This document shows positions 1 through 64,000 of a stretch of 64,000 bases of DNA, in pieces. This stretch comes from a bacterium (GTDB taxonomy: Bacteria; Vulcanimicrobiota; Vulcanimicrobiia; Vulcanimicrobiales; SCRA01). How positions within the stretch are numbered: the first letter of the stretch is position 1; each line of letters opens with the position of its first letter. The DNA lies in contig SCRI01000086.1 of the NCBI GenBank assembly GCA_004298675.1, forward strand, positions 124,001-188,000. The letters are read 5' to 3'. The notes under the pieces are model-generated. The model saw only the letters and a program-made list of their open reading frames with translations, was not told the origin of the DNA and ran no database searches. A program made the position numbers and the translations under genes.

Positions 1-14
1 TCCTGCGGGGGCGG

Positions 15-1802
15 ATGCGCGCGTGGTTCTCGCCGCTGGAGGGCAGCGCAGCGCTGACGCGGCTGGACTGGCTGATCGCGATCGGCTTGGGTCTGTTGTG
101 CCTGGCGATCACGCTGACCCGGATCGCGCATCCCGCCACGCAGATCTTCGACGAGATCTACTACGCGCGCACGGCCAAGGAGTATCTGCAGCATCGCGAC
201 GTCTTCGAGTGGACGCATCCGCCGCTCACCAAGCTGCTGATCGCCTTGGGCATCATCGCCGATGGCGGCTACCCGCGCGGCTTCACGAGTTTTGGCTGGC
301 GTCTAGCCTCGGCTTTCGTGGGCAGTCTGACGGTGCCGCTCCTGTACGCCTTTGCCAAGCGTCTGCTGCGCTCGACGGCCTTTGCCGCAGTTGCCGCCGG
401 CCTGCTGATCTTCAGCGGTTTCCATCTCGTTCAATCCCGCATCGCCACGCCCGAGATCACGGTGGCGTTCTTCTCCTTGGCGTCGCTATACTGTGCGTAT
501 CGCTACGTGATTGCGGCGCAGGTTCGCGTCGTCGAGCGCCTGCGCGCGGGCTGGCAATGGGTGCTTGGCGCCGGCGGCGCAGTGGCGCTCGTGGTGGGCT
601 GGCTGGCACAGTGGATCATCGCGCGCCCGCCCGTCGTCTATGGGGATGGACGCGGCGACGATATCGCGGCGCGCATCGCCATCTTCGCGGTCTTCGGGTC
701 GGCCGCGTATCTCGTCGTCCGGCTCGTGCTTCCACGCCTCTACGGCAGCGGCCGGCTCGTCGCGTGCTACGCCGACGGCAGCAGCGTGGAGACGTATGGC
801 CGGGAGCGGCTCAACGTCCCCGCGGCCGCCGATGGTGGAACCAAGAAGAGCGCCGTCTACCGGCGCGACGGGCTCGAGGTCACCCTCGGCTCCGACGGTG
901 TGGAGCACTATCGCACCGCTGAGGGCGAGGCGCGCTTCACTCCGGAGGGGACGCTGGAGATCGAGCCCGGCGGGCTGCGCGTGCGTTCCCGCGACGCCAC
1001 GCTCTGGATGTGGCTGCTGGCGCTGGCGCTCGCGGGCGCGATCGACAGTAAATGGAACGGTTTCTTCACGCTGGGCTGGGTGCTGCTGGGCCTCGCGCTG
1101 GTCGCCTCGCAGCGCTGGTGGTGCCGCCCCGCGCAGTGGGGCAATCCGCGTGGCATCCCGCTGGATATCGTCTACGCGGCGGTCCTGTTGGTGGGCGCGG
1201 TCGTCTACGTGCTCTCGTACGTTCCGTACTTCACGTTAGGGCACAACTTGGCCGACCTGATGGGGCTGCAGCGCCAGATGTTCCTCTATCACGACGAGCT
1301 GAAGGCGACGCATCCGTATTCGGCGCGCTGGTGGGAGTGGCCGCTGATCTGGCGGCCGATCTCTTACTACTATCACGACTTCGGCGGGCCGGGGCACATC
1401 GTGGCGGAGATCCTCGCGCTTCCCAATCCCGTCAACTGGTGGTTCGGACTGCTCAGCGTCCCCGCGCTCTTCGTGATCGGATTGCTGCGGCGGCACAAGG
1501 GCTACGCGCTGCTCGTGGGGGCCTACCTGTGGCAGTGGCTACCTTGGATGACGAGCCCGCGTATCACGTTCGAGTACCACTTTTTCCCGAATCTCGCCAT
1601 CATCTGCCTGGCCAACGCGCTCGTGCTCCAGGAGGCGTGGAGGAGCTTTGGGCGCTGGGGGCGCATCGCCGTCATCGCCTTCCTGGCCGCCGTGGCTTGG
1701 GCATTTCTCTTCTGGCTTCCGATCTGGGTCGGAACTCCGATCCCGTACGACGAATGGCAGAAGCGGATGCTGATGTGGCTGGTGGGAACGCACTGGATCT
1801 AA
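15..1802 (+). CDS. GT39-family dolichyl-phosphate-mannose--protein mannosyltransferase-like membrane protein
   Basis: Predicted polytopic membrane glycosyltransferase that would move a sugar from a polyprenyl-phosphate donor to proteins or envelope glycans. A first membrane helix (about residues 18-36) precedes an acidic loop motif, FDEIYYARTAKEYL (45-58), and THPPL (67-71), the arrangement seen in PMT-family enzymes. About ten further hydrophobic segments follow. A hydrophilic stretch of about 80 residues (roughly 243-325) interrupts the membrane segments and is unusual for the family. The frame stays open to the left edge, so the true start could lie outside the window. The yebC gene follows after 28 bp. 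The family call is fairly sure; the substrate is unknown. Confidence 0.75.
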   Translation: MRAWFSPLEGSAALTRLDWLIAIGLGLLCLAITLTRIAHPATQIFDEIYYARTAKEYLQHRDVFEWTHPPLTKLLIALGIIADGGYPRGFTSFGWRLASAFVGSLTVPLLYAFAKRLLRSTAFAAVAAGLLIFSGFHLVQSRIATPEITVAFFSLASLYCAYRYVIAAQVRVVERLRAGWQWVLGAGGAVALVVGWLAQWIIARPPVVYGDGRGDDIAARIAIFAVFGSAAYLVVRLVLPRLYGSGRLVACYADGSSVETYGRERLNVPAAADGGTKKSAVYRRDGLEVTLGSDGVEHYRTAEGEARFTPEGTLEIEPGGLRVRSRDATLWMWLLALALAGAIDSKWNGFFTLGWVLLGLALVASQRWWCRPAQWGNPRGIPLDIVYAAVLLVGAVVYVLSYVPYFTLGHNLADLMGLQRQMFLYHDELKATHPYSARWWEWPLIWRPISYYYHDFGGPGHIVAEILALPNPVNWWFGLLSVPALFVIGLLRRHKGYALLVGAYLWQWLPWMTSPRITFEYHFFPNLAIICLANALVLQEAWRSFGRWGRIAVIAFLAAVAWAFLFWLPIWVGTPIPYDEWQKRMLMWLVGTHWI

Positions 1803-1830
1803 CGGAAGAAGCGAAGAGAAAGAGACAACC

Positions 1831-2583
1831 ATGTCCGGACACTCCAAGTGGCACAACATCCGGCTGCGCAAGGGCAAGGTGGATGCCCAGCGCGGCGCGC
1901 TGTTCACCAAGCTCTCGAAAGAGATCATCCTGGCCGCCAAGAGCGGTTCCCCCGATCCCGAGGCCAACTACCGCCTGAAGATGGCGGTGGACAAAGCGCG
2001 CGAGAACAACATGCCGATGGACAACATCAAGCGTGCGATCGCGCGCGCCGCCGGCGGCGAGGGCGCGCGTGACATCGAGGAGGTGCGCTACGAGGGCTAC
2101 GGTCCCAGCGGCGTGGCGGTCATCGTGGATGCCGCGACGGACAACCGCAATCGCACCGCCTCCGAGATGCGCTTTCTCTTCAGCCGCAACGGCGGCACGC
2201 TGGGCGAAAGCGGCAGCGTGAGTTGGCAGTTCGAGCCGCGCGGCCTGGTAGAGGTCGAGAGCGCGGGGCGCAGCGAGGATCAGTTGACCGAGGCGGTACT
2301 GATCGATGGCGTCGACGACGTCCGCTACGATCCCGAGCGCAGCGAGATCCTCACGGACGTCGCGGCGCTGCAACGAGTGCGTGAGACGCTTGCCTCGGGC
2401 GGGTTGAAGGTGACGGAGGCGCGCCTCTCGATGGAGCCCAAGCAGACCGTCGCGCTGACGGGTGACGCGGCCGCAGCGGTCCTCAAGCTTCTAGATGCGC
2501 TGGATGAGCACGAGGACGTGCAGCAGGTCTACTCCAATGTCGATCTCTCGGCCGCGGATCTCGAGGCACTTGCCGGCGCGTGA
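1831..2583 (+). CDS. yebC: YebC/PmpR-family DNA-binding regulatory protein
   Basis: A 250-residue protein beginning MSGHSKWHNIRLRKGKVDA, the near-invariant N-terminus of the YebC/TACO1 family, and full length for it. Family members act as transcriptional regulators or as factors that help ribosomes through difficult sequences such as proline runs; which applies here cannot be read from sequence. An AAGAAGCGAAGAGAAAGAGA purine-rich tract lies just upstream. The stop overlaps the GTG start of the PASTA protein, so the two are probably translationally coupled. In many bacteria yebC neighbours ruvC; no ruv gene is present here. Confidence 0.93.
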   Translation: MSGHSKWHNIRLRKGKVDAQRGALFTKLSKEIILAAKSGSPDPEANYRLKMAVDKARENNMPMDNIKRAIARAAGGEGARDIEEVRYEGYGPSGVAVIVDAATDNRNRTASEMRFLFSRNGGTLGESGSVSWQFEPRGLVEVESAGRSEDQLTEAVLIDGVDDVRYDPERSEILTDVAALQRVRETLASGGLKVTEARLSMEPKQTVALTGDAAAAVLKLLDALDEHEDVQQVYSNVDLSAADLEALAGA

Positions 2584-3568
2584 GCGCTGACGAGCCGCGC
2601 CGGCAGCGGAGCGCCGGAGGATTCGATTGGGCCACGTGGGGCTTTCCGCTTGCCTTGGCTTTGGCCACGGGCGTCTTCGTCTGGTTCGGAAAGACGCTCT
2701 TCGGCTTGATCGCACCCAACGAGACGATCGTCATCATCCCGCAGCTGGTGGGTTTGACGCTGCCCGACGCGCAAGGCCAGGCCTCGCGCTCGGGGTTGCG
2801 CATCACCGTTGCGGCCAACGAGACCAGCAATACCTACCCCAATGGGGTGGTGATGGGGCAGCAACCGGAGCACGGCAAGGGCGTGCGCCCGGGGCGCGCG
2901 GTGGCGGTGCTGGTCTCCTCCGGCGTCAAGCTGGTGTCGATGCCCGATCTGCGCTATGACTCGCTGCGTCAGGCGCGCTTGGAGCTGGGGCGCTTGAAGC
3001 TGCAACTGGCCAAGACGCACCGCGTCGACAACGATCAGGTGCCCGCGGACGCGGTGGTAGCGCAAGCGCCGATTCCGCTGACGAGCGTACGCGAGGGCAC
3101 GGCGGTGACGCTGGAGATCTCGAAGGGGCCGCCGCCGTTCATCAAGGTTCCCAATCTCACCGGCACCGATCTCCCAGCGGCGCTACGGCGCGCGCATGAA
3201 GCGCACGTGCAGTTGGGACAGATCGTGTGGACCCCCTTCGGACACGCCGGCCCGCCGCGTGGGCGCGTGGTGCGGCAGTCGCCGGCGGCGGGCCTACAGG
3301 CCGATTCGTCGCAGTACGTTAGTTTGCAGGTCAGCGCGGGCCCGGGAGAGACAGGCTATACGGTACGGCAAGTACACGCCACGGTCACCGTCCCCCAGCG
3401 CGACAGCGACGTAGAGGTGAAGATGGTGGCTCACGATGCCACGGGAACATGGACGACGTACGACTCGTACGCCCGCGCCGGGCAGAAACTCGACTTCACG
3501 TTGACCTTCGTAGGGGGTGGAACGCTGGACACCTATCTCAACAACGATCTCGTCAACGAGGCCAACGT

Positions 3569-3572
<4 letters not shown>
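2580..3572 (+). CDS. PASTA-domain membrane protein without a kinase domain
   Basis: A 330-residue protein with a short cytoplasmic N-terminus, one transmembrane helix (about residues 17-45) and three successive PASTA-type repeats (about 48-113, 115-180 and 183-255). A C-terminal beta-rich domain of about 75 residues follows. PASTA domains bind muropeptides or beta-lactams in PrkC/PknB kinases and in penicillin-binding proteins; here no kinase or transpeptidase domain precedes them. The GTG start overlaps the yebC stop, and the gene ends in an ATGA overlap with rpe. It occupies the position that prkC holds next to rpe in Firmicutes. Likely an extracytoplasmic cell-wall sensor or binding protein; its partner is unknown. 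Confidence 0.8.
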
Positions 3573-4249
<677 letters not shown>

Positions 4250-4260
4250 ACGAGGCGAGC

Positions 4261-5238
4261 GTGACGGCGGCGCTGCACGCGCTGCTCGACCCTCCAACGG
4301 GGCGCGTGCGCGTGGGGATCGGCGACGATGCCGCCGTGTGGAGTCCGAGCCCGGGGGCCTTACAGGTCATCACCGTCGACGAGTGCACGGAGGGGATCGA
4401 TTTTCGGCGCGGGGCGGTGACGCTGCAGGATGCCGGCTGGCGCGCCCTGGCGGCCAGTATCTCCGACGTGGCGGCGATGGGGGGGCGGCCGGTGCTGGCC
4501 GTCGTCTCGTTGACGTTGCCGGAGGACCTGGATCAAGCCGGGGTGTTGCAACTGTACCAGGGCATGGACGAGCTGGCGGGGCGCCAGCGCGTGCAGATCG
4601 TGGGCGGTGACCTCTCGCGGGGGCGGGTGCTCTCGCTGGGTGTGACGGTGGTGGGCGAGGTGCGCCCGAGCAACCTCAAGCGCCGCGGCGACGGCCGCGA
4701 GGGCGACGTGGTTGCGGTCAGCGGACCGCTGGGCTTGAGCCGCGCCGGGCTGGCGATCCTGGAAGGCGAGGTCGATCCCGCCAAGCTGGAGCCGCGGCTG
4801 GTGGAGCGAGCCTTAGCCGCATACCGGCGCCCGCTACCGCAGACGGGGGCTGGCCGCTTTCTCGGCGGCTCGCGCTACGTGCGGGCGATGATGGACCTCT
4901 CGGATGGGCTCGCCTCCGACCTTCCGCGCTTGGCGCAGGCTAGCGGAACCGGCGCGACGATCGACGTGGAGCGCCTTCCCATCGACCCGGCATGCCGGGC
5001 CGTGGCGGAGGCCATGGGGGTACCGCCCGAGGACTTGGCCCTGCAGGGTGGCGACGATTTGGAGCTGCTCTGTACGGTGCGCCGGCGGGCCTTCGAGTAT
5101 CTCGCGGGACGGGCCAAGGCACGGTTGGGGCGTGCGCTGCTGCCCGTGGGCTCGTTGGAGCGCGGCGAGGGCGTGGCGCTGCTCCGCGGCGGTGAGCGCC
5201 GGCCGCTGGAGCTTCGGGGTTGGGAGGCGCTACGGTAA
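4261..5238 (+). CDS. thiL: Thiamine-monophosphate kinase
   Basis: Phosphorylates thiamine monophosphate to thiamine diphosphate with ATP, the last step of cofactor synthesis. The 325-residue PurM-like protein carries VGIGDDAAVW, VDECTEGIDF, SISDVAAMGG, VGGDLSRG and DLSDGLASDL, the Mg-ATP and substrate motifs of ThiL. The GTG at 4261 is the first standard start. The frame is open back to a CTG at 4246 that overlaps the rpe stop and would give an N-terminus (LNEASVTAALHALL) closer to the family pattern, so a non-standard upstream start is possible. It converges on rpmB. Confidence 0.93.
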   Translation: MTAALHALLDPPTGRVRVGIGDDAAVWSPSPGALQVITVDECTEGIDFRRGAVTLQDAGWRALAASISDVAAMGGRPVLAVVSLTLPEDLDQAGVLQLYQGMDELAGRQRVQIVGGDLSRGRVLSLGVTVVGEVRPSNLKRRGDGREGDVVAVSGPLGLSRAGLAILEGEVDPAKLEPRLVERALAAYRRPLPQTGAGRFLGGSRYVRAMMDLSDGLASDLPRLAQASGTGATIDVERLPIDPACRAVAEAMGVPPEDLALQGGDDLELLCTVRRRAFEYLAGRAKARLGRALLPVGSLERGEGVALLRGGERRPLELRGWEALR

Positions 5239-5262
5239 CGAAGGAGACGGGGCCCGCGGCGA

Positions 5263-5457
5263 TCAGCCTACCAGACGCGTGACCCGCTTGGATTTAAGGC
5301 ACTGCGTGCAGACGCGCGCGGTGCGATGGGTGCCGCGATCGTTGATGCGTACCGACTGCAAGTTCGGCAGCCAGCGCCGACGCGTCTTATTCATCGCGTG
5401 GCTCACGTTGTTTCCGGTGGCGGGACCCTTCCCGCAGACTTCGCAGCGCTTCGCCAC
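5263..5457 (-). CDS. rpmB: Large ribosomal subunit protein bL28
   Basis: A 64-residue ribosomal protein with two CxxC pairs (CEVC and CTQC), so a zinc-binding form of L28, and the family segment [19 protein letters not shown]. The GTG at 5457 is preferred over an ATG two codons upstream: it gives the usual (M)AKRCEVCGK start and lies 7 nt after a GAGGAG ribosome site, whereas that site nearly touches the ATG. It is the only leftward gene in the first 29 kb and has its own promoter. The place of rpmB between thiamine-kinase and fakA genes is also seen in Firmicutes. Confidence 0.95.
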
Positions 5458-5504
5458 GACCATACTCCTCGTTGGACTGCGCCGGAAGGCGCGACAACCA
5501 CGGT

Positions 5505-5534
5505 ACTATAGCACACGCGAAGGGTGCCGCGCAA
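5505..5534 (-). promoter_or_regulatory. Promoter candidate for rpmB
   Basis: Reading leftward, TTGCGC (5534-5529) and TATAGT (5510-5505) are separated by 18 bp, a housekeeping-sigma-like arrangement ending about 48 bp before the rpmB start. The TATAGT hexamer is the best -10 match in the gap. The same 18-bp spacing occurs at the sigH and FmdB-gene promoters. Confidence 0.55.
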
Positions 5535-5580
5535 TCCTGGGCGGAGGAGTCGCCGAGCGAGCATCGTAAACGCCCACCCG

Positions 5581-7188
5581 ATGTCAGCGTGGACTGTCAC
5601 CCTGGCCGATGGACGTGCTTTGCGCAGGTTCCTGACCGCGGGGGCATTTTTTTTGCGCAAGTACCGTCAAGTCGTCAACGACCTGAACGTGTTTCCCGTG
5701 CCCGACGGCGACACGGGCTCAAACATGTACTTGACGGTCCGCGGCGCCTTGCTGGAGGTGCGTAAGCGGCACAGCGGGGGCTTGGCCGAGGCCGCAGCGG
5801 CCGCGGCGATGGGATCGCTGATGGGCGCGCGGGGCAACTCGGGCGTCATCATCTCGCAGATGCTGCGTGGCTTCGCGCACAGCGTGCGCCACAAACAGAC
5901 GTTGGAGACGTTCGATTTCGCCGTGGCGCTGCGCGACGGCGTGGCCGCCGCGCGCGCCGCATTGCTCAAGCCGGTGGAGGGCACGATCATCTCGGTGGCG
6001 CAGGCCGCCGCCGATGCCGCCTATCGCTTGGCCTTACGCGAGCGTGATTTCTACCATCTGATCGCGGGTATGGTCAAGCAGGCGCATGACGCGCTCGAGC
6101 GTACGCCGGAGCAGCTCCCCGTGCTCAAAGAGGCCGGCGTCGTGGATGCCGGCGGCATGGGCTTCGTGTATTTTTTCGAAGGCATCCTGCGCTTTCTGCC
6201 AGGCAACATCGCGCGGACCACGGCCTTTCCGCGCCGGCCGCAGCGCAGCGCGGTCTTCTCAGCCGCGCAACGCGTCGACGAGCATCGTTTCTGCACCGAG
6301 TTCGTGCTCGAGGAGAGCCGCTGCGACGATCGCACGCTGCGCGCGGAGCTCGAGCCGCTGGGCGAGTCACTGCTGGTGGTTGGCGGCGAGGGCGTGCTGA
6401 AAGTCCACATTCACACCGATGAGCCGGAGCGCGTCAGCGCGGCCGCGGCGGCGTTCGGGCGCGTGACGCGCTTGAAAGTCGACAACATGGAGCGGCAGCA
6501 CAACGTGATGGTGGTGGAGCGTCCGAGCAAACCCTGGGGCGTGGTGGCGGCGGTGCCGGGCGCGGGATTCGCGGAGATCTATCGCGACCTTGGCACCGAG
6601 GTCGTCCTGCGTGCCGATAGCCGCAGCGGTATCTCGGTGCGCGACGTCGTGCTCGCCTGCAACTCCGCGCTGGAACCGGTCGTCTATCTGCTGCCCAACG
6701 ATCCTAATCTGCTGTTGGTGGCGCGCGAGGCTGCGGAGCTGGTGCGCGGGCGTGAGGTTCGCGTCGTCTCCACGCGCAACCCCGCGCACGGCGTCGGCGT
6801 GCTCTTCGCGCTAGGCGCGCGCGGGCACGAACAGCCGGACGTTGACGAGTTGGAGGCGGCCGCTGGGTCGATCGCGGTGGGAAGTGTTTTCCTCGCGGGG
6901 AAGGATGCGACGTTCGGCGGGATCTCGATCTCCCGCGGCGAGCCCACGGGCTTAGCGGGCAGCGAGATGTTGACCGAAGCCACAGTCGACGAGACGGTCG
7001 TGGCCGTGGTGCGCCGGATCGGCGGGGAGGAAGGTGGTTTGCTGACGCTCTACTACGGCGGAGTTCAAAAAGAACGGGATGCCGAGCGTCTCGCGCAGCG
7101 GCTGCGTACCGAGTCCGCGCGGCTCGAGGTACAATACTACTACGGCGGCCAGCCGAGCTCGGAGTATGTGATCTCCCTTGAGCGATAA
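5581..7188 (+). CDS. fakA: Fatty acid kinase catalytic subunit FakA (DhaL + FakA/DegV-accessory domains)
   Basis: ATP-dependent kinase that phosphorylates fatty acids held by a DegV/FakB-type carrier. The N-terminal DhaL domain (about residues 1-190) shows NVFPVPDGDTGSNMY, with the Mg-binding aspartates, and MGARGNSGVIISQ. The middle and C-terminal domains match the YloV/FakA extension, and GVVDAGGMGFVYF links them. Length is 535 residues from ATG 5581. A GTG 19 codons upstream is in frame but adds a basic, non-family extension, so it was not used. The gene is followed with overlap by plsX and then degV, the other parts of the acyl-phosphate pathway. Confidence 0.88.
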   Translation: MSAWTVTLADGRALRRFLTAGAFFLRKYRQVVNDLNVFPVPDGDTGSNMYLTVRGALLEVRKRHSGGLAEAAAAAAMGSLMGARGNSGVIISQMLRGFAHSVRHKQTLETFDFAVALRDGVAAARAALLKPVEGTIISVAQAAADAAYRLALRERDFYHLIAGMVKQAHDALERTPEQLPVLKEAGVVDAGGMGFVYFFEGILRFLPGNIARTTAFPRRPQRSAVFSAAQRVDEHRFCTEFVLEESRCDDRTLRAELEPLGESLLVVGGEGVLKVHIHTDEPERVSAAAAAFGRVTRLKVDNMERQHNVMVVERPSKPWGVVAAVPGAGFAEIYRDLGTEVVLRADSRSGISVRDVVLACNSALEPVVYLLPNDPNLLLVAREAAELVRGREVRVVSTRNPAHGVGVLFALGARGHEQPDVDELEAAAGSIAVGSVFLAGKDATFGGISISRGEPTGLAGSEMLTEATVDETVVAVVRRIGGEEGGLLTLYYGGVQKERDAERLAQRLRTESARLEVQYYYGGQPSSEYVISLER

Positions 7189-8215
7189 CCAACCCAGGAG
7201 TAAGTCGCGCATCGCCGTCGATGCCATGGGGGGCGACAACGCACCGCAAGAGATCGTCGCCGGCGCCGTGCAGGCCGCAAACGACGGCATCGCGGAGGTC
7301 GTCCTGGTCGGAGACCGCAGTGTGATCGAGACCTGCGCCACGGCGAAGGAGCTTGCCGCCGTCGAGATCGTCGACGTGCGCGGACAGCCGGTGGCGATGG
7401 ACGAGCACGCGGCGCAGGCGGCGCGGCGCGCCGACCAGACGAGCCTGGGCGTGGCGGTGAATCTGGTACGTGACGGCAAGGCCGCCGCCGTCGTTTCCGC
7501 CGGCAATACCGGGGCCTTCCATGCCATCGCGTTGTTGAGCCTGGGGCGTATCCGCGGGGTCAAACGCCCGGCCATCGCCACCGTGCTGCCCGCGCCCACC
7601 GGGCCGGTGCTCTTGCTGGACGCTGGAGCGAACGTCGACTGCAAGCCGGAGTACCTGCTGCAGTTCGGCTTGATGGGGGATGCATACGCACGCACGGTGA
7701 TGGCGATCGCGCGCCCGCGCGTCGGTGTGCTCTCCATCGGCGAGGAGGCCACCAAGGGCAATGCGCTCGCCGTTGCCGCACACGAGCTGTTGGCGAAGGC
7801 GCCACTGCACTTTATCGGCAACGTCGAGGGCAAGGATATCATGTCGGGCGCAACCGACGTGGTGGTGACCGACGGGTTCGTCGGCAACGTCGTGCTGAAG
7901 TTCGGTGAGGGCATGTTCACGCAGCTCTTCGCGCTCTTGCGCGAGAGCATCATGTCGTCGGGCATCTTGGGGAGAGTGGGTGCGATCATGCTGCGCCGCG
8001 CTCTGCGCCCGCTGGGCGAGCGGCTGAACTGGGAGCGCTACGGCGGTGCTCCGCTACTGGGGCTGCAGGGCATCTGTATCGTGACCCACGGGCGTGCGAA
8101 GGCGCTGGCGATTCGAAACTCGGTGCGGGCGGCGGCCGTTGCGGTGGAGCGGGGGCTCGTGAAAGCGATCGCGGACGAGATCGCGCACCCGCGCGAAAGC
8201 GGACTGAGCCGATGA
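7178..8215 (+). CDS. plsX: Phosphate acyltransferase PlsX
   Basis: Interconverts acyl-ACP and acyl-phosphate, feeding PlsY in phospholipid synthesis, or charging ACP from FakA-made acyl-phosphate. The 345-residue protein begins with IAVDAMGGDNAPQEIV, the family signature, and retains SAGNTGAF and the DGFVGNVVLKFGEG segment. The TTG start at 7178 lies inside the end of fakA (11-bp overlap), with GGAG about 13 nt upstream. The C-terminus ends in an ATGA overlap with degV, so the three genes are probably cotranslated. Confidence 0.94.
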   Translation: MSDNQPRSKSRIAVDAMGGDNAPQEIVAGAVQAANDGIAEVVLVGDRSVIETCATAKELAAVEIVDVRGQPVAMDEHAAQAARRADQTSLGVAVNLVRDGKAAAVVSAGNTGAFHAIALLSLGRIRGVKRPAIATVLPAPTGPVLLLDAGANVDCKPEYLLQFGLMGDAYARTVMAIARPRVGVLSIGEEATKGNALAVAAHELLAKAPLHFIGNVEGKDIMSGATDVVVTDGFVGNVVLKFGEGMFTQLFALLRESIMSSGILGRVGAIMLRRALRPLGERLNWERYGGAPLLGLQGICIVTHGRAKALAIRNSVRAAAVAVERGLVKAIADEIAHPRESGLSR

Positions 8216-9057
8216 GCGTCGCAATCGTCACCGACTCGACCGCCGACCTCGAGCCCGCGCTCGCGCGCGAGCTCGGCGTAACCGTCGTCCCGCTCTACGT
8301 GATCTTCGGCCAGCAGCGCTATCTCGATGGCGTGGAGATGACGCGGGCAGAGTTCTTCAAACGCATGGCCGCCGGCGGCGCGCTGCCGAGCACCTCGCAG
8401 CCCACGTCGCAGGCCTTTGAAGATGCCTACCGGCCGCTCGTGGAAGCCGGGCACGAGGTCGTCTCCATCCACATCAGCTCAAAGCTCTCCGGCACCATCA
8501 ACTCGGCCGGCGCGGGCGCGCAGGCGTTTGCACACGCCCGCATCGAGCGCTTCGACTCGCAGACGGCCAGCGGCGGTCTGGGGCTGCTGGTGACGGGGGC
8601 CGCGCGCATGGCGCGCGAAGGCGCCGGCAGCGACGAGATCCTGGCCGCGCTGCATGCGTGGCGCGCTTCGCAGCACGGCTACGCCGTGTTTCCCGATCTC
8701 AATCACCTGGTGCGCGGAGGCCGCATCGGCAAAGCGCGCGCCTTGGTGGGCGGAATCCTGCGCATCGTCCCGATCGTGGAAGTCAAGGACGGCGAGGCAC
8801 ATGAATACGGCAAGGCACGCACGTTCACGCGCGGGCTCGATGACGTCGCGACGGCGGCCGTGAGCCATGTGCTCCGCCCCGAGGATGCGCGCCTGGCCGT
8901 CGTTCACACCAACGCTCCGGAGATCGCCGCCGAGCTGGTGGCGCGTCTGCGCGCGCGCCTGCCCGTACAGGCGCAGGAGATACTCACGGTGGCGGCCGGT
9001 CCGGCGATCGGCGTCCATGGCGGACCCGGCGCCGCCGGCGTCTTCTCGGTAGGATAG
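8212..9057 (+). CDS. DegV-family fatty acid-binding protein (FakB-like)
   Basis: A 281-residue DegV-fold protein expected to hold a fatty acid as the substrate carrier of FakA. Visible family features are the N-terminal VAIVTDSTADL, the LPSTSQPTSQAF segment that lines the head-group pocket, and ISSKLSGTINSA. The NHLVRGGRIGKA motif lies in the C-terminal half. It is translationally coupled to plsX, and hemW begins on the base after its stop. The neighbourhood supports FakB function; acyl-chain preference cannot be judged. Confidence 0.9.
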   Translation: MSVAIVTDSTADLEPALARELGVTVVPLYVIFGQQRYLDGVEMTRAEFFKRMAAGGALPSTSQPTSQAFEDAYRPLVEAGHEVVSIHISSKLSGTINSAGAGAQAFAHARIERFDSQTASGGLGLLVTGAARMAREGAGSDEILAALHAWRASQHGYAVFPDLNHLVRGGRIGKARALVGGILRIVPIVEVKDGEAHEYGKARTFTRGLDDVATAAVSHVLRPEDARLAVVHTNAPEIAAELVARLRARLPVQAQEILTVAAGPAIGVHGGPGAAGVFSVG

Positions 9058-10203
9058 ATGGCCGGCATCTACGTTCACCTGCCGTTCTGTCCGTATCTCT
9101 GCCCCTACTGCGACTTCGCGAAGTGGCCCTTCCGGCGCTCGCAGGCGCGCCGTTACGTCGACGCGTTGCTGCGCGAGATCGAGGGCGCGCCGGCGCTACA
9201 GGGCGAAACGGTTTTTCTGGGCGGGGGAACGCCCAACGCGCTGCCAGTCGAGGATCTGCTGGCGGTGCTGGATGCGGTGCGGCGACGCTTCTCCGTGGCG
9301 GCGGGTGCGGAGGTCAGCGTGGAGGTGAATCCGGACGCGGGCTCGTTCGACGGTTTTGCCGCGTACGTCGCGCACGGCGTGACACGCTTCTCGGTCGGTG
9401 TGCAGTCGTTCGACGCAGACGAGCTGCGCACGTTGGGAAGGCGTCACAGCCCTGCCGACATCGCCGCCTGCGTGGCGGCAGCGCGTGCGGCGGGTGCGCG
9501 TTCGATCGGCATCGACTTGATCTTCGCGGTGCCGGGACAGACGGTAGCAAGCTGGCGGCGCTCGCTCGCGCAGGCGCTCGCGTTGGGCATCGATCACCTC
9601 TCGTGCTACGGTCTGACGGTGGAGCAAGGGACGCCGTATGCCGCCTGGCAGGCGCGTGAGCCTGCGGCGTTTCAGGATTCCGACGCCGAGGCGGAGCTGT
9701 ATGCCGCGGCGATCGAGACGCTGGAGCACGAGGGGTTCGAGCACTACGAGATCTCCAACTTCGCGCGCCCCGGACGGCGCAGCGCGCACAATTGGAATTA
9801 TTGGCAAAACGGTGAGTATCTGGGCTTGGGGGTGAGCGCGGCGTCGTTTCTCGCGGGCGAGCGTTCAGTTGCTACGAAGAGCCTGGAGACCTACTGCGCG
9901 GCGCTCGAGGCCGGTCACGAGGTGCCCCGCGAGCGCGAGCGCTTGAGCGGCGCGGCGGCGGCGGGCGAGGCGATCATGTTGCTTCTGCGCACGGCAGAGG
10001 GGGTAGCGGTCGAGCCGTTCAATCAACGTTACGGCGTTGACATACTGTCCTCATACCGGCCCGCGATCGATCGGCTGGCGGATGCGGGCCTCATCATCGC
10101 CTCGGAACGGCGGATCGCCCTGACGCCGCGCGGCCGCTTCCTCGCCAACGACGTATGCGCAGAGTTCATTGCGCCGGGAACGAGGTCCGAGGGCCGGCCG
10201 TAG
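9058..10203 (+). CDS. hemW: Radical SAM heme chaperone HemW / coproporphyrinogen oxidase-like protein
   Basis: A 381-residue radical SAM protein with CPYLCPYC at residues 11-18, the CxxxCxxC cluster ligands, and FLGGGTPNAL, the SAM-binding glycine motif. HYEISNFARPG and the C-terminal HemN-like domain follow. The N-terminus IYVHLPFCPYLCPYC starts directly at the motif, typical of HemW, whereas true HemN has a longer N-terminal arm. HemW inserts heme into respiratory proteins rather than oxidising coproporphyrinogen; this assignment rests on the short N-terminus. Confidence 0.87.
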   Translation: MAGIYVHLPFCPYLCPYCDFAKWPFRRSQARRYVDALLREIEGAPALQGETVFLGGGTPNALPVEDLLAVLDAVRRRFSVAAGAEVSVEVNPDAGSFDGFAAYVAHGVTRFSVGVQSFDADELRTLGRRHSPADIAACVAAARAAGARSIGIDLIFAVPGQTVASWRRSLAQALALGIDHLSCYGLTVEQGTPYAAWQAREPAAFQDSDAEAELYAAAIETLEHEGFEHYEISNFARPGRRSAHNWNYWQNGEYLGLGVSAASFLAGERSVATKSLETYCAALEAGHEVPRERERLSGAAAAGEAIMLLLRTAEGVAVEPFNQRYGVDILSSYRPAIDRLADAGLIIASERRIALTPRGRFLANDVCAEFIAPGTRSEGRP

Positions 10204-10213
10204 GGTTGTAACC

Positions 10214-11272
10214 GTGCTACGCCTGATTTTTGCCATCATCCTCGCCGCGACGGGTTTCCTTTTGGGGCGCGAGGCCTACCTGCACTTGCTCTCCCAGCAC
10301 GTCGCGGGACAGTACTGGCAGTTCACGCTGCTCTTCGTGACACCGGTCATCGGTGCCGCGCTGGGCGTGTTGATCGCTCCGTCGGTGCAGCAGCTCTTCG
10401 AGCACGAGCTGACCGAGGCCGAGAGCTCCATCGAGCGCATGTCGCCTCCGGAGATCGTGGGCGGCGCAATCGGGCTCATCGTCGGCCTGCTGATCGCCTT
10501 CCTCGTCCGTCTGGTTCTGCTGGAGTGGTTCGCCGTCGCGGGCGCTGCCGGCACGTATATCGGCCTAGCCCTCTACCTGATCGTCAGCGTCTTCTGCGTG
10601 TACCTGGGCGTGCGCGTGGGCGTGAAGCAGCGGCTGGGATGGCTGGCGCGCACGGGCGGCGGGGTCCCGGCCAACGTACAGCGCGCGATCCCCAAGATCG
10701 TCGACACCTCCGTGATCATCGACGGGCGCATCGTCGATATCGCCAAGACGGGGTTTGTCGACGGGCCGATGGTGGTGCCGCGCTTCGTGCTGCGCGAGCT
10801 GCAGATGATCGCCGACTCGCTCGACTCGCTCAAGCGCACGCGCGGACGGCGGGGGCTGGAGGTACTCTCGACGTTGCAGGAGAGCATGACCCTGGAGATC
10901 GCCGAGTCGGATTACGCGGACATCCACGAGGTCGACGCCAAACTCGTGCGGCTGGCGCGCGATCGCAAAGGCAAGTTGCTCACCAACGACTACAATCTCA
11001 ACCGCGTGGCTCAGCTCGAGGGCGTCACGGTGCTCAATATCAACGAGCTGGCCAATGCCGTCAAGCCGGTGGTGCTGCCGGGTGAGGAGCTCAACGTCAA
11101 CATCATTCGCGACGGCAAGGAGATGAACCAGGGCGTCGGCTATCTGGACGATGGCACCATGATCGTGGTCGAAAACGGCAAGCGGCTGATCGGAGAGCAC
11201 GTCGACGTACAGGTCACGAGCGTCCTGCAGACGGTGGCCGGGCGCATGATCTTCGCGAGGCCCAAGCGCTAG
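10214..11272 (+). CDS. YacL-type membrane PIN/TRAM-domain protein
   Basis: A 352-residue protein with about four N-terminal transmembrane helices (first 140 residues), then a PIN nuclease-like domain and a C-terminal TRAM RNA-binding domain. The PIN domain carries VDTSVIIDGRIVDI and, later, TNDYNLNRVA, which supply the conserved acidic residues. GTG 10214 was chosen because it precedes the first helix and follows the hemW stop by 10 bp; an in-frame ATG at 10169 would lie inside hemW. Its place just before ispD matches yacL of Bacillus subtilis. It may be a membrane-tethered RNase; the substrate is unknown. Confidence 0.88.
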   Translation: MLRLIFAIILAATGFLLGREAYLHLLSQHVAGQYWQFTLLFVTPVIGAALGVLIAPSVQQLFEHELTEAESSIERMSPPEIVGGAIGLIVGLLIAFLVRLVLLEWFAVAGAAGTYIGLALYLIVSVFCVYLGVRVGVKQRLGWLARTGGGVPANVQRAIPKIVDTSVIIDGRIVDIAKTGFVDGPMVVPRFVLRELQMIADSLDSLKRTRGRRGLEVLSTLQESMTLEIAESDYADIHEVDAKLVRLARDRKGKLLTNDYNLNRVAQLEGVTVLNINELANAVKPVVLPGEELNVNIIRDGKEMNQGVGYLDDGTMIVVENGKRLIGEHVDVQVTSVLQTVAGRMIFARPKR

Positions 11273-11967
11273 TGCCACTCTCCGGCTGGTGCGCGATCGT
11301 GACGGCGGCGGGTCAAGGACGGCGTTTTGGCGGACGCAAGCAGCTGGTGGAACTGCGCGGGCGGCCGCTGGTGGAGTGGTGCGTGGCGACGTTCGCCGCG
11401 TTGGAGGAGATACGCGCGATCGTGGTGGCCTGTGAGCCGGACGAGCTCGCGCGCATGATCGAGCTGCTGACGCCGGCGGCGGCGGGAAAGCTAGCGGCGG
11501 TTGTTCCCGGCGGGCCGACGCGCCAGGAGAGCGTGGCGCGCGGCTTGACGGCGGTGCCTTCGCAGTGCGAGGGCATCTTCGTTCACGACGGCGCGCGGCC
11601 GCTCGTGAGCGCGGCCGACGTGCGTGCGACGCTGCTGGCCGCGCGGCCGGGGCGCGCGGCGGTGCTGGCCTCGCCGGTGGTGGACACGATCAAGCGCGTC
11701 GACGAGCGCGGGCGTGTCGTCGAGACGCTGCCGCGCAGCGAGCTGTGGGCGGCAACGACGCCGCAAGCGTTTGCGGCCGAGGATCTGCGTGCGGCTCACC
11801 GCGCCGCGGCCGCCGCGGGCGTGCTGCAGACGGATGACGTCGCACTGGCGGAGCGGCTGGGCATCGAGACGGTCGTGGTCGCGGCGCAGTCGCCCAATCC
11901 GAAGGTCACGCATCCATTCGACCTCGACGTCGTCGAGAGATTGGCGGAGTCTCATGGCTATCGGTGA
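11272..11967 (+). CDS. ispD: 2-C-methyl-D-erythritol 4-phosphate cytidylyltransferase
   Basis: Third enzyme of the MEP isoprenoid pathway; it transfers CMP from CTP to methylerythritol phosphate. The 231-residue protein has the nucleotide-binding loop VTAAGQGRRFGGRKQ, PGGPTRQESVARGL and VHDGARPLVS, followed by ATTPQAF and TDDVALAE. The GTG start shares one base with the preceding TAG stop. The end of the gene overlaps the probable ispF start region, and the two consecutive pathway enzymes are side by side. Confidence 0.95.
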   Translation: MPLSGWCAIVTAAGQGRRFGGRKQLVELRGRPLVEWCVATFAALEEIRAIVVACEPDELARMIELLTPAAAGKLAAVVPGGPTRQESVARGLTAVPSQCEGIFVHDGARPLVSAADVRATLLAARPGRAAVLASPVVDTIKRVDERGRVVETLPRSELWAATTPQAFAAEDLRAAHRAAAAAGVLQTDDVALAERLGIETVVVAAQSPNPKVTHPFDLDVVERLAESHGYR

Positions 11968-11968
11968 G

Positions 11969-12448
11969 ATGAGCAGCAGCCGCGTCGGCATCGGCTACGA
12001 CGCGCATCCGTTGGCGGCGGGGAGGCCGCTGATCTTAGGCGGAGTGCGCGTCGAGCACGAGCTGGGTCTGCTCGGCTACTCCGATGCGGACGTCTTGACG
12101 CATGCCATCGCCGACGCAGTGCTGGGGGCCGCCGCACTCGGAGACCTGGGCGGGCGCTTCCCGGCCAGCGATCCGCGTTGGCAAGACGCGGACTCGCTGC
12201 GCATGCTGGCGGAGTGCGCCGGCGCGGTGCGTGAGGTGGGCTGGGATCTGGCCAACGTCGATGCCGTGCTGGTGGCGCAGCGCCCGCGCCTGGGGGGCTT
12301 GGTGGACGCGATGCGTGAGAATCTCGCACGCGCGCTCTTCGTTCCGGTCGTGGCGGTGAGTCTCAAAGTCAAATCTCCCGAAGGGCTGGGCTTCGAGGGT
12401 GAGGAGAAGGGGATGAGCGCGCGCGCCGTCGCCTTGCTGGAGCGATGA
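11969..12448 (+). CDS. ispF: 2-C-methyl-D-erythritol 2,4-cyclodiphosphate synthase
   Basis: Cyclises CDP-methylerythritol phosphate to MEcPP in the MEP pathway; the family works as a zinc-containing trimer. From ATG 11969 the protein is 159 residues, the usual size. It contains GIGYDAHPL (metal-binding Asp and His), SDADVLTHAIADAVLGA and FPASDPRW, then SLKVKSPEGLGFEGEEKG. An in-frame ATG at 11954, inside ispD, would add five residues. The stop overlaps the gltX start in an ATGATG context. Confidence 0.95.
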   Translation: MSSSRVGIGYDAHPLAAGRPLILGGVRVEHELGLLGYSDADVLTHAIADAVLGAAALGDLGGRFPASDPRWQDADSLRMLAECAGAVREVGWDLANVDAVLVAQRPRLGGLVDAMRENLARALFVPVVAVSLKVKSPEGLGFEGEEKGMSARAVALLER

Positions 12449-13950
12449 TGGATTCGATCACGCCGCTACGGGTGCGTTTCGCGCCCTCGCCGACGGGGAG
12501 CTTGCACGTAGGCGGCGCACGTACCGCGCTCTTCAACGTGCTGCTGGCGCGCCGCTTGGGCGGCAAAGCGGTGCTGCGCTTGGAGGATACCGACGAGACG
12601 CGCAGCGTCAGCGGCAGCGAGGAGGGACTGCTGGCCGATCTCGCGTGGCTGGGTTTGACCTTCGACGAAGGGCCGGCCAATGGCGGACCGTACGGTCCCT
12701 ACCGTCAGTCGGAGCGGTTGCCGGTCTATGCCGACATCGCGCGGCGTCTGATCGAAACCGGTCACGCCTACCGCTGCTACTGCACGCCGGCGGAGTTGGA
12801 CGCGGAGCGCCGCCGGCAGTTGGCGGAGGGCATCAAGGCGCCGCGTTACTCCGGGCGTTGCCGCACGCTGGATGAGGCGGCGCGCGCGGCCTTCACACGC
12901 GAGGGGCGCGCCGCCGTGGTGCGCTTCGCGGTTGAGCCCGGGGAGACGGTGGTTCAGGACCTCGTGCACGGCGAGGTGCGCTTCGATCATCACCACCTCG
13001 GCGATTTCGTGATGCTCAAGTCCAGCGGCTGGCCCACCTACAACCTGGCCGCCGCCGTGGACGACGCGACCATGGACATCACGCTGGTGATGCGTGCCGA
13101 CGAGCATCTGCCCAACACGCCGGCGCAGTTGATGATCCTCGCCGCCCTGGGTTTGCGCCCGCCACGCTACGCGCACGTGCCGCTCATCTTGAACGCCGAG
13201 CATCAGAAGTTATCCAAGCGCCACAACACCGTGGGCGTGGGCGAGTTCCGTACGCAAGGCATCCTGCCGCAAGCGCTGGTGAACTATTTGGCGTTTCTGG
13301 GTTGGACTCCGGAGGGGGAGCGCCAACTCTACACGTTTGAGGAGCTCGTGCAGGTCTTCGAGTTGGAGCGCATCCACCGCGCGCCGGCCGTCTTCGACGA
13401 ACGGCGGCTGCGCTGGATGAACCGCCAGTATCTGCAGCGCTTGCCGCGCGCGGAGTTCGAAGGCCTGCTCGTGGAGGCGTTTCGCGGAGCGGGTCTGCTG
13501 AAGGAACTGGTAGACGAGGATTCGCAGTCAGCCGCGCTGGCATGGGCGTCGATCTTCGTCGATGCCTTCGGCGAGGGCCTGGAAACGATCGCCGATGCCG
13601 TGCCGATCGCGCGCGAGTTGGGCAACCGCGTGCCCGTGCTCGACGCCGCGCAGTCCGGCGTCGAGAGTAGCGCGGAGGTGCGAGCCTATCTGCGAGACGT
13701 TCGCGACTACGTCACCGGGATGGCCGCGAAGCGCGCGAACGAGGCGGGGCTGCTGCGCGATCTGCCGCTCTCCGTCGATCTGCCGGCGCTGGCGGCACGG
13801 CATGGCTTGGAGAAGCGCGACGCCTATCGCTGCGTCCGGGTCGCTCTCACCGGGCAAGAGCACGGCGCGCCGCTGCAGCTGCTGTTCGCGCTTCTCGGCG
13901 CCGCCAAGATCGAGGAGCGGCTGGATGCCGCGCTCGCTATAAGACACTAA
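12445..13950 (+). CDS. gltX: Glutamyl-tRNA synthetase
   Basis: Class I aminoacyl-tRNA synthetase charging tRNA-Glu (and tRNA-Gln if a non-discriminating form). The 501-residue protein has the HIGH-type motif in FAPSPTGSLHVGGARTA, RLEDTDETRS, and the KMSKS-type KLSKRHN near residue 254, followed by the helical anticodon-binding domain. It is translationally coupled to ispF. After it comes the largest break (215 bp) in the 10-17 kb gene run. A glutamine-discrimination call would need comparison of the anticodon-binding domain. Confidence 0.95.
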   Translation: MMDSITPLRVRFAPSPTGSLHVGGARTALFNVLLARRLGGKAVLRLEDTDETRSVSGSEEGLLADLAWLGLTFDEGPANGGPYGPYRQSERLPVYADIARRLIETGHAYRCYCTPAELDAERRRQLAEGIKAPRYSGRCRTLDEAARAAFTREGRAAVVRFAVEPGETVVQDLVHGEVRFDHHHLGDFVMLKSSGWPTYNLAAAVDDATMDITLVMRADEHLPNTPAQLMILAALGLRPPRYAHVPLILNAEHQKLSKRHNTVGVGEFRTQGILPQALVNYLAFLGWTPEGERQLYTFEELVQVFELERIHRAPAVFDERRLRWMNRQYLQRLPRAEFEGLLVEAFRGAGLLKELVDEDSQSAALAWASIFVDAFGEGLETIADAVPIARELGNRVPVLDAAQSGVESSAEVRAYLRDVRDYVTGMAAKRANEAGLLRDLPLSVDLPALAARHGLEKRDAYRCVRVALTGQEHGAPLQLLFALLGAAKIEERLDAALAIRH

Positions 13951-14165
13951 CTTGAGCAAGTATCTTTGGTATAAAGATGCGCAGGAGTGCGCGGCTCGTT
14001 GGCGCGAAATCGCTGCGAGCCATGGATACCTGCTCGTCCTTCCATCGCCCGTGCTGTCGACGCTGTAAACGCTAATCGCGAAACCCGCGCGCCTCGCGGC
14101 GCGTTGCAGCAGCACCCGGTGGCCGAGGCCGCCGCACCGATAGGGACAGAGTTCGAGAGACTACC
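13951..14165 (+). promoter_or_regulatory. cysE leader region with extended -10 promoter candidate and palindrome
   Basis: A 215-bp gap in an otherwise overlapping gene run. TGGTATAAA at 13967-13975 fits an extended -10 element. It sits inside a palindrome with 6-bp arms, ATCTTT (13962-13967) and AAAGAT (13973-13978), around GGTAT, the layout of a repressor site over a promoter. The remaining 185 bp would be a long untranslated leader. A T-box was looked for, because cysE-cysS leaders of Firmicutes often carry one, but its conserved antiterminator sequence was not found. Confidence 0.4.
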
Positions 14166-14831
14166 ATGCGTACCCCATTGCTTTTGGCCGACTTGCGCGC
14201 CGCGCTGGAGCGCGACCCCGCCGCCACGTCGTGGATCGAGGTCGTCCTGTGCTATCCGGGGTTTCACGCCATCGTGATGCATCGGCTCGTCCACGCGATG
14301 TGGCGAGCGCGCATACCCCTGCTACCGCGCCTGCTCTCTCAGTTCGCGCGCTTTCTCACCGGTATCGAGATCCACCCCGGTGCCACGATCGGCCCGGGCT
14401 TCTTCGTGGATCACGGTATGGGAGTGGTGATCGGCGAGACCACGGAGATCGGCCGCGATGTGACCCTCTATCAGGGCGTGACGCTGGGCGGGACCTCGCT
14501 GCAACGGGGGAAGCGCCATCCCACGCTGGAGGACGGCGTGACGATCGGCGTTGGGGCGGCGGTCCTAGGCGCTATCACGGTGGGCGCCAACGCGAAGGTA
14601 GGCGGTGGCAGCGTCGTCGTCAAGGACGTGCCGCCAGACTCGACCGTGGTCGGCATTCCTGGGCGCGTGGTGGCGCAGAACGGCGTGCCGATACGCGCGG
14701 TCAGCGAGCGGCCGCACGTGGAGATGCCCGATCCGGAGATGGAGCAGATCGCCGAGTTACGCGCGCGGGTGGCGCGTCTGGAACGCTTACTGGAGGAACG
14801 CGGCGGGCAGGATGTCTCTGCGGCTCTATAA
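14166..14831 (+). CDS. cysE: Serine O-acetyltransferase
   Basis: Makes O-acetylserine from serine and acetyl-CoA, the first step of cysteine synthesis. The 221-residue protein has the alpha-helical N-terminal segment, then a left-handed beta-helix of hexapeptide repeats starting at [19 protein letters not shown]. The active-site His region [15 protein letters not shown] and the [15 protein letters not shown] loop follow. The last 30 residues look like a short coiled coil ([17 protein letters not shown]). It overlaps cysS by 20 bp, placing cysteine synthesis and cysteine charging under one transcript. Confidence 0.94.
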
Positions 14832-16302
14832 CTCGCGCACCCGCGCTGTCGAGACATTCACCCCACTGGACGGCAATCGCGTCCGCATCTACATGTGCGG
14901 TCTCACGCCGTCGGCGGATCCCCATCTGGGCCACGCGCGCTCGATGCTCTTCTTCGACGTGCTGCGCCGCTATCTGGATTTTCTGGGCTACGCGGTGACC
15001 TACGTGCAGAACGTCACCGACATCGACGACAAGATCATCAAGCGCGCCGCGGACGAGGGCGTGACCTGGCACGACATCGTCGAGAAGTACTACGGCAGCT
15101 TCGCAGCCAGCCTCGACAAGCTCGGCGTGCGCCGGCCGGAGGTCGAGCCGCGCGCCACCGAGCACGTACCGAAGATCATTGAAATCATACGCGGGTTGGA
15201 GCGTAAGGGCATCGCGTACGAGAGCGACGACGGCGTCTACTACAGCGTGCGCGCGTGGCCCGCGTACGGCCAGCTCTCGGGGCGCCATATCGACGATTTG
15301 CTGGAGAGCGTGCGCATCGATGCCAGCGAGCACAAACGCGACCCGCTCGACTTTGCGCTGTGGAAGAAGCAGAAGCCGGGAGAGCCGGCGTGGGAGTCGC
15401 CTTGGGGACCGGGGCGTCCCGGCTGGCACATCGAGTGTTCGGCGATGTCGTGGGAGTATCTGGGTGAGCCTTTCGACATTCACGGCGGCGGATTGGATTT
15501 GATCTTCCCCCACCACGAAAATGAAGTTGCGCAGACGGAGCCGTTGCTCGACGGCGGCTTCATGGCCAACTTCTGGGTGCACACGGGACTCCTGTTCTTC
15601 GATGGCTCGAAAATGTCGAAGAGTCTCGGCAATTTCGTACCCCTGGAGGAGGAGTTGCGCCGGCACGATCCACGCGCGCTGCGCACGCTCTTCCTGCAGA
15701 TCGACTATCGTAAGCAGGCCAACTTTACCGTGGACTCCATCGCCGCCGCGACCAAAGGCTTGCAGCGCCTGGACGAGACGCTTGCCGATCTGGCGGTGCG
15801 CGGGGGCGTGGCGCATTTGGATGAGTTAGAGGCGCTCGACGCGTTGCGTGCGCCCGCGCCGGCGGCTGAGAGCATGGTGCGCGCTCTGCGCGAGGCATTG
15901 GACGCCGACATGAGCACGGCGGGGGCGCTGGCGGCGCTCTTCGGTTGGCTGCCCGGCACGCGTGCCCTCGAAGGCGAGCCGGCAGCGCAAGCGGCGCGCG
16001 CGCTCTACGGTGCGATGTGGATCCTTGGCGTTGCGCCGCGAGTCGAGCGCACGGCACGGCCGGCCGATCTGCTGAATAGCGGTCAGGTCGAGCAGTTGCG
16101 CGGCCTCTATGCCGTGGAGGTTGGCCCGGCGCCCAACGGCAAACAGCCGGGCGAGATGGTGGAAGAGATTGTCGAGTTGCGTGACAAGGCCCGCCGGGCG
16201 CGGGATTTCGCGCGTAGCGACTCGCTGCGCGATGCACTGGCGGGCGCGGGCATCGTGGTGAAGGACGGTAAGGAGGGCAGCACGTGGAGCGTCGTGCGGT
16301 AG
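14812..16302 (+). CDS. cysS: Cysteinyl-tRNA synthetase
   Basis: Charges tRNA-Cys. The 496-residue class I synthetase has the zinc-ligand region [18 protein letters not shown] (containing the HIGH-type motif), [28 protein letters not shown] and the KMSKSLGN loop. Start ATG 14812 gives [10 protein letters not shown], the normal N-terminus; a much longer upstream reading frame only traverses cysE. The end overlaps rlmB by 19 bp. In Bacillus the half-RNase III gene mrnC lies between cysS and rlmB; it is absent here. Confidence 0.95.
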
Positions 16303-17045
16303 CGCCGGTCAGTGACGTCGTCTACGGCATCCATGCCGTGGACGAGGCGCTCAGCGGCGGCGAGCACTTCCGGCGTATCCACGTCGGCAAGCAGCGCACG
16401 CGCGAGCCGCTCGTACGCAAGATCCTGGATGCCGCGCGCTCGTCGGGCTGCGCGGTGCGCTTGGAGGAGGCGGCGTTCTTCGAGCGCTTTCCGTTCAAGG
16501 CGCACCAGCAGGTGGTGGCGTATTCGGATCCCTTCGAATACGCGCGCCTGGACGATCTGCTGGCCGCGCCCGCGCCCAGGCTGATCGTCGTGCTCGATCA
16601 CCTGACCGATCCTCACAACCTGGGCGCCATCGCGCGCACGGCCGAAGGCGCGGGGGCGACGGGTATCGTGATCCCGGAACGCCGCAGCGTCGGAGTCAAC
16701 GCCACCGTGCGCAAGGCCTCGGCGGGTGCCGTAGCGCACTTGCCGATCGTGCAGGTCACCAACGTCTCGCAGGCGCTGCGGACGATGAAGGAAGCCGGTA
16801 TCTGGGTAGCCGGTGCCGCTGGCGGTACCGGCGCGCTCACCTACACACGCGCCGACTTCAGCGGCGATATCTGTCTCGTGATCGGCGCGGAAGGCGCCGG
16901 CTTGGCCGACCTGGTGCGCAAACAGTGCGACTATCTCGTGAGCATTCCGATGCTCGGGAAGACGGCTTCGCTCAACGCCTCGGTCGCTGCGGGTATCCTG
17001 CTCTACGAAGTCCTGCGGCAGCGTAATCAGGCCCCTGCCACCTAG
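16284..17045 (+). CDS. rlmB: TrmH/SpoU-family 23S rRNA (guanosine 2'-O)-methyltransferase RlmB
   Basis: A 253-residue SPOUT methyltransferase, expected to methylate a guanosine ribose in 23S rRNA. The N-terminal substrate-binding domain (YGIHAVDEAL) is followed by the three knot motifs LDHLTDPHNLGAIARTAEG, VIGAEGAGL and PMLGKTASLNASVA. The GTG start lies inside cysS. The next gene, sigH, has its own promoter, so this is probably the last gene of the operon, although no clear terminator follows within the 155-bp gap. Confidence 0.9.
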   Translation: MERRAVAPVSDVVYGIHAVDEALSGGEHFRRIHVGKQRTREPLVRKILDAARSSGCAVRLEEAAFFERFPFKAHQQVVAYSDPFEYARLDDLLAAPAPRLIVVLDHLTDPHNLGAIARTAEGAGATGIVIPERRSVGVNATVRKASAGAVAHLPIVQVTNVSQALRTMKEAGIWVAGAAGGTGALTYTRADFSGDICLVIGAEGAGLADLVRKQCDYLVSIPMLGKTASLNASVAAGILLYEVLRQRNQAPAT

Positions 17046-17076
17046 ACAGGCAGCGCCGTCGCGCTACGACTGAAAA

Positions 17077-17122
17077 CTCCTGCCGCTCGTGGTTGACGCG
17101 GCTAGCAGGAGACTCCTATAAT
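17077..17122 (+). promoter_or_regulatory. sigH promoter with flanking inverted repeat
   Basis: TTGACG (17093-17098) and a perfect TATAAT (17117-17122) are separated by 18 bp, the strongest housekeeping-type promoter in the window; transcription should start near 17129. Perfect 7-bp arms CTCCTGC (17077-17083) and GCAGGAG (17105-17111) straddle the -35 box. That placement would suit a regulator, or an RNA hairpin for upstream readthrough. Confidence 0.75.
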
Positions 17123-17200
17123 GTCCTATGTGCGGGGCGGCCGACGAGCTGCGGCTTGCGCTTCGCCTCCACGGAGACCCAGGGGGAGAGATCAAGATTC

Positions 17201-17848
17201 ATGGGGTTGACCCATCCGTCTCAGGACGGTCTGAGCTACCACGAACGGCCGGACGAGGATCTAGTCAGCGCTGCCAAGACCGGTGATAACCTGGCCATGG
17301 AGTGCCTGCTCACCAAGTATAAGAACTTCGTCCGCATCAAGGCCAAGAGCTACTTTTTGATCGGCGCGGATCGCGAGGATATCATCCAAGAAGGAATGAT
17401 CGGCCTCTATAAGGCGGTACGCGATTTCAAAGCCGACAAGCTGTCTAGCTTCCGGGCCTTTGCCGAGCTCTGCATCACCCGTCAGATCATCACCGCGATC
17501 AAGACCGCGACCCGGCAGAAGCACATTCCACTCAACCAGTACATTTCGCTCAACAAACCGATCTATGACGAGGACAGCGAACGCACGCTACTCGACGTCA
17601 TGGCGTCGGCGAAGATGTCCGATCCCGAGGAACTGGTGATCAACCAGGAGATCTCGGAAGACATCAAGGAGCGCATTCAGGAGAACCTCTCCGAACTGGA
17701 GTCGCAGGTGTTGCTGTCGTACCTGGAAGGGAAGTCCTACCAGGAGATGGCTCGCGATCTCAAGCGCCACGTGAAGTCGATCGACAACGCGCTGCAGCGT
17801 GTGAAGCGGAAGATCGAGAAGAACCTCGCGGAGATCGAGTTGCCGTAA
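17201..17848 (+). CDS. sigH: SigH-like RNA polymerase sigma factor
   Basis: A 215-residue sigma-70-family protein close in length and sequence pattern to SigH/Sigma-30 of Firmicutes. It has region 2 with ADREDIIQEGMIGLYKAV and FRAFAELCITRQIITAIK, and region 4 with LSYLEGKSYQEMARDLKRH followed by the recognition helix. ATG 17201 is supported by AGGGGGAGAG about 10 nt upstream and by the promoter 75 bp before it; a longer upstream frame starts before the transcription start. The position after rlmB matches Bacillus. Sporulation is not implied, since SigH-like factors occur in non-sporulating phyla. Confidence 0.9.
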   Translation: MGLTHPSQDGLSYHERPDEDLVSAAKTGDNLAMECLLTKYKNFVRIKAKSYFLIGADREDIIQEGMIGLYKAVRDFKADKLSSFRAFAELCITRQIITAIKTATRQKHIPLNQYISLNKPIYDEDSERTLLDVMASAKMSDPEELVINQEISEDIKERIQENLSELESQVLLSYLEGKSYQEMARDLKRHVKSIDNALQRVKRKIEKNLAEIELP

Positions 17849-17872
17849 CGCGCGCTCGAAGGCCGGAAAAGA

Positions 17873-17910
17873 ACGCGGGAAGGGGGCGGCCGGTGACCGC
17901 CCCTTTCGCG
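17873..17910 (+). terminator. Hairpin terminator candidate after sigH
   Basis: A GC-rich stem pairs the segment ending AGGGGGCGG (17880-17888) with CCGCCCCTTT (17897-17906) around a short loop, about 35 bp past the sigH stop. Only three T residues follow the stem, so intrinsic termination may be partial. Confidence 0.5.
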
Positions 17911-17961
17911 TGGGAGCCGCGGCTCTCGCACCAGGCCGCAAATGCTTTAAGGAATTGTGAG

Positions 17962-18435
17962 ATGAAAGCACGTATGAACTACCGCACCGCCAGCCCGGCG
18001 GTGCTCAACGGCATGATGGAGCTGGAGCAGGCCGTGCGCAAGCACGGCGGGCTCGAGTCCTCGCTGTTGGAACTGGTGAAGATGCGCGCCAGCCAAATCA
18101 ACGGCTGCGCTTACTGCCTGGACATGCACAGCAAAGATGCGCGCGCGGCCGGCGAGACCGAGCAGAGGCTGTACGGCCTTTCGGCTTGGCGCGAGGCCCC
18201 CTACTATACCGATCGCGAGCGCGCGGCGCTGGCGTGGGCCGAGGCACTCACGCTGGTTTCGGAGAGCCATGCTCCCGATGACGTCTATGCGGAGATGCGC
18301 GCGCACTTCTCGGAGCCGGAGGCCGTCGCGTTGACGATGGCGATCATCGCCATCAATGGTTGGAATCGTCTGGCGATTGGTTTCCGCGCGGAGGCGGGCA
18401 CGTATCAGCCGCCGGCCGTGGGCGCCGCGCACTAA
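17962..18435 (+). CDS. Carboxymuconolactone decarboxylase-family (AhpD-like) protein
   Basis: A 157-residue all-helical protein with NGCAYCLDMHSKDAR. The CxxC and downstream His are the redox-active site of AhpD-like alkylhydroperoxidases and many uncharacterised CMD proteins. It probably acts in peroxide or oxidative-stress reduction rather than in carboxymuconolactone decarboxylation. ATG 17962 was chosen because AAGGA lies 8 nt upstream; an in-frame GTG at 17893 would fall in the terminator hairpin. It stands alone between sigH and tRNA-Thr. Confidence 0.85.
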   Translation: MKARMNYRTASPAVLNGMMELEQAVRKHGGLESSLLELVKMRASQINGCAYCLDMHSKDARAAGETEQRLYGLSAWREAPYYTDRERAALAWAEALTLVSESHAPDDVYAEMRAHFSEPEAVALTMAIIAINGWNRLAIGFRAEAGTYQPPAVGAAH

Positions 18436-18502
18436 CGGCCGGCCCCTCGGGAGGTGCGGTGTGCGGCGCGTGGAACACCCGCCGGCCATCCCCTCCGAGG
18501 GT

Positions 18503-18578
18503 GCCGACGTAGCTCAGATGGTAGAGCAGCCGCTTTGTAAGCGGCTTGTCGCGAGTTCGACTCTCGCCGTCGGCTCCA
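18503..18578 (+). tRNA. tRNA-Thr (anticodon TGT)
   Basis: A cloverleaf can be folded by eye: acceptor GCCGACG pairs with CGTCGGC, the D arm is GCTC/GAGC, the anticodon stem GCCGC/GCGGC holds the loop TTTGTAA with anticodon UGU at 18536-18538, and the T arm is GCGAG/CTCGC. The CCA end is encoded. Confidence 0.97.
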
Positions 18579-18588
18579 GATGGTACGT

Positions 18589-18617
18589 ACGCCCGCCCAC
18601 GTTCGTGAGGCGGGCGT
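18589..18617 (+). terminator. Hairpin terminator candidate after tRNA-Thr
   Basis: Perfect 9-bp arms ACGCCCGCC (18589-18597) and GGCGGGCGT (18609-18617) enclose an 11-nt loop that itself can pair as CACG/CGTG. It lies 10 bp after the tRNA. No T tract follows, so it may act as a processing or pausing hairpin rather than a full terminator. Confidence 0.5.
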
Positions 18618-18707
18618 CGTGCGTTTGGCTGGTTTGCCGCCGGGAACAAGTATGATGCGTCCGCTGCCGCCGCAGCGGTATCTTTCGCGGTTGAGAGGAG
18701 TGTATCT

Positions 18708-18941
18708 ATGGACGCGAAGCAGACCTATCTCAGCGCCATGATCGCGCTGGCGACCGCCGCATTCGGCCTGATCGCGGCATTGGCTTGGAACGCGGCCATC
18801 ACCGAGCTCTTCAAGCTCGTACTCAAGCCGGGCGCCGGCATCGTCTCGCTGTTCATCTACGCCATCGTCGTCTCGCTGATCGCGGTCTGGGTGATCAACT
18901 CACTGGGCCGGCTCGCGGAGCGGGCTGCGAAGAGCGGTTAG
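18708..18941 (+). CDS. Small two-helix membrane protein (DUF5654-like)
   Basis: A 77-residue protein with two hydrophobic helices, about residues 9-30 and 44-66, separated by an amphipathic TELFKLVLKPG segment. The pattern (MDAKQTYLSAMIALATAAFG, then ALAWNAAI) resembles DUF5654 family proteins of unknown function. GAGAGGAG lies about 9 nt upstream of the ATG. It sits alone between tRNA-Thr and tRNA-Tyr. No function can be assigned. Confidence 0.75.
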   Translation: MDAKQTYLSAMIALATAAFGLIAALAWNAAITELFKLVLKPGAGIVSLFIYAIVVSLIAVWVINSLGRLAERAAKSG

Positions 18942-18971
18942 CATCGCGGCATGGACGCAATCTGCCGCCGC

Positions 18972-19000
18972 TTGCACCGCTCCATGGGCTATGGTAGAAT
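18972..19000 (+). promoter_or_regulatory. tRNA-Tyr promoter candidate
   Basis: TTGCAC (18972-18977) and TAGAAT (18995-19000) are spaced by 17 bp, and a TGG directly before the -10 gives an extended form. The tRNA-Tyr starts 18 bp downstream, consistent with a short 5' leader. Confidence 0.55.
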
Positions 19001-19017
19001 CCACAATCGTGGACCGC

Positions 19018-19105
19018 GGGTAGGTGGCCGAGTGGTTAATGGCACCAGACTGTAAATCTGGCGCGCGAGAGCGCTACGCTGGTTCGAATCCAGCCCTGCC
19101 CACCA
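19018..19105 (+). tRNA. tRNA-Tyr (anticodon GTA)
   Basis: Class II tRNA with a long variable arm. Acceptor GGGTAGG pairs with CCTGCCC (one G-U), the anticodon stem CCAGA/TCTGG holds the loop CTGTAAA with anticodon GUA at 19052-19054, and the T arm is GCTGG/CCAGC. The CCA end is encoded. The pirin gene begins 16 bp later and may be cotranscribed. Confidence 0.97.
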
Positions 19106-19121
19106 TGTTCCAGGAGAGCGC

Positions 19122-20018
19122 GTGAGCAATCTCTTGACGGGTGCCCGCGGCGAGGTCTACGGCCCGCGTGAGACGCACCTGACCGATACGTTCACGGTCT
19201 TACGCGCATTGCCGCAACGCCGGCGGCGCCTGGTGGGCGCATGGTGCTTCCTCGATCTCTATCGCGCGGACGACGAGGGACCCGCGGGCGCGCTCGATCT
19301 CTTGCCGCATCCGCACATCGGGCTTCAGACGGTGACGTGGCTCTTCAGCGGCGAGGTGCGCCACCGCGACAGCCTGGGCAACGACGTGCGCATTCGTCCG
19401 GGCGAGCTGAACATCATGACGGCGGGCTCCGGGATCGCGCACGCGGAGACGAGCATACCGCACGGTGTGTTGCACGGGCTGCAGTTCTGGATTGCGCTGC
19501 CCGACCGGCAGCGCGGCAAGGCCCCCGCGTTCGAGCATCATGCGCAGCTACCCGTGGTGGATCTGGGCGGCGCGACGGCCCGTGTGATCGTGGGCGACAT
19601 GCGCGGCGCTGCCTCACCGGCCACGGTGTACTCAGCCCTTGTCGGCGCGGAGATCGCGGCGTCAACCGGCGGTGCGATCTCGGTACCGCTCGAGCCGGCA
19701 TTCGAGTATGCCGTGCTCTCCGTCGACGGTGCGGTAACCGTGGATGGGTTGGGCTCGGACGGCGTCGGGTTGATCTACGTGGGCGCCGGCCGGGAGGTCA
19801 TGAAACTTCAGATGCAGGCGGATGCTCGCGCCTTTCTCATCGGCGGCGTTCCGCTGAACGAGCCCGTGCTGCTGTGGTGGAATTTCGTCGCTCGAAGCAC
19901 CGCGGAGATGCTGGCCGCCCGCGAGGAGTGGCAGGGCGGGGGCCGGTTCGGCCGCGTCTCCGGCTTCGGCGATCGCCGGATCGATGCGCCGCCGCTGACC
20001 ATGACGTTGCGCCCCTGA
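19122..20018 (+). CDS. Pirin-family cupin protein
   Basis: A 298-residue bicupin. HPHIGLQTVTWLFSGEVRHR, with the two metal-binding His residues, and the GSGIAHAET segment, with the further His and Glu, match the N-terminal pirin cupin. Some family members oxidise flavonoids such as quercetin, others act as regulators; which applies here is unknown. The GTG start at 19122 has AGGAG about 7 nt upstream. It follows tRNA-Tyr directly. Confidence 0.88.
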   Translation: MSNLLTGARGEVYGPRETHLTDTFTVLRALPQRRRRLVGAWCFLDLYRADDEGPAGALDLLPHPHIGLQTVTWLFSGEVRHRDSLGNDVRIRPGELNIMTAGSGIAHAETSIPHGVLHGLQFWIALPDRQRGKAPAFEHHAQLPVVDLGGATARVIVGDMRGAASPATVYSALVGAEIAASTGGAISVPLEPAFEYAVLSVDGAVTVDGLGSDGVGLIYVGAGREVMKLQMQADARAFLIGGVPLNEPVLLWWNFVARSTAEMLAAREEWQGGGRFGRVSGFGDRRIDAPPLTMTLRP

Positions 20019-20085
20019 GACGGCGATCACAATCGTTTGTCTCGGTCTGGAACGTTTAGCGGTAGATACGGGTAAAGGAGGGATG

Positions 20086-20499
20086 ATGAAGTTACGACGC
20101 GTTGCGCTGCCGTTAATGGTGATCGTGCTCGTGGCCGGATGTGCGCGTGGTGGCGCTCCTAGGGCGCTCGCCGACACCGTGACGAAGGCCGTCTACAACA
20201 ACGACGTCAGCCAGGTATCGGAGCGCTTCAACGCGCTTATCCGGCCGCAGCTGAACCGGGCGTCGGTGGGCGCGCTCTCCGACAAGATGCACGCGCAGGG
20301 CGATTACCAGGGACTGGAACCGGTGCAGAGCGACGGCAGCAGCGGCGTCTACGGCTACGCGGCCAAGTTTTCGCACGGCTCGATGCTGGTCTGCATGAAG
20401 TTGGACCAAGATGGTAAGATCGCGGCCTACCGGGTAGAGCCCTTGGGGGCCGGGCAACCTTCGCCGTCCACCGAGAACCCGTGCGCCATGCTCAAGTAG
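20086..20499 (+). CDS. Small secreted lipoprotein of unknown function
   Basis: A 137-residue protein with a basic start, a hydrophobic core and the lipobox LVAGC, so it is probably lipid-anchored outside the cytoplasmic membrane. The mature part has no family I recognise and contains two Cys residues near its end. Two ATGs are adjacent (20083 and 20086). The second was chosen because the strong AAAGGAGGG at 20074-20082 is too close to the first. It stands alone between pirin and tRNA-Gly. Confidence 0.75.
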   Translation: MKLRRVALPLMVIVLVAGCARGGAPRALADTVTKAVYNNDVSQVSERFNALIRPQLNRASVGALSDKMHAQGDYQGLEPVQSDGSSGVYGYAAKFSHGSMLVCMKLDQDGKIAAYRVEPLGAGQPSPSTENPCAMLK

Positions 20500-20561
20500 A
20501 CTCAAACGGCGCTGCGCCGGAAGGGAGCCGCCGGTTCGGGCGCCAAATTGCCGCCCGGCGT

Positions 20562-20637
20562 GCGGGAGTAGCTCAGTTGGTAGAGCACTAGCCTTCCAAG
20601 CTCGGGGTCGCGGGTTCGAGTCCCGTCTCCCGCTCCA
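20562..20637 (+). tRNA. tRNA-Gly (anticodon TCC)
   Basis: Acceptor GCGGGAG pairs with CTCCCGC, the D arm is GCTC/GAGC, the anticodon loop CTTCCAA carries anticodon UCC, and the T arm is GCGGG/CCCGT. The anticodon stem CTAGC/GCTCG contains one U-C mismatch at its second pair. The CCA end is encoded and a strong terminator follows at once. Confidence 0.95.
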
Positions 20638-20680
20638 TCGTCAAAGCCCCGTCCCATAAGGGATCGGGGCTTTTTGACGA
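20638..20680 (+). terminator. Strong intrinsic terminator after tRNA-Gly
   Basis: AAAGCCCCG (20643-20651) pairs with CGGGGCTTT (20665-20673), with an inner TCCC/GGGA pairing around ATAA, and a run of five T residues. The outer TCGTC/GACGA bases also pair, so it could work in both directions. The 214 bp that follow before the pilus operon hold no gene I can support. Confidence 0.9.
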
Positions 20681-20894
20681 TGGCGACGATCGTGACCGGG
20701 TTGGCAAGCGCGGCGGACTCGCCCTTTCCGGGACAGTTCATGGAAATGCCCCGGTGAGCAGGCTTCTAGCCCAGTGTCTCGGCTTTACAGAGACTTTACG
20801 CAAGAGGTGTATATCACACTCTTGACGGCCCTTTCTGCATCGTGTACCATGCGGACCAAGCAGCCGCCAGATAGCGGCAGACGAGCAGTAAATC

Positions 20895-21845
20895 TTGCGC
20901 TGGAAGGCGGGTGTTCCCATCGCAACGCTGGCACCGTCCCACCCCGATTCCGCTCGCGGATCCACCGTCGACGCGCTCGACGCCTTGATCGATCGCGCCA
21001 TTGCCTGCGGAGCTAGCGACATCCATCTGGAGCCGCAAGCCGAGGGCGGACGGATCCGCTTCCGGATCGACGGCACGCTGCGCCCCCATCTGACGCTCCC
21101 AAGCGGCCTGTTCGGCGCGTTGTGCGCCCGCGTCAAGCTGATCGGCGAGTTGGATCTGGGCGAGCGGCGTCTGCCGCAAGACGGCCGCACCGCATTCCTA
21201 CGCGGCGAACGCACCTACGAGACGCGCATCGCGACGCTGCCGGGTGTGCTGGGCGAGAAACTCGTCGTGCGCCTATTCGATCGTGACGGCGGTCTCCGTA
21301 GTCTGGAAGAACTGGGAATGTTGCCCGCACAGCGTGCCCGTTACGAGGCGATACTGCGCGCCCCGCATGGGCTCGTGCTCATCGCCGGTCCCACGGGCTG
21401 TGGCAAGACGACGACGCTCTACTCCTCGATCGAATTGCTGGATCCACAGCGGCGTAACGTGACCACGGTAGAGGATCCCGTCGAGCGTTACATTCCCGAG
21501 ATCACGCAGGTGCAGGTTCACGCGCGCGCGGGCATGACGTTTCCCGTCGCGCTGCGGGCGCTCTTGCGTCAAGATCCCGACGTCATGATCGTCGGTGAGA
21601 TCCGCGACGGCGAGAGCGCGCGGCTCGCTGTCTCGGCAGCGCTGACCGGGCACCTCGTTCTGGCCACGGTGCACGTCAACGACGCCGAGCGGGCGCCGGC
21701 GCGGCTCTTCGATCTGGGCGTGGAGGCGCAGGCGCTCGAGGCCGCGCTGCGCTGTGTCGTCGCACAGCGGCTCGTGCCGTGCGGCGGTGCTGGAAGGACC
21801 GCGCAATACGAGTTGCGCGAGTATGGAGCCGGCCCGCAATGCTGA
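20895..21845 (+). CDS. GspE/PilB-family secretion or pilus-assembly ATPase, short form
   Basis: Cytoplasmic hexameric ATPase expected to power pilin polymerisation. The 316-residue protein holds the N2-type domain (DALIDRAIACGASDIHLEPQ) and the ATPase core with Walker A GPTGCGKTTT, the Asp box VEDPVE and Walker B DPDVMIVGEIRDGE. It lacks the N-terminal MshEN-like domain of typical PilB/GspE (over 500 residues). It also ends soon after VAQRLVPCGG, without a four-cysteine zinc element. The start is a TTG; nothing better lies upstream. It overlaps the pilT-like gene by 7 bp. Confidence 0.85.
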   Translation: MRWKAGVPIATLAPSHPDSARGSTVDALDALIDRAIACGASDIHLEPQAEGGRIRFRIDGTLRPHLTLPSGLFGALCARVKLIGELDLGERRLPQDGRTAFLRGERTYETRIATLPGVLGEKLVVRLFDRDGGLRSLEELGMLPAQRARYEAILRAPHGLVLIAGPTGCGKTTTLYSSIELLDPQRRNVTTVEDPVERYIPEITQVQVHARAGMTFPVALRALLRQDPDVMIVGEIRDGESARLAVSAALTGHLVLATVHVNDAERAPARLFDLGVEAQALEAALRCVVAQRLVPCGGAGRTAQYELREYGAGPQC

Positions 21846-22912
21846 ACGCCTCCGCCGATCTCGCCACACTGCGCTTGCACGAATTGTTCCGCATCGCTTT
21901 TCGCTCGCGTGCGTCCGATCTCCATCTTGCTGCCGGCTATCCGCCGATGATGCGAGTCGGCGGCGCCATCGCGCCACTGGCGATGGCTCACCTATCCGAA
22001 GCCGACGTCCAGGCGCTCGCGCTATCGCTCCAAGAGAACAGGACGCACAGCGCGCGTTGCGATACCCCGCAGCATGACGACTTTGCGGTGGAGTGGCCCG
22101 AGTACGGAGTGGTGCGCGTGCATCTGTTTCGCGCGGGCGGACAGCGCATCGCGCTACGCGCGCTCGGCGGTGCGGTGCCGTCGTTTGACGAACTCGGGTT
22201 GCCGCGCCGCATTCTGGAGCTGGCGTCGCTGCGCAGCGGTCTGATCGTGATTGCCGGAGCCACCGGCAGCGGTAAGACCACGACCGCGGCCGCGCTGTTG
22301 GATGCCGCCAACGAAATGGCGGCCCGGCACATCGTGACGATTGAAGAGCCCATCGAATATCGGCTGCGCGCGCGAAAAGGGCTCGTCACGCAGCGCGAGA
22401 TCGGTCTAGACGTTGCCGACGCGGCGCACGGGATTCATGCGGCTTTGCGCGAGGATCCGGACATCATCTTTCTCGGCGAACTGCGCGATGGTGACGCCGT
22501 TGAGACCGCGCTCACCGCCGCCGAAACCGGGCATCTCGTCGTGACCACGTTGCACGCGCGCGCTGCCGATGGTGCGGTCGAGCGCATCGTCGATCTCGCG
22601 CCGGGCGAACGGCGTGAACACGTGCGCCGCCAACTCGCTCAGGTGCTGGCGGGCGTCGTTTACCAGCGTCTGGTGCGACGGGCGGACGGCGCCGGACGCA
22701 CGCCCGCCGTCGAAACCCTGATTGCGACGCCGGCCGTGCGCAGCCTCGTGCGCGAAGAGAAGATCCATCAACTACGCAATGCGATAGCTACCGGGCGCGC
22801 CGTGGGAATGCAGACGCTAGCCGCACACTTGGAAGATTTGGCGCTACGCGGCACGATCGATCGGGAGACTCTGCGCGAGACGTTACGCGAGCAGACGGCA
22901 GGCGATGCCTGA
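21839..22912 (+). CDS. pilT: PilT-family twitching/retraction ATPase
   Basis: A 357-residue PilT-like ATPase that would disassemble pili or assist assembly. It shows the PilT N-terminal SDLHLAAGYPPMMRVGG, Walker A GATGSGKTTT, EEPIEYR, the Walker B segment EDPDIIFLGELRD, and TAAETGHLVVTTLHAR. AIRNEI, the usual PilT C-terminal motif, is replaced by LRNAIATG in the corresponding place. ATG 21839 lies in the end of the previous ATPase gene. It ends in overlap with the PilC-like gene. Confidence 0.87.
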   Translation: MLNASADLATLRLHELFRIAFRSRASDLHLAAGYPPMMRVGGAIAPLAMAHLSEADVQALALSLQENRTHSARCDTPQHDDFAVEWPEYGVVRVHLFRAGGQRIALRALGGAVPSFDELGLPRRILELASLRSGLIVIAGATGSGKTTTAAALLDAANEMAARHIVTIEEPIEYRLRARKGLVTQREIGLDVADAAHGIHAALREDPDIIFLGELRDGDAVETALTAAETGHLVVTTLHARAADGAVERIVDLAPGERREHVRRQLAQVLAGVVYQRLVRRADGAGRTPAVETLIATPAVRSLVREEKIHQLRNAIATGRAVGMQTLAAHLEDLALRGTIDRETLRETLREQTAGDA

Positions 22913-24128
22913 GGCCGCGCCGTTCGAGTTCATCGCGCGCCGGGCGGACGGCACACGCGCGCGCGGCCGCCTGCGCGCCGCTTCCCGGGAGGCAGCGCTA
23001 GCCTGCGTGCGGGAGCGCGCCCTGGTGCCGGTCGCTGTGCGTGCCTTGAGGCGGCGCCGCGTCATCGCGCCTCTGAGGCTGCTCGCGCCGGCTGTCGCGC
23101 AGCGCGAGCTCGTTGGTACGCTGCGGTCGTTCGCGGTACTGATGCGCGCCGGCGTACCGGTGCTGCGCACGCTTGACGTGCTTGGCGAGGAGCAGGGTGG
23201 AGAGGCGCTCAAGGCGGCGTTTGCGCGCATGCAAGCGAGCCTCGTGCGCGGCGAGCCCCTCTCGCGCGCCGCGGAGCGCGCGGGGCTGTTCTCCCCGGTG
23301 CAGCTCGCGATGATGCGCGCGGGCGAGGCCGGCGGCATGCTCGACGAGACGCTCGAGCGCGTGGCGCGGATGGCCGAGCGCGAGCACGGGATTCGCAAAC
23401 GCATCGCTTCAGCGCTGGCCTACCCGGCGATTCTGGCTGCGGCGGCGCTGCTTTCGATCATCTTGTTGATCGGTACCCTGACCCCGGCGTTGGCGCGCCT
23501 CTTCGCCGAGCTGTCCGCTCCGCTGCCGCCGTCGACCATCGCGCTGCTAGCAGTGGGGCGGCTGCTGCGTTCGCCGTTGTTCTTGGGCGCGGCCGGAGCG
23601 GCGGCGCTCTGCGCGGGAATAGGGCTGCGTGCACTGTCCCGCTCGGCTCACGCAGCCGCCAGCGCGGAGCGGTTGGCGTTGCGCCTCCCGCTGATCGGCT
23701 CGCTGCGCCGCGCCATCGTGGTCTCCCGTGTCGCTCGTACCCTAGGCGCGCTGCTGCGCGGCGGTCTCCCCGCGCTCGAAGCGATCGAGCTCTCCGCGCA
23801 ATGCTCCGGTAGTCCGGTGGCCGCGCAGGCGCTGCGCGAGTTGCGCCGCTCGCTGCGTGAGGGCGAAGGGCTGGCGCAGCGCCTGGTCGCCGGCACGCTC
23901 TTCCCCGCACTCTTCGTAAACATGGTCCGCGCCGGCGAGGAGAGCGGCTCGCTCGACACACTCTTGGAGTCGTTGGCGGAATTTTACGACGTCGAAGCGG
24001 AGGCCGCGCTGCACGTCTTGACGACGTTGATCGAGCCGACTCTGATCGCCTTGCTGGGCGGCGTGATCGCCGCCATCGCCTTAGCCGTCTTCGTTCCGCT
24101 ATATGCTTTGATCGGGAGCCTACGATGA
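22905..24128 (+). CDS. pilC: GspF/PilC-family inner-membrane platform protein
   Basis: A 407-residue polytopic protein with two tandem T2SSF domains. Each ends in the family pattern MMRAGEAGGMLDETLERVA or MVRAGEESGSLDTLLESLA, and there are three membrane helices. It anchors the ATPase to the pseudopilus machinery. The ATG overlaps the pilT stop, and the gene ends in an ATGA overlap with the sigma factor gene. Confidence 0.92.
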   Translation: MPEAAPFEFIARRADGTRARGRLRAASREAALACVRERALVPVAVRALRRRRVIAPLRLLAPAVAQRELVGTLRSFAVLMRAGVPVLRTLDVLGEEQGGEALKAAFARMQASLVRGEPLSRAAERAGLFSPVQLAMMRAGEAGGMLDETLERVARMAEREHGIRKRIASALAYPAILAAAALLSIILLIGTLTPALARLFAELSAPLPPSTIALLAVGRLLRSPLFLGAAGAAALCAGIGLRALSRSAHAAASAERLALRLPLIGSLRRAIVVSRVARTLGALLRGGLPALEAIELSAQCSGSPVAAQALRELRRSLREGEGLAQRLVAGTLFPALFVNMVRAGEESGSLDTLLESLAEFYDVEAEAALHVLTTLIEPTLIALLGGVIAAIALAVFVPLYALIGSLR

Positions 24129-24835
24129 CCGCGAACCCAACCGAGCGCGCCACGGTCGAAGGTGAGGCGGTGCTCGCGCGCTGGCTACTCACTCGCGCGG
24201 TCGCCGATCGCAATGCGTTGGTCGAGCATTTCTGGTATCTCTGCCGGCGCGCCGCTCTGCGGCTGCGGCGCGACGCGTTGGATCGCGAAGATGCCGAACA
24301 AGTGGCGGCGCTCGGGTTGATCAAGGCCGCCGAGTATTTCCGCCCTGGCGAAGGCGTTCCGTTCGAAGCGTACGCGTGGACGATGGTGCTCGGCGAGCTG
24401 CTCCACTACATCCGGGACTCGACGCCGCTCGTGCGCGTGCCGCGGCGCTTGCGCGCGGCCGAGCGGCGCGCGGGCGTCATGCGCGACGAGTTGCGCCAGC
24501 GCATGCTGCGCGAGCCCACCAACTCCGAAGTGGCCGCCGAGCTCGGCGTCGACGTCGCGGAGATCGACGAGGCCGAGCGCGCCCGGCGCGCGCAGCGTTT
24601 CGAGGACCTCGCCCACGTGCGCGAGGGTAGTACCGTGGGGCTCTCCACGCCGGACCGCGTTGCACTCGACGTGGCCTTGGACCGGCTCGACGAACGCGAG
24701 CGGCTGCTGGTACTAGCGACCTTCGGCGCGGGGCGCACGCAGACCGAGCTCGGCGCGCATCTGGGATGCTCGCAGCGGCACGTTTCGCGGCTGTTAAGCC
24801 GTGCCTTGAAGAAGATGGCCGACCACCTTCGTTAG
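24125..24835 (+). CDS. Sigma-70-family RNA polymerase sigma factor encoded within the pilus operon
   Basis: A 236-residue protein with region 2 (DREDAEQVAALGLIKAAEYF, then FEAYAWTMVLGELLHYIRD), a region 3-like segment (REPTNSEVAAELGVDVAEI) and region 4 (ERLLVLATFGAGRTQTELGA, then CSQRHVSRLLSRALKKM). The architecture resembles SigB/SigF/FliA-type alternative sigma factors. It is translationally coupled to the upstream pilC-like gene and lies 60 bp before the pilin gene. It may direct transcription of the pilin or of the operon itself; no anti-sigma factor gene is adjacent. Confidence 0.88.
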   Translation: MTANPTERATVEGEAVLARWLLTRAVADRNALVEHFWYLCRRAALRLRRDALDREDAEQVAALGLIKAAEYFRPGEGVPFEAYAWTMVLGELLHYIRDSTPLVRVPRRLRAAERRAGVMRDELRQRMLREPTNSEVAAELGVDVAEIDEAERARRAQRFEDLAHVREGSTVGLSTPDRVALDVALDRLDERERLLVLATFGAGRTQTELGAHLGCSQRHVSRLLSRALKKMADHLR

Positions 24836-24895
24836 CGCGCGTCTGCAGAGCGGCTGTACGGGGCATTGCGCTGCCACCAGAAAGGCGGTTCAGCA

Positions 24896-25396
24896 ATGCG
24901 GCGTTCGCCAGGATTCACGTTGATGGAGCTGATGGTGGTGGTAGCCGTCATCTCCGTGCTCGCCACGGTCATCATTCCCAACTTCATTCATGCTCGCGCG
25001 CAAGGCGTGACGGCGGCCTGCGAGAGTAACCTGCGTCAGATCGCGACCGCGATGGAGCTATACTACGCCGACAACGGAGCCTATCCGAACAGCGGCGCCG
25101 TTACGCCGGCGCTCTTCGCAGGCGGCGTCGCGCCCGCGGAGAGCTACCTGGGGCAGACCCCGATCGACCCCGCTGACAATCACCCGTACGCCGTGCGCGT
25201 GCTGGCCGCCAGCGGCAATACGCCGGCGCGCTATATCATCGAAGACACCGGCGGGCACGACCCGAGCACCACGCGCGCCCTGACCGATCGCGACAACCCC
25301 AGCACCGCCGGCCAGGTTCAGATCAATGCCGACTACCTGGTCTACTCGTCGGCTAACGGCCTGCAATCGGCCGAGAATCCCAACGAAAGCCCGTGA
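24896..25396 (+). CDS. Type IV pilin / type II pseudopilin
   Basis: A 166-residue prepilin with a short basic leader (MRRSPG) cut before FTLMELMVVVAVISVLATVI, with Glu at position 5 of the mature protein. That is the type III signal recognised by prepilin peptidase. The C-terminal domain contains NLRQIATAMELYYADNGAYP, as in GspG-like major pseudopilins. ATG 24896 sits right at the leader, with AAAGGCGG about 8 nt upstream; a longer frame begins 30 bp earlier. The next gene is its probable peptidase. Confidence 0.9.
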   Translation: MRRSPGFTLMELMVVVAVISVLATVIIPNFIHARAQGVTAACESNLRQIATAMELYYADNGAYPNSGAVTPALFAGGVAPAESYLGQTPIDPADNHPYAVRVLAASGNTPARYIIEDTGGHDPSTTRALTDRDNPSTAGQVQINADYLVYSSANGLQSAENPNESP

Positions 25397-25833
25397 GCTG
25401 GCTCACTCTCGCCGTGCTCGCCGCTGCGCTAGCGGTGCATGTCACGACGGACCTGCGCGAAGGGTACGTCTACGACGTCGCCGTCTACCCGCCATTGCTC
25501 GTGCTGGCGGCGCTGGCGTGGGGCGCGGGGCGCCTAGCCGACGGCTGTACCGGCGCGCTGGCGTGCGCGGCCGTGCCGGCAGCGCTGACCGCTGTGACGC
25601 GCGGACGCGGCATGGGCATCGGTGATGCGAAGGTGGCCGGCCTGATGGGCATGGCGTTGGGGCCGTCGGCCGGCGTGCTGGCGCTCGGCTGCTCATTTAT
25701 GTGGGGCGCCGGCGTGGCGCTTGCGCTCGTGGCCGTACGCCGTCTGCGCTGGGGCGCGCGGATGGCCTTCGTGCCGTTCTTAGGGCTGGGATTCCTCACG
25801 GTCGTCTTTATGCAGCACGCTGGGGTACGCTAG
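25393..25833 (+). CDS. A24-family prepilin peptidase, short form
   Basis: A 146-residue membrane protease with about five hydrophobic helices. The two catalytic aspartates lie in TTDLREGYVYD and in GMGIGDAKVAG, the second being the GxGDxK signature. The N-terminal cysteine-rich methylase domain of full PilD is missing, so it probably cleaves but does not N-methylate pilins, like archaeal-type or TadV-like peptidases. The GTG start overlaps the pilin stop. Confidence 0.87.
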   Translation: MSWLTLAVLAAALAVHVTTDLREGYVYDVAVYPPLLVLAALAWGAGRLADGCTGALACAAVPAALTAVTRGRGMGIGDAKVAGLMGMALGPSAGVLALGCSFMWGAGVALALVAVRRLRWGARMAFVPFLGLGFLTVVFMQHAGVR

Positions 25834-25886
25834 GGCGGCTTGCCTGTCCCAAGGAGTGAACGGGCTCCGGGAGAACATGCCCACCT

Positions 25887-26564
25887 ATGGATCTCTCGCT
25901 GCTCCGCAAGATCCCGCTGTTCTCCGGGTTTGACGACGAGCAGATCGCCGAAGTCGGAAAGCTGGTGCAGACGCGGCGCGTCCCCAAGCACCAGATCATC
26001 GTGTACGAAGGTGACCCCGGCGATTCGTTCTACGTGTTGCTCAAGGGTTCGGTTGCCGTCTCGCACATGACCGGCGAGGGTAAGGAGACCATCCTCTCCA
26101 TCCTCAAAGAGGGCGACTTCTTCGGCGAGATGGCGGTGCTGGACTCGTCGCTGCGCTCCGCCTCCGTGAAGACGCTCTCCGACGTCGAAGTGGGGCTGGT
26201 CACACGCGCCGACTTCCTCGACCTGCTTGGCAAGAATCCGTCGATTGGCCGCTCGCTGGTGATCGCGCTCTCGGAGCGTCTGCGCGACGCCAACCAGCAG
26301 ATCGCGGCCTCGGCCTACCAGGACATCCGCAAACGCCTGGCGGCGCTGTTGTTGAAACTGGCGGAGAAGTTCGGCGAGCAGACGCCCGATGGCACGCGCA
26401 TCACACAGCGCCTGACCAACCAAGAGATGGCGAGCATGGTCGGCACCACGCGCGAGACCGTCAACCGCACCCTCAACAAGTTCTGGGACGAGCAGTTGAT
26501 CGACATGCGCACGGCCTACATCGTCATCAAGGACCCCAGCGCGCTGGAGAAGCAGCTAGAGTAG
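25887..26564 (+). CDS. Crp/Fnr-family transcriptional regulator
   Basis: A 225-residue regulator with an N-terminal cyclic-nucleotide-binding domain and a C-terminal winged helix. The phosphate-binding cassette GDFFGEMAVLDSSLRSASV has the Arg expected for cNMP binding, and LTNQEMASMVGTTRETVNRT is the DNA-recognition helix-turn-helix. No Cys cluster for Fe-S sensing is seen at the N-terminus, so a CRP-like rather than FNR-like ligand is more likely. Being set inside the pilus gene run, it may control pili. Confidence 0.92.
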   Translation: MDLSLLRKIPLFSGFDDEQIAEVGKLVQTRRVPKHQIIVYEGDPGDSFYVLLKGSVAVSHMTGEGKETILSILKEGDFFGEMAVLDSSLRSASVKTLSDVEVGLVTRADFLDLLGKNPSIGRSLVIALSERLRDANQQIAASAYQDIRKRLAALLLKLAEKFGEQTPDGTRITQRLTNQEMASMVGTTRETVNRTLNKFWDEQLIDMRTAYIVIKDPSALEKQLE

Positions 26565-26598
26565 TCTAGCGGGGGCGCCGCGCGGGCATTGCGCGTGC

Positions 26599-27453
26599 GT
26601 GCCGATCTTCGCGCGCTTGCCGCTGCCCCTGGGAGTCCATGTCGATGCCGGCGGCTTCGCCATCTGCGAGCTGCACGCCGTGGCCCGCGGCGCGCAGCTG
26701 CGGCGCGTGATCTTCGAACGCTTCGACGGACGCGACCCCGCGCAGGCGCTGGCAGCGGCGGTGCGCGCCAACGGCTGGCGAAGCCGCAAATGCGTCGTTG
26801 CCGTCGCTACCGAGTGTGCCTCGCTGCACGTGCTGCATCTGCCGGGAATGCCGGCGCGCGAGCGGCGCGCCGCGGCCTATCTGGAGGCCGAGCGTCTGGC
26901 CCCGGCGCGCGAGGTGCCTCTGAGCATCGACGTCGAGCCGCTTGCCGGAGCCTGGCTGCTCGCGGCGGCGCCGCGCGCGGAGGTGTTGGGTGCGGCCGAG
27001 CGCGCGCGGGCTGCGGGGTTGCGCGTGCGCGCGGTCGACGTCGAGACGCTCGCTCTGGCGCGCGCGGCCGGCGCGCTGCCCGGCGATGCGATCGTCTGCG
27101 GCGGCAGCGCGCGCAGCATCCTGCATCTCGTGACGGAGAGCGCGCCGTTCGTGCGCGCGTGGTCCCGGCGCGTCAGCTGCACGGAACTGGCGGCGCCGTT
27201 GGCGGAGGCGCTGGAGTTCGCGGCTAGCCGCGGCTTCGGTGCCGCGCGCCGCGTCCTGCTCGCCGGGACGTTGGCCGCGGAGGACGGCGGCAGCGCGCGG
27301 CTGCAAGATGCGTTGGGGCGAGTTGTCGCGCCGGCCGAATTGTGCGCGCAGGTCGCGGTCTTGGAGCATCCGCTGGATTACGTTCGTGCCAGCGCGCCGC
27401 ATTGGCTGACCGCGTGCGGCCTCGCGCTGTGGAGTCTCGCGTCGTGCGCGTGA
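26599..27453 (+). CDS. PilM-like pilus assembly protein (divergent)
   Basis: A 284-residue protein with an actin-like fold pattern: LGVHVDAGGFAICEL at the start and CVVAVATECASLHVLHLPGM resemble PilM. The nucleotide-binding glycine motifs are weak. The call rests partly on context: it follows pilus genes and overlaps a PilN-like gene. PilM normally binds the PilN cytoplasmic N-terminus. The composition is extremely Ala/Arg-rich. The GTG start at 26599 is the best available. Confidence 0.6.
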   Translation: MPIFARLPLPLGVHVDAGGFAICELHAVARGAQLRRVIFERFDGRDPAQALAAAVRANGWRSRKCVVAVATECASLHVLHLPGMPARERRAAAYLEAERLAPAREVPLSIDVEPLAGAWLLAAAPRAEVLGAAERARAAGLRVRAVDVETLALARAAGALPGDAIVCGGSARSILHLVTESAPFVRAWSRRVSCTELAAPLAEALEFAASRGFGAARRVLLAGTLAAEDGGSARLQDALGRVVAPAELCAQVAVLEHPLDYVRASAPHWLTACGLALWSLASCA

Positions 27454-27959
27454 ATCTGCTGGAGCGCCGGCAGCCCGTTGCACCCGCGGCCCGCGCGGCG
27501 CGCGTGCTGCCGGCGCTAGCGCTCGTGCTGGCGTTGGCAGCGGCGGCCGCGCACGCGGCGGCGGCAAGCAGTGCCGAACGCGCCGCGCGCATCGCCCAGC
27601 TGCGCGCCGTGGCGCAAGCGCGGGCCGCGCCGGTGGAGCGCCTGCGCGCGCAGGTGACGCAGCTCGAACGCGCCGCAAGCGAGGCCGAGCATCTGCGTGC
27701 GACGGGTCCGCGCCTGGCCGCCCAGCTCGCGCGCTTGGCCGATGCGCTCCCGCGCGCTGCGTGGCTCACGGCGCTGGAGGTCGAGTCCGACGGCGCGTTG
27801 CGCATAAGCGGGCGTGCGCCCCAGTTTGCAACGGTGGGCGCGGTGCTCGCGGCGCTCGAGCGCGTGCATGCGTTCGGTGCGCCGCATCTGCTCGACGCGC
27901 AGCGCCCCAGCGATACCTCTGCGGCCCTGCGTTTTCAGATGGAGACACGCGCGCCGTAG
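27444..27959 (+). CDS. PilN-like membrane protein
   Basis: A 171-residue protein starting (M)RVNLLERR, like the PilM-binding INLLP motif of PilN. A single membrane helix (about residues 21-42), a coiled coil of about 50 residues and a small C-terminal ferredoxin-like domain follow (WLTALEVESDGALRISGRA). GTG 27444 was preferred because it keeps the two residues before NLL; GTG 27450, in a GTGA overlap with the previous stop, is an alternative. No PilO, PilP or PilQ gene follows. Confidence 0.6.
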   Translation: MRVNLLERRQPVAPAARAARVLPALALVLALAAAAAHAAAASSAERAARIAQLRAVAQARAAPVERLRAQVTQLERAASEAEHLRATGPRLAAQLARLADALPRAAWLTALEVESDGALRISGRAPQFATVGAVLAALERVHAFGAPHLLDAQRPSDTSAALRFQMETRAP

Positions 27960-27995
27960 ATAAGGACGACGCGCCGCCACGGCGAAGTTGCCGCC

Positions 27996-29180
27996 ATGCC
28001 TACCGAGATCAACGACCGTGTCGTCGCGTGGCGGCGCTCCATTCACGCGCATCCCGAGCCGGGCTTTGAAGAGGAGCGGACCGCGGCGCTGATCGAGCGC
28101 GCGCTCGACGCCGCCGGCGTCGAGCATCGCCGGCTGGCGAAGACCGGCGTGGTGGGCGTGCTGCGCGGCGGGCTGCCCGGACGCGTGGTGGCGCTGCGTG
28201 CCGACATGGATTGCCTCTCCGTGCAGGAGCGCTCGGGCGAGCCGTTCGCTTCGGAGCGCGCGGGCTTCATGCACGCTTGCGGTCACGACGCGCACGTGGC
28301 GATGCTGCTGGGCGCGGCTACCGAGTTGGCGGCGCAGCGCGAGCACCTGCACGGGACGGTGGTCTGCATCTTCCAGCCGGCGGAGGAGGGCCCCGGCGGC
28401 GCCAAGCCGATGATCGAGCAAGGCTGTCTGGACGATCCCAAGGTGGAGGCGATTGCCATGCTGCACGTCGACCCGCGCTGGGACACCGGTACGGCCGGAG
28501 TCACGCCCGGCCCCACCAACGCCGCCTCGGACGAAGTGCACATCGAGATCCGCGGCGTCGGCGGTCACGGCGCGCACCCGCACCGCGCGGTCGATGCCAT
28601 CCCGGCCGCCGCGCACGTAGTCCTGGCGTTACAGAACGTCGTGGCGCGCGAGACCGATCCGTTGGCGTCGGTCGTGGTGACGATCGGCAAGATCGAGGGC
28701 GGTTACCGCAACAACGTCATCGCGGATCGCGTGCACTTAGCGGGCACGGTCCGCACGCTCGATCCCGCCATCCGGTTGGCGACGCACGAGAAGATTCGCC
28801 GTATCGTCGAGCATGCGGCGGCCGCATACGGATGCTCGGCCGCCACGGAGTTCGGCCTAGGGTATCCCGTGCTGGTGAACGACCGCGTGCTCACGCCTGC
28901 GTACGCCGCATACTTGAAGGCTAAAGAGCCCGCACTGAGCGTGATCGAAACCATGCCGCCGACGATGGGCGGCGAGGACTTCGCCTTCTACGCCGAGCGC
29001 GTGCCGGGCGTCTCGTGCCGCCTAGGCGTGCGCAACGAGCAGAGCGGTGCTACCGCGATGATCCACAGCCCGGAGTTCAGACTGGATGAGCGGGCGCTGC
29101 CGATCGGCGTGCGTATGCTGACGCACTTCGCGCGCGGCTTCGCCGCGGGCGAGTTCGGCGCGCAGGCGTCGCAGGGCTAA
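27996..29180 (+). CDS. M20-family amidohydrolase (N-acyl-amino-acid / hippurate hydrolase-like)
   Basis: A 394-residue zinc amidohydrolase that would cleave an acyl group from an amino acid or indole conjugate. It starts with RRSIHAHPEPGFEE and contains RADMDCLSVQE, HACGHDAHVAML (metal ligands), FQPAEEGPGGAKPM and the late MGGEDFAFYAE segment, all in family order. The dimerisation domain lies between residues about 190 and 290. The 3' end overlaps the convergent flavin reductase gene by 4 bp. The precise substrate is unknown. Confidence 0.9.
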   Translation: MPTEINDRVVAWRRSIHAHPEPGFEEERTAALIERALDAAGVEHRRLAKTGVVGVLRGGLPGRVVALRADMDCLSVQERSGEPFASERAGFMHACGHDAHVAMLLGAATELAAQREHLHGTVVCIFQPAEEGPGGAKPMIEQGCLDDPKVEAIAMLHVDPRWDTGTAGVTPGPTNAASDEVHIEIRGVGGHGAHPHRAVDAIPAAAHVVLALQNVVARETDPLASVVVTIGKIEGGYRNNVIADRVHLAGTVRTLDPAIRLATHEKIRRIVEHAAAAYGCSAATEFGLGYPVLVNDRVLTPAYAAYLKAKEPALSVIETMPPTMGGEDFAFYAERVPGVSCRLGVRNEQSGATAMIHSPEFRLDERALPIGVRMLTHFARGFAAGEFGAQASQG

Positions 29181-29737
29181 ACCAGGCCGACCGGCTCGAG
29201 GCGGCCCCGCGCGAGGCCGCCGTTCTCGTCGAACAAGTCGTCGGCGAGGTGGACGCGCACCACGCGTCCGATGACCAAGTGGCCGCCGCCGGGCTCGTCA
29301 CCGAGCTCGACGATACGGTGCGTCACGCACTCGAAGCTGACCGGGGACTCGGCCACGCGCGGCGGGGCCACGTCGAGCGACGGCGCCGCCGTGACCCCCG
29401 CACGCGCGAACTCGTCGTCGGCGTCAGAGGTGAAACGCGCGGAGCGGCGCGCGGCATCGGCGTGGCGGCGCGTGACGACGTTGACGACGAACTCGCCGCT
29501 GCCCTCGATGTTCCGCAACGTATCCTTCTTGAGCTCGGGCGAGTGGCCGCGCCGCAGCGGCGCGAAGGCCAGCGTCATCGGCCGCGCCGTCACGGGCATG
29601 AAGAAGGAGAACGGCGCCAGATTGCGTTCGCCCTTGGGCCCCAGCGTCGAGACCCAGGCGATCGGGCGCGGCAGAATCGTGTCGGCCAGGATCTGGTAGA
29701 CGTCCTGCCACGGCCGATCGCTTGGGACCAAGTTCAT
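29177..29737 (-). CDS. Flavin reductase-like domain protein
   Basis: A 186-residue FMN-binding split-barrel protein. ADTILPRPIAWVSTLGPKGERNLAPFSFF is present in two adjoining parts of the N-terminal half, and GSGEFVVNVVT and GRVVRVHL mark the rest of the fold. Such proteins supply reduced flavin or bind FMN for partner oxygenases. The ATG overlaps the stop of the upstream dioxygenase-like gene, so the two are probably one operon. Confidence 0.87.
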   Translation of the reverse strand: MNLVPSDRPWQDVYQILADTILPRPIAWVSTLGPKGERNLAPFSFFMPVTARPMTLAFAPLRRGHSPELKKDTLRNIEGSGEFVVNVVTRRHADAARRSARFTSDADDEFARAGVTAAPSLDVAPPRVAESPVSFECVTHRIVELGDEPGGGHLVIGRVVRVHLADDLFDENGGLARGRLEPVGLV

Positions 29738-30903
29738 CGAGGCGCTCCAACTCCGCTAGCCCAGGACGCGTAGTAGGCGCGGTCCTCGACGGTAAACGCT
29801 GCTTCGCTCAGGCGCAACGGCCGGAAGGTATCCACCATCGGCGCCAACTCGTTGGTCTCCTTGGTGCCTAGCGCGGCTTCGATCGTTCCAGGCTGCGGTC
29901 CGTGCCACGCGCCGGGCACGTGAATGGTGATCGAACCCCCCTCGATGCCGCGGCGGCTCATGAAGTTGCCGCTGGCGTAGTAGAGCACTTCGTCGCAGTC
30001 CACGTTGGAGTGGAAGTAGGGAACGGGTATCGCCTGCGGGTGAAAGTCGAACGGGCGCGGCACGAAGACGCAGAAAGCGGCGCCGGGGGCTTCGAACGTC
30101 TGATGCACCGGTGGCGGCAGATGCAGTTGCCCCACCAGTGGCGCGAAGTCGTGCGCGTTGAACGCGTACGGATAGCAGTAACCGTCCCAGCCCGCGACGT
30201 CGAAGGGATGGTTTTGCAGCGTGTAGATCGCGCTACGGCCGCGGCTCGTGACTCGCACCTCGAACGTTCCGGTGGCGTCAACGGGCGCCCCCAGCACCGG
30301 TGCGCGGAAGTCGCGCTCGTAGTAGGGCGCCAGCTCGAGCAGCTGACCGTAGGCGTTACGGTACTTCTTGGGAATCGTGATGGCGCCGCTGGATTCGTGC
30401 ACCAGCATACGCGTGGGCGTTGTGGGCCGCAAGCGCCAGGTGATGCCGCAGGGGATGACCACGAAGTCGTGCCGGCGATATGCCAGCTCGCCCAGCACCG
30501 ACTCGACGACGCCCTCACCCTCGTGGATGAAGAGCAGCTCGTCGCCGCTGGCGTTGCGATAGAACCACTCCATGGGCGCGGTGACTTCGGCCACGGAGAT
30601 GACGATGTCGTCGTTGCCCAGCACCGGCACGCGTGCCTCGACGGCGTTGCCTTTGCTCTCGATACGCTGCGCGCGCAGATGGCGGTTGAGCAGCGGATCG
30701 TTGGGGAGAAAGCGCGCCAGGGGGCGCTCCCAGGGGCGCACCTCCAGAGTAGCCGTGGGCGGGCGCAGATGATAGAGGAGCGAGTAAACGCTTTCGAAGC
30801 CCTTGGTCGAGAGCAGCTCCTCGGCGTAGAGTTCGCCGTCGGCCTTGCGGAATTGGATGTGGCGCTTGGGCGGCAAGGCGCCTTGACTGACGTAGAAGGG
30901 CAT
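29734..30903 (-). CDS. Homogentisate 1,2-dioxygenase-like cupin protein
   Basis: A 389-residue protein that would open an aromatic ring, homogentisate in characterised relatives. It begins MPFYVSQGALPPKRHIQFRK, and the C-terminal cupin shows YFHSNVDCDEVLYY and ITIHVPGAWHGP, where the iron ligands of the family sit. The His-to-Glu spacing in the first motif is seven residues here, against six in classical enzymes, so the substrate may differ. Start 30903 was chosen because the open frame upstream is only a basic, non-family extension. Maleylacetoacetate-pathway partners are absent nearby. Confidence 0.8.
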   Translation of the reverse strand: MPFYVSQGALPPKRHIQFRKADGELYAEELLSTKGFESVYSLLYHLRPPTATLEVRPWERPLARFLPNDPLLNRHLRAQRIESKGNAVEARVPVLGNDDIVISVAEVTAPMEWFYRNASGDELLFIHEGEGVVESVLGELAYRRHDFVVIPCGITWRLRPTTPTRMLVHESSGAITIPKKYRNAYGQLLELAPYYERDFRAPVLGAPVDATGTFEVRVTSRGRSAIYTLQNHPFDVAGWDGYCYPYAFNAHDFAPLVGQLHLPPPVHQTFEAPGAAFCVFVPRPFDFHPQAIPVPYFHSNVDCDEVLYYASGNFMSRRGIEGGSITIHVPGAWHGPQPGTIEAALGTKETNELAPMVDTFRPLRLSEAAFTVEDRAYYASWASGVGAPR

Positions 30904-31016
30904 CGTAGTCGCGATCCTCGTCTGTGCGGAGTAAGACCTGCTATCCTTCGTTCCCGTGCGGCAGGAACTCTTGCGCGTGCGCAGGGATGGGGCCCGCCGC
31001 TCACCAACGCTTCGCC

Positions 31017-31481
31017 ATGGTTCAGGCCAGCGAGGAGATCGTCTCCGATGCCGGCGCCGCTTTCGCCTTGCTCTGCGAGGTGGAGAAATGGCCGGTGTGG
31101 CTCTCGCTGGCGCGCAGCGTCCGTCGCGTCGACGGCGAGCGCGCCCTAGGTCCAGGCAGCGAGATTGCGATGCAGGCGCCGCGGCTGGGTGCGCGGGAGG
31201 AGCTCTTCGTCGTGGAGCGCTTCTTGCAGGGGCATCTCCTGTATCTCGAGAGCGCTTACTCGTGCCGGCGCAGTTGGGAGTTTCGCATCGAGCGCAAAGG
31301 CGCGCGCGCACGGCTGGTGGCGACGCTAGCCTACCCCACCTACGGCGGCTGGCTCGGCGCCCAGGCCGAGCGCCTGCTCCATCGGCACGGCGTGGAGCGC
31401 GAGCTGCAGGCTTCCGTGGTGCACTTCAAGGGCTTGGTGGAGTTCGAGAACCACCCGGACCGCGTGCTGGCCGATTTTTAG
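31017..31481 (+). CDS. SRPBCC-family (polyketide cyclase/START-like) protein
   Basis: A 154-residue helix-grip-fold protein. The pattern SEEIVSDAGAAFALLCEVEKW near the start is split by W-rich segments (WPVWL and the later RRSWEFRIE), as in ligand-binding SRPBCC domains. It is divergent from the homogentisate dioxygenase-like gene. The ATG at 31017 fits the domain boundary; a longer upstream frame exists. The ligand is unknown. Confidence 0.7.
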   Translation: MVQASEEIVSDAGAAFALLCEVEKWPVWLSLARSVRRVDGERALGPGSEIAMQAPRLGAREELFVVERFLQGHLLYLESAYSCRRSWEFRIERKGARARLVATLAYPTYGGWLGAQAERLLHRHGVERELQASVVHFKGLVEFENHPDRVLADF

Positions 31482-31487
31482 CAGTCG

Positions 31488-31517
31488 TTGACGTCGGCTG
31501 CTAACCTCCGGTAGAAT
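31488..31517 (+). promoter_or_regulatory. Promoter candidate for the FmdB-like gene
   Basis: TTGACG (31488-31493) and TAGAAT (31512-31517) are separated by 18 bp. A start near 31524 would give a 33-nt leader containing AAAGGAG before the GTG at 31557. It closely matches the sigH promoter. Confidence 0.65.
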
Positions 31518-31556
31518 AGGCTTAGTTCGTCCTACTGAGGACAAAGGAGTTCCCTC

Positions 31557-31883
31557 GTGCCGCTCTACGAATACCTCTGCCGTGATTGTCGCGTACGCCA
31601 CGACATCCGCCACGGTTTCGATGAGACGGCCGGCCCCTGCCCGGCTTGCGGAGGGGTGTTGGAGCGGGTCTTCCATGTCGGCGGGATCCACTTCAAGGGC
31701 TCCGGCTTCTACACCACCGATTACAAACGCAGCAACCCCGCGGCCGGTCCCTCGGCCTCGAATGGGTCGAGTGATTCCGCCAGCGCGAAGAGCGATGGCG
31801 CGGCAGCCAAGAGCGTCGCACCCGCCAAGAGCGATACCGCTGCCCCAGCCCCGGCTTCGAAGGCCGCGGAGAAGTCGGCCTAG
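31557..31883 (+). CDS. FmdB-family zinc-ribbon protein
   Basis: A 108-residue protein with the FmdB zinc ribbon (MPLYEYLCRDC, then CPACGG) in the first 45 residues. A low-complexity Ala/Ser/Lys/Pro tail of about 50 residues follows. Its function is unknown; relatives were proposed as regulators of formamidase/amidase genes. The GTG start has AAAGGAG 8 nt upstream. The next gene starts 3 bp after its stop. Confidence 0.88.
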   Translation: MPLYEYLCRDCRVRHDIRHGFDETAGPCPACGGVLERVFHVGGIHFKGSGFYTTDYKRSNPAAGPSASNGSSDSASAKSDGAAAKSVAPAKSDTAAPAPASKAAEKSA

Positions 31884-31886
31884 GCG

Positions 31887-32225
31887 ATGAGCGCGCACAC
31901 GCTCGCCGGCTGGGCGACGGTGGCCGTGGTCGTCATCGTGGCGATCGTGCTGAGCGCCTACGCCGCGGCGCTGGCTTTGCGCGCGCGCCGGCTCACGCGA
32001 CGGTTGGATCACCCGCTGCTCGTGCGCATCCGCGAGGCCAGCGTGCAGTTGCGCGCGCTCGAGGGTGCCCGCACCAAGTTTGAGGGACTAGCCAAGCGCG
32101 CAGCGGAGGCGGGTACCGTGCTCGCGCACACGTCGGCCGAACGCGAGCGCCTGCGCCGGGAAGGCGGGCAGGCCGTGAGCTCGATCTTTCGCGACCTGCG
32201 CTCGATCCGCGATCTGCTCTCGTAG
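31887..32225 (+). CDS. Single-pass membrane protein with coiled coil, unknown function
   Basis: A 112-residue protein with one N-terminal membrane helix (about residues 7-31) and a charged helical cytoplasmic part (about 36-110), resembling a DUF948-type layout. It follows the FmdB-like gene with a 3-bp gap and converges on the methyltransferase gene 14 bp downstream. I do not recognise a family with confidence. Confidence 0.65.
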   Translation: MSAHTLAGWATVAVVVIVAIVLSAYAAALALRARRLTRRLDHPLLVRIREASVQLRALEGARTKFEGLAKRAAEAGTVLAHTSAERERLRREGGQAVSSIFRDLRSIRDLLS

Positions 32226-32239
32226 TCCGGAAACGCCGA

Positions 32240-33280
32240 CTAGATCGGCCCGGTCTCCTCGGGCGGCTCCCAATGCCAGCCCAGCGGCGGCTCGTCGACG
32301 CCTGGGGCGCCAAAGGACTGCTCTCCGTCGTCCTCCGGAGCAAAGGGTAGCTCTGCCGGCTCCGCACCCATCTGCGGTTGCGGCGGTTCACCGCTGAGGG
32401 GCTGGACGGCCGGCGCCGGCGCAGGCTCCGCTGCGGCCGGCGGCGGTTGCGGCTGTGGGGGCTGCGGCGGTGCAGCGGGCGCCACCGGTGCTGCAGGCGC
32501 CGTGGGCGCACCCTGTCCCACGGCTAGCAGCGCGGCGAGACTCTTGGGCGGCAGGGCGCCCTCTTTCTCCGCGACGCCGATCAAGACCAACCGCCCCTGC
32601 GGCAGCAGCTGCGCGCCAGGCTTGGCGGCCAGCTCGCGCAATTGGTCGATGTAGTACTGCGGCGCCGCCTCGACCTTCATCGTGTCCAACAGCAGATTCA
32701 ACGTGTCGACCAGGTAGTCGCGCGGCGGAGTCTTGGCGAACGCGAAGATCGCCTCGGCGACCTGCGGCTTGCTCATGGCCAGCAACTTGCGCCAGTAGCT
32801 GGGTGCTTGGTAGTACTCGAACTGTCCGAGCTCGCGTTTGGCGCGCGAGTAGAGCGTTGCGATGCGCTTGCCGATGGCGTCGCTCGGCGGCAGCGGCTCG
32901 ACGATGACCACGCGTGCCGCGACGCGCGCCAACTCCTGCATGACGTCGGCGTGGAAGAGCGGATCGATCTCGTGCAGATAGCTGTTGGCGACGGCTACGT
33001 CGAAGCTGGCGTTCTTGGCGGGGATGGCGGAGGTGCTGCCGCGTAGCATCGTGGCCGCAAGGCTCTCGTAGCGCTTCATCACGTCGTCGTGTGACTCGAT
33101 CACCGTGACCTGCGCGCCCTCGCCGAGCGCGCGCGCGATGTTCGCGGCATCGGAGCCGTAGCCGCAGAAGAGGACGCGGTCGCCCGCGGAGATGCCCATG
33201 GCATCCCACACCAGCGTGGCTAAGCGCTCCGATTCACGCTCGAACTCGGCGGGATCGTAGACCGTCGCAATCTTGCTCAT
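32240..33280 (-). CDS. Class I SAM-dependent methyltransferase-like protein with proline-rich tail
   Basis: A 346-residue protein. The first 255 residues form a Rossmann methyltransferase-like domain with GDRVLFCGYGSDAANIARAL, the glycine-rich SAM loop, and an acidic end of strand 2 (VTVIESHD), then FDVAVANSYLHEID. Residues about 265-346 are Pro/Ala-rich and low in complexity. ATG 33280 overlaps the aroA stop (ATGA), so it is coupled to aroA. The substrate is unknown and the tail is unusual for the family. Confidence 0.72.
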   Translation of the reverse strand: MSKIATVYDPAEFERESERLATLVWDAMGISAGDRVLFCGYGSDAANIARALGEGAQVTVIESHDDVMKRYESLAATMLRGSTSAIPAKNASFDVAVANSYLHEIDPLFHADVMQELARVAARVVIVEPLPPSDAIGKRIATLYSRAKRELGQFEYYQAPSYWRKLLAMSKPQVAEAIFAFAKTPPRDYLVDTLNLLLDTMKVEAAPQYYIDQLRELAAKPGAQLLPQGRLVLIGVAEKEGALPPKSLAALLAVGQGAPTAPAAPVAPAAPPQPPQPQPPPAAAEPAPAPAVQPLSGEPPQPQMGAEPAELPFAPEDDGEQSFGAPGVDEPPLGWHWEPPEETGPI

Positions 33281-34569
33281 CGCTGCAGCTCCGCCCAGGC
33301 CTCGTGGAAGCGTGGATAACTCACCCGTGCGCACTGGGCGTCGTCGACGTAGACGCCGGCGGGGCTGGCTGCGGCTAGGGCGGCGGCGGCCATGGCGATG
33401 CGATGGTCGCCGTGGCTGGCCACCTCGATGCGCTCGTGCAGGTGTGCCGTTCCGGTGACGTCGAGACCGTCGGGATGGCGCGTGACGGCAATGCCCGCCG
33501 CCTCCAGCATCGCGGCGACCGTCTCGATGCGGTCGCTCTCCTTCACGCGCAGCTCGGCGGCGTTGCGAATATGCGTGGTGCCGCGCGCGAATGCCGCCGC
33601 CACCGCCAGCGCCGGCACTTCGTCGATCATCGTCGGCAGCAGCGCGGGATCGAGATCGACGCCATGCAAAGCACTGGCACGCGCGATCACGTCGCCGACG
33701 GGCTCGCCGCAGACTTCGCGCTCGCCCTGGATCGTGAGGTTCGCGCCCATCGCGCGCAGCGCGCGCAGCAGGCCGTCGCGCGTGGGATTGAGGCAGAGTC
33801 GCTCCACGCGCACCTCCGAACCCGGCGTCACGAGCGCGCCCACGATCGCGAAGGCCGCGGCGCTGGGATCTCCGGGAACCTCGATGTCGCGCGCCTGCAG
33901 CGGCGACGGCGCCAGCTCGATGCGTTCGCCGTCCCAGGTGATGCGCGCGCCAAGATAGCGCAGCATGCGCTCGGTGTGATCGCGCGAGCGCTCGTCTCCG
34001 CTGATCTGCGCCGTGGTTCCCGCAACCAGCGCGGCCAGCAGCAGTGCCGACTTCACCTGTGCCGACGGCACGCGCAGACGTTGGGAGACGGCGTGCAGTC
34101 CCGCGTGCGCCCTCAGCGTCACGGGGGCGTGGCCCTCAACCGTATCGATCGCGGCGCCGGCCTCGCGCAGCGGCGCCGCCACGCGCTCCATCGGCCGGCG
34201 TGAGAGCGAGTCGTCGCCGCTGAGCCGGGCGGGCAGCGCGGCTCCGGCGAGGATGCCCATCAGCAGGCGCATCGTCGTGCCGGAGTTGAGGCAATCGACG
34301 TCGCCCGGCGCGGCGAGACGCTCCGGCGCGTGCAACGTGAGGTCGGGGCCGTCACCGTCGATGCGCGCGCCCAGTGCCGTCACGGCGTTGCGCGTGGCCT
34401 GGAGGTCGGCACCGGTATTGAGATTGGTGAGTGAGAGCCGTCCGCGCGTCAGGGCTCCGATCAACAGCGCGCGATGGGAGATCGACTTGTCCGGAGCGAC
34501 GCGTAGCGCGCCGTGTAAGGGCCCGGGACGGAAGCGGGTAGCGGAGGCGGATGACATCTTGCCGGGCAT
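33277..34569 (-). CDS. aroA: 3-phosphoshikimate 1-carboxyvinyltransferase (EPSP synthase)
   Basis: Penultimate shikimate-pathway enzyme joining PEP to shikimate 3-phosphate. The 430-residue protein has APDKSISHRALLIG, LNSGTTMRLLMG, GDDSLSRRPM, TMIDEVPALAVAAA and ELRVKESDRI, the substrate-binding loops in family order. The Ser/Ala pattern at LNSGTTMR is not one I can call as class I or II for glyphosate sensitivity. An ATG four codons downstream (34557) is an alternative start. No other aro gene is nearby. Confidence 0.95.
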   Translation of the reverse strand: MPGKMSSASATRFRPGPLHGALRVAPDKSISHRALLIGALTRGRLSLTNLNTGADLQATRNAVTALGARIDGDGPDLTLHAPERLAAPGDVDCLNSGTTMRLLMGILAGAALPARLSGDDSLSRRPMERVAAPLREAGAAIDTVEGHAPVTLRAHAGLHAVSQRLRVPSAQVKSALLLAALVAGTTAQISGDERSRDHTERMLRYLGARITWDGERIELAPSPLQARDIEVPGDPSAAAFAIVGALVTPGSEVRVERLCLNPTRDGLLRALRAMGANLTIQGEREVCGEPVGDVIARASALHGVDLDPALLPTMIDEVPALAVAAAFARGTTHIRNAAELRVKESDRIETVAAMLEAAGIAVTRHPDGLDVTGTAHLHERIEVASHGDHRIAMAAAALAAASPAGVYVDDAQCARVSYPRFHEAWAELQR

Positions 34570-34616
34570 TCGCGTCCCGAGTAGATTGCGCCTATGGGCG
34601 GCTTCTTACTTCATTA

Positions 34617-34700
34617 TGGGGAAGGTGGGACTCGAACCCACACGGAGTCACCCCCGGACGCTTTTGAGGCGTCTGCGTCTACCGATTCCGCCACTTCCCC
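34617..34700 (-). tRNA. tRNA-Leu (anticodon CAA)
   Basis: Class II tRNA read leftward: acceptor GGGGAAG pairs with CTTCCCC, the anticodon loop is CTCAAAA with anticodon CAA, there is a long variable arm, and the T arm is GTGGG/CCCAC with the loop TTCGAGT. The discriminator is A and CCA is not encoded, unlike the other three tRNAs in the window. Its first 22 nt overlap the end of the upstream acetyltransferase gene. Confidence 0.96.
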
Positions 34701-35239
34701 GTCGCCACCGATTGTAGCATGTGGCGCAACCCCACCCCGAGCATCTGCGCGCGTGAAAATGCCTCCACGCGGCGCGCACCGCAGACGCGCTCGTAGAATG
34801 CCTCGGGTCCTACCGCACCGATCAGCGCGCGCGTGCAGCGCTGGTTCTTGAGCGACTGCAAGGCCAGCAGGCAGAGCAGCGAGCCAAGCCCGCGCTTACG
34901 CTCGCTTTCGGCCACGCCCATCGGGCCGAAGATGCCCACGCCGGGCTCGTCCCGCCACTTGCGCAGCCACGGAAAATCCAGGCGGCAGTCGTACGCCGCA
35001 AAGCCCAACTCGTTACCGTCCCAGTCGGTAGCAAACCAGGCGTACCCGGTGGCGACTTCCTCCGCCCAGAGGCCGCCAAAGGTGCGCCGCAGCCACGCCT
35101 GCTGCGAGGGCGTCGCGCCCTGACGCTCGTGCAGCACGACGCCGCGGTCGAGTGTGCTCCGGTATAGGTCTGGGGAGACGCGGGACCACAGTTGGTCATC
35201 CAGCTCCGCGAGCATGTTGATCAGCGTGGCGCCGCTCAT
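34679..35239 (-). CDS. GNAT-family N-acetyltransferase-like protein
   Basis: A 186-residue protein with the GNAT acetyl-CoA-binding region in MGVAESERKRGLGSLLCL (the R/QxxGxG/A pattern appears as ERKRGLG), followed by LIGAVGPEAFYERVCG. ATG 35239 was chosen for its ATGA overlap with the upstream binding-protein gene. The last codons and the TAG stop lie within the 5' part of tRNA-Leu, so the stop is in the tRNA D loop. The acceptor substrate is unknown. Confidence 0.75.
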   Translation of the reverse strand: MSGATLINMLAELDDQLWSRVSPDLYRSTLDRGVVLHERQGATPSQQAWLRRTFGGLWAEEVATGYAWFATDWDGNELGFAAYDCRLDFPWLRKWRDEPGVGIFGPMGVAESERKRGLGSLLCLLALQSLKNQRCTRALIGAVGPEAFYERVCGARRVEAFSRAQMLGVGLRHMLQSVATGKWRNR

Positions 35240-36846
35240 CGCGCCTCCCAACGCCAGGCGTTCCAGGTGGGCGAGAAGCCGCTGGGAGCGAAATTGCGCA
35301 GGCGCTCGCGGTACGCGTAGATGTAGGTGGGATTGAAGAGATAGACGATCGGCACGTCGGCGGCGACGATGCGCTGGATGCGTTGGTAGTCGCGCTTGCG
35401 CGCCGCCTGGTCGTAGGTGCCGAGCGCGGCCTGCTCCAGACGATCGACGAGCGGGTTGCAGTAGCGCATGTAGTTCGCAGGCGCGTTACACGTCAGCAGC
35501 GTGCTGTCATCGGGGTCGGAGCCCATCGGCCAAACCACGTAGGCGAGATCGAAGTTTCCCAGCGCCAGCAGTCCGCCCTCGCTCTTTGGAAGGAAGAGCT
35601 GCGCGTTCGACACGGATTTGATCCGCATCTCGATGCCCACGGCGTGCAGATCGAGTTGAATTGCCGCGGCCGCGCGCACGCCGGTGGTGCTCTCGGGGAA
35701 CTGCACGTACGTGAGCGACAGCTGCCTTCCGTTCTTCGCGCGTATGCCGCTGGGGCCGCGCCGCCAGCCGGCCTGGTCCAGCAGGTGGTTTGCGGCGGCA
35801 GGGTCGTAGGCGGGCAGCTTCGCGCGCGGATCGTAGGCCCAAGAGAGGCGCGGCTGATCGGTGTCGGTGGCCGGATAGCGCCCCAACGTGATCTTCTTGC
35901 TGATGGTGCCGCGATCGATGGCGGCGGCCAACGCGCGGCGCACGCGTACGTCGTCGAGCGGTGGATGCGAGAGGTTGATCGCTACGCCGGCTACGAGCGC
36001 CAGCGGCGCGTAGGCGTAGCGCAAACCGCCGACCCCTGCTAGTGCGGGCTGCTGCGCCGGCGCGATGAGGTTCCAGTCGCTGGCGCCTGACTGCAGCAGC
36101 GTGAGGTTGGTGCCGGGATCGGGGACGATGCGCAGGATCAGCTGCGCGACTTTGGGCGTGCCACGCCAGTAGCGCGCATTGGCCGCGTAGACCAACCGCT
36201 CGCCGCGATGCCACGAGCGTAACACGTAGGGGCCGTCGCACACCGGCGCGGCGTTGAAGGTGGCGTGGAGCAGCGGGCCTTGGCCGCTTAGGACATGCGC
36301 CGGCAGCACGTACTGCGGCACGGCGCCGTACGAGAAGAAGCTTTCGACGGCCGGAGCCCAGGGCCGGCGCAGATGGAAGACGACGGTGTGCGCGTCGGGT
36401 GCCGCGGCGCGCTCCACGAGATCGTAGCCCGCGCGCGAGCGCACGGGGTTGCGCGGATCCATGAGCGCGTGCAGCGAGAAGAGCACGTCGGCCGAGGTGA
36501 CGAGAGCGCCGTCTTGCCAGCGCACATTCGGGCGTAAGTGGTAGGTGATGGTGCGCCCGTCGGGCGAGATGCCGCCGTTGGTGCGCGTGGGGATGCGGCG
36601 CAAGAGTTCCGGGATACGCCTACCGCTGGGATCGATATCGATGAACGGCTCGAAACACAGACGCGCCACCTCTTGATCCACCGATGCCGCGTCCTGCACC
36701 GCGAAGAGTGGGTTGAGGCTGGTGGGATCGGCGGCGAGGTTGAAGCGCACCACACTTCCAAGCGTGGGCGGTGCCGCTACCCGGCTGCAGCCGGAGAGCG
36801 GCGCGAGCGAGAGCAACGCACAGAGCAGCGGAGCGAATGGGCGCAT
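35236..36846 (-). CDS. ABC transporter substrate-binding lipoprotein, peptide/nickel family (SBP_bac_5)
   Basis: A 536-residue lipoprotein with signal peptide and lipobox LSGC at residues 17-20. The mature part shows the family-5 pattern: LNPLFAVQDAASVDQEVARL, then YHLRPNVRWQDGALVTSADV, then VRRALAAAIDRGTI. It would capture oligopeptides or similar solutes at the cell surface. No permease or ATPase genes for this class are next to it, so it is an orphan binding protein here. The downstream acetyltransferase is translationally coupled. Confidence 0.9.
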   Translation of the reverse strand: MRPFAPLLCALLSLAPLSGCSRVAAPPTLGSVVRFNLAADPTSLNPLFAVQDAASVDQEVARLCFEPFIDIDPSGRRIPELLRRIPTRTNGGISPDGRTITYHLRPNVRWQDGALVTSADVLFSLHALMDPRNPVRSRAGYDLVERAAAPDAHTVVFHLRRPWAPAVESFFSYGAVPQYVLPAHVLSGQGPLLHATFNAAPVCDGPYVLRSWHRGERLVYAANARYWRGTPKVAQLILRIVPDPGTNLTLLQSGASDWNLIAPAQQPALAGVGGLRYAYAPLALVAGVAINLSHPPLDDVRVRRALAAAIDRGTISKKITLGRYPATDTDQPRLSWAYDPRAKLPAYDPAAANHLLDQAGWRRGPSGIRAKNGRQLSLTYVQFPESTTGVRAAAAIQLDLHAVGIEMRIKSVSNAQLFLPKSEGGLLALGNFDLAYVVWPMGSDPDDSTLLTCNAPANYMRYCNPLVDRLEQAALGTYDQAARKRDYQRIQRIVAADVPIVYLFNPTYIYAYRERLRNFAPSGFSPTWNAWRWEAR

Positions 36847-36891
36847 CGCGCCCCCATTCGCCTCGCTGCTCGCGTTCTCCGCGCCGTTGCG

Positions 36892-37143
36892 TTAGGCGGT
36901 GCGGCGTATGAGCCGGACGATCCAGAGGAGGATCACCGCTCCGATGATGGAGACGATGATCGACCACACGAATCCGCCGCCAGCGGCGGCACCAAAGAGC
37001 GAGACCACCCAACCACCGATGACGGCGCCGATCATACCGATGATGATGTCGGTGATCCAGCCGCCGCCGACGGTAGAGGGAACGATCATGCGCGCAATGG
37101 CACCGGCGATCAGGCCGATGATGAGCCAGACGATCAGGTGCAT
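36892..37143 (-). CDS. GlsB/YeaQ/YmgE-family small membrane protein
   Basis: An 83-residue protein with three hydrophobic helices and the family glycine pattern (LIIGLIAGAIARMIV and GMIGAVIGGWVV). It belongs to the transglycosylase-associated/stress-response small membrane proteins; function is uncertain. The ATG is preceded by AGGAGAG in the reading direction. It is separate from both neighbours by 45-80 bp. Confidence 0.88.
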   Translation of the reverse strand: MHLIVWLIIGLIAGAIARMIVPSTVGGGWITDIIIGMIGAVIGGWVVSLFGAAAGGGFVWSIIVSIIGAVILLWIVRLIRRTA

Positions 37144-37224
37144 CGATGAACTCCTCTCCTTCGCTTGGCTCCCTTATCTCCGAAGGTGGAAGCGTGCAAA
37201 CACGCAGCCGGGCGTCTGCTTGGG

Positions 37225-38799
37225 CTAGCGCTTTCTCGCGATCGCTTTGGCCTGCACGAAGAGCAGCAGATAGTCGTGGCCGCCGGCCTTCGAGTCCGTG
37301 CCGGACATGTTGAAGCCCCCGAACGGATGCACGCCGACCAAAGCGCCCGTGCACTTGCGATTCAAGTAGAGATTGCCCACGTGGAACTCGCGCGCGGCGC
37401 GCTCCAGCTTCGCCGGGTCCCGTGAGAAGAGGCCGCCGGTCAGGCCGTACTTGGTGCCGTTGGCGATCGTCAGCGCCTCGTCGAAGTCACGGGCCTTGAT
37501 GAAGGCCACGACCGGTCCGAAGACCTCCTCTTGCGCCAAGGTCTTCTCCGGGGTGACGTTTTCCACGATCGTGGGCTCGATGAAGTAGCCGGCGCGATCG
37601 GCGGCCTTACCGCCGGCGGCAACGCGTCCGCCCTCCTCCAGCGCGCGTGCGATTGCGCGTTGGATGCGCTGATGCGCCTTCTCGTTGACGACGGGACCGA
37701 CGGCCACGTTCGCGCTCTCGACCGGGTCGCCCACCTCCAACTTTGCGATGCGCTCCAATACCTTGGCTTTGAGCGCGTCGTAGACGGGCTCTTCGATGAT
37801 AGCGCGCGACGCCGCGGAGCACTTCTGTCCAGAGAATCCGAAGGCTGAGGCCACGATGCCGTCGGCGGCGGCGTCGAGATCGGCGTCCGCTGCCACGACG
37901 ATCGCGTCCTTGCCACCCATCTCGGCGACGACGCGCTTGATCCAGACCTGGCCCTCGCGCGGCTTGGCCGCGACTTCGTTGATATGCAGCCCTACCGCCA
38001 TCGAGCCGGTGAACGATACGAAGCGCGTGCGCGGATGCTCCACGAGGCGCTCGCCGACGTCGGCGCCGCCGGGCAGGAAGTTCACCACGCCTGCCGGGAG
38101 CCCCAGCTCGATCAGCAAATCCACGAAGCCCGCGGCGATGATCGTGCTGTCCGGTGAGGGCTTGAGCACGACGGTGTTGCCGGTGACGATCGCCGCCGTC
38201 GTCATGCCCGCCATGATCGCCAGCGGGAAGTTCCACGGCGGTAGGACGGCGCCCACGCCCAGCGGCAGATACTCGAGCCAGTTGTCCTCGGGTAACGGGC
38301 TCGGCACGATGGATTGGCGGCCGCCCAAGCGCAGCGCTTCGCGCGCGTAGAACTCGAGGAAGTCGATGGCCTCGGCGGTATCGGCGTCGGCCTCGACCCA
38401 CGGCTTGCCGACTTCCACGATCATGGAGGCGTTGAAGTCGTCCTTGCGCGCGCGCATGGCGGCGGCGGCACGGAAGAGCAGATCCGCGCGCTCCTCCCAC
38501 GGCACCTTGCTCCAGCTTGCGAAGGCCTTCTCGGCTTCGGCGATGGCGCGATCCGCCAACTGCGGCGTACCCTCGTAGTACCAGCCGGCGTAGCGGGTGG
38601 GCTCGGCAGGCGTCACCGATGGCACCGCGGGCTCGGGCGTGAGGCGCTCGTTGCCAATGATGATCGGGTAACGGCGCTCGCTCTGCGCGAGGAAACGCTC
38701 GATGGCGGCGGCTTGCGCCGCACGCTCGGCGGGGTCACTGAACGTCCGGACGGGTTCGTTGCGGAACGGCGGGTGCGTCTTCTCGAGCACGGTTGCCAT
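37225..38799 (-). CDS. rocA: L-glutamate gamma-semialdehyde (1-pyrroline-5-carboxylate) dehydrogenase
   Basis: NAD-dependent aldehyde dehydrogenase giving glutamate from proline- or arginine-derived semialdehyde. The 524-residue protein has VGAVLPPWNFPLAIMAG, SFTGSMAVG, the VAEMGGKDAIVV Glu motif and the catalytic Cys in GFSGQKCSAASR. The late FGGFNMSGTDSKAGG is typical of RocA/PruA rather than other aldehyde dehydrogenases. No proline dehydrogenase gene is adjacent. Confidence 0.9.
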   Translation of the reverse strand: MATVLEKTHPPFRNEPVRTFSDPAERAAQAAAIERFLAQSERRYPIIIGNERLTPEPAVPSVTPAEPTRYAGWYYEGTPQLADRAIAEAEKAFASWSKVPWEERADLLFRAAAAMRARKDDFNASMIVEVGKPWVEADADTAEAIDFLEFYAREALRLGGRQSIVPSPLPEDNWLEYLPLGVGAVLPPWNFPLAIMAGMTTAAIVTGNTVVLKPSPDSTIIAAGFVDLLIELGLPAGVVNFLPGGADVGERLVEHPRTRFVSFTGSMAVGLHINEVAAKPREGQVWIKRVVAEMGGKDAIVVAADADLDAAADGIVASAFGFSGQKCSAASRAIIEEPVYDALKAKVLERIAKLEVGDPVESANVAVGPVVNEKAHQRIQRAIARALEEGGRVAAGGKAADRAGYFIEPTIVENVTPEKTLAQEEVFGPVVAFIKARDFDEALTIANGTKYGLTGGLFSRDPAKLERAAREFHVGNLYLNRKCTGALVGVHPFGGFNMSGTDSKAGGHDYLLLFVQAKAIARKR

Positions 38800-38866
38800 G
38801 GTGTGGGGATCCTCCTCTTGTCAGCTTCAGGAGTTTTGCGCCGGGAGGACGGCGAACCTCCGCGCG

Positions 38867-39913
38867 ATGCACACCAGGCCTACCGACCTGCAGCGTCTGC
38901 TCGCGCTCTCCGGCACGCTGATTGTGGAGGAGATCGAGAGCGAGGCGCTGAGGGGCAATCTCTTGGGCGATCCCCATCGCCGCCCGCTCCCCGTCTACCT
39001 TCCTCCCGGCTACGATGCCGAGGGGAGCCGCCGTTATCCCACGCTCTACTGCTTGCATGGTTTCACCGGGTCTGCGGCGTCGTTGGCGGCGGCGCGCGTG
39101 TGGTCGCTCAATCCAATCCAGTGGCTCGATCGGCTGATCGTGGAGGGACGCGTGCCGCCGGCGATCCTCGTGTTGGTCGACGGGTTGACGCGCTATGGCG
39201 GCAGTCAGTATGTGAATAGCGCGCTGAGCGGAAACTATGCGGATTACGTGGTGAACGACGTGGTGCCGTACGTGGATGCCGCGTTCCGCACCATCGCGCG
39301 GCCGCAGGGCCGTGGGCTCTTCGGCAAGTCCAGCGGCGGCTTCGGCACGCTGCATCTGGTGATGGAGTATCCGGGGCGTTTCGCCGCCGCCGCCTCGCAG
39401 AGCGGCGACGCCTACTTCCAGTACTGCTACTTGCCGGATTTCGTGAAGGCGCAGCGCGCGCTCGAGCGCCACGGCGGCTTGGCAGGCTTCGTCGCCGCCT
39501 TCGACGCCGAGAAGAAGAAGAGCAATGGATCGGTGGAGGTGATGAACATCGTGGCCATGGCCGCGGCGTACTCCCCAGCCGCCGCTCCGCGCGATCCGTT
39601 CGACATCGAGTTCCCCTTCGATCTGCGGACGGGCCTGCTGCGCGACGACGTCTGGGCGCGCTGGCTGCGCTTCGATCCGGCCCTGACGTGTGTGGAACGG
39701 ATCGAGGGCTTCCGTGCGTTGCGAGCGTTGTACGTGGAGTGTGGGCGGCGCGATCAGTACGCGCTGGACCTGGGAGCGCGCATTCTGGTCGAGCGGCTGC
39801 GCGCGCATGGCGTCGAGGTTCAGCACGAAGAGTTCGACGACGACCACATGAGCGTGCTCTACCGCCACGAGCAGGTCTACCCGGCGCTGCTGGAGAGGTT
39901 GGAACGAGAGTGA
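38867..39913 (+). CDS. Alpha/beta-hydrolase esterase (EstA/esterase D-type)
   Basis: A 348-residue hydrolase with LPVYLPPGYD, the oxyanion region LYCLHGFTGS, and the nucleophile elbow GKSSGGFG (GxSxG). The acid and His probably lie near VECGRRDQY and FDDDHMSV. ATG 38867 is preferred over a longer frame that runs back into the divergent dehydrogenase gene. No signal peptide is seen, so it is probably cytoplasmic. It is followed by a coupled secreted protein gene. Confidence 0.82.
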   Translation: MHTRPTDLQRLLALSGTLIVEEIESEALRGNLLGDPHRRPLPVYLPPGYDAEGSRRYPTLYCLHGFTGSAASLAAARVWSLNPIQWLDRLIVEGRVPPAILVLVDGLTRYGGSQYVNSALSGNYADYVVNDVVPYVDAAFRTIARPQGRGLFGKSSGGFGTLHLVMEYPGRFAAAASQSGDAYFQYCYLPDFVKAQRALERHGGLAGFVAAFDAEKKKSNGSVEVMNIVAMAAAYSPAAAPRDPFDIEFPFDLRTGLLRDDVWARWLRFDPALTCVERIEGFRALRALYVECGRRDQYALDLGARILVERLRAHGVEVQHEEFDDDHMSVLYRHEQVYPALLERLERE

Positions 39914-40467
39914 ACCGGAGATCGCTGCTGACCGCGCTGGGCGTGGGCGCGTTGTGTACGTTGCCGCAGCTGCCCGCGTGGGCCAGCGAGGCGAAGGAGA
40001 TCGCCGTCGACGGCTTCACGTTCGTGGTGCCGGACGGCTGGCGTCACGTGAAGGCCGGCGCGGGCGAGAACTCCGTCACGCATCTGGGATTGTGGGTGCA
40101 GGGGAATTACGCCGACCAAGCCTTCATCGCGCTCGACGAAGATCAGGATCCCGGCAGCACGCTCGCCGCGTTCGCGCAAGTGACGGAAAACGACATGCGC
40201 TCGCGGCTCTCCAAGGTCTTCGTGGACACCCGCGACAAGCTGCAGATGCCCAACGGCATGCCGGCGCTGCGCATGAAAGTGGAGTACTTGGCCGGCGACT
40301 CCGACACGCTCTATCAGCAGTACGTCTGGCTGATCTACGACGGCCAGATCGGGATCTCGCTGGCCGTCGGCGGGCGCGTGGGACGTATCGATTTGGATCA
40401 AGCCACGAAGATCGCCTCGACACTCACCGTGGTATGGCGCGGCGACGGCCCGCCACCGCCGCCGTAG
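39910..40467 (+). CDS. Secreted protein of unknown function
   Basis: A 185-residue protein with an N-terminal signal (MNRRSLLTALGVGALCTLP, cleavage probably after PAWA); the RR pair followed by SLL could suit Tat export. The mature part resembles a small beta-rich domain and ends in a poly-Pro tail (DGPPPPP). The GTG start overlaps the esterase stop, so the two are probably cotranslated. I recognise no family. Confidence 0.7.
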   Translation: MNRRSLLTALGVGALCTLPQLPAWASEAKEIAVDGFTFVVPDGWRHVKAGAGENSVTHLGLWVQGNYADQAFIALDEDQDPGSTLAAFAQVTENDMRSRLSKVFVDTRDKLQMPNGMPALRMKVEYLAGDSDTLYQQYVWLIYDGQIGISLAVGGRVGRIDLDQATKIASTLTVVWRGDGPPPPP

Positions 40468-40487
40468 TAACGTAACGGTCGAGGAAT

Positions 40488-40994
40488 ATGAAGACGTTGG
40501 ATGACGATCGTGCGCGCTCGTTTCGTGTGCGGCCGGCTCGCGAGGACGATGTCTCGTTCATTGTGAGGCTGCACGAGCTGGAGCACGTCCAGAAGTTTCT
40601 GAAGGCACCGGCGGAGGATGATATCCGTAGGGCATTCGCTAGCGATCGTGTCAAGCAATTCATCTTGGAGCAGGGTGGAGAGCCCGCGGGACTCATGCTC
40701 CTCGATTATTTCGAGGATTGGCTCGTAGAGTTGCGTCGCATTGCCGTCGCGCGCCCGGGAACGGGTTTGGGGACGTTCGCGATTCGGTGGGCCCTTGATC
40801 ATGCGTTCAACGAACGCGGGGCGCACCGCGTGTACCTCTCAGTTGCCGCAGCCAACGAGCGGGCGCGCGCCCTGTACGGACGCCTGGGCTTCGTGCTCGA
40901 AGGCACGTCCCGGCACGGCTTCCGGAACCATGTCAGCTGCGCTTACGAGGACCTGTGCTCCTATGGCTGCCTGGCGACGGATCGCCGCGACTGA
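40488..40994 (+). CDS. GNAT-family N-acetyltransferase
   Basis: A 168-residue protein with the full GNAT pattern: FRVRPAREDDVSFIVRLHE at the start, ELRRIAVARPGTGLGTFAIR at the acetyl-CoA loop, and LSVAAANERARALYGRLGFV in the C-terminal strand-helix. It resembles RimI-like or small-molecule acetyltransferases. The substrate is unknown. Base composition is slightly lower in GC than in neighbouring genes. Confidence 0.88.
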   Translation: MKTLDDDRARSFRVRPAREDDVSFIVRLHELEHVQKFLKAPAEDDIRRAFASDRVKQFILEQGGEPAGLMLLDYFEDWLVELRRIAVARPGTGLGTFAIRWALDHAFNERGAHRVYLSVAAANERARALYGRLGFVLEGTSRHGFRNHVSCAYEDLCSYGCLATDRRD

Positions 40995-41007
40995 TCGTAG
41001 GTACGCC

Positions 41008-41037
41008 TGTCTTTAAGACAGTAGCGTGTTACACTGT
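41008..41037 (+). promoter_or_regulatory. Palindromic operator candidate upstream of the ribbon-helix-helix gene
   Basis: TGTCTTTAAGACA (41008-41020) is a perfect palindrome with 6-bp arms around one T. A second, looser pair ACAGT (41018-41022) and ACTGT (41033-41037) overlaps it. They lie 4-34 bp before the ATG of a predicted DNA-binding protein, the normal place for autoregulation. Confidence 0.5.
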
Positions 41038-41041
41038 AGGC

Positions 41042-41284
41042 ATGGCGGAAACGTTGACCGTCCGGCTCGACGAGCGTGACCGCGAGGTTCTCGAAGCAGC
41101 GGCCCGCCAGCGGGGTATGGGACTGAGTGCCTTCGTGCGCGGCCTTGCCGAAGCAGAGGCTCGGCGCTTGCGACGCTCCGCGATCCGGGCCCAAGGCGAG
41201 AAGGTCGTTTCGTATCTCCTGGAGCACCCGGAGGCGCAGGCCGAGGTGGAGACCTACGGCCGGCCCATCGGCGAGCTGCCATGA
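41042..41284 (+). CDS. Ribbon-helix-helix protein (DUF1778/antitoxin-like)
   Basis: An 80-residue protein with TLTVRLDERDREVLEAAARQ followed by GMGLSAFVRGLAEAEARR, the strand-helix-helix pattern of RHH repressors and antitoxins. ATG 41042 follows a palindromic site; a longer upstream frame starts inside the GNAT gene. Its stop overlaps the start of a secreted protein gene rather than a recognisable toxin. Confidence 0.75.
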   Translation: MAETLTVRLDERDREVLEAAARQRGMGLSAFVRGLAEAEARRLRRSAIRAQGEKVVSYLLEHPEAQAEVETYGRPIGELP

Positions 41285-41919
41285 GGCGTATGCGTGGACG
41301 GCGGATCGTGGCGTGGGTGGTGGTGCTGGCGGCCGCACTCTTGGCGGCTCCGGCAGCGGCGCCGGCCCAGGGCGACCGGGCCACGCCCGCGGAGGCCGCG
41401 TTCGTACAACGCATCGCGGGCGTGTTGCTAGCACGCTACCCGACGGCGGCACAGGCGGAGAAGGCGGGCTACTTTCGCAGCACCGGCATCGAAGACGACG
41501 GCACCGCCGTCTACTTCAACGGCACGTTCACGCGTATCGACGAGCTGCATCCGAACTTTCTCTGGTACGACCGCGCGGGCAGGCTCGTGGGATTGGATTA
41601 CGAGTTCCCGCAGCCGGCGTATGCGCATGCGCCGGTCGCGCGCTTTCCCGTGCAGGCGCAGCGTTGGACGGTGGTGCGCGAACACGTGCATTTCGCCTAC
41701 CGCGCCGGCAGTGGTCCGCTCCAACTCCACGGCGCGCGCGCCTATCCGAACTTGCGCGCGGAGCGCATCACCGCCGCGGCACTCGAAGCCGATCATCTGC
41801 TGCCTTCTGGGGTGACGCTGGTGTGGGCGTACCACCATCCCGCGTGCTGGGATCTGGGCTTCTGGCTGATCCCCAACGCCAACGGCGCCTTCGCCGAGCG
41901 CAACCCCGCCGTCAAGTAG
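41281..41919 (+). CDS. Secreted protein of unknown function coupled to an RHH regulator
   Basis: A 212-residue protein with a clear signal peptide (about residues 1-29, ending PAAAPAQG). The mature part contains GYFRSTGIEDDGTAVYFNGT and many aromatic residues, then YHHPACWDLGFWL near the C-terminus. No family is recognised. It starts in an ATGA overlap with the RHH gene, so the two are translated together. It is not toxin-like in the usual sense because it should be exported. Confidence 0.7.
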   Translation: MRRMRGRRIVAWVVVLAAALLAAPAAAPAQGDRATPAEAAFVQRIAGVLLARYPTAAQAEKAGYFRSTGIEDDGTAVYFNGTFTRIDELHPNFLWYDRAGRLVGLDYEFPQPAYAHAPVARFPVQAQRWTVVREHVHFAYRAGSGPLQLHGARAYPNLRAERITAAALEADHLLPSGVTLVWAYHHPACWDLGFWLIPNANGAFAERNPAVK

Positions 41920-41997
41920 CGGTTGAGCGGGAGCTCGCACGGGTAACAGATCAGGGCAGCCCGCAGTTCCCAAGTCTACCGGCGAGGAGGCTTTGCG

Positions 41998-43431
41998 ATG
42001 GCGCTCTGGGGTCGTTTGAACAATCGGCTCGTTGTTTCGTGTACGGCGATGCTGCTGCTCGCCGCCTGCTCGGGTGGAGGCGGGAGGTCCGTCGCGCCGG
42101 TCGCACCGGCGAACTTCACGGCTGGCAGCACGCGTCCCACGGCCGCCGCTGCCTCGCGTTTCCTGACGGCTTCAAGCGGCGCGCCGAACGCCACGCCGAT
42201 CATCTATCAAGCCAACCCGCCGCGTAGGCTTGCGCTGGCCAGCGAAGGCCCCGCCGCGTTCCCGTTCACGCCCTCGCAGTGCGTGCAGCAATTTGGTGTG
42301 GCGTGCTATGCTCCCGCCCAGATCCGCGCCGGCTACGACGTGCCCGCGGCGTTGGACGGCCGTGGGCAGACGATCGTGATCGTCGATGCGTTTGGCAGTC
42401 CCACGATCCGGGAGGATCTGCACGCTTTCGACCAGGAGTTCGGTCTGCCCGATCCCACGCTCAACATCATCTATCCCATGGGCGCGCCGCCGGTCGCCGC
42501 GACCAAGTTGGACAAACACCACAGCAACCAGCTAGGTTGGGCCTTCGAGACCAGCCTCGACGTGGAATGGTCGCACGCGCTGGCGCCGAGCGCGACGATC
42601 GACCTCGTGATCGCGCCGAGCAACTTCGGCAACGCGCTCAACGTGGCGCAGGCGTACGCCGTCGACAACCATCTCGGCAGCGTCATGTCGTTGAGCTTCG
42701 GCAGCGCCGAAGGGATGATCGCCGGCCGCGGCAACAATCTGCAGCTGCAGCAGGCGGATCGCGTGTACCAGGCCGCGCAAGCCGCCGGCATGACCGTCTT
42801 CGCATCCTCTGGCGACAGCGGTGCGGCCAACGGTTTGAGTTTCGCCAACGCGGGCTTCCCCGCGTCCGATCCGCTGGTCACGGCGGTGGGAGGCACCAAT
42901 CTCTTCTTGAGCGATGCCGGGACATACCAAAGCGAGAACGTCTGGAATGACGGCGACGCGTGTCCGTTCGGCTGCAGCGATGGGGCGTTTGGCGCCACCG
43001 GTGGCGCCCCTAGCGTCATCTTTGCCGCGCCGGCATACCAGCAAGCGCTCTCACATCTCGCCGCCCGCACGACGTCCGACGTTGCGTACAACGCCTCGGT
43101 GTACACCTCCGTACTTGCGTACGTTGGGTTCTTCCCAGCCGGCAGCGGGCAGAACGGGTTCTACTTCTTCGGTGGGACGAGCGAGGGCGCGCCGCAATGG
43201 GCGGCCATCACGGCGCTGGCGAATCAGTCGGCCGGCCATGCCGTGGGCTTCATCAACCCCAAGCTCTACGCGATCGGAGCCAACGCCGGGAAGTATCTCT
43301 CCGCGTTTCACGACATCACCGCCGGTGACAACAGGTTCAACGGGCCAGGTTTCCCGGCCGGTCCGGGCTATGACATCCCGACGGGGCTGGGATCGCCGAA
43401 CGTGGCGAATCTCGTGGGTCTCTTACACTAG
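41998..43431 (+). CDS. S53-family (sedolisin) serine-carboxyl protease, lipoprotein
   Basis: A 477-residue predicted surface protease. The N-terminus ends in a lipobox-like LLLAAC, followed by a low-complexity linker. The catalytic core has the Glu/Asp pair in AFETSLDVEW, the oxyanion Asp probably in FASSGDSGAA, and the Ser in FGGTSEGAPQW; DITAGDN marks the calcium site. A full N-terminal pro-domain (about 170 residues) typical of sedolisins is missing, so activation may differ. GAGGAGG lies 8 nt upstream of the ATG. It converges on the SDR gene with a 4-bp overlap. Confidence 0.85.
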   Translation: MALWGRLNNRLVVSCTAMLLLAACSGGGGRSVAPVAPANFTAGSTRPTAAAASRFLTASSGAPNATPIIYQANPPRRLALASEGPAAFPFTPSQCVQQFGVACYAPAQIRAGYDVPAALDGRGQTIVIVDAFGSPTIREDLHAFDQEFGLPDPTLNIIYPMGAPPVAATKLDKHHSNQLGWAFETSLDVEWSHALAPSATIDLVIAPSNFGNALNVAQAYAVDNHLGSVMSLSFGSAEGMIAGRGNNLQLQQADRVYQAAQAAGMTVFASSGDSGAANGLSFANAGFPASDPLVTAVGGTNLFLSDAGTYQSENVWNDGDACPFGCSDGAFGATGGAPSVIFAAPAYQQALSHLAARTTSDVAYNASVYTSVLAYVGFFPAGSGQNGFYFFGGTSEGAPQWAAITALANQSAGHAVGFINPKLYAIGANAGKYLSAFHDITAGDNRFNGPGFPAGPGYDIPTGLGSPNVANLVGLLH

Positions 43432-44192
43432 CGCGCCGTGAGGCCGCCGTCGACGATCATGGCCGCGCCCACGACCGAGGCCGACTCGCTGGAGGCCAGA
43501 TAGGCGGCCATCGCCGCGATCTCTTCGGGGGTGACGAAGCGTCCGTGCGGTTGGCGCGCCTCCATGGTCTGGCGCGCCTGCGCCGGGTCGGCGTAGCCTG
43601 CGGTGATGCGTCCGATCCAGGGCGTGTCGACCGTGCCCGGAGCGATGCAGTTGATGCGGATCCCTTCGTGCACGTGGTCGATGGCGGCCGCGCGCGTCAG
43701 CGCCACCACGCCGCCTTTGGAGGCGCAGTAGGCGGCGCGATCGGGCACGCCCACGAGCCCCGCGATCGAGGCCGTGTTGATGATCGAGCCGCCGCCGCAC
43801 GCGCGCATCGCGGCGACGGCGTACTTGACACCGTAGAACGTACCCGAGAGATTGACGGCGATGACGCGCTCCCAGTCGCTCTCCGCCGTGTCGCAAACCG
43901 TCGCCGCGACGCCCACGCCCGCGTTGTTGACCATCACGTCCAGGCCGCCCCAGCGCGTCACCGCCGCGCCGACCAGCGCCTCCACCTCGGTGGCGCGCGT
44001 GACGTCGACGCGCTGGGCGAAGCACTCGCCGCCTAGCTCCCGCGCCACGCTCTGCGCCGCGGCTAGGTCGACGTCGCCCACCACCACGCGCGCCCCCTCG
44101 GCGGCGAAACGTTGCGCAATGGCGCGGCCGATGCCGGAGGCCGCCCCCGTGACGACGGCCCGGCTGCCCTCTAAGCGTCGCATCTCGCTCAT
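43428..44192 (-). CDS. SDR-family oxidoreductase
   Basis: A 254-residue NAD(P)-dependent dehydrogenase. VVTGAASGIGRAIAQ is the cofactor loop, VNNAGVG the NNAG motif, and S-Y-K catalysis fits TASIAGL plus AYCASKGG. An acidic residue after strand 2 (VVGDVDLA) favours NAD over NADP. It begins one base from the stop of the binding-protein gene, so it may be cotranscribed with that uptake/dehydrogenase set. Confidence 0.88.
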   Translation of the reverse strand: MSEMRRLEGSRAVVTGAASGIGRAIAQRFAAEGARVVVGDVDLAAAQSVARELGGECFAQRVDVTRATEVEALVGAAVTRWGGLDVMVNNAGVGVAATVCDTAESDWERVIAVNLSGTFYGVKYAVAAMRACGGGSIINTASIAGLVGVPDRAAYCASKGGVVALTRAAAIDHVHEGIRINCIAPGTVDTPWIGRITAGYADPAQARQTMEARQPHGRFVTPEEIAAMAAYLASSESASVVGAAMIVDGGLTAR

Positions 44193-44193
44193 C

Positions 44194-45456
44194 CTATGAC
44201 GGATAGACCATGTGGCAGACGGAGGCAGGCGACGAGCCGAGGCGCTCCGGCTCCTGGCGGTCGATGATGTCGAAGACGTCCTTGGGATCCGCCGCTGTGC
44301 CGTTGGCGCGCAGCTTCGCGAGCCAGACCGGCCACATCAGCGAATGATCGGCGCGGCGATAGTACGACGAGCCCTCCCAGATGGAGTGAAACTTCGCGCC
44401 CTCCAGCGTGCGGGCGATCTTCACCGCATCGGTGGATTTGCTTTGATTGATGGCCCAGAGAAGCCGGTCGGCGGCGACGTAGCCGAAGCAGCTGCGTGCC
44501 GTGGGCGGCTCGCCGTACTTCTTGCGATACTCCTCCACGAACTGGTGGCCGGGCGAGCCGGGGTCGCCCAGCACGCTATTTCCGTCGAAGTACCACTCGG
44601 CGCCCCAATAGCCAACGCGCGCTGCCGGCGGCAAGGCCCAGATGTTCTCCAGTTCCGCCGCCCAGCCCGCGGTTGGAATCTTGTCGAGCAGCCCGAACGA
44701 CTGCGCCTGTTTCATGAAGTCGACGAAGCCCAGGCCGCCCAGCGTCACGATCACGCAGTCCGGCTTCGCGGCCATGATCTTCGTGATGTAGGCGCTGTAG
44801 TCCGACGTCCCGATCGGCGTCAAGTCGTTGTTGATGACCGTGCCGCCGACCTTGCCGTTGATGTCGCCGTAGCCTTTGACGATGGCATGACCGAACGCGT
44901 AGTCGTCGGTGATCATGTACCAGCGCTTGCCGAAGAGCTTGGCGATCGAATACCCGGTGGCATGCGTCATCATCCAGGTATTGTGGCACGTCATGAAGGT
45001 GTTCCAGTGGCAGTCCTTGCCGACCGCGTCGTCGGTGTGACCGCCGCTGTCCACGAAGGCAACGCCGAGATTGTTGGCGGCCGCACCGGTGGAGAGCGTG
45101 GCCGCGCTGTTGACGGTGCCGAAGAGCGCGGAGACGTGGTCTAGCTGAACCAGCTTGCGCGCCTTCTCCACGCTTACGCCTGGGTTGTTCTGGTTATCCT
45201 CGACGACGACTTCGACTTTGCGCCCCATGACGCCGCCGCGGCGATTCCATAACTCCACCGCGAGCGCGCTCCCGCGCACGTGGTTTTGCGCGAGTGCGCT
45301 GAACGGCCCGGTGAGCTCCTCGATCTCGCCGATCCGGATGCTGTCGGCCGCCTCACCGCGGCGCGGAATGAAGGCGGGAAAGCCGCCGGCTAGAACGGCG
45401 GCGGCGCCGCCAAGCCCGCGTACCACGGCGCGGCGAGAGATAGAAGGTTGCGTCAT
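44194..45456 (-). CDS. ABC transporter substrate-binding protein, branched-chain amino acid/amide type
   Basis: A 420-residue periplasmic-binding-fold protein. The Tat-type signal SRRAVVRGLGGAAAVLAGG near the N-terminus suggests folded export. The mature part shows IRIGEIEELTGPFSALAQN, DNQNNPGVSVEKARKL and WYMITDDYAFGHAIVKGYG, as in LivJ/UrtA/AmiC-type proteins that bind amides, short acids or urea. No liv permease genes are adjacent. The ATG overlaps the upstream dehydrogenase stop. Confidence 0.87.
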   Translation of the reverse strand: MTQPSISRRAVVRGLGGAAAVLAGGFPAFIPRRGEAADSIRIGEIEELTGPFSALAQNHVRGSALAVELWNRRGGVMGRKVEVVVEDNQNNPGVSVEKARKLVQLDHVSALFGTVNSAATLSTGAAANNLGVAFVDSGGHTDDAVGKDCHWNTFMTCHNTWMMTHATGYSIAKLFGKRWYMITDDYAFGHAIVKGYGDINGKVGGTVINNDLTPIGTSDYSAYITKIMAAKPDCVIVTLGGLGFVDFMKQAQSFGLLDKIPTAGWAAELENIWALPPAARVGYWGAEWYFDGNSVLGDPGSPGHQFVEEYRKKYGEPPTARSCFGYVAADRLLWAINQSKSTDAVKIARTLEGAKFHSIWEGSSYYRRADHSLMWPVWLAKLRANGTAADPKDVFDIIDRQEPERLGSSPASVCHMVYPS

Positions 45457-46559
45457 CGAGAAAGACTCCCTTCGCTCAGAAGATGCTCCATGTGCTCGCG
45501 CGAGAGACCGCAACTCTCCGCCGCCTGCAAGATGCCTTCCCAGACGGCGTCTTCTAATGGAATGCCTTCGCGGCGCCGGCGCTCCCGCGAGCGCTGCTCG
45601 GGTCCGCCGGGCATCAGGACCTCGGTGCCGGGGACGGCGGGACGCGAACTCGTGAAGAAAGCCGCGAAGGCGCGTACCTCGTCCGTAAAGGCCCGCGCGT
45701 CCCCGAAGGCGGATGGCGCGAGGTAGATCGAGAGCATCGCATTGGTGATGCTTGGGTGGGCGCTCGCCGCGGTGCCGCCGCCGGAGAACGCCCCCGCCAA
45801 CAGCTCGCACATGAACGAGAGGCCGGAGCCCTTATGCTGTCCGAAGGCACGAATCGCACCGGGACCGTCGCGTGCATCGGCGGGCTTTCCTGGATGCGGC
45901 GTGCCATAGAGCGCCGCGGGATCGCCGGTCGTGCGCCCGTCGGGCTCCACCAGTGCGTCGGGCGGCAACGCTGCGCCACCCTTGTAGGCGACCAGCGCCT
46001 TGCCTTCGGCGACCGTGGAGGTCGCGAAGTCGAGTACGATCGGCAGTTCGCCCGTCACCGGAATGCCGATCGCAATCGGATTGGTGGACATGCGCCGCTC
46101 GACGCCGTTGAAGGGCGCCACCAAGATGCTTCCCGGCACGTTGACGAAATGGATCGAGATCAAGCCCGCGGCTGCCGCGCGCTCGGCCCACTCGCCGATG
46201 CGTCCGACGTGCGCCGTGTGACGCAGCGCGACGATCGCCATGCCCGAGGTCGTCGCCTTGCCGATGCCGAGATCGGTTGCTTGTTGCGCGATCGTCTGCC
46301 CGAAGCCGTTGTTGCCGTCGACGACGGCCAGCACGGGGGTCTCCGTGACGATCGTGATGCCGCGCCCAGCGTGAACGTCGCCGCGTTTGAGCGCGGCGAT
46401 GTAGCGCGGCACGCGGATCACGCCGTGGCTGTCATGGCCGGTGAGGTTGGTCTCGACCAGGGACTCCGCGACGCGTGCGCTCTCGACTGCGGAGCAGCCT
46501 GCAGCTTCGAAGATCGCCGCAACGGTACGGCGCAGGGCGGCCGCCTCAATGGATCTCAT
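45453..46559 (-). CDS. Malate/L-lactate dehydrogenase family (Ldh2-type) oxidoreductase
   Basis: A 368-residue NAD(P)-dependent 2-hydroxyacid or imine dehydrogenase of the non-Rossmann Ldh2 family. HDSHGVIRVPRYIAAL carries the catalytic His region, followed by VVDGNNGFGQ, ALRHTAHVGRIGEWA, and STNPIAIGIP. The genes on either side (RraA-like protein and binding protein) suggest catabolism of an imported hydroxy- or keto-acid. It overlaps the RraA-like gene by 14 bp. Confidence 0.87.
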   Translation of the reverse strand: MRSIEAAALRRTVAAIFEAAGCSAVESARVAESLVETNLTGHDSHGVIRVPRYIAALKRGDVHAGRGITIVTETPVLAVVDGNNGFGQTIAQQATDLGIGKATTSGMAIVALRHTAHVGRIGEWAERAAAAGLISIHFVNVPGSILVAPFNGVERRMSTNPIAIGIPVTGELPIVLDFATSTVAEGKALVAYKGGAALPPDALVEPDGRTTGDPAALYGTPHPGKPADARDGPGAIRAFGQHKGSGLSFMCELLAGAFSGGGTAASAHPSITNAMLSIYLAPSAFGDARAFTDEVRAFAAFFTSSRPAVPGTEVLMPGGPEQRSRERRRREGIPLEDAVWEGILQAAESCGLSREHMEHLLSEGSLSR

Positions 46560-47253
46560 CGGCGTTCTCTAACGCGGCGCGCAGCCGCGTGATATCGAAG
46601 CCGCTGCGGCGTGCCGCCTCCAAGACGACGGCCTCGCGCCGCGCGCAGAGCGCGGCGGCCGCGGGAACCTCGGCGGCAACGGTGTGCGGGATCACGACCG
46701 CCCCATGGCGATCGGCATGAATGAGATCGTTGTGCGCCACCGTCATGCCGAAAACGTTCACTTGCACGCCGAAGTCGACGGCGTGGACGTGCGCGTGGCT
46801 GGGCCCTAGCTTGCCGCCCAGCAACTGAAATCCCGGCGCGAGCGCGCCGAGGTCGCGGAACGAGCCGTTGGTAATGGCGCCCAGGCAGCCCAAGCCCTGG
46901 TGGATGGTCGAGTTGACCTCGCCCCAGAAGGCGCCGAAGCCTGGTTCGGGGTCTAGATCCTGCATGACGACGATGCTGGGGCCCGGCGGCTGCGCGACGT
47001 AGGCGTAGTAGTCGAGGCGCTTGCGGCGCGTCTCTTCCTTGGTCTGTGCCGGCGGCTCGACGGCGCGCATCGTCGCCGTGCGCGCATAGCCGACGATGGG
47101 GGCGTGTTCCGGTTCGGCGCAGACGAAGTGGTGCGTGGTGAAGCCGGTGGCGCGGCGCTGCGGCGCGACGATCTCCAGCGCATTGCAGATCGTCGGCGTG
47201 TCGAACTGCGCCAACTGCTGCAGAAGCTCGAGGGAAAGAGATTCCGCGCTCAT
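46546..47253 (-). CDS. RraA-family protein (4-hydroxy-4-methyl-2-oxoglutarate aldolase-like)
   Basis: A 235-residue trimer-type RraA fold protein. FDTPTICNALE, VGYARTATM, and GCLGAITNGSFRDL, then ADRHGAVVIP, follow the metal-dependent aldolase/decarboxylase pattern, with Arg and Asp in the GxxRD segment. It probably acts as a pyruvate aldolase or oxaloacetate decarboxylase. Start 47253 has GGGGAGAACG directly upstream; a longer upstream frame has no family support. It leads the leftward metabolic operon. Confidence 0.85.
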   Translation of the reverse strand: MSAESLSLELLQQLAQFDTPTICNALEIVAPQRRATGFTTHHFVCAEPEHAPIVGYARTATMRAVEPPAQTKEETRRKRLDYYAYVAQPPGPSIVVMQDLDPEPGFGAFWGEVNSTIHQGLGCLGAITNGSFRDLGALAPGFQLLGGKLGPSHAHVHAVDFGVQVNVFGMTVAHNDLIHADRHGAVVIPHTVAAEVPAAAALCARREAVVLEAARRSGFDITRLRAALENADEIH

Positions 47254-47287
47254 CGTTCTCCCCGCTGAAGAAGTCTGGTCGCGTAAG

Positions 47288-47312
47288 AAGTTGTCTAATG
47301 ACTTGACGACTT
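47288..47312 (-). promoter_or_regulatory. Inverted repeat, operator candidate for the RraA-like operon
   Basis: AAGTTGTC (47288-47295) and GACGACTT (47305-47312) form 8-bp arms with one mismatch around nine bases, 35 bp upstream of the RraA-like start. The inner GTCTAATGAC resembles GntR-type half-sites. No regulator gene is adjacent. Confidence 0.35.
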
Positions 47313-47711
47313 CCTGGTGCCCCTGTATGGCGCGACGTAATGCAAGATCGATGCAGCACCACTGATGCGCACTTCGATCGGCGGCGATTAGCGGACGTAG
47401 CGTTGAAGCGCAGCCCGTCCTGCCATGTGCTACGGTCCTCACGACGACGAGTACATCAGTCCTCTTCGGCAGTGTGCCGACATGGTGGCACACCAGCCTA
47501 CTATGCTGTGCGCGTGATGCGTATTAAGCGGGAACGTGTGCTCGACGTCTACTGCGAATTCTAAGACGCCTTTGTTGGACGGGGCGTTGCGGGCCTTGCC
47601 GGGATACGGGGTGCGGATTGGCGGCGAGTGGCGGCACCGAGATCGCCGCGGTGGCCCGCTTGTCGTGGCCTATCGTTAGAACGAACGTGTGTTTGATACC
47701 GACGCCGCCCA

Positions 47712-47740
47712 TTGATTCTCGAAATATAGACTGATATAAT
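47712..47740 (+). promoter_or_regulatory. CRISPR-cas operon promoter
   Basis: TTGATT (47712-47717) and a perfect TATAAT (47735-47740) lie 17 bp apart, and a TGA before the -10 makes it an extended -10 form. The region is AT-rich compared with its surroundings. Transcription would start near 47747, giving a leader of about 37 nt with AGAGGTG before the csb1 ATG. Confidence 0.75.
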
Positions 47741-47783
47741 CATTTGGAACATGGTTATACATTAGGCTGTTCAGAGGTGAAAT

Positions 47784-49001
47784 ATGCTTGATGAACTTCG
47801 AAATGCGGTTCAAGAAGCCAACGCCCTCTACTTTGTGACATTGTTGCGAGCGGATGACGCTGGCGCTCGGCGTCCGGACGACACGACCGAGCCATCGATT
47901 GTCGCCCCGGCGACGTACGCGGCGATCCCTGGGGTCCCTAACAGCGGCGGCCCTCGCGTCAATCGCGTTCGGACGCACGACCGCGCTGAGGCCCGGACCG
48001 TCCTAAGCTCAACCGGTGCTGAAGCCCACCGCCATAAGCTTGCCCTCCGCGATGCCCTCGCGGAAGACCCGGCACTTCCCTTCCCACGTGTTCACGTCGA
48101 AGGCGCGGTCGATCTCAAGGGAAAGGGCAGGCGCCCATGGGCGCTCGACATACTCGACCTTCCGCACGGCGGCTCTGATACGTATCTGCGGTGGACGAGC
48201 GAGTGGAGTGAGTTTGACCCGTTTGTCATGGGGTTCGGCCAGCTCGATCTGCGCGACGATGCTACGAGGATCTACCAGCGTTGCATCCACATGCTCCTCG
48301 TGGGCGGCTGGGCGTCGTACTATCGCGCTGCGGCTCGGATACCACGCACTCTAAGCTCTAGCATTGAAGGCATCACGATCCTGCCCAACGATACGGCCGA
48401 CGACCCTCTCGTCACGTACAAAACGCAACGTAGCGATCCTCTCATCAAGGGCACCATCGGTCTCCCTGAGGGAATGAAACCCAAAAAGAAAGACAAAGAT
48501 AAGCTCAGCGCTGAAGGCCTTGGGGATATTCCGGGTAAGCACCCTACGTCGAAGGTGCTCATTGACTACGCGGTTGCCAAGACGACGATCAGCTTCGCTG
48601 GATTGCGCCAAATCCGCTTCGCTGAAAATGGCGGGCGTTCACACGAACGTGACCTCGCTGGCCGAACCGTTGCAGCTGCGCTAGGCTTATTGATGCACGA
48701 GCTTGTTCAGCGGCACGGCTATTACTTGCGCTCTGGCTGCTCCCTAGTGCCAATCTTAGGTAAAACGTCTCGAGTACTTGTCGGTGCCGACGGCCGGGAA
48801 TCTGCATTACCGTGGGATCAGGATGCACGTCCGCGTTTGACCATCGCGAGGGAACTCTACGTTGCCGCTGTGCAGGCCGCCGAGGGAACGGGTCTGCAAT
48901 TCGACCCGGCGCGGACGTTGCATGCGGACCGTAACCTTAACGATGCCGTCTCCCATTCTACGCGTTTCGAGCGCGTCGACGAAGATGAGGGGGTCGCATG
49001 A
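47784..49001 (+). CDS. csb1: Type I-G CRISPR-associated protein Csb1 (Cas7-like backbone)
   Basis: A 405-residue protein of the Csb1/GSU0053 family, the Cas7 subunit that would polymerise along the crRNA in the Cascade-like effector. The family call rests on the pattern of the N-terminal region (RVHVEGAVDLKG, then SEFDPFVMGFGQLD), FAGLRQIRF, and the AAALGLLMHELVQRHGYYLR helix, plus the adjacent csb2 and cas3. A Lys-rich loop (KPKKKDKDK, about residue 235) could touch RNA. It leads a four-gene operon with its own promoter. Confidence 0.85.
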   Translation: MLDELRNAVQEANALYFVTLLRADDAGARRPDDTTEPSIVAPATYAAIPGVPNSGGPRVNRVRTHDRAEARTVLSSTGAEAHRHKLALRDALAEDPALPFPRVHVEGAVDLKGKGRRPWALDILDLPHGGSDTYLRWTSEWSEFDPFVMGFGQLDLRDDATRIYQRCIHMLLVGGWASYYRAAARIPRTLSSSIEGITILPNDTADDPLVTYKTQRSDPLIKGTIGLPEGMKPKKKDKDKLSAEGLGDIPGKHPTSKVLIDYAVAKTTISFAGLRQIRFAENGGRSHERDLAGRTVAAALGLLMHELVQRHGYYLRSGCSLVPILGKTSRVLVGADGRESALPWDQDARPRLTIARELYVAAVQAAEGTGLQFDPARTLHADRNLNDAVSHSTRFERVDEDEGVA

Positions 49002-50443
49002 CGACGATTGCCGCCCGTTTCCTCTCGAATCGATACGTAGCGCGGCGCTCCGACGATCTGGCATCGGCGGAATGGCCCCCTAGCCCCGATCGCCTCTATC
49101 AGGCGCTCGTCAATGCGGCCTCACGGCTCGACGTGGAAAGAGGGAAGGCGCGGGCGTGGCTCGAGTGGCTATCTGGGCAACCGGCGCCGACAATCGTCGC
49201 TGTCCCGCAAGTACAGGAGCGCACAAGACACCGACGTTATGACCCCCGTAACGCCGAGACTCGGCGGCAGGTCGTCGAGCAGGGGCGCAAGCACGTCGTC
49301 ACCTTGATCGACCAGCGTCAAGATCTGATCGATCTCGTCGATACGCCGCTCGCGCACCCCCTCGTCATCTACCACTACGCAGACCGCGTTCCTGACGACC
49401 TGATTAGTGTCGCCGATCGCGTTGCCGCGAACGTAGGCTACCTAGGTACGAGCGAATCCCCCGTACTGCTACGACTTGCCGAACCCATAGTCGGCACCGA
49501 TCATCGCACCTTCGTTCCCGATGATGACGGGGACCTGATACTGCCGACGCCGTATCCAAATCGCCTTGGTGACCTTGACGCGATGTTCGCTGATGCCTAT
49601 CGGCCGGACCGCCCAGTCTGGGCACCATCGCTGCGTATCGACGCGCGGCGTACGCGCTATGCAATCGTCGAGAATCGCAAGTCTAGACCCCGAAGTGGCG
49701 ATTACGAAGATCTCGTCGCACTTGCGTTCACCGTTGCGCCGAACGTCGATTCCCGGTTCTTCCCGGCCTTCGTCGCCGCGGTGCGTGCAGCGTACCTTCG
49801 CCGGCTTCCCGATGGGGTTCACGGGATGCTCTCAGGTCACGATCATACCGCGCCGGATCCGAGCTCTACGGCATACCCCGGTGCGCATGCTGCGTTTCTA
49901 CCGCTTGCCGACGTCAACATGCCGTATGCGAGCTCGCGACTCCGTGGCATCGCCCTGGCTCTACCGTATGCAATGGGCTATGACCCCCGCCGACAAGCGA
50001 TAGCCGCCTTCGATATCGATCACATCGTTGTCGCTGGCAGCAAGTACGAGCTGACGCCGGTCATCCCTCTCGACCGCGAGTTCGAGGCAACCAGACTCGC
50101 ACGTTACAGTCGCGTTGGCCGGACCTGGGCGACGCTGACGCCCATTCGTCTCTGGAAGATGCCCAATCGTAATGGGGGCGATGTTCCGGCGCTAGTCGCG
50201 GAGGCCATCCAGCAGACCGGCTACCCGGAACCGCGGTGGATCGAGATTGGTCCTGCGCCGTATGTGCCCGGCGCGCTCCACGTCACCGCTTACCGTCATC
50301 GATTCGAAAAGCCGTACTGGCTCGTTCACGCCCGATTCCAGTTTAGTGAGCCCGTGCGCGGACCGATGCTCGTTGGGCGAGGACGCTCGGTTGGTTTCGG
50401 CTTCTGCGGACTGGTGAACAGCGCAGGGATGCGGGTCGCGTGA
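48998..50443 (+). CDS. csb2: Type I-G CRISPR-associated protein Csb2 (Cas5-Cas6 fusion)
   Basis: A 481-residue Csb2/GSU0054 protein, a Cas5-Cas6 fusion that would process the repeat hairpin and cap the crRNA ends. The N-terminal RAMP part starts with AARFLSNRYVARR, then EWPPSPDRLYQALVNAA. The C-terminal Cas6-like part has HGMLSGHDHT, offering catalytic His candidates, and the glycine-rich loop VGRGRSVGFGFCGL. The ATG overlaps the csb1 stop (ATGA), and the gene ends in a GTGA overlap with cas3. Expected partner RNA: the hairpin repeats 4 kb downstream. Confidence 0.87.
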   Translation: MTTIAARFLSNRYVARRSDDLASAEWPPSPDRLYQALVNAASRLDVERGKARAWLEWLSGQPAPTIVAVPQVQERTRHRRYDPRNAETRRQVVEQGRKHVVTLIDQRQDLIDLVDTPLAHPLVIYHYADRVPDDLISVADRVAANVGYLGTSESPVLLRLAEPIVGTDHRTFVPDDDGDLILPTPYPNRLGDLDAMFADAYRPDRPVWAPSLRIDARRTRYAIVENRKSRPRSGDYEDLVALAFTVAPNVDSRFFPAFVAAVRAAYLRRLPDGVHGMLSGHDHTAPDPSSTAYPGAHAAFLPLADVNMPYASSRLRGIALALPYAMGYDPRRQAIAAFDIDHIVVAGSKYELTPVIPLDREFEATRLARYSRVGRTWATLTPIRLWKMPNRNGGDVPALVAEAIQQTGYPEPRWIEIGPAPYVPGALHVTAYRHRFEKPYWLVHARFQFSEPVRGPMLVGRGRSVGFGFCGLVNSAGMRVA

Positions 50444-53271
50444 GGTTCGAAGACTTCTTCAGCGCCGTGACCGGGAACACGCCGTTCGACTGGCAGCGTC
50501 GGCTTGCCGATCAGGTCACGCAGAACGATCCAGCACGCGTGAGCTGGCCAGACCTGATCGAGCTTCCTACTTCGGCAGGGAAGACGTCGATCCAACTCAT
50601 CGCGGCGTATGCGCTCGCGGTGCACCCGAACGCACATCGTCGGATCGTCTACGTTATCGACAGGCGTACCGTCGCCGACGATGCCTACGAGACCGCGCAT
50701 ATTCTCCGGGAACGGCTCAGGCGGGGCGATCCTGCCCTGGCCCCGTTTGCCGCTTCTCTTCGTTACAATGTCGGTCTGAAGTCCACGGAACCCTTGCTTG
50801 AGACACATCTCCTCCGCGGAGGTCTCGGAGAGCCGTTGGCGCGATTACGGTCCCCAATCGCGCCAACGATCCTCGTTGGAACAGTAGATCAGCTCGGGTC
50901 GCGACTTTTGTTTCGCGGTTACGGTGTCAGCGAACGCATGCGTCCGGTCGCGGCAGGACTACTCGCCTACGATACGCTCTGGATCGTCGATGAGGCACAT
51001 CTTTCCCCGGCCTTCTTGGACACCCTACGTGCCGTGCGTGCATCGGTCTTGGCATCTCCACTTCCGCACGATCGTCCACTGCACCTCATTGAGATGACTG
51101 CTACCCCGCGCAAGCGCGCCGGGCGAACCGTCTTTGCACTGGGGAGACCCGACGATCGCATCGCTCAGAGAATCAGCTGCTCTAAGCCCGCGTTGATTCG
51201 TGATCCAATTCAGACAAGAGATCTGGTTGCTGCGTTCGCAGCGCTCGTCGAGGAAGCGCTGGGATCAAAATCCTTTCGGCGCCTCGGCGTGATCGTGAAC
51301 CGAGTAGGACTGGCGCGCGAGATTTTCGATGCGCTTCGAAAGGGCGGGTCGAAAGATAGCGCAGACTATCTCTTATTCATCGGTCCGATTCGTCCGTACG
51401 ATCGTAAGTTGCTCTACGAGCGTTCTGCCGCCGTGTCTCTCAAGGCGCAGTCGCACGAGCGACGCGCCCACCCGGTAGTCGCCATCTGCACGCAGACGAT
51501 TGAGGTCGGAGCAGACATCGACTTTGATGCCTTATTCGTCCAAGCGGCACCCCTCGACGCGCTGCGTCAGCGCTTCGGTCGTCATAATCGGCTTGGCTCG
51601 AGCAACGGCACACTTGCGATTATTGTGCCAGAACTGCTCGAAAAAGTGGAGCCCATCTACGGAGATGCCACGCAGCGGACGATACGGTGGTTATGTTCGG
51701 TCGCCCAGAGGGCGTCATCGGGGCAGAAGGTCGATTTCGGCATAGCCGCCATGGACGATGTAGTGGGCCGACTCTCACCGCAAGAGCTTGAGGCGCTGTG
51801 CAGTTCGGGACCACTCGGCGAGCCGCTACATGTGCAACACGCGCGAAACCTCGCTCGCTCCACCAGCCCATGCATCGACGAGCCTGATGTCAGTATCTTC
51901 CTTCACGGAGAGCCTGCGCGTGCCGATGTCCAGCTAGTCTGGCGGGAACTCCCCAAGGACTACGATATCGGTAGGCTCTCGGAAGAGGTCAAGGATGATC
52001 TGTCGGCCGCACCACCTTGTGCTGGGGAAATGCTAAGTATCCCGGTCTATGCGGCGCGTTCCTTCCTTGAGGGTGAGAAGGCGGACGTCGCCGATGTTCC
52101 GGCAGAGTTGGAATCCACGCGTCAGGGCCGCAGGCACGGGGTTAAGGCAATCCGGTGGTCACCGGATAAGGACCAGATTGCCGCTGTTGAGCCTGATCAG
52201 ATTCGACCCGGAGATACCCTCGTGTTACCCCTAAGTGCCGGGGGCTCCGATGAGTTCGGCTGGTCCCCTGATCGTATGGACTCTGTTTCAGACCTTTCCT
52301 TAGCGGCATACTTCGCGAAAAACGGAGACAGAGTTCGAGCCGCGCGAATGAGAGTCTTGGTTGCATTTGACCCTGAGGATGGTCGCACGGTCACCGAGCG
52401 CGTCGACGATGCTCTCACGAACAAGTGTGAAAGCGGTGACGGCTTGCTCGAGCGAGAGATCGCACGTGTACTGATGCAAGTGCCCAAGGACCAACGAACG
52501 ATCCAGCTGATCCAAGCCGCAGGCGGCAACGAACATGCGTGGGTAACCTGGCGCGAGTCGGTGCGCGACGACGAAGATCCAAACGCCGACGCTAGTTCTT
52601 TCACGGTCCGCGTGGGGCTCACCGACCACTTAGAGCACGTTGCCGCCCGCGCACTCGATCTTGCGCAGCGCTGCGGGTTGCTCAAGGAGCTGTGTGAAAA
52701 GCTCTCTCTGGCTGGCCTTCTGCATGACCTCGGCAAGGCCGACGTTCGCTTCCAGACGGTACTTCGCGGGGGCGATCTCATCGGTGCGCTTCGAGCCGAA
52801 GGCCAGACGGAGAACTTGCTGGCGAAGGGCCTTCGGCGATTTGCGGGAGGGGTCCAGCGTAGCGTTGCCGTTCCAATGTCTGAACGCTGGTTCCCTGGCA
52901 TGCGCCACGAAGCGATCTCCGTGGCCATGGCTGGTGTCCAAGACCCGTTGGTCCGTCACCTCATCGGTAGTCATCACGGCTTTGGACGACCGACGTTCCC
53001 GACGATTGAGGATGCGGCGCCGCGTACAGTCCGTGCTCGAATCAACGGAGTCGCATACGAAGCTTCGAGCGACCATCATCTCAATGCGAGCGGCTGGGAT
53101 GAGCAATTTGCCGCGTTGCTCGACGATTACGGAATATGGGGCCTCGCGTATCTAGAGGCAATCTTACGCCTTGCCGACCATCGATGTTCTAGAGAAGAAG
53201 AGAGCGGGTCTGTGTTGGGGCTCCCAGAGCGGGATGGAGGAAACTCGTGCAGCTTGAGCTCGACGGTCTAG
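50440..53271 (+). CDS. cas3: Cas3 helicase-nuclease with C-terminal HD domain
   Basis: A 943-residue protein that would unwind and degrade target DNA recruited by the effector. Helicase first: Walker A LPTSAGKTS (about residues 42-50), the DEAH box in WIVDEAH (about 184), EMTATP, TQTIEVGADIDFD and LRQRFGRHNR (motif VI). The HD nuclease is at the C-terminus: TDHLEHVAARA, LLHDLGKAD (about 761-769), MRHEAISVA and LIGSHHGFG. This helicase-then-HD order is typical of type I-G. All metal ligands look intact, so interference should be active. GTG start, coupled to csb2. Confidence 0.93.
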   Translation: MRFEDFFSAVTGNTPFDWQRRLADQVTQNDPARVSWPDLIELPTSAGKTSIQLIAAYALAVHPNAHRRIVYVIDRRTVADDAYETAHILRERLRRGDPALAPFAASLRYNVGLKSTEPLLETHLLRGGLGEPLARLRSPIAPTILVGTVDQLGSRLLFRGYGVSERMRPVAAGLLAYDTLWIVDEAHLSPAFLDTLRAVRASVLASPLPHDRPLHLIEMTATPRKRAGRTVFALGRPDDRIAQRISCSKPALIRDPIQTRDLVAAFAALVEEALGSKSFRRLGVIVNRVGLAREIFDALRKGGSKDSADYLLFIGPIRPYDRKLLYERSAAVSLKAQSHERRAHPVVAICTQTIEVGADIDFDALFVQAAPLDALRQRFGRHNRLGSSNGTLAIIVPELLEKVEPIYGDATQRTIRWLCSVAQRASSGQKVDFGIAAMDDVVGRLSPQELEALCSSGPLGEPLHVQHARNLARSTSPCIDEPDVSIFLHGEPARADVQLVWRELPKDYDIGRLSEEVKDDLSAAPPCAGEMLSIPVYAARSFLEGEKADVADVPAELESTRQGRRHGVKAIRWSPDKDQIAAVEPDQIRPGDTLVLPLSAGGSDEFGWSPDRMDSVSDLSLAAYFAKNGDRVRAARMRVLVAFDPEDGRTVTERVDDALTNKCESGDGLLEREIARVLMQVPKDQRTIQLIQAAGGNEHAWVTWRESVRDDEDPNADASSFTVRVGLTDHLEHVAARALDLAQRCGLLKELCEKLSLAGLLHDLGKADVRFQTVLRGGDLIGALRAEGQTENLLAKGLRRFAGGVQRSVAVPMSERWFPGMRHEAISVAMAGVQDPLVRHLIGSHHGFGRPTFPTIEDAAPRTVRARINGVAYEASSDHHLNASGWDEQFAALLDDYGIWGLAYLEAILRLADHRCSREEESGSVLGLPERDGGNSCSLSSTV

Positions 53272-54269
53272 ACGGCTCGAATCCTCTTGCATTCCTAGCG
53301 GCCCTTGGCGTCCTTGCGACCGTTGGAGGGAGACTCGCGTGGGTGGAGCACGGAGCGGCCTGGAGGCCGATAATCACCGAGTTGTCAAGCGATATAAGTA
53401 TGGAGCAACTCGCCGACGTTCTCTATTCGCGGCTCCAGGCGGTTCCGTTCGCCTACACACTCGCCCAACCAGGCGAAGCGCCATACGAAGATTTTGCGAC
53501 GCGAAAGAAGGACCCCGCGACGACGACGGTTCGCCTTGTTGACGGCGAGACGGCCTTTCGTGCCGCAATCGAACGGGCGGCGATTGAGTGCCAAAATAGC
53601 GGCGATTGCGCCGAGCTCGAACGACTCGCGGCCCATACGTGTGTGCTCGGCGTACGCAAGGGTAGCACGACGGACGTGCGGTCCGTCTCCGGGCCCGTGC
53701 GTTACCTTTCCAATATCCGTGCCATCGTGGAAGCGACGACACGTGAGGACATCGCACGCGCGTTGTTCGAGCGTTGGCAGTATTATGCGGGCGAAGTAAA
53801 GCGTAAGAAAGAACGAGGTAGGATAAAGGGCCCAGGAAAGCGACCGAAGCTCGGCCTCGATCCCCGGGCCGTTGTCGAGAATGTTCCCGTTAACATCGCC
53901 GGCCTCGGTTCGATCTCCGAACTTGGCGCTGAACGACTCGCGCTCGAGGGATTGCGCGCCCTTCCCACTAGCATCCACGGTGGGAGGCTTGTTACCCGCG
54001 GTTACCATTATAGGCGGGGTAGGGCTTACGCATTTCGCTGGGTGCTCTCGCGAAGCCCTCGCTCGCTGCGAACGAGCTCGGAGCTTCTGGCGAGCGCGCC
54101 ATTGGACTTTAGCCCCGATGGCCGAGATCAAGGGCGCGCAGCCCTGTTGTGCTGGATGCGAGATCTCGGGGTTGCCGCGTTGTTCGAGTCCCGGCTCCGG
54201 TACTATGGGCAAGGGTACAAGCAGTTACTTCCGGCGGTAGCGATAGCGGAAGCGGGTTCGAGCGCTTAG
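53247..54269 (+). CDS. Fourth cas protein of the I-G operon, Cas8-position candidate
   Basis: A 340-residue protein starting LDGLDGSNPLAFLAALGVL, a motif-like opening often seen at the start of large-subunit or accessory proteins of this subtype. It overlaps cas3 by 25 bp, with GGAGG 6 nt before the GTG. A basic stretch (KRKKERGRIKGPGKRPK, about residues 188-204) could bind nucleic acid. By position it should be the large subunit (Cas8u/Csb3/Csx17 role) for PAM recognition. It is clearly shorter than typical Csx17, and I cannot assign it to Csb3 or Csx17 by sequence alone. Confidence 0.65.
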   Translation: MQLELDGLDGSNPLAFLAALGVLATVGGRLAWVEHGAAWRPIITELSSDISMEQLADVLYSRLQAVPFAYTLAQPGEAPYEDFATRKKDPATTTVRLVDGETAFRAAIERAAIECQNSGDCAELERLAAHTCVLGVRKGSTTDVRSVSGPVRYLSNIRAIVEATTREDIARALFERWQYYAGEVKRKKERGRIKGPGKRPKLGLDPRAVVENVPVNIAGLGSISELGAERLALEGLRALPTSIHGGRLVTRGYHYRRGRAYAFRWVLSRSPRSLRTSSELLASAPLDFSPDGRDQGRAALLCWMRDLGVAALFESRLRYYGQGYKQLLPAVAIAEAGSSA

Positions 54270-54436
54270 GTAATGGAGAGTATAACCGGAGGCGCTCGAT
54301 CCCCGGTTTTGCGCGGAAAATCACTGGGATCCACCGTGAAATGCACCTTGAAAGCTGAAAAGCAAAGTCGCCAGGGAATACCCGCTCGAAAAATGAGGCT
54401 CATTTCGAGACGGCACCAGGCGGTTTAATACCTGCC
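54270..54436 (+). promoter_or_regulatory. CRISPR leader region
   Basis: The 167 bp between the last cas gene and the first repeat. Placement next to the least degenerate repeats marks it as the leader end. It includes a hairpin-forming inverted repeat at 54385-54409 (arms CTCGAAAAATGAG and CTCATTTCGAG, a 2-nt bulge). No T tract follows it, so it is not a simple terminator. A weak TTGAAA (54348-54353) is the only -35-like hexamer noticed; no good -10 goes with it. Confidence 0.6.
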
Positions 54437-55920
54437 GTTTCCGCGCCCACTAGGGCGCGGCTCTGTTGAAGGTTGGCGATAGAGATGATCTCGTCGCCGT
54501 TCGATTCGGTTTCCGCGCCCACTAGGGCGCGGCTCTGTTGAAGGCAATTGAAAGCGACGCATTTGGATTCGATGACCTATGTTTCCGCGCCCACTAGGGC
54601 GCGGCTCTGTTGAAGGTTATTCGATGGGGCTAACACGACGGAGATCCTTGGGTTTCCGCGCCCACTAGGGCGCGGCTCTGTTGAAGGTACGAAACTCGCG
54701 TCGTTGCACTCGAAACCGTCGAGTTTCCGCGCCCACTAGGGCGCGGCTCTGTTGAAGGGCGCTCGATTGGCGCGTACGTTCCGTGATTCTCGAGTTTCCG
54801 CGCCCACTAGGGCGCGGCTCTGTTGAAGGGATCATCTATGGCTGTGGGCTTCTTGTCCTCGGCTGAGTTTCCGCGCCCACTAGGGCGCGGCTCTGTTGAA
54901 GGCCTGCCCCGATCTTGCGGTCGAAGAAATGGCGGTCGTTTCCGCGCCCACTAGGGCGCGGCTCTGTTGAAGGCGCTGCTTGCTGCTGGCGTTATAGATA
55001 ACATGTCGCGTTTCCGCGCCCACTAGGGCGCGGCTCTGTTGAAGGACATAGAGACGATTACCGGTGGTTCCGTCAATGCGGTTTCCGCGCCCACTAGGGC
55101 GCGGCTCTGTTGAAGGCGGTCCAGATCGAGCGTTTCCCCGATCTTGACCATAATTTCCGCGCCCACTAGGGCGCGGCTCTGTTGAAGGTGGAAGTGCGGG
55201 CGAGTCTGGGTCACGGAAGGAGCAGTTTCCGCGCCCACTAGGGCGCGGCTCTGTTGAAGGATCCAATCGCGCTGATCCCCGGCCGCGACGAGGTCATGTT
55301 TCCGCGCCCACTAGGGCGCGGCTCTGTTGAAGGATCGCGCCCACCGGAACGACGTCGAGCGGAAAGGTCGTTTCCGCGCCCACTAGGGCGCGGCTCTGTT
55401 GAAGGTCGGAGATCCACAGGGCCTTGGTCCGTCCGTGTGCGTTTCCGCGTCCGCTAGGGCGCGGCTCTGTTGAAGGTTTGGCAGCTGGCGCATCAGCATC
55501 CCTGTCGCAACGTGTTTTCGCGCCCACTAGGGCGCGGCTCTGTTGAAGGAGGTGATGGCCGAAGTTGAGCGTGCCGCTTCCGGTCGGTTTCCGCGTCCAC
55601 TAGGGCGCGGCTCTGTTGAAGCGAGGAAGAGTTTCTCGCGCACATCGTTCTGCCGGACGAGTTTCCGCGTCTACTGGCGCGCGGTTCTGTAGAAGCCCGT
55701 ACCCGTATACTAACCAATGGCTCACCATCACGTCCTGGTGTTTCCGCGTCTACTGGGACGCGGCTCTGTTGAAGCCCGGAAGCTCGGTGCGCGTTGTTCT
55801 TCAAGGTGATGGTTTCCTTGCCCGCTAGGGCGCGGCTCTGTTGAAGCGCTGTCACGTCGGTCGACGCGTTGATGTCGCGGATGCATTTCCGCGTCCGCTG
55901 GAGCGCGGCTCTGTTGAAGG
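54437..55920 (+). CRISPR. Type I-G CRISPR array: 21 repeats of 36 bp, 20 spacers
   Basis: Repeats start at 54437, 54509, 54581, 54652, 54723, 54794, 54867, 54938, 55010, 55081, 55153, 55225, 55298, 55370, 55441, 55514, 55587, 55661, 55740, 55812 and 55885. Spacers are 35-38 bp, except one of 43 bp (55697-55739). The consensus repeat begins GTTTCCGCGCCC and ends CTGTTGAAGG. Its centre is a perfect 8-bp hairpin, CCGCGCCC/GGGCGCGG around ACTA, the likely Csb2 (Cas6) cleavage site. Repeats 1-10 and 12-14 look identical, repeat 11 differs in its first base, and 15-21 carry increasing changes. The degenerate end marks the old (leader-distal) side, so transcription should run rightward from the cas side. 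Confidence 0.98.
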
Positions 55921-55995
55921 TAGTGGCCGAGCGCCTCCGACTCCCGCTGCGGATGGCAGGAGTTGTCGAGTCATCAGACAACGTTCCAGCGTGAA

Positions 55996-56757
55996 ATGAA
56001 CAAGATCGATCTCGACGGCCGGGTTGCGATCGTCACCGGCGGTGCGCGCGGCATCGGGCACGCCATCGTCCGGCGCCTGCTGCAATCCGGGGCGGCGGTG
56101 GCGATCTGGGATGCCGACGAGGGGCGTCTCGCGCAGGCTGCTCAGACGCTGGAGGCCGCGTTCGGTGCGCCGCGCGTCGCCACGCAAGCGGTTGAGCTGA
56201 CCCGCGAGGACGAGGTCGAGGCGGCGGCGCGCGCGACGGCGCAACGTTTCGGAAAGATCGACATCCTGGTCAACAACGCCGGCATCACCGGCGGTAATGC
56301 TCCCACCTGGGAGTTGGAGCCGCAAGCTTGGCGCCGCGTTATCGAGGTCAATCTCGTGGCGCCCTACCTGGTCTGCCGCGCGGTGGTGCCGCGGATGCTG
56401 GAGAACGGCTACGGGCGAATCGTCAACATCGCCTCGATCGCCGGGAAAGAGGGCAACCCCAACGCGTCGCACTACAGCGCCTCGAAAGCCGGCTTGATCG
56501 GGCTCACGAAGTCGCTGGGCAAGGAGCTCGCCGGCAAGAACATCCTGGTGAATGCCGTCACGCCGGCGGCTGCGAAGACCGACATCTTCGCGCAGATGAC
56601 GGCAGAACACATTGAATACATGCGCTCCCGCATTCCCATGGGGCGTTTCCTCGAGGTCGAGGAGGTAGCGGCAATGGTGGCTTGGCTGGCGTCCGAAGAG
56701 TGCTCGTTCACGACGGGCAGCGTCGTCGATATCTCCGGCGGCCGCGCGGTGTACTGA
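55996..56757 (+). CDS. SDR-family oxidoreductase, sugar dehydrogenase-like
   Basis: A 253-residue NAD(P)-dependent dehydrogenase with [27 protein letters not shown], and the catalytic [19 protein letters not shown] segment (Ser, Tyr, Lys). An acidic residue after strand 2 (AIWDADEG) suggests NAD. ATG 55996 was chosen over a longer frame that starts just past the array. The dehydratase gene follows after 1 bp. In such clusters it would oxidise a pentose, fucose or related sugar to the lactone/acid. Confidence 0.88.
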
Positions 56758-56758
56758 C

Positions 56759-58543
56759 ATGACCGAACAAGCAAAGCGTGGGCTGCGCAGCGCGCAGTGG
56801 TGGGACAATCCCGACAATCCCGGGATGACGGCTCTCTATCTCGAGCGCTACCTCAACTTCGGTCTCACGCGTGAGGAGCTGCAGTCGGGCAAGCCGATCG
56901 TCGGCATCGCTCAGACCGGCAGCGATCTCTCGCCGTGCAACCGCCATCACTTGGATCTGGCGCAGCGCGTGCGCGCGGGCATTCGCGACGCCGGCGGCAT
57001 CCCCATCGAGTTTCCCGTCCATCCCATCCAGGAGACCGGCAAGCGGCCGACGGCGGCCCTCGATCGCAACCTCGCCTACCTCGGGCTCGTGGAAGTGCTC
57101 TACGGCTACCCGCTCGACGGCGTCGTGCTCACCACCGGCTGCGACAAGACCACGCCGGCCATGCTGATGGGAGCCGCCACAGTCGATCTCCCCGCCATCG
57201 TGCTCTCCGGCGGTCCCATGCTCGACGGCTATTTCGAAGGAGAGTTGGTCGGCTCGGGCACAGTGGTGTGGGAGGCGCGCCGCCGCTATGCCGCAGGCGA
57301 GATCGACTATGTCACGTTCATGGAGATGGTCGCGGCCGCGGCGCCGAGCCCGGGTCATTGCAATACGATGGGCACCGCCAGCTCCATGAACGCGATGGCG
57401 GAGGCGCTGGGCATGTCGCTGCCGGGCTGCGCGGCGATCCCCGCGCCCTACCGCGAGCGCGGCCAGATCGCCTACGCCACGGGCAGACGTATCGTCGAGA
57501 TGGTGCGCGAAGATCTGCGTCCCTCACGCATCCTCACGCGCGCGGCCTTCGAGAACGCGATCGTCTGCGCGTCGGCCATCGGCGCATCCACGAACTGCCC
57601 GCCGCACGTCAACGCCATCGCGCGCCACATCGGCGTGGAGCTGAACAACGACGACTGGGACCGCATCGGCTACGAGATTCCCTTGCTGGTGAACGTGATG
57701 CCGGCCGGCGCCTACCTCGGCGAGGCCTACTACCGCGCCGGTGGCCTGCCGGCAGTGGTGAGCGAGCTCATGCGCCACGGCAAGATTCGCGCGAGCGCGC
57801 TGACGGTGACGGGCAAGACGATCGGTGAGAATCATCGCGAAGCGCGCATCCTGGACGAAGACGTCATCCGCCCCTGGGAGCGGCCGCTCAAAGAGAACGC
57901 GGGCTTTGCCGTGCTCACGGGTAATCTGTTCGACAGCGCGATCATGAAGACGTCGGTGATCTCGGATGATTTCCGCGAGCGCTATCTGCGCCGCCCCGGC
58001 GACGAGGACGCCTTCGAAGGGCGCGCGATCGTCTTCGAAGGTCCGGAGGACTACCATCACCGCATCAACGACCCCGTGCTCGCGATCGACGAGGGGTGTC
58101 TGCTGGTGATTCGCGGCAGCGGCCCCATCGGATACCCGGGCTCGGCGGAGGTGGTCAACATGCTGCCGCCCGACGCGCTCGTGCGGTGCGGCGTCTGCGA
58201 GCTGCCCTGCATGGGTGACGGGCGTCAGAGCGGCACGTCGGGGAGCCCCTCCATTCTCAACGCTTCGCCGGAGTCCGCCGTGGGCGGCGGACTCGCGTTG
58301 CTTCAGACCGGCGACCGCATCCGCGTCGACCTCAAGCGCCGCCGCGCCGACATGCTGGTCCCCGAAGCGGAGTTGGCACGTCGCCAAGCCGAACTCAAGC
58401 TACCCGAGCTCGTCAACCAGACGCCGTGGCAAGAGATCTACCGCAACCACGTCGGTCAACTTGCCGAAGGCGCGGTGTTGGAGAGCGCCGTGAAGTATCA
58501 GCGCGTGGCGGAGCGCTTCGGCATCCCGCGCGACAACCACTAG
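56759..58543 (+). CDS. IlvD/Edd-family dehydratase, sugar-acid (pentonate-type)
   Basis: A 594-residue Fe-S dehydratase converting an aldonate such as arabinonate or xylonate to the 2-keto-3-deoxy acid. The cluster cysteines are in [26 protein letters not shown] and [20 protein letters not shown]. Further family motifs are [14 protein letters not shown] and the [13 protein letters not shown]-like [20 protein letters not shown]. Absence of IlvD-specific spacing and presence of sugar genes nearby favour the pentonate subgroup over dihydroxyacid dehydratase. It converges on the UxaA gene with no gap. Confidence 0.85.
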
Positions 58544-60061
58544 CTACATCACGGCGCCGAGCTGCCACGGGACGAACTCGTTATCGCCGTAGTCATACTC
58601 CTCGCTGCGTGTGCGCTCGCCTGAGGCCACGGCGAGGATGTGCTCGAAGATGCGGTGGCCAACTTGCTCGATGCTTTCGTCACCCGTGACGATGCCGCCG
58701 CAGTTGAGGTCCATGTCGTCGGACATGCGCTCGTACATGGGCGTGTTGGTGGCCAGCTTGATGCAGGGCGCGGGCTTGAAGCCCGACGTCGAGCCGCGCC
58801 CCGTCGTGAAGCAGATGACGTTGGCTCCACCCGCCACTTGGCCCGTGACCGCAACCGGATCGTAGCCCGGCGTATCCATGAAGACGAAACCGTGCTCGGT
58901 GATCGGCTCGGCATACTCGTAGACGGCTTGCAGCGGTGTGGTGCCGCTCTTGGCCACGGCCCCAAGCGACTTCTCGAGGATCGTGGTGAGTCCGCCGGCT
59001 TTGTTGCCGTGCGAGGGGTTGTTGTTCAGCTCCATCTCATGGCGTGAGGTGTACTCGCGCCACCACGCGATGCGCGCCAACAGTCGTTCGGCCACGGCCG
59101 GCGTGGCGGCGCGCCGCGTCAGCAGGTGCTCCGCTCCGTAGATCTCCGGCGTCTCGCTGAGCACCGCCGTACCGCCGTGGCGCACCAGCAGGTCGGCTGC
59201 GTAGCCCAGCGCGGGATTGGCGGAGATGCCGGAGTAGCCGTCGGAGCCGCCACACTCCAGCGCGAGCAGCAACGCCGACGCCGGTTGGCGCGAGCGCCGT
59301 GCCGCGTTGACTTCATCGAGCATCGAGCCCACGGCCTCGATGGCCGCGTCGATGGTCTTGCGCGTGCCGCCGAGCCCTTGGATCGTCATGGTGCGCAGCG
59401 TGGAGCTCTGCTTGGCGCCGTAGCGCTGCATGAGCAGCGGAATCTGGTTGGTTTCGCAACCCAAGCCGATCAGCACGGCGCCGCCGACGTTGGGGTGGGT
59501 GGCGTAACCCCACATCGTGCGCGTGAGAAAGCGATACGCCTCCCCGTCCAGGCTGAGCGCGCAGCCGCCGTCATGCGTGAGCGCGACGACGCCGTCGACG
59601 TGCTCGTAGTTGCGCAAGCCGCCGCCGCGGTTGAAGTGGTCCGCCACGGCGCGCGTCACGGTCGCCGAGCAGTTCACGGAGGAGATGAGCGCGACGTAGT
59701 TACGCGTACCGACGCGGCCGTCGGCGCGGAGATAGCCTTCGAAGGCGGCGCGCTCGCCCTCCGGCACGAACGTGGGAGCGGAGGCGTCCACGCACGGCGC
59801 GTAGTCCAAGGCGACCTCGCCCATCTCGACGTTGTCGACGTGGACGTGCTCCCCCGGTTCGATGTCGCGTTGCGCGTAGCCGATGACCTGGCCGTACTTG
59901 CGGACCGCCTCACCACGAGCGATCGCGCGCAGCGCGATCTTATGCCCTTGCGGCACCGCCGCCTGCGCCACCAGACCCGCGCCGGCGTCGTCGCCGGGTG
60001 CCAGGGAGCGGCGTGCGACCGCGACGTTGTCCGAGGGATTGAGCACGATCACGGGCGACAT
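58544..60061 (-). CDS. UxaA-family altronate/galactarate dehydratase
   Basis: A 505-residue dehydratase with an N-terminal SAF domain (about residues 1-90) and the UxaA catalytic region: RADGRVGTRNYVALISSVNC in the middle, THDGGCALS, GLGCETNQIP, ECGGSDGYSGISANPALG, NNNPSHGNKAGGLTT and CGGIVTGDESIE. It would act on D-altronate or D-galactarate. ATG 60061 is preferred over ATG 60070, because AAAGG lies about 9 nt upstream of it but touches the other. SAF and catalytic parts are fused, as in many single-chain enzymes. Confidence 0.87.
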   Translation of the reverse strand: MSPVIVLNPSDNVAVARRSLAPGDDAGAGLVAQAAVPQGHKIALRAIARGEAVRKYGQVIGYAQRDIEPGEHVHVDNVEMGEVALDYAPCVDASAPTFVPEGERAAFEGYLRADGRVGTRNYVALISSVNCSATVTRAVADHFNRGGGLRNYEHVDGVVALTHDGGCALSLDGEAYRFLTRTMWGYATHPNVGGAVLIGLGCETNQIPLLMQRYGAKQSSTLRTMTIQGLGGTRKTIDAAIEAVGSMLDEVNAARRSRQPASALLLALECGGSDGYSGISANPALGYAADLLVRHGGTAVLSETPEIYGAEHLLTRRAATPAVAERLLARIAWWREYTSRHEMELNNNPSHGNKAGGLTTILEKSLGAVAKSGTTPLQAVYEYAEPITEHGFVFMDTPGYDPVAVTGQVAGGANVICFTTGRGSTSGFKPAPCIKLATNTPMYERMSDDMDLNCGGIVTGDESIEQVGHRIFEHILAVASGERTRSEEYDYGDNEFVPWQLGAVM

Positions 60062-60081
60062 GACGGTCATCCTTTCATCGG

Positions 60082-61265
60082 TTACGTGCTGCCGCAGAGG
60101 CCGCGCGCGTGCAGGTTGGCGATCAGCGCGCGTACGCCGAAGTTCCAGGGCGCGGCAACGTCGCAGGTGGTGACGCGGTTGATCAGCGTGCCCAAGTGGG
60201 GCGAGGCGATCGTCACCACGTCTCCGAGCTTGTGCGTGAAGCCGGCGCCGTCGCGCTCCTGCGTGGGCGCGAACATCGTGCCCAGGAAGAGCGCGAAGCC
60301 GTCGGGGTATTGGTGGTGGCCGCCGAAGGTGGCGTCGACCAGTTCCAGCACGTCGCGGCTGATCTGCGCCATCGAGCTGGTGGCATCGAGCAGAAAGCCA
60401 TCCTCGCCTTCGACGCGCAGCGTGACTTCGGCACTGCGCACCTCGTCGAGACCGAAGCCGTCGTCGAAGAGACGCACGAAGGGGCCGATCGCAGTGGAGG
60501 CGTTGTTGTCCTTGGCCTTACCGAGTAGCAGCGCGCTGCGCCCTTCGAAGTCGCGCAGGTTGACGTCGTTGCCGAGCGTTGCGCCGACGACGTGGCCCGT
60601 ACTCGATGCCACGATCACGATCTCGGGCTCGGGATTGTTCCAATTCGAGCGCGGGTGCACGGCCACGTCGGCACCGAAGCCGATCGCGGAGAGCGGCTGC
60701 GCCTTCGTGAACACCTCCGCGTCGGGACCGATGCCGACTTCTAGATATTGCGACCAGAGACCGCGCTCCACGAGTGCCGCGCGCAGTGCCTGCGCCTGCG
60801 GTGATCCGGGCCGGATCTTGGAGAGATCCACACCGACTTGCGCCACCAGCGCGCGCCGCGCGGCCTCGGCGGCGGCGGGATCGCCTTTGGCGTGCTCTTC
60901 GACCACGCGCTCGAGCAGGCTTGCGGCGAACGTGACGCCGGCGGCTTTCACGGCTTGCAGATCGATCGGCGCGAGCAGCCAGGGCTTAGCGGTGTCGCGG
61001 TGACGCGGATCGGAGTTGGCCACGAGCTCCGCCACGCTCCCCAGCCGGTGCTTGCGCGGTGCCGCCGCCACGCGTCCCGCGGGATCGGCGGCGTCGAAGA
61101 GCGCCGACGTAGTCGCGGCGGTAGCACTGATGTCGTAGACGCCCTCGTCGTCAACGGTGACGACGGAGGGACCCGGAATCGCTCCGGGCACCCAGGCGCG
61201 GCCGACGAATGTGCCCATGTAACCGCCGTTGGGAGCACGATAGCGCGTGGCGATCTCCAGTGGCG

Positions 61266-61272
<7 letters not shown>
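60082..61272 (-). CDS. Fumarylacetoacetate hydrolase-family protein (2-keto-3-deoxy sugar-acid dehydratase-like)
   Basis: A 396-residue FAH-fold protein, long for a hydrolase and close in size to XylX/KdaD-type 2-keto-3-deoxypentonate dehydratases. The metal-binding glutamate/aspartate segment is NNPEPEIVIV, followed by GATLGNDVNLRDFEGRSALL with the second set of ligands and the catalytic loop. With the neighbouring dehydratase it would carry a pentonate to 2-oxoglutarate semialdehyde. Start 61272 sits in a 7-bp overlap with the ATPase gene; a longer frame runs into that gene. Confidence 0.82.
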
Positions 61273-62360
<1,088 letters not shown>

Positions 62361-62375
62361 GTCTTTGCGGTTCCC

Positions 62376-63212
62376 TCAATCCTTCAGCGCGCCGGCCATG
62401 CCGGAGACGTAGTGCTCGACGAAGAAGAAATAGATGATGATGACGGGCAGCGTTCCCAGCAGTGCCCCCGCCATGAGCTGCCCCCACTGAAAGACGTCGC
62501 CGCGGATGAGCTCCGTGGTGAGCCCGACCGTGATCGTCTTGTTCGCGCTCGAGAACATGTACACCAGGGCATAGAGATACTCGTTCCACGAGAGCGTGAA
62601 GCAGAAGATGGTCGAGGAGATCAGCCCCGGCTTGGCCAGCGGGAGCACGATGCGCGTCATGATCTGGAAGTGGCTAGCGCCGTCGACGCGTCCCGCCTCC
62701 TCCAACTCGCGGGGGAGCGTGCGCAGGAAGCCGCTGAGCAGCCACGTGCAGAACGGCACGAGGAACGTGGTGTAGATCGGGATCAGCGCCCACAGCTTGT
62801 CGAACCAGTGCAGCGCGATCAAGACGTTGGCGAGCGGCAGAAAGAGGATCGCCGGCGGCACCAGGTAGGCGAAGAAGATGGCGGCGCTCAGCGTCTTCGA
62901 GCCCGGGAAGCGCAGACGCACGATGGCGTAGGCGGCCAGGAAGGACACCGCCACGCTGAGCGCGGTGGCCCCTACCGATACCAGCAGCGTGTTGGCGAAC
63001 CAGTGCAGGTACTGCGTCCCTGCCACCAGATCCACCACGTGCTTGAAGGTGGGGTGAAAGATCCACCAGGGATTGGGCGTGGTGAGCAGCTCGTGGTCGG
63101 CCTTGAACGTGGTGAGCAGCATCCAGTAGAACGGCACGAACATGAAGACGAAGTAGCATGTCAGCGGTACGTAGATGCGCAGCCAGGGTTTGCTCGCGCT
63201 GCTTGCGCTCAT
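62376..63212 (-). CDS. Carbohydrate ABC transporter permease (MalG/UgpE-like)
   Basis: A 278-residue permease with six predicted helices. The cytoplasmic EAA loop LEEAGRVDGASHFQIMTRI contacts the ATPase. ATG 63212 was chosen because it follows the upstream stop by 7 bp and leaves the usual short N-terminus before the first helix; a frame starting at 63230 lies inside the upstream permease gene. The ATPase gene starts 15 bp later. Sequence pattern (FAYLVPPAILFLPLANVL) fits the sugar-specific CUT1 class. Confidence 0.92.
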   Translation of the reverse strand: MSASSASKPWLRIYVPLTCYFVFMFVPFYWMLLTTFKADHELLTTPNPWWIFHPTFKHVVDLVAGTQYLHWFANTLLVSVGATALSVAVSFLAAYAIVRLRFPGSKTLSAAIFFAYLVPPAILFLPLANVLIALHWFDKLWALIPIYTTFLVPFCTWLLSGFLRTLPRELEEAGRVDGASHFQIMTRIVLPLAKPGLISSTIFCFTLSWNEYLYALVYMFSSANKTITVGLTTELIRGDVFQWGQLMAGALLGTLPVIIIYFFFVEHYVSGMAGALKD

Positions 63213-63219
63213 CACGATC

Positions 63220-64000
63220 CTATTTCTCACGCATGGCGCGCAGCGCGAAGTATGCCAGAACGATCATGAAGGGGAGCGTCGAGATGGCGATGGCGGCACC
63301 CTGACCGAGGTTGCCGCTAGGGATGGCGCGTTGATAGGCGAGGGTCGTGAAAACTTGAGTGCCGTTCACCGGGCCGCCCTGGGTCATCGTCCAAATCAAT
63401 TGGAAGTCGGTGATCGTCCAGATCGACGAGAAGCAGACCAGGATCGTGGTCAGCGGCGCGAGCAGCGGCCAGATGATATGGCGGAACGAGGCCCAGCCGC
63501 CGGCGCCGTCGATGGCCGCCGCTTCCAGCAGCTCCGCGGGAATCGACTGGAGTCCGGCCATGAAGCCGATGGCGAAGTACGGCACGCCGCGCCAGACGTT
63601 GACTACGATCAATGAGACGCGCGCGTTCCACTCCGTGCCGAGAAAGTTGATGGCGTGGTGGATGAGTCCCAGGCGCTCGAACAGCCAGCTGATGCCGCTG
63701 AACTGCGGATCGAGCAGCCACTGCCACGCCAGCACCGCCAGCACCGTCGGTGCCACCCATGGCAGCAGCATGAGCGAACGCGCCGCACGGTAGCCGCGGA
63801 AGCGTTGGTTGAGCACCATCGCCAGTGCTAAGCCGATGCTCAGCTTGAGCGCCTCTGAGCCTACCGTGTAGAGGATCGAATAGAACGTGGCCGCGCGATA
63901 GGTGGGATCGGCGAAGAGCGCGGTAAAGTTCGCCAGTCCCACGAAATGCCCGGCGTTGCCGAGCGTCGCGCTCGTCAGTCCGAGCCACACACCGAAGACG
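63220..64000 (-). CDS. Carbohydrate ABC transporter permease (MalF/UgpA-like), cut by window end
   Basis: At least 256 residues; the frame is open to the right edge of the window, so the N-terminus is missing. The EAA loop is LLEAAAIDGAGGWASFRHIIWPLL in its family place, with about five helices visible. It pairs with the next permease and ATPase to form a CUT1 sugar importer. A sugar-binding protein gene is expected just beyond the window. Confidence 0.9.
   Translation of the reverse strand, partial: VFGVWLGLTSATLGNAGHFVGLANFTALFADPTYRAATFYSILYTVGSEALKLSIGLALAMVLNQRFRGYRAARSLMLLPWVAPTVLAVLAWQWLLDPQFSGISWLFERLGLIHHAINFLGTEWNARVSLIVVNVWRGVPYFAIGFMAGLQSIPAELLEAAAIDGAGGWASFRHIIWPLLAPLTTILVCFSSIWTITDFQLIWTMTQGGPVNGTQVFTTLAYQRAIPSGNLGQGAAIAISTLPFMIVLAYFALRAMREK

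Follow-up and report, generated by a model that had tools for sequence, protein, structure and literature searches.

The type IV pilus (T4P) gene cluster described here, from a bacterial phylum about which little is known, most probably Eremiobacterota/Vulcanimicrobiota, encodes, between its platform-protein gene and its pilin gene, a group 3 sigma factor for which we coined the name SigP (24125-24835). SigP is very probably a dedicated pilus sigma factor, with sigma-A making the pilus machine together with SigP, and SigP directing the pilin genes. The gene, its linkage to pilus genes, its overlap with pilC, the conserved promoter motif, the joint loss with pili and the co-variation of the -35 box with region 4.2 are all observed directly in the sequences. 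The window, that is, the whole stretch of 64,000 nucleotides analysed, belongs to a 3.03 Mb genome that is 98.5% complete. Families, genera, genomes, contigs and loci are designated by f, g, G, C and L numbers, respectively.

A sigma factor gene overlapping pilC

Genes for PilB/GspE, PilT, PilC/GspF, pilin, prepilin peptidase, PilM and PilN lie together in the window and constitute a type IV pilus assembly cluster. Gene starts were taken from a simple gene caller. The genes and associated features are as follows:

20895..21845, + strand: PilB/GspE extension ATPase, start uncertain (T2SSE 1.4e-95; type_II_gspE 1e-98; pilB 1.7e-91)
21839..22912, + strand: PilT retraction ATPase, start uncertain (TIGR01420, 356 bits; cut-off 319)
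22905..24128, + strand: PilC/GspF platform protein (T2SSF 1e-48; GspF 3.2e-78)
24114..24128, + strand: coupling junction, a Shine-Dalgarno-like GGGAG followed by the pilC/sigP ATGA stop/start overlap (sequence; NTGA conserved in f1/f2)
24125..24835, + strand: SigP, group 3 sigma factor of 236 aa with regions 2, 3 and 4 (Pfam, NCBIfam and PDB matches; tree)
24767..24808, + strand: region 4.2 recognition helix CSQRHVSRLLSRAL, predicted reader of the -35 box (alignment; helix type tracks the -35 box)
24896..25396, + strand: type IV pilin with class III signal GFTLMELM (N_methyl 1.2e-7, T2SSG; GspG/ComGC/PilA models)
25393..25833, + strand: A24 prepilin peptidase; its gene shares 4 bp with that of the pilin (Peptidase_A24 1.3e-8)
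25887..26564, + strand: Crp/Fnr-family regulator within the pilus cluster (cNMP_binding 1.7e-25, HTH_Crp_2)
26599..27453, + strand: PilM, GTG start (PilM_2 9.6e-7)
27429..27959, + strand: PilN, start from the gene caller (PilN 3.9e-8)

The sigP ATG at 24125 lies within the ATGA that holds the pilC stop codon, and the GGGAG sequence (24114-24118) ends 6 nt before it. The preliminary description of this DNA had placed a sigma factor gene between pilC, with an ATGA overlap, and the pilin gene, which the overlap and the presence of regions 2, 3 and 4 confirm. It had also reported no adjacent anti-sigma factor gene, and this was borne out by our profile search, which found no FlgM- or RsbW-type anti-sigma gene and no STAS partner in 20895-27959, a region made up of pil genes, the sigma factor gene and the Crp-family regulator gene.

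The Crp/Fnr-family gene, also present in f3 pilus clusters, is a candidate input to pilus control. Between the A24 peptidase gene and this regulator gene (~25846-25880), the strongly conserved sequence GCCTGTCCCAAGGAGTGAAC(A/G)GGC forms an inverted repeat around AAGGAG, possibly an operator or an RNA hairpin controlling the Crp-family gene. A second sigma factor gene at 17201-17848 (+ strand), downstream of cysS and rlmB, matches SigH models for sporulation/competence (356 bits, cut-off 208; spore_sigH 336, cut-off 295); no spores are known from this organism.

Family placement of SigP

SigP matched the Pfam models of sigma-70 region 2 (2e-12), region 3 (PF04539, 4e-8; 33.7 bits, cut-off 25.3) and region 4 (7e-15), each exceeding its curated cut-off. 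Its top NCBIfam model was TIGR02980 SigB/SigF/SigG, at 2.7e-44 and 151.6 bits, which is below the curated cut-off of 234 bits. The FliA/WhiG model TIGR02479 (1.2e-25, 90.6 bits; cut-off 189.6 bits) and the cyanobacterial SigF model PRK07408 (121.4 bits; cut-off 261 bits) likewise scored below their cut-offs. The closest solved structures were SigB of S. aureus, SigF of Geobacillus and FliA of E. coli. Judged by sequence, SigP is closer to SigB/SigF than to FliA. The label "SigB/FliA-like" in the preliminary description holds on its SigB/SigF side, where TIGR02980 is the best model, but not on its FliA side, where the match is weaker and below the cut-off.

In a tree of 46 SigP sequences, 20 paralogues and 3 reference sigma factors (SigB, a non-cyanobacterial SigF and FliA), SigP formed a group of its own (support 95/85), opposite an RsbV-RsbW-linked paralogue, SigB, SigF and FliA. 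Based on alignments, the region 3.2 linker of f1/f2 SigP, including that of the window, is 10-16 residues shorter than in SigF/SigB, and the longer linker is retained in f3 SigP.

Three other assignments were considered and rejected. Membership of the FliA family was rejected on the score below the cut-off, the cluster without FlgM and a different promoter; an ECF class, on the presence of region 3; and a chance neighbourhood with pil genes, on the phylum-wide synteny and the NTGA overlap.

Linkage of SigP to pilus genes

We searched 149 genomes of the phylum for SigP, fetched about 90 neighbourhoods from the class and typed the neighbouring genes by BLAST. The survey is a within-phylum one of mostly metagenome assemblies, and its locus counts are phylogenetically dependent rather than independent because the loci are related. 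SigP stands beside T4P genes in 74 of 91 loci of the class: directly downstream of PilC in 63, directly upstream of PilB in 8 and elsewhere among pil genes in 3. The other 17 loci have no pil genes nearby, and all 17 are from genomes that lack T4P; every T4P-bearing genome of the class that has SigP carries it next to pil genes. The order GspE-PilT-PilC-SigP is kept, as far as the contigs reach, in eleven further families (f5-f15), often with a pilin gene next. In f4, f16 and G132, the pilin gene follows PilC with no intervening sigma factor gene. The preliminary description had named scattered homologues without pilus linkage as a refuting result; the homologues are not scattered, and the co-occurrence survey that it proposed came out in favour of a phylum-wide linkage.

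A 4-bp NTGA overlap of pilC and sigP is available at nearly all PilC-SigP junctions in f1/f2, which argues that the overlap is not due to chance; f3 junctions have a gap of 2-5 nt. In nine f3 loci (L065, L083, L113-L115, L118, L120, L126 and L127), one or two membrane proteins of ~480-500 aa are encoded between SigP and the pilins; by eye they resemble glycosyltransferases, and a role in pilin glycosylation is possible.

A two-box promoter motif at pilin genes

The second refuting result named in the preliminary description, the lack of a promoter motif common to pilus genes, did not occur either, and the search that it had proposed upstream of pilin operons found such a motif: a two-box element, GTC(T/C)-N16-GGG(C/T)A(T/C), lies before pilin genes across the phylum and is referred to here as the SigP-type promoter. 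The predicted promoters in the window are as follows:

20745..20771, - strand: possible divergent SigP-type site GGCT-N16-GGGCATT with one mismatch (also in L006 and L007)
20822..20850, + strand: predicted sigma-A type promoter TTGACG-N17-TACCAT before pilB-pilT-pilC-sigP (conserved hexamers)
24841..24867, + strand: SigP-type promoter before the pilin gene, made up of GTCT at 24841-24844, N16 and GGGCATT at 24861-24867 (cross-species conservation)
26564..26590, + strand: SigP-type promoter ahead of pilM-pilN, GTCT-N16-GGGCATT, with 8 nt between it and the GTG start codon

Across three species from the genus of the window, the GTCT and GGGCATT boxes before the pilin gene and pilM are invariant, with a diverged spacer. 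As 8 nt separate the downstream -10 box from the GTG, the pilM mRNA may be leaderless. The exact sequence GTCT-N16-GGGCATT occurs at two sites in the window (24841 and 26564) and, at spacer 16, at only three places genome-wide. The third place is before a gene for a secreted/lipoprotein-like protein (G000:C83:22276, L164), ~2 kb from a minor pilin gene that likewise bears the motif; the orthologue of this secreted protein gene in another genome (G002:C255:6335, L160) also has GTCT-N16-GGGCATT directly upstream.

A first search expression, GTCT..GGGCAT, was too narrow and returned few sites outside the genus; with GGG(C/T/A)A(C/T) as the alignment anchor, GTCC and GCAT variants of the -35 box came to light. 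The junction between the sigma factor and pilin genes was compared in 94 loci: GTCN-N16-(G/T)GG(C/T/A)A(C/T) was present with a spacer of 16 in 29 loci, against ~0.25 in control stretches; a spacer of 17 was found in 6 loci, and other spacers in 0-3. Over the 1.48 Mb of SigP-survey loci, 71 motif sites have spacer 16, versus 10-22 at other spacers. Most f3 clusters have GTCT(A/G)-N14-16-GGGCA(T/C) ahead of a pilin gene, and f12, f13 and f14 have GTCT-N15/16-GGGTAT. A genome-wide scan of f2 for exact GTCC-N16-GGGCAC was too noisy to define regulons by itself; it exposed the g5 sites described below.

In f4 and f16, which have no linked SigP and serve as a natural control, pilin promoters read by eye are of the TTGAC/TTGATT-N17-TATAAT type. 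Pilin promoters in f15 (G140) and f5 (G008) are sigma-A-like as well, yet SigP is present, and these sites count against a simple rule that pairs SigP with the motif. Some linked pilin genes also lack a clear motif, e.g., at L066, L122 and L123.

The motif is also present at pilin genes that are not linked to sigP. In genus g38, the major pilin gene is far from sigP (229 kb in G118) and keeps the -10 box, with GGGCAC located 69-72 nt before the GFTLIE codons. Considering major and minor pilin starts of g38, G(C/A)AT-N16-GGGCA(C/T) precedes 15 of 28, with a background of 2 sites in 294 kb of strand sequence; one further start has a spacer of 15, and no other spacer was found. In the window's own genome, the unlinked minor pilin gene C83:19987 is preceded by GTCC-N16-GGGGCATT; in G001, the corresponding gene has GTCG-N16-GGGGCATT.

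Proposed regulation of the pilus genes

The site at 20822-20850 is the only sigma-70-like promoter found in 20500-26700 (shuffled sequences give 0.4), and neither of its hexamers differs among three species of the genus. No SigP-type site indicative of autoregulation was seen before pilB in the window, where the sites found are the sigma-A one and the reverse, one-mismatch one. Just upstream of the pilB promoter (~20780-20815), CTTTACAGAGACTTTAC includes two CTTTAC copies conserved in three species, possibly an activator site; a repeat scan of 20.7-20.9 kb found no repeats.

We propose that the sigma-A promoter transcribes pilB-pilT-pilC-sigP and that sigP translation would be coupled to that of pilC through the NTGA overlap, so that the amount of SigP would be proportional to motor and platform. 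RNA polymerase with SigP would then recognise GTC(T/C)-N16-GGG(C/T)A(T/C) before the pilin-peptidase operon, pilMN and the unlinked minor-pilin gene; with SigP-type promoters at the pilin genes, the filament subunits would follow the machine. This temporal order, machine before filament, is what we infer from the arrangement of genes and promoters. With no anti-sigma gene adjacent, dosing of SigP through the coupling is the possible restraint that we favour.

The preliminary description had suggested a built-in switch, in which assembling the machine would raise a sigma factor for pilin or partner operons, as FliA does for flagella. The non-scattered homologues and the common motif make a sigma factor produced with the machine and used for the pilin genes the best-supported reading of that switch, while a sensing of assembly goes beyond the evidence; the likeness to FliA would be one of hierarchy only, not of family membership. 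A checkpoint of the FliA/FlgM kind, in which an unrecognised anti-sigma factor would hold SigP until it is released or exported upon completion of the pilus base, would fit the location beside pilC and the flagella-like hierarchy of machine and sigma factor first, filament second. However, there is no FlgM- or RsbW-type gene in the pilus cluster, and the sole anti-sigma/anti-anti-sigma pair seen in the loci examined belongs to the paralogue. The lack of such an adjacent gene leaves the checkpoint unsupported, and we consider it unlikely.

A more far-reaching version of the dedicated pilus sigma factor is put forward tentatively, as a possibility only. SigP would be the founding member of a class of sigma factors that spans the phylum and has no anti-sigma factors. 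Translational coupling to pilC would let the count of pilus machines directly set pilin transcription, and sigma factor and promoter would have co-evolved over the history of the phylum, including a re-coded -35 box, with the region 3.2 finger shortened in the window's order.

Joint loss with pili and SigP in genomes without pili

Within the order, leaving out genus g5, 62 genomes have both SigP and PilT, 5 have SigP without PilT, 3 have PilT without SigP and 15 have neither (Fisher 5.7e-10), with PilT presence called by TIGR01420 and some absences perhaps due to assembly gaps. SigP and PilT are jointly absent in about 12 genera. Three genomes besides g5 keep SigP without PilT, and in two more, PilT is missing at a contig edge. 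In G035 (L239 and L267), PilT is present, no SigP was found and the pilin gene directly follows pilC; here, the sigma factor has apparently been lost and the pilin gene joined to the machine operon.

The 16 genomes of g5 have kept SigP, and PilT is absent from them. Their SigP gene abuts aroC (chorismate synthase) and is divergent from genes for GT87-type membrane proteins; L067, L069, L080, L087, L088 and L095 are such loci with SigP and no pilus genes. In T4P-bearing genomes, aroC closes the pilus cluster and lies 6-9 kb downstream of SigP, so the pilus genes have seemingly been lost from around the g5 sigma factor gene. It looks as if g5 descended from T4P-bearing ancestors and its SigP is a relic put to another use. 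In G036, G037 and G053, all of g5, GTCC-N16-GGGCAC faces the divergent GT87-type gene, which suggests a new SigP target in this genus. The survival of the sigma factor without T4P in g5 and the three other genomes indicates that SigP can acquire other targets.

These same g5 loci, with SigP beside aroC and the motif facing the GT87-type gene, would also suit a reading in which SigP is a passenger with a role in a general programme for stress or the surface, and read-through transcription started at the pilB promoter accounts for most of the pilin made. Such read-through could also express the window's pilin, and the short gap between the sigma factor and pilin genes is in keeping with it. Nevertheless, the motif is present at pilin genes far from sigP, SigP and PilT are lost jointly, and g5 has the appearance of a relic of T4P-bearing ancestors; we regard this explanation as quite improbable.

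Co-variation of region 4.2 and the -35 box

A SigP helix of the SRRH, SQRH or STRQ type goes with a GTC(C/T/A/G) -35 box, and an SQSH or SQSQ helix (g38, g27 and g37) mostly with GCAT or GAAT. The corresponding helix of the paralogue is SQMH(V/I)SRLQ in 17 of 17 genomes compared, g38 included. That the SigP helix changes with the -35 box while the paralogue helix does not favours SigP as the reader of the pilin promoter motif, a role that we assign to it from these sequence comparisons. The switch of helix and -35 box is essentially one evolutionary event, and the evidence from it is a correlation.

The paralogue locus L143 (G000:C3, 5594-7192) encodes, next to alaS, a STAS anti-anti-sigma factor, a HATPase (HATPase_c_2) anti-sigma factor and a SigB/F-type sigma factor. 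By its gene content, it is a partner-switching module separate from SigP, with region 4.2 almost invariant across the class. It is very unlikely that this RsbV-RsbW-linked paralogue reads the motif and SigP does something else: the paralogue is widespread, and a SigB/F-type factor is expected to prefer GGG-containing -10 boxes, but its recognition helix does not differ between g38 and other genera despite the changed -35 box, it is present in f16, whose examined pilin upstream regions lack the motif, and the T4P linkage and joint loss belong to SigP.

Significance

If SigP is the dedicated pilus sigma factor, the pili of an entire phylum would be under a flagellum-like two-step programme whose switch is part of the machine operon, and pilin and minor-pilin genes would be predictable from the promoter motif. 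Additionally, the phylum would offer a natural series of matched changes in sigma region 4.2 and the -35 box, with the unchanged paralogue as a control. A literature search, conducted mostly outside subscription journals, found no report that treats both a sigma factor and type IV pili in Eremiobacterota. Vulcanimicrobium alpinus WC8-2 is a cultivated, phototactic organism with type IV pili and a complete genome of 3.50 Mbp (PMC9758169); with this cultivated member of the phylum, the predictions for SigP are testable.

Comparison with known systems

The hierarchy proposed for SigP is like that of FliA/sigma-28, with structure genes first, the sigma factor made alongside and filament genes last. 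FliA recognises the promoter TAAA-N15-GCCGATAA. SigP differs from FliA in its cluster without FlgM, in its predicted GTCT-N16-GGGCAT promoter and in its link to a pilus, not a flagellum.

By analogy, the nearest precedent for SigP is cyanobacterial SigF driving pilA. Cyanobacterial SigF (Slr1564 in Synechocystis) is needed for pilA transcription and recognises the pilA promoter in vitro (PMC2758279); the major pilin is its stringent target, both in vivo and in vitro (PMC2758279; PMC6495340). In Nostoc punctiforme, pilA is strictly SigF-dependent, and pilB-C and pilM-Q depend on SigJ (PMC6495340). In these sources, sigF is autoregulated, and the core promoter of SigF consists of TAGGC (-32) and GGTAA (-12) (PMC2758279; PMC6495340). 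SigP would share with cyanobacterial SigF its group 3, SigB-type character, pilin as the main target and a G-rich -10-like element. Unlike in cyanobacteria, the sigP gene lies inside pilB-T-C and overlaps pilC, the motif also fronts pilM and minor pilin genes, and the PRK07408 score is below the cut-off.

With SigB/SigF of Bacillota, SigP has in common the best profile (TIGR02980), the best structures and a -10 box, GGGCAT/GGGTAT, comparable to the SigB consensus GGGTAT (as quoted in PMC2758279). In contrast to those RsbW/SpoIIAB-controlled factors, it has no RsbV/RsbW partners, a shorter region 3.2 linker and a clade of its own. Four features are new relative to these systems: the phylum, the constant position of the gene within the machine operon where its start overlaps a stop codon, the class of promoter, and the recognition helix that changed in step with the -35 box.

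What the first reader, a model, noticed from the sequence alone, without database searches (positions are those of the whole stretch)
47784..55920. Type I-G CRISPR-Cas locus without any adaptation genes
Four tightly coupled genes (csb1, csb2, cas3, a short fourth protein) are followed directly by the array, and no cas1, cas2 or cas4 lies within 47 kb before or 8 kb after. Type I-G loci usually carry a cas4-cas1 fusion and cas2. Cas3 motifs and the repeat hairpin are intact, so the locus looks able to interfere but not to acquire on its own. It may depend on a second system in the genome or may have frozen.
Basis: partly seen in the sequence, partly recalled or inferred. Interest (0 to 1): 0.75.

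Follow-up and report, generated by a model that had tools for sequence, protein, structure and literature searches.

The report
CRISPR locus lacking its own adaptation genes
A bacterial CRISPR immune locus that can attack invaders but has no genes of its own for recording new ones lies in a genome that does carry a recording enzyme at a second CRISPR locus, where the partner gene cas2 has been cut by a repeated element; such incomplete loci are common, so the locus itself is fairly ordinary.

Summary
The local observation is right: csb1-csb2-cas3g-small Cas8g-leader-array (47784-55920), with no adaptation genes on either side. The genome-level reading is only partly right. The same 3.03 Mb assembly holds a second type I-G locus on contig C58 (cas3g-csx17-csb1-csb2-cas4/cas1 fusion-cas2). 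Its cas2 is cut after codon 28 by a repeat that also sits at the ends of five other contigs. No other Cas1 and no intact Cas2 was found, and the window array is the only I-G array found. The locus is a known I-G variant: all 80 closest Cas3 relatives carry the small Cas8, and 8 of 23 with at least 4 kb on both sides lack adaptation genes. The array looks recently built: 20 unique spacers, 13 of the first 14 repeats identical, decay only at the far end. Its leader keeps two GCTCG boxes, at -52 and -142. The -52 box occurs in 31 of 36 I-G leaders and 6 of 6 held-out ones; the second box lies at helically phased distances. Best reading: an interference-only locus whose array was fed by a Cas4/1-Cas2, probably that of C58, with acquisition now probably stopped by the cas2 break.

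The parts
47784..49001 (+). csb1 (Cas7g), 405 aa, diverged
   Evidence: PF09617 E 2.3e-9 over cut-off; PADLOC Cas7g E 4.9e-10; NCBIfam TIGR02570 only 13.8 bits
48998..50443 (+). csb2 (Cas5-Cas6 fusion), 481 aa, starts 4 nt inside csb1
   Evidence: TIGR02165 195 bits, cut-off 45
50440..53271 (+). cas3g, helicase followed by C-terminal HD nuclease, 943 aa
   Evidence: TIGR02621 681 bits, cut-off 400; motif residues invariant in alignment A1
53247..54269 (+). small Cas8g-type protein ('Cas3-extension family'), 340 aa
   Evidence: NF049934 115 bits, cut-off 65; PADLOC Cas8g E 1.2e-32; the same profile weakly hits the start of Csx17
54270..54436 (+). leader, 167 nt between the last cas gene and repeat 1
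   Evidence: Lies at the conserved end of the array; carries both I-G leader boxes
54295..54299 (+). upstream leader box CTCGA (within GGCGCTCGAT), -142 from repeat 1
   Evidence: Second box found in 32 of 36 I-G leaders; shuffles give 2.6 on average
54385..54391 (+). downstream leader box CTCGAAA (within ACCCGCTCGAAA), -52 from repeat 1
   Evidence: 31 of 36 I-G leaders have CTCG[AC] at -51 to -53; shuffles give 0.36 on average, at most 3; 6 of 6 held-out leaders
54437..55920 (+). CRISPR array, 21 repeats (GTTTCCGCGCCCACTAGGGCGCGGCTCTGTTGAAGG), 20 unique spacers of 35-43 nt; last seven repeats degenerate
   Evidence: no other copy of the repeat in the genome

Best explanation
This is an interference-only type I-G locus of the small-Cas8 variant with its own array. 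Csb2 would cut the transcript 4 nt after the hairpin, leaving the 8-nt handle GTTGAAGG; Csb1, Csb2 and the small Cas8 would form the surveillance complex and recruit Cas3 (inferred from homology). The array was extended until recently by a Cas4/1-Cas2 complex that reads the leader boxes at -52 and -142. The most likely source is the second I-G locus of the same genome (contig C58), working in trans. In the sequenced genome that cas2 is cut by a repeated, IS-like element after codon 28, so acquisition has probably stopped while interference can go on. Shown: the genes, the array, the second locus, the cut cas2, the leader boxes. Inferred: that C58 fed this array, and that acquisition is now off.
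For: One Cas1 in the genome, a 550-aa Cas4/Cas1 fusion on C58 (NF049935 711 bits) beside cas3g, csx17, csb1 and csb2. cas2 begins at L002:11160 and loses homology at 11240, where a ~118-bp sequence starts that also lies at the ends of contigs C78, C26, C17, C51 and C33 at 99-100% identity; the rest of cas2 is not in the assembly. C58 matches the window in tetranucleotide usage, r 0.83-0.87. Repeats 1-14 carry 1 change in 504 nt, repeats 15-21 carry 26 in 252 nt, so the array grew at the leader end until recently. The leader keeps both boxes; ACCCGCTCGAAA is identical, at the same offset, in three same-order loci whose Cas4/1 is 69-70% identical to that of C58. Pairs of one adaptation-less small-Cas8 I-G locus and a separate I-G locus with Cas4/1 also occur in G201 and in G202, there on one complete chromosome 0.6 Mb apart.
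Against: C58 carries no array to compare. The window repeat is no closer to those of the order (23-25 of 36 identical) than to others (up to 27), and the whole leader is not clearly closest to theirs. Box spacing is 90 nt here and 78-80 in the same-order leaders. The boxes are general to I-G, so they do not single out C58 as the donor. A recent loss of adaptation genes in cis would leave the same traces.
Confidence: 0.5

Rival explanations
1. Recent loss in cis: the locus once had cas4/1-cas2 between the small Cas8 gene and the leader, as most relatives do; a deletion removed them and left the leader and a still-fresh array. C58 is irrelevant to it.
For: In G143 and most of the surveyed loci the order is csb1-csb2-cas3-small Cas8-cas4/1-cas2-array. 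A clean deletion would give exactly the window's arrangement. The array repeat is not closest to those of the order's Csx17-type loci.
Against: No gene remnant lies in the 167 nt between the last gene and repeat 1. The ACCCGCTCGAAA box matches same-order leaders, while the leader of the G143 locus has no CTCGAAA.
Confidence: 0.3
2. Long frozen: the locus lost acquisition long ago and keeps an old, fixed set of spacers used for interference or another role.
For: Adaptation-less loci of this variant are common. No protospacers were found in phage or plasmid records, nor for four spacers in IMG/VR.
Against: Decay is confined to the far end; an old frozen array should decay throughout. Leader boxes are kept, whereas they are absent from three adaptation-less loci of another clade (L158, L159, L175). 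Missing protospacers say little for a poorly sampled host.
Confidence: 0.12
3. Assembly artefact: C58 is a contaminant contig, or the cas2 break is a mis-join at a repeat, so the true genome has either no adaptation genes or an intact cas2 and an unassembled array.
For: 87 contigs; C58 is 11 kb and ends inside the repeat. The best Cas4/1 matches come from another family of the order, and the three congeners searched lack it.
Against: The same repeat ends five other contigs of this assembly, C58 has the composition of the window, and homology to cas2 stops exactly where the repeat's shared end begins.
Confidence: 0.08

Closest known systems
Type I-G loci with the small Cas8g / Cas3-extension protein (NF049934, PADLOC PDLC01514)
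   Same: Same gene order csb1-csb2-cas3-small Cas8 in nearly all of the 80 surveyed loci from many phyla
   Different: Most, but not all, have cas4/1 and cas2 next to the effector genes; this one and 8 of 23 well-flanked relatives do not
Canonical type I-G with Csx17 (Geobacter / Thioalkalivibrio type)
   Same: Csb1, Csb2, Cas3g; 36-nt repeat with 12 nt after the hairpin, fitting Csb2 cleavage 4 nt past the stem and an 8-nt handle (PMC9638904)
   Different: A 340-aa small Cas8 in place of the ~700-aa Csx17; the C58 locus of the same genome is of the canonical kind
Loci that take spacers in trans from another system (type III-B from I-B, plasmid type IV, type VI from II-C; reviewed in PMC12814883)
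   Same: An effector locus with an array but without adaptation genes, beside a locus that has them
   Different: Here donor and receiver are of the same subtype, and transfer is inferred, not shown

Membership tests
Type I-G CRISPR-Cas (effector module) | Cas3g | tested here: met
   TIGR02621 681 bits against a cut-off of 400
Type I-G CRISPR-Cas (effector module) | Csb2 (Cas5-Cas6) | tested here: met
   TIGR02165 195 bits against a cut-off of 45
Type I-G CRISPR-Cas (effector module) | Csb1 (Cas7g) | tested here: met
   PF09617 37.9 bits over its cut-off of 25 and PADLOC Cas7g; below the NCBIfam cut-off, so diverged
Type I-G CRISPR-Cas (effector module) | Large subunit: Csx17 or the small Cas8g variant | tested here: met
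   Small variant, NF049934 115 bits
Complete type I-G locus | Cas4/Cas1 fusion and Cas2 encoded in cis | tested here: not met
   None in the window; the fusion is on another contig and no intact cas2 was found
Type I-G CRISPR-Cas (array) | 36-nt repeat with a hairpin and a TTGAAG 3' end | tested here: met
Acquisition in trans from the C58 locus | The C58 Cas4/1-Cas2 integrates spacers at this leader | not testable with these tools
   Indirect support only: shared leader boxes

The most novel reading that the evidence does not exclude
Type I-G leaders across phyla carry a two-box integration signal, GCTCG[A/C]AA at -52 and GCTCG at about -131, -142 or -153, set one helical turn apart, read by Cas4/1-Cas2 or a host DNA-bending protein; it lets one Cas4/1-Cas2 serve the arrays of several I-G effectors in a genome, so that adaptation-less I-G loci such as this one are satellites of a complete I-G locus.
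Probability: 0.3. Interest if true: 0.65.

Novelty: new member of a known kind. Interest (0 to 1): 0.4.

Why it matters
The locus shows how an I-G effector can live without adaptation genes beside a complete I-G locus, and how one insertion in cas2 may freeze a whole genome's CRISPR memory. The leader boxes found on the way give a concrete target for an open question: what marks the integration site in type I-G, where a host factor has been suggested but none is named (PMC10504553).

Tried and rejected
Three batches of family searches failed on a frame that held stop codons, in three libraries each, and were repeated with the 28-aa cas2 fragment. A search of IMG/VR with the small Cas8 found nothing. 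Protospacer searches in phages and plasmids and four exact spacer scans of IMG/VR found nothing; one 31-nt phage match at E 0.4 is chance. Looking for an empty site in congeners was inconclusive: upstream and downstream genes occur but not side by side in what was read. I first took the ACCCGCTCGAAA box as specific to the order; a wider set showed the box to be general to I-G, and the whole leader and the repeat are not closest to the order's, so that argument was weakened. G205 and G206 were dropped as examples of in-trans pairs because their Cas4/1 lies on the same contig, about 10 kb downstream; G204 is undecided because its contigs break at the array.

Full report
What is there. The family searches give Csb1 (diverged), Csb2, Cas3g and a 340-aa protein of the 'Cas3-extension' family, which PADLOC calls Cas8g. 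The array has 21 repeats of 36 nt and 20 unique spacers. Repeats 1-14 are identical but for one base; repeats 15-21 carry 26 changes, so the leader is at the cas side. The 36-nt repeat has an 8-bp stem followed by 12 nt; Csb2 of Thioalkalivibrio cuts 4 nt past the stem and leaves an 8-nt handle (PMC9638904), which would give GTTGAAGG here and fits transcription away from the cas genes.

Adaptation genes in the genome. One Cas1 was found, in a Cas4/Cas1 fusion on contig C58. C58 (11357 bp, L002) holds cas3g, csx17, csb1, csb2, the fusion and the start of cas2. After 28 codons the cas2 homology ends, and the last ~118 bp of the contig also form the ends of contigs C78, C26, C17, C51 and C33 at 99-100% identity. 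This is what an insertion of a recent multi-copy element looks like in a short-read assembly; no transposase was read, so 'IS' is an inference. The rest of cas2 was not found even with a full-length relative as query, nor any other Cas2. The window repeat occurs nowhere else, and no second leader-plus-repeat of this pattern exists in the assembly. C58 has the composition of the window.

How common the arrangement is. A scan of GTDB species genomes with the Cas3 alignment gave 240 relatives, of which the best 80 were kept. All 80 have the small Cas8. Of the 23 with at least 4 kb on both sides, 15 have a Cas4/1 hit and 8 have none (one of the 15, L113, has only broken pieces). For 13 genomes with a locus lacking, or apparently lacking, adaptation genes, PF01867 was searched genome-wide: 11 have some Cas1. 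In G202 (complete chromosome) and G201 a separate I-G locus with Cas4/1, cas2 and a long array is present; G203 has a Cas4/1-cas2-array on another contig, and G209 a second I-G set with cas3, csb1, csb2, cas2 and the fusion. So the finding is a member of a known and frequent kind.

Leader boxes. Aligning leaders showed CTCGAAA at -52 in the window and at -51 to -53 in five same-order loci. In 36 de-duplicated I-G leaders, 31 have CTCG[AC] at -51 to -53 (shuffles: mean 0.36, maximum 3), and 32 have a second one at -129 to -155 (shuffles: mean 2.6, maximum 7). The distances between the two boxes fall at 78-82, 87-91 and 98-103; no uniform random set in 20,000 was as periodic. These counts include the window itself, and the positions were chosen after looking at the leaders. 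A held-out set of loci fetched afterwards gave 6 of 6 readable leaders with the first box at -52 and a second box at distances 86, 90, 91, 91, 93 and 101; three further stretches had no readable array. The second-box classes are thus slightly broader than in the first set. Five of the 36 lack the first box; three of these (L158, L159, L175) belong to one adaptation-less clade with 37-nt repeats. I found no description of such boxes for I-G in the open library, but the paper most likely to hold one (on motif phasing in CRISPR leaders, Current Biology 2021) is not held, so novelty is unproven.

Reading. The array was being extended until recently by an I-G integrase. C58 is the only source in the genome, and trans use is known for other types (PMC12814883); a recent loss in cis would look the same. 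The repeat and the whole leader do not single out C58's relatives. If cas2 is truly cut, as the sequence shows, acquisition is now probably off.

Noticed in passing
leaders of I-G arrays in L098-L177, L056-L061, L213, L214, L218, L234-L242: Two-box leader signature GCTCG[A/C]AA at -52 and GCTCG at -129 to -155 with helical phasing.
   Followed up: partly
L230:2359-3996, L232:1197-3173, L233:1995-3494, L231 (same-order genomes): Cas1-domain proteins of about 480-680 aa without a Cas4 part, several per genome; at least two (L230, L232) carry a C-terminal cysteine-rich and HTH-like stretch by eye. PF01867 E 1e-35 to 1e-40. Possibly mobile.
   Followed up: partly
contig C58 (L002:11240-11357) and ends of C78, C26, C17, C51, C33: Shared ~118-bp end of a multi-copy element; on C17 the flank next to it reads GTTTCCCCCGCGTCTACTAGG, which resembles the window repeat and may be chance.
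   Followed up: no
window:55587-55847 against 54437-55549: Repeats 17-20 end in GAAGC, repeats 1-16 in GAAGG; most I-G arrays with cis Cas4/1 end in C, several adaptation-less ones in G.
   Followed up: no
L140 (G202): Small-Cas8 I-G locus with the order cas3-Cas8-csb1-csb2 and no array found in the ~40 kb read around it, while a 104-repeat I-G array lies 0.6 Mb away.
   Followed up: partly
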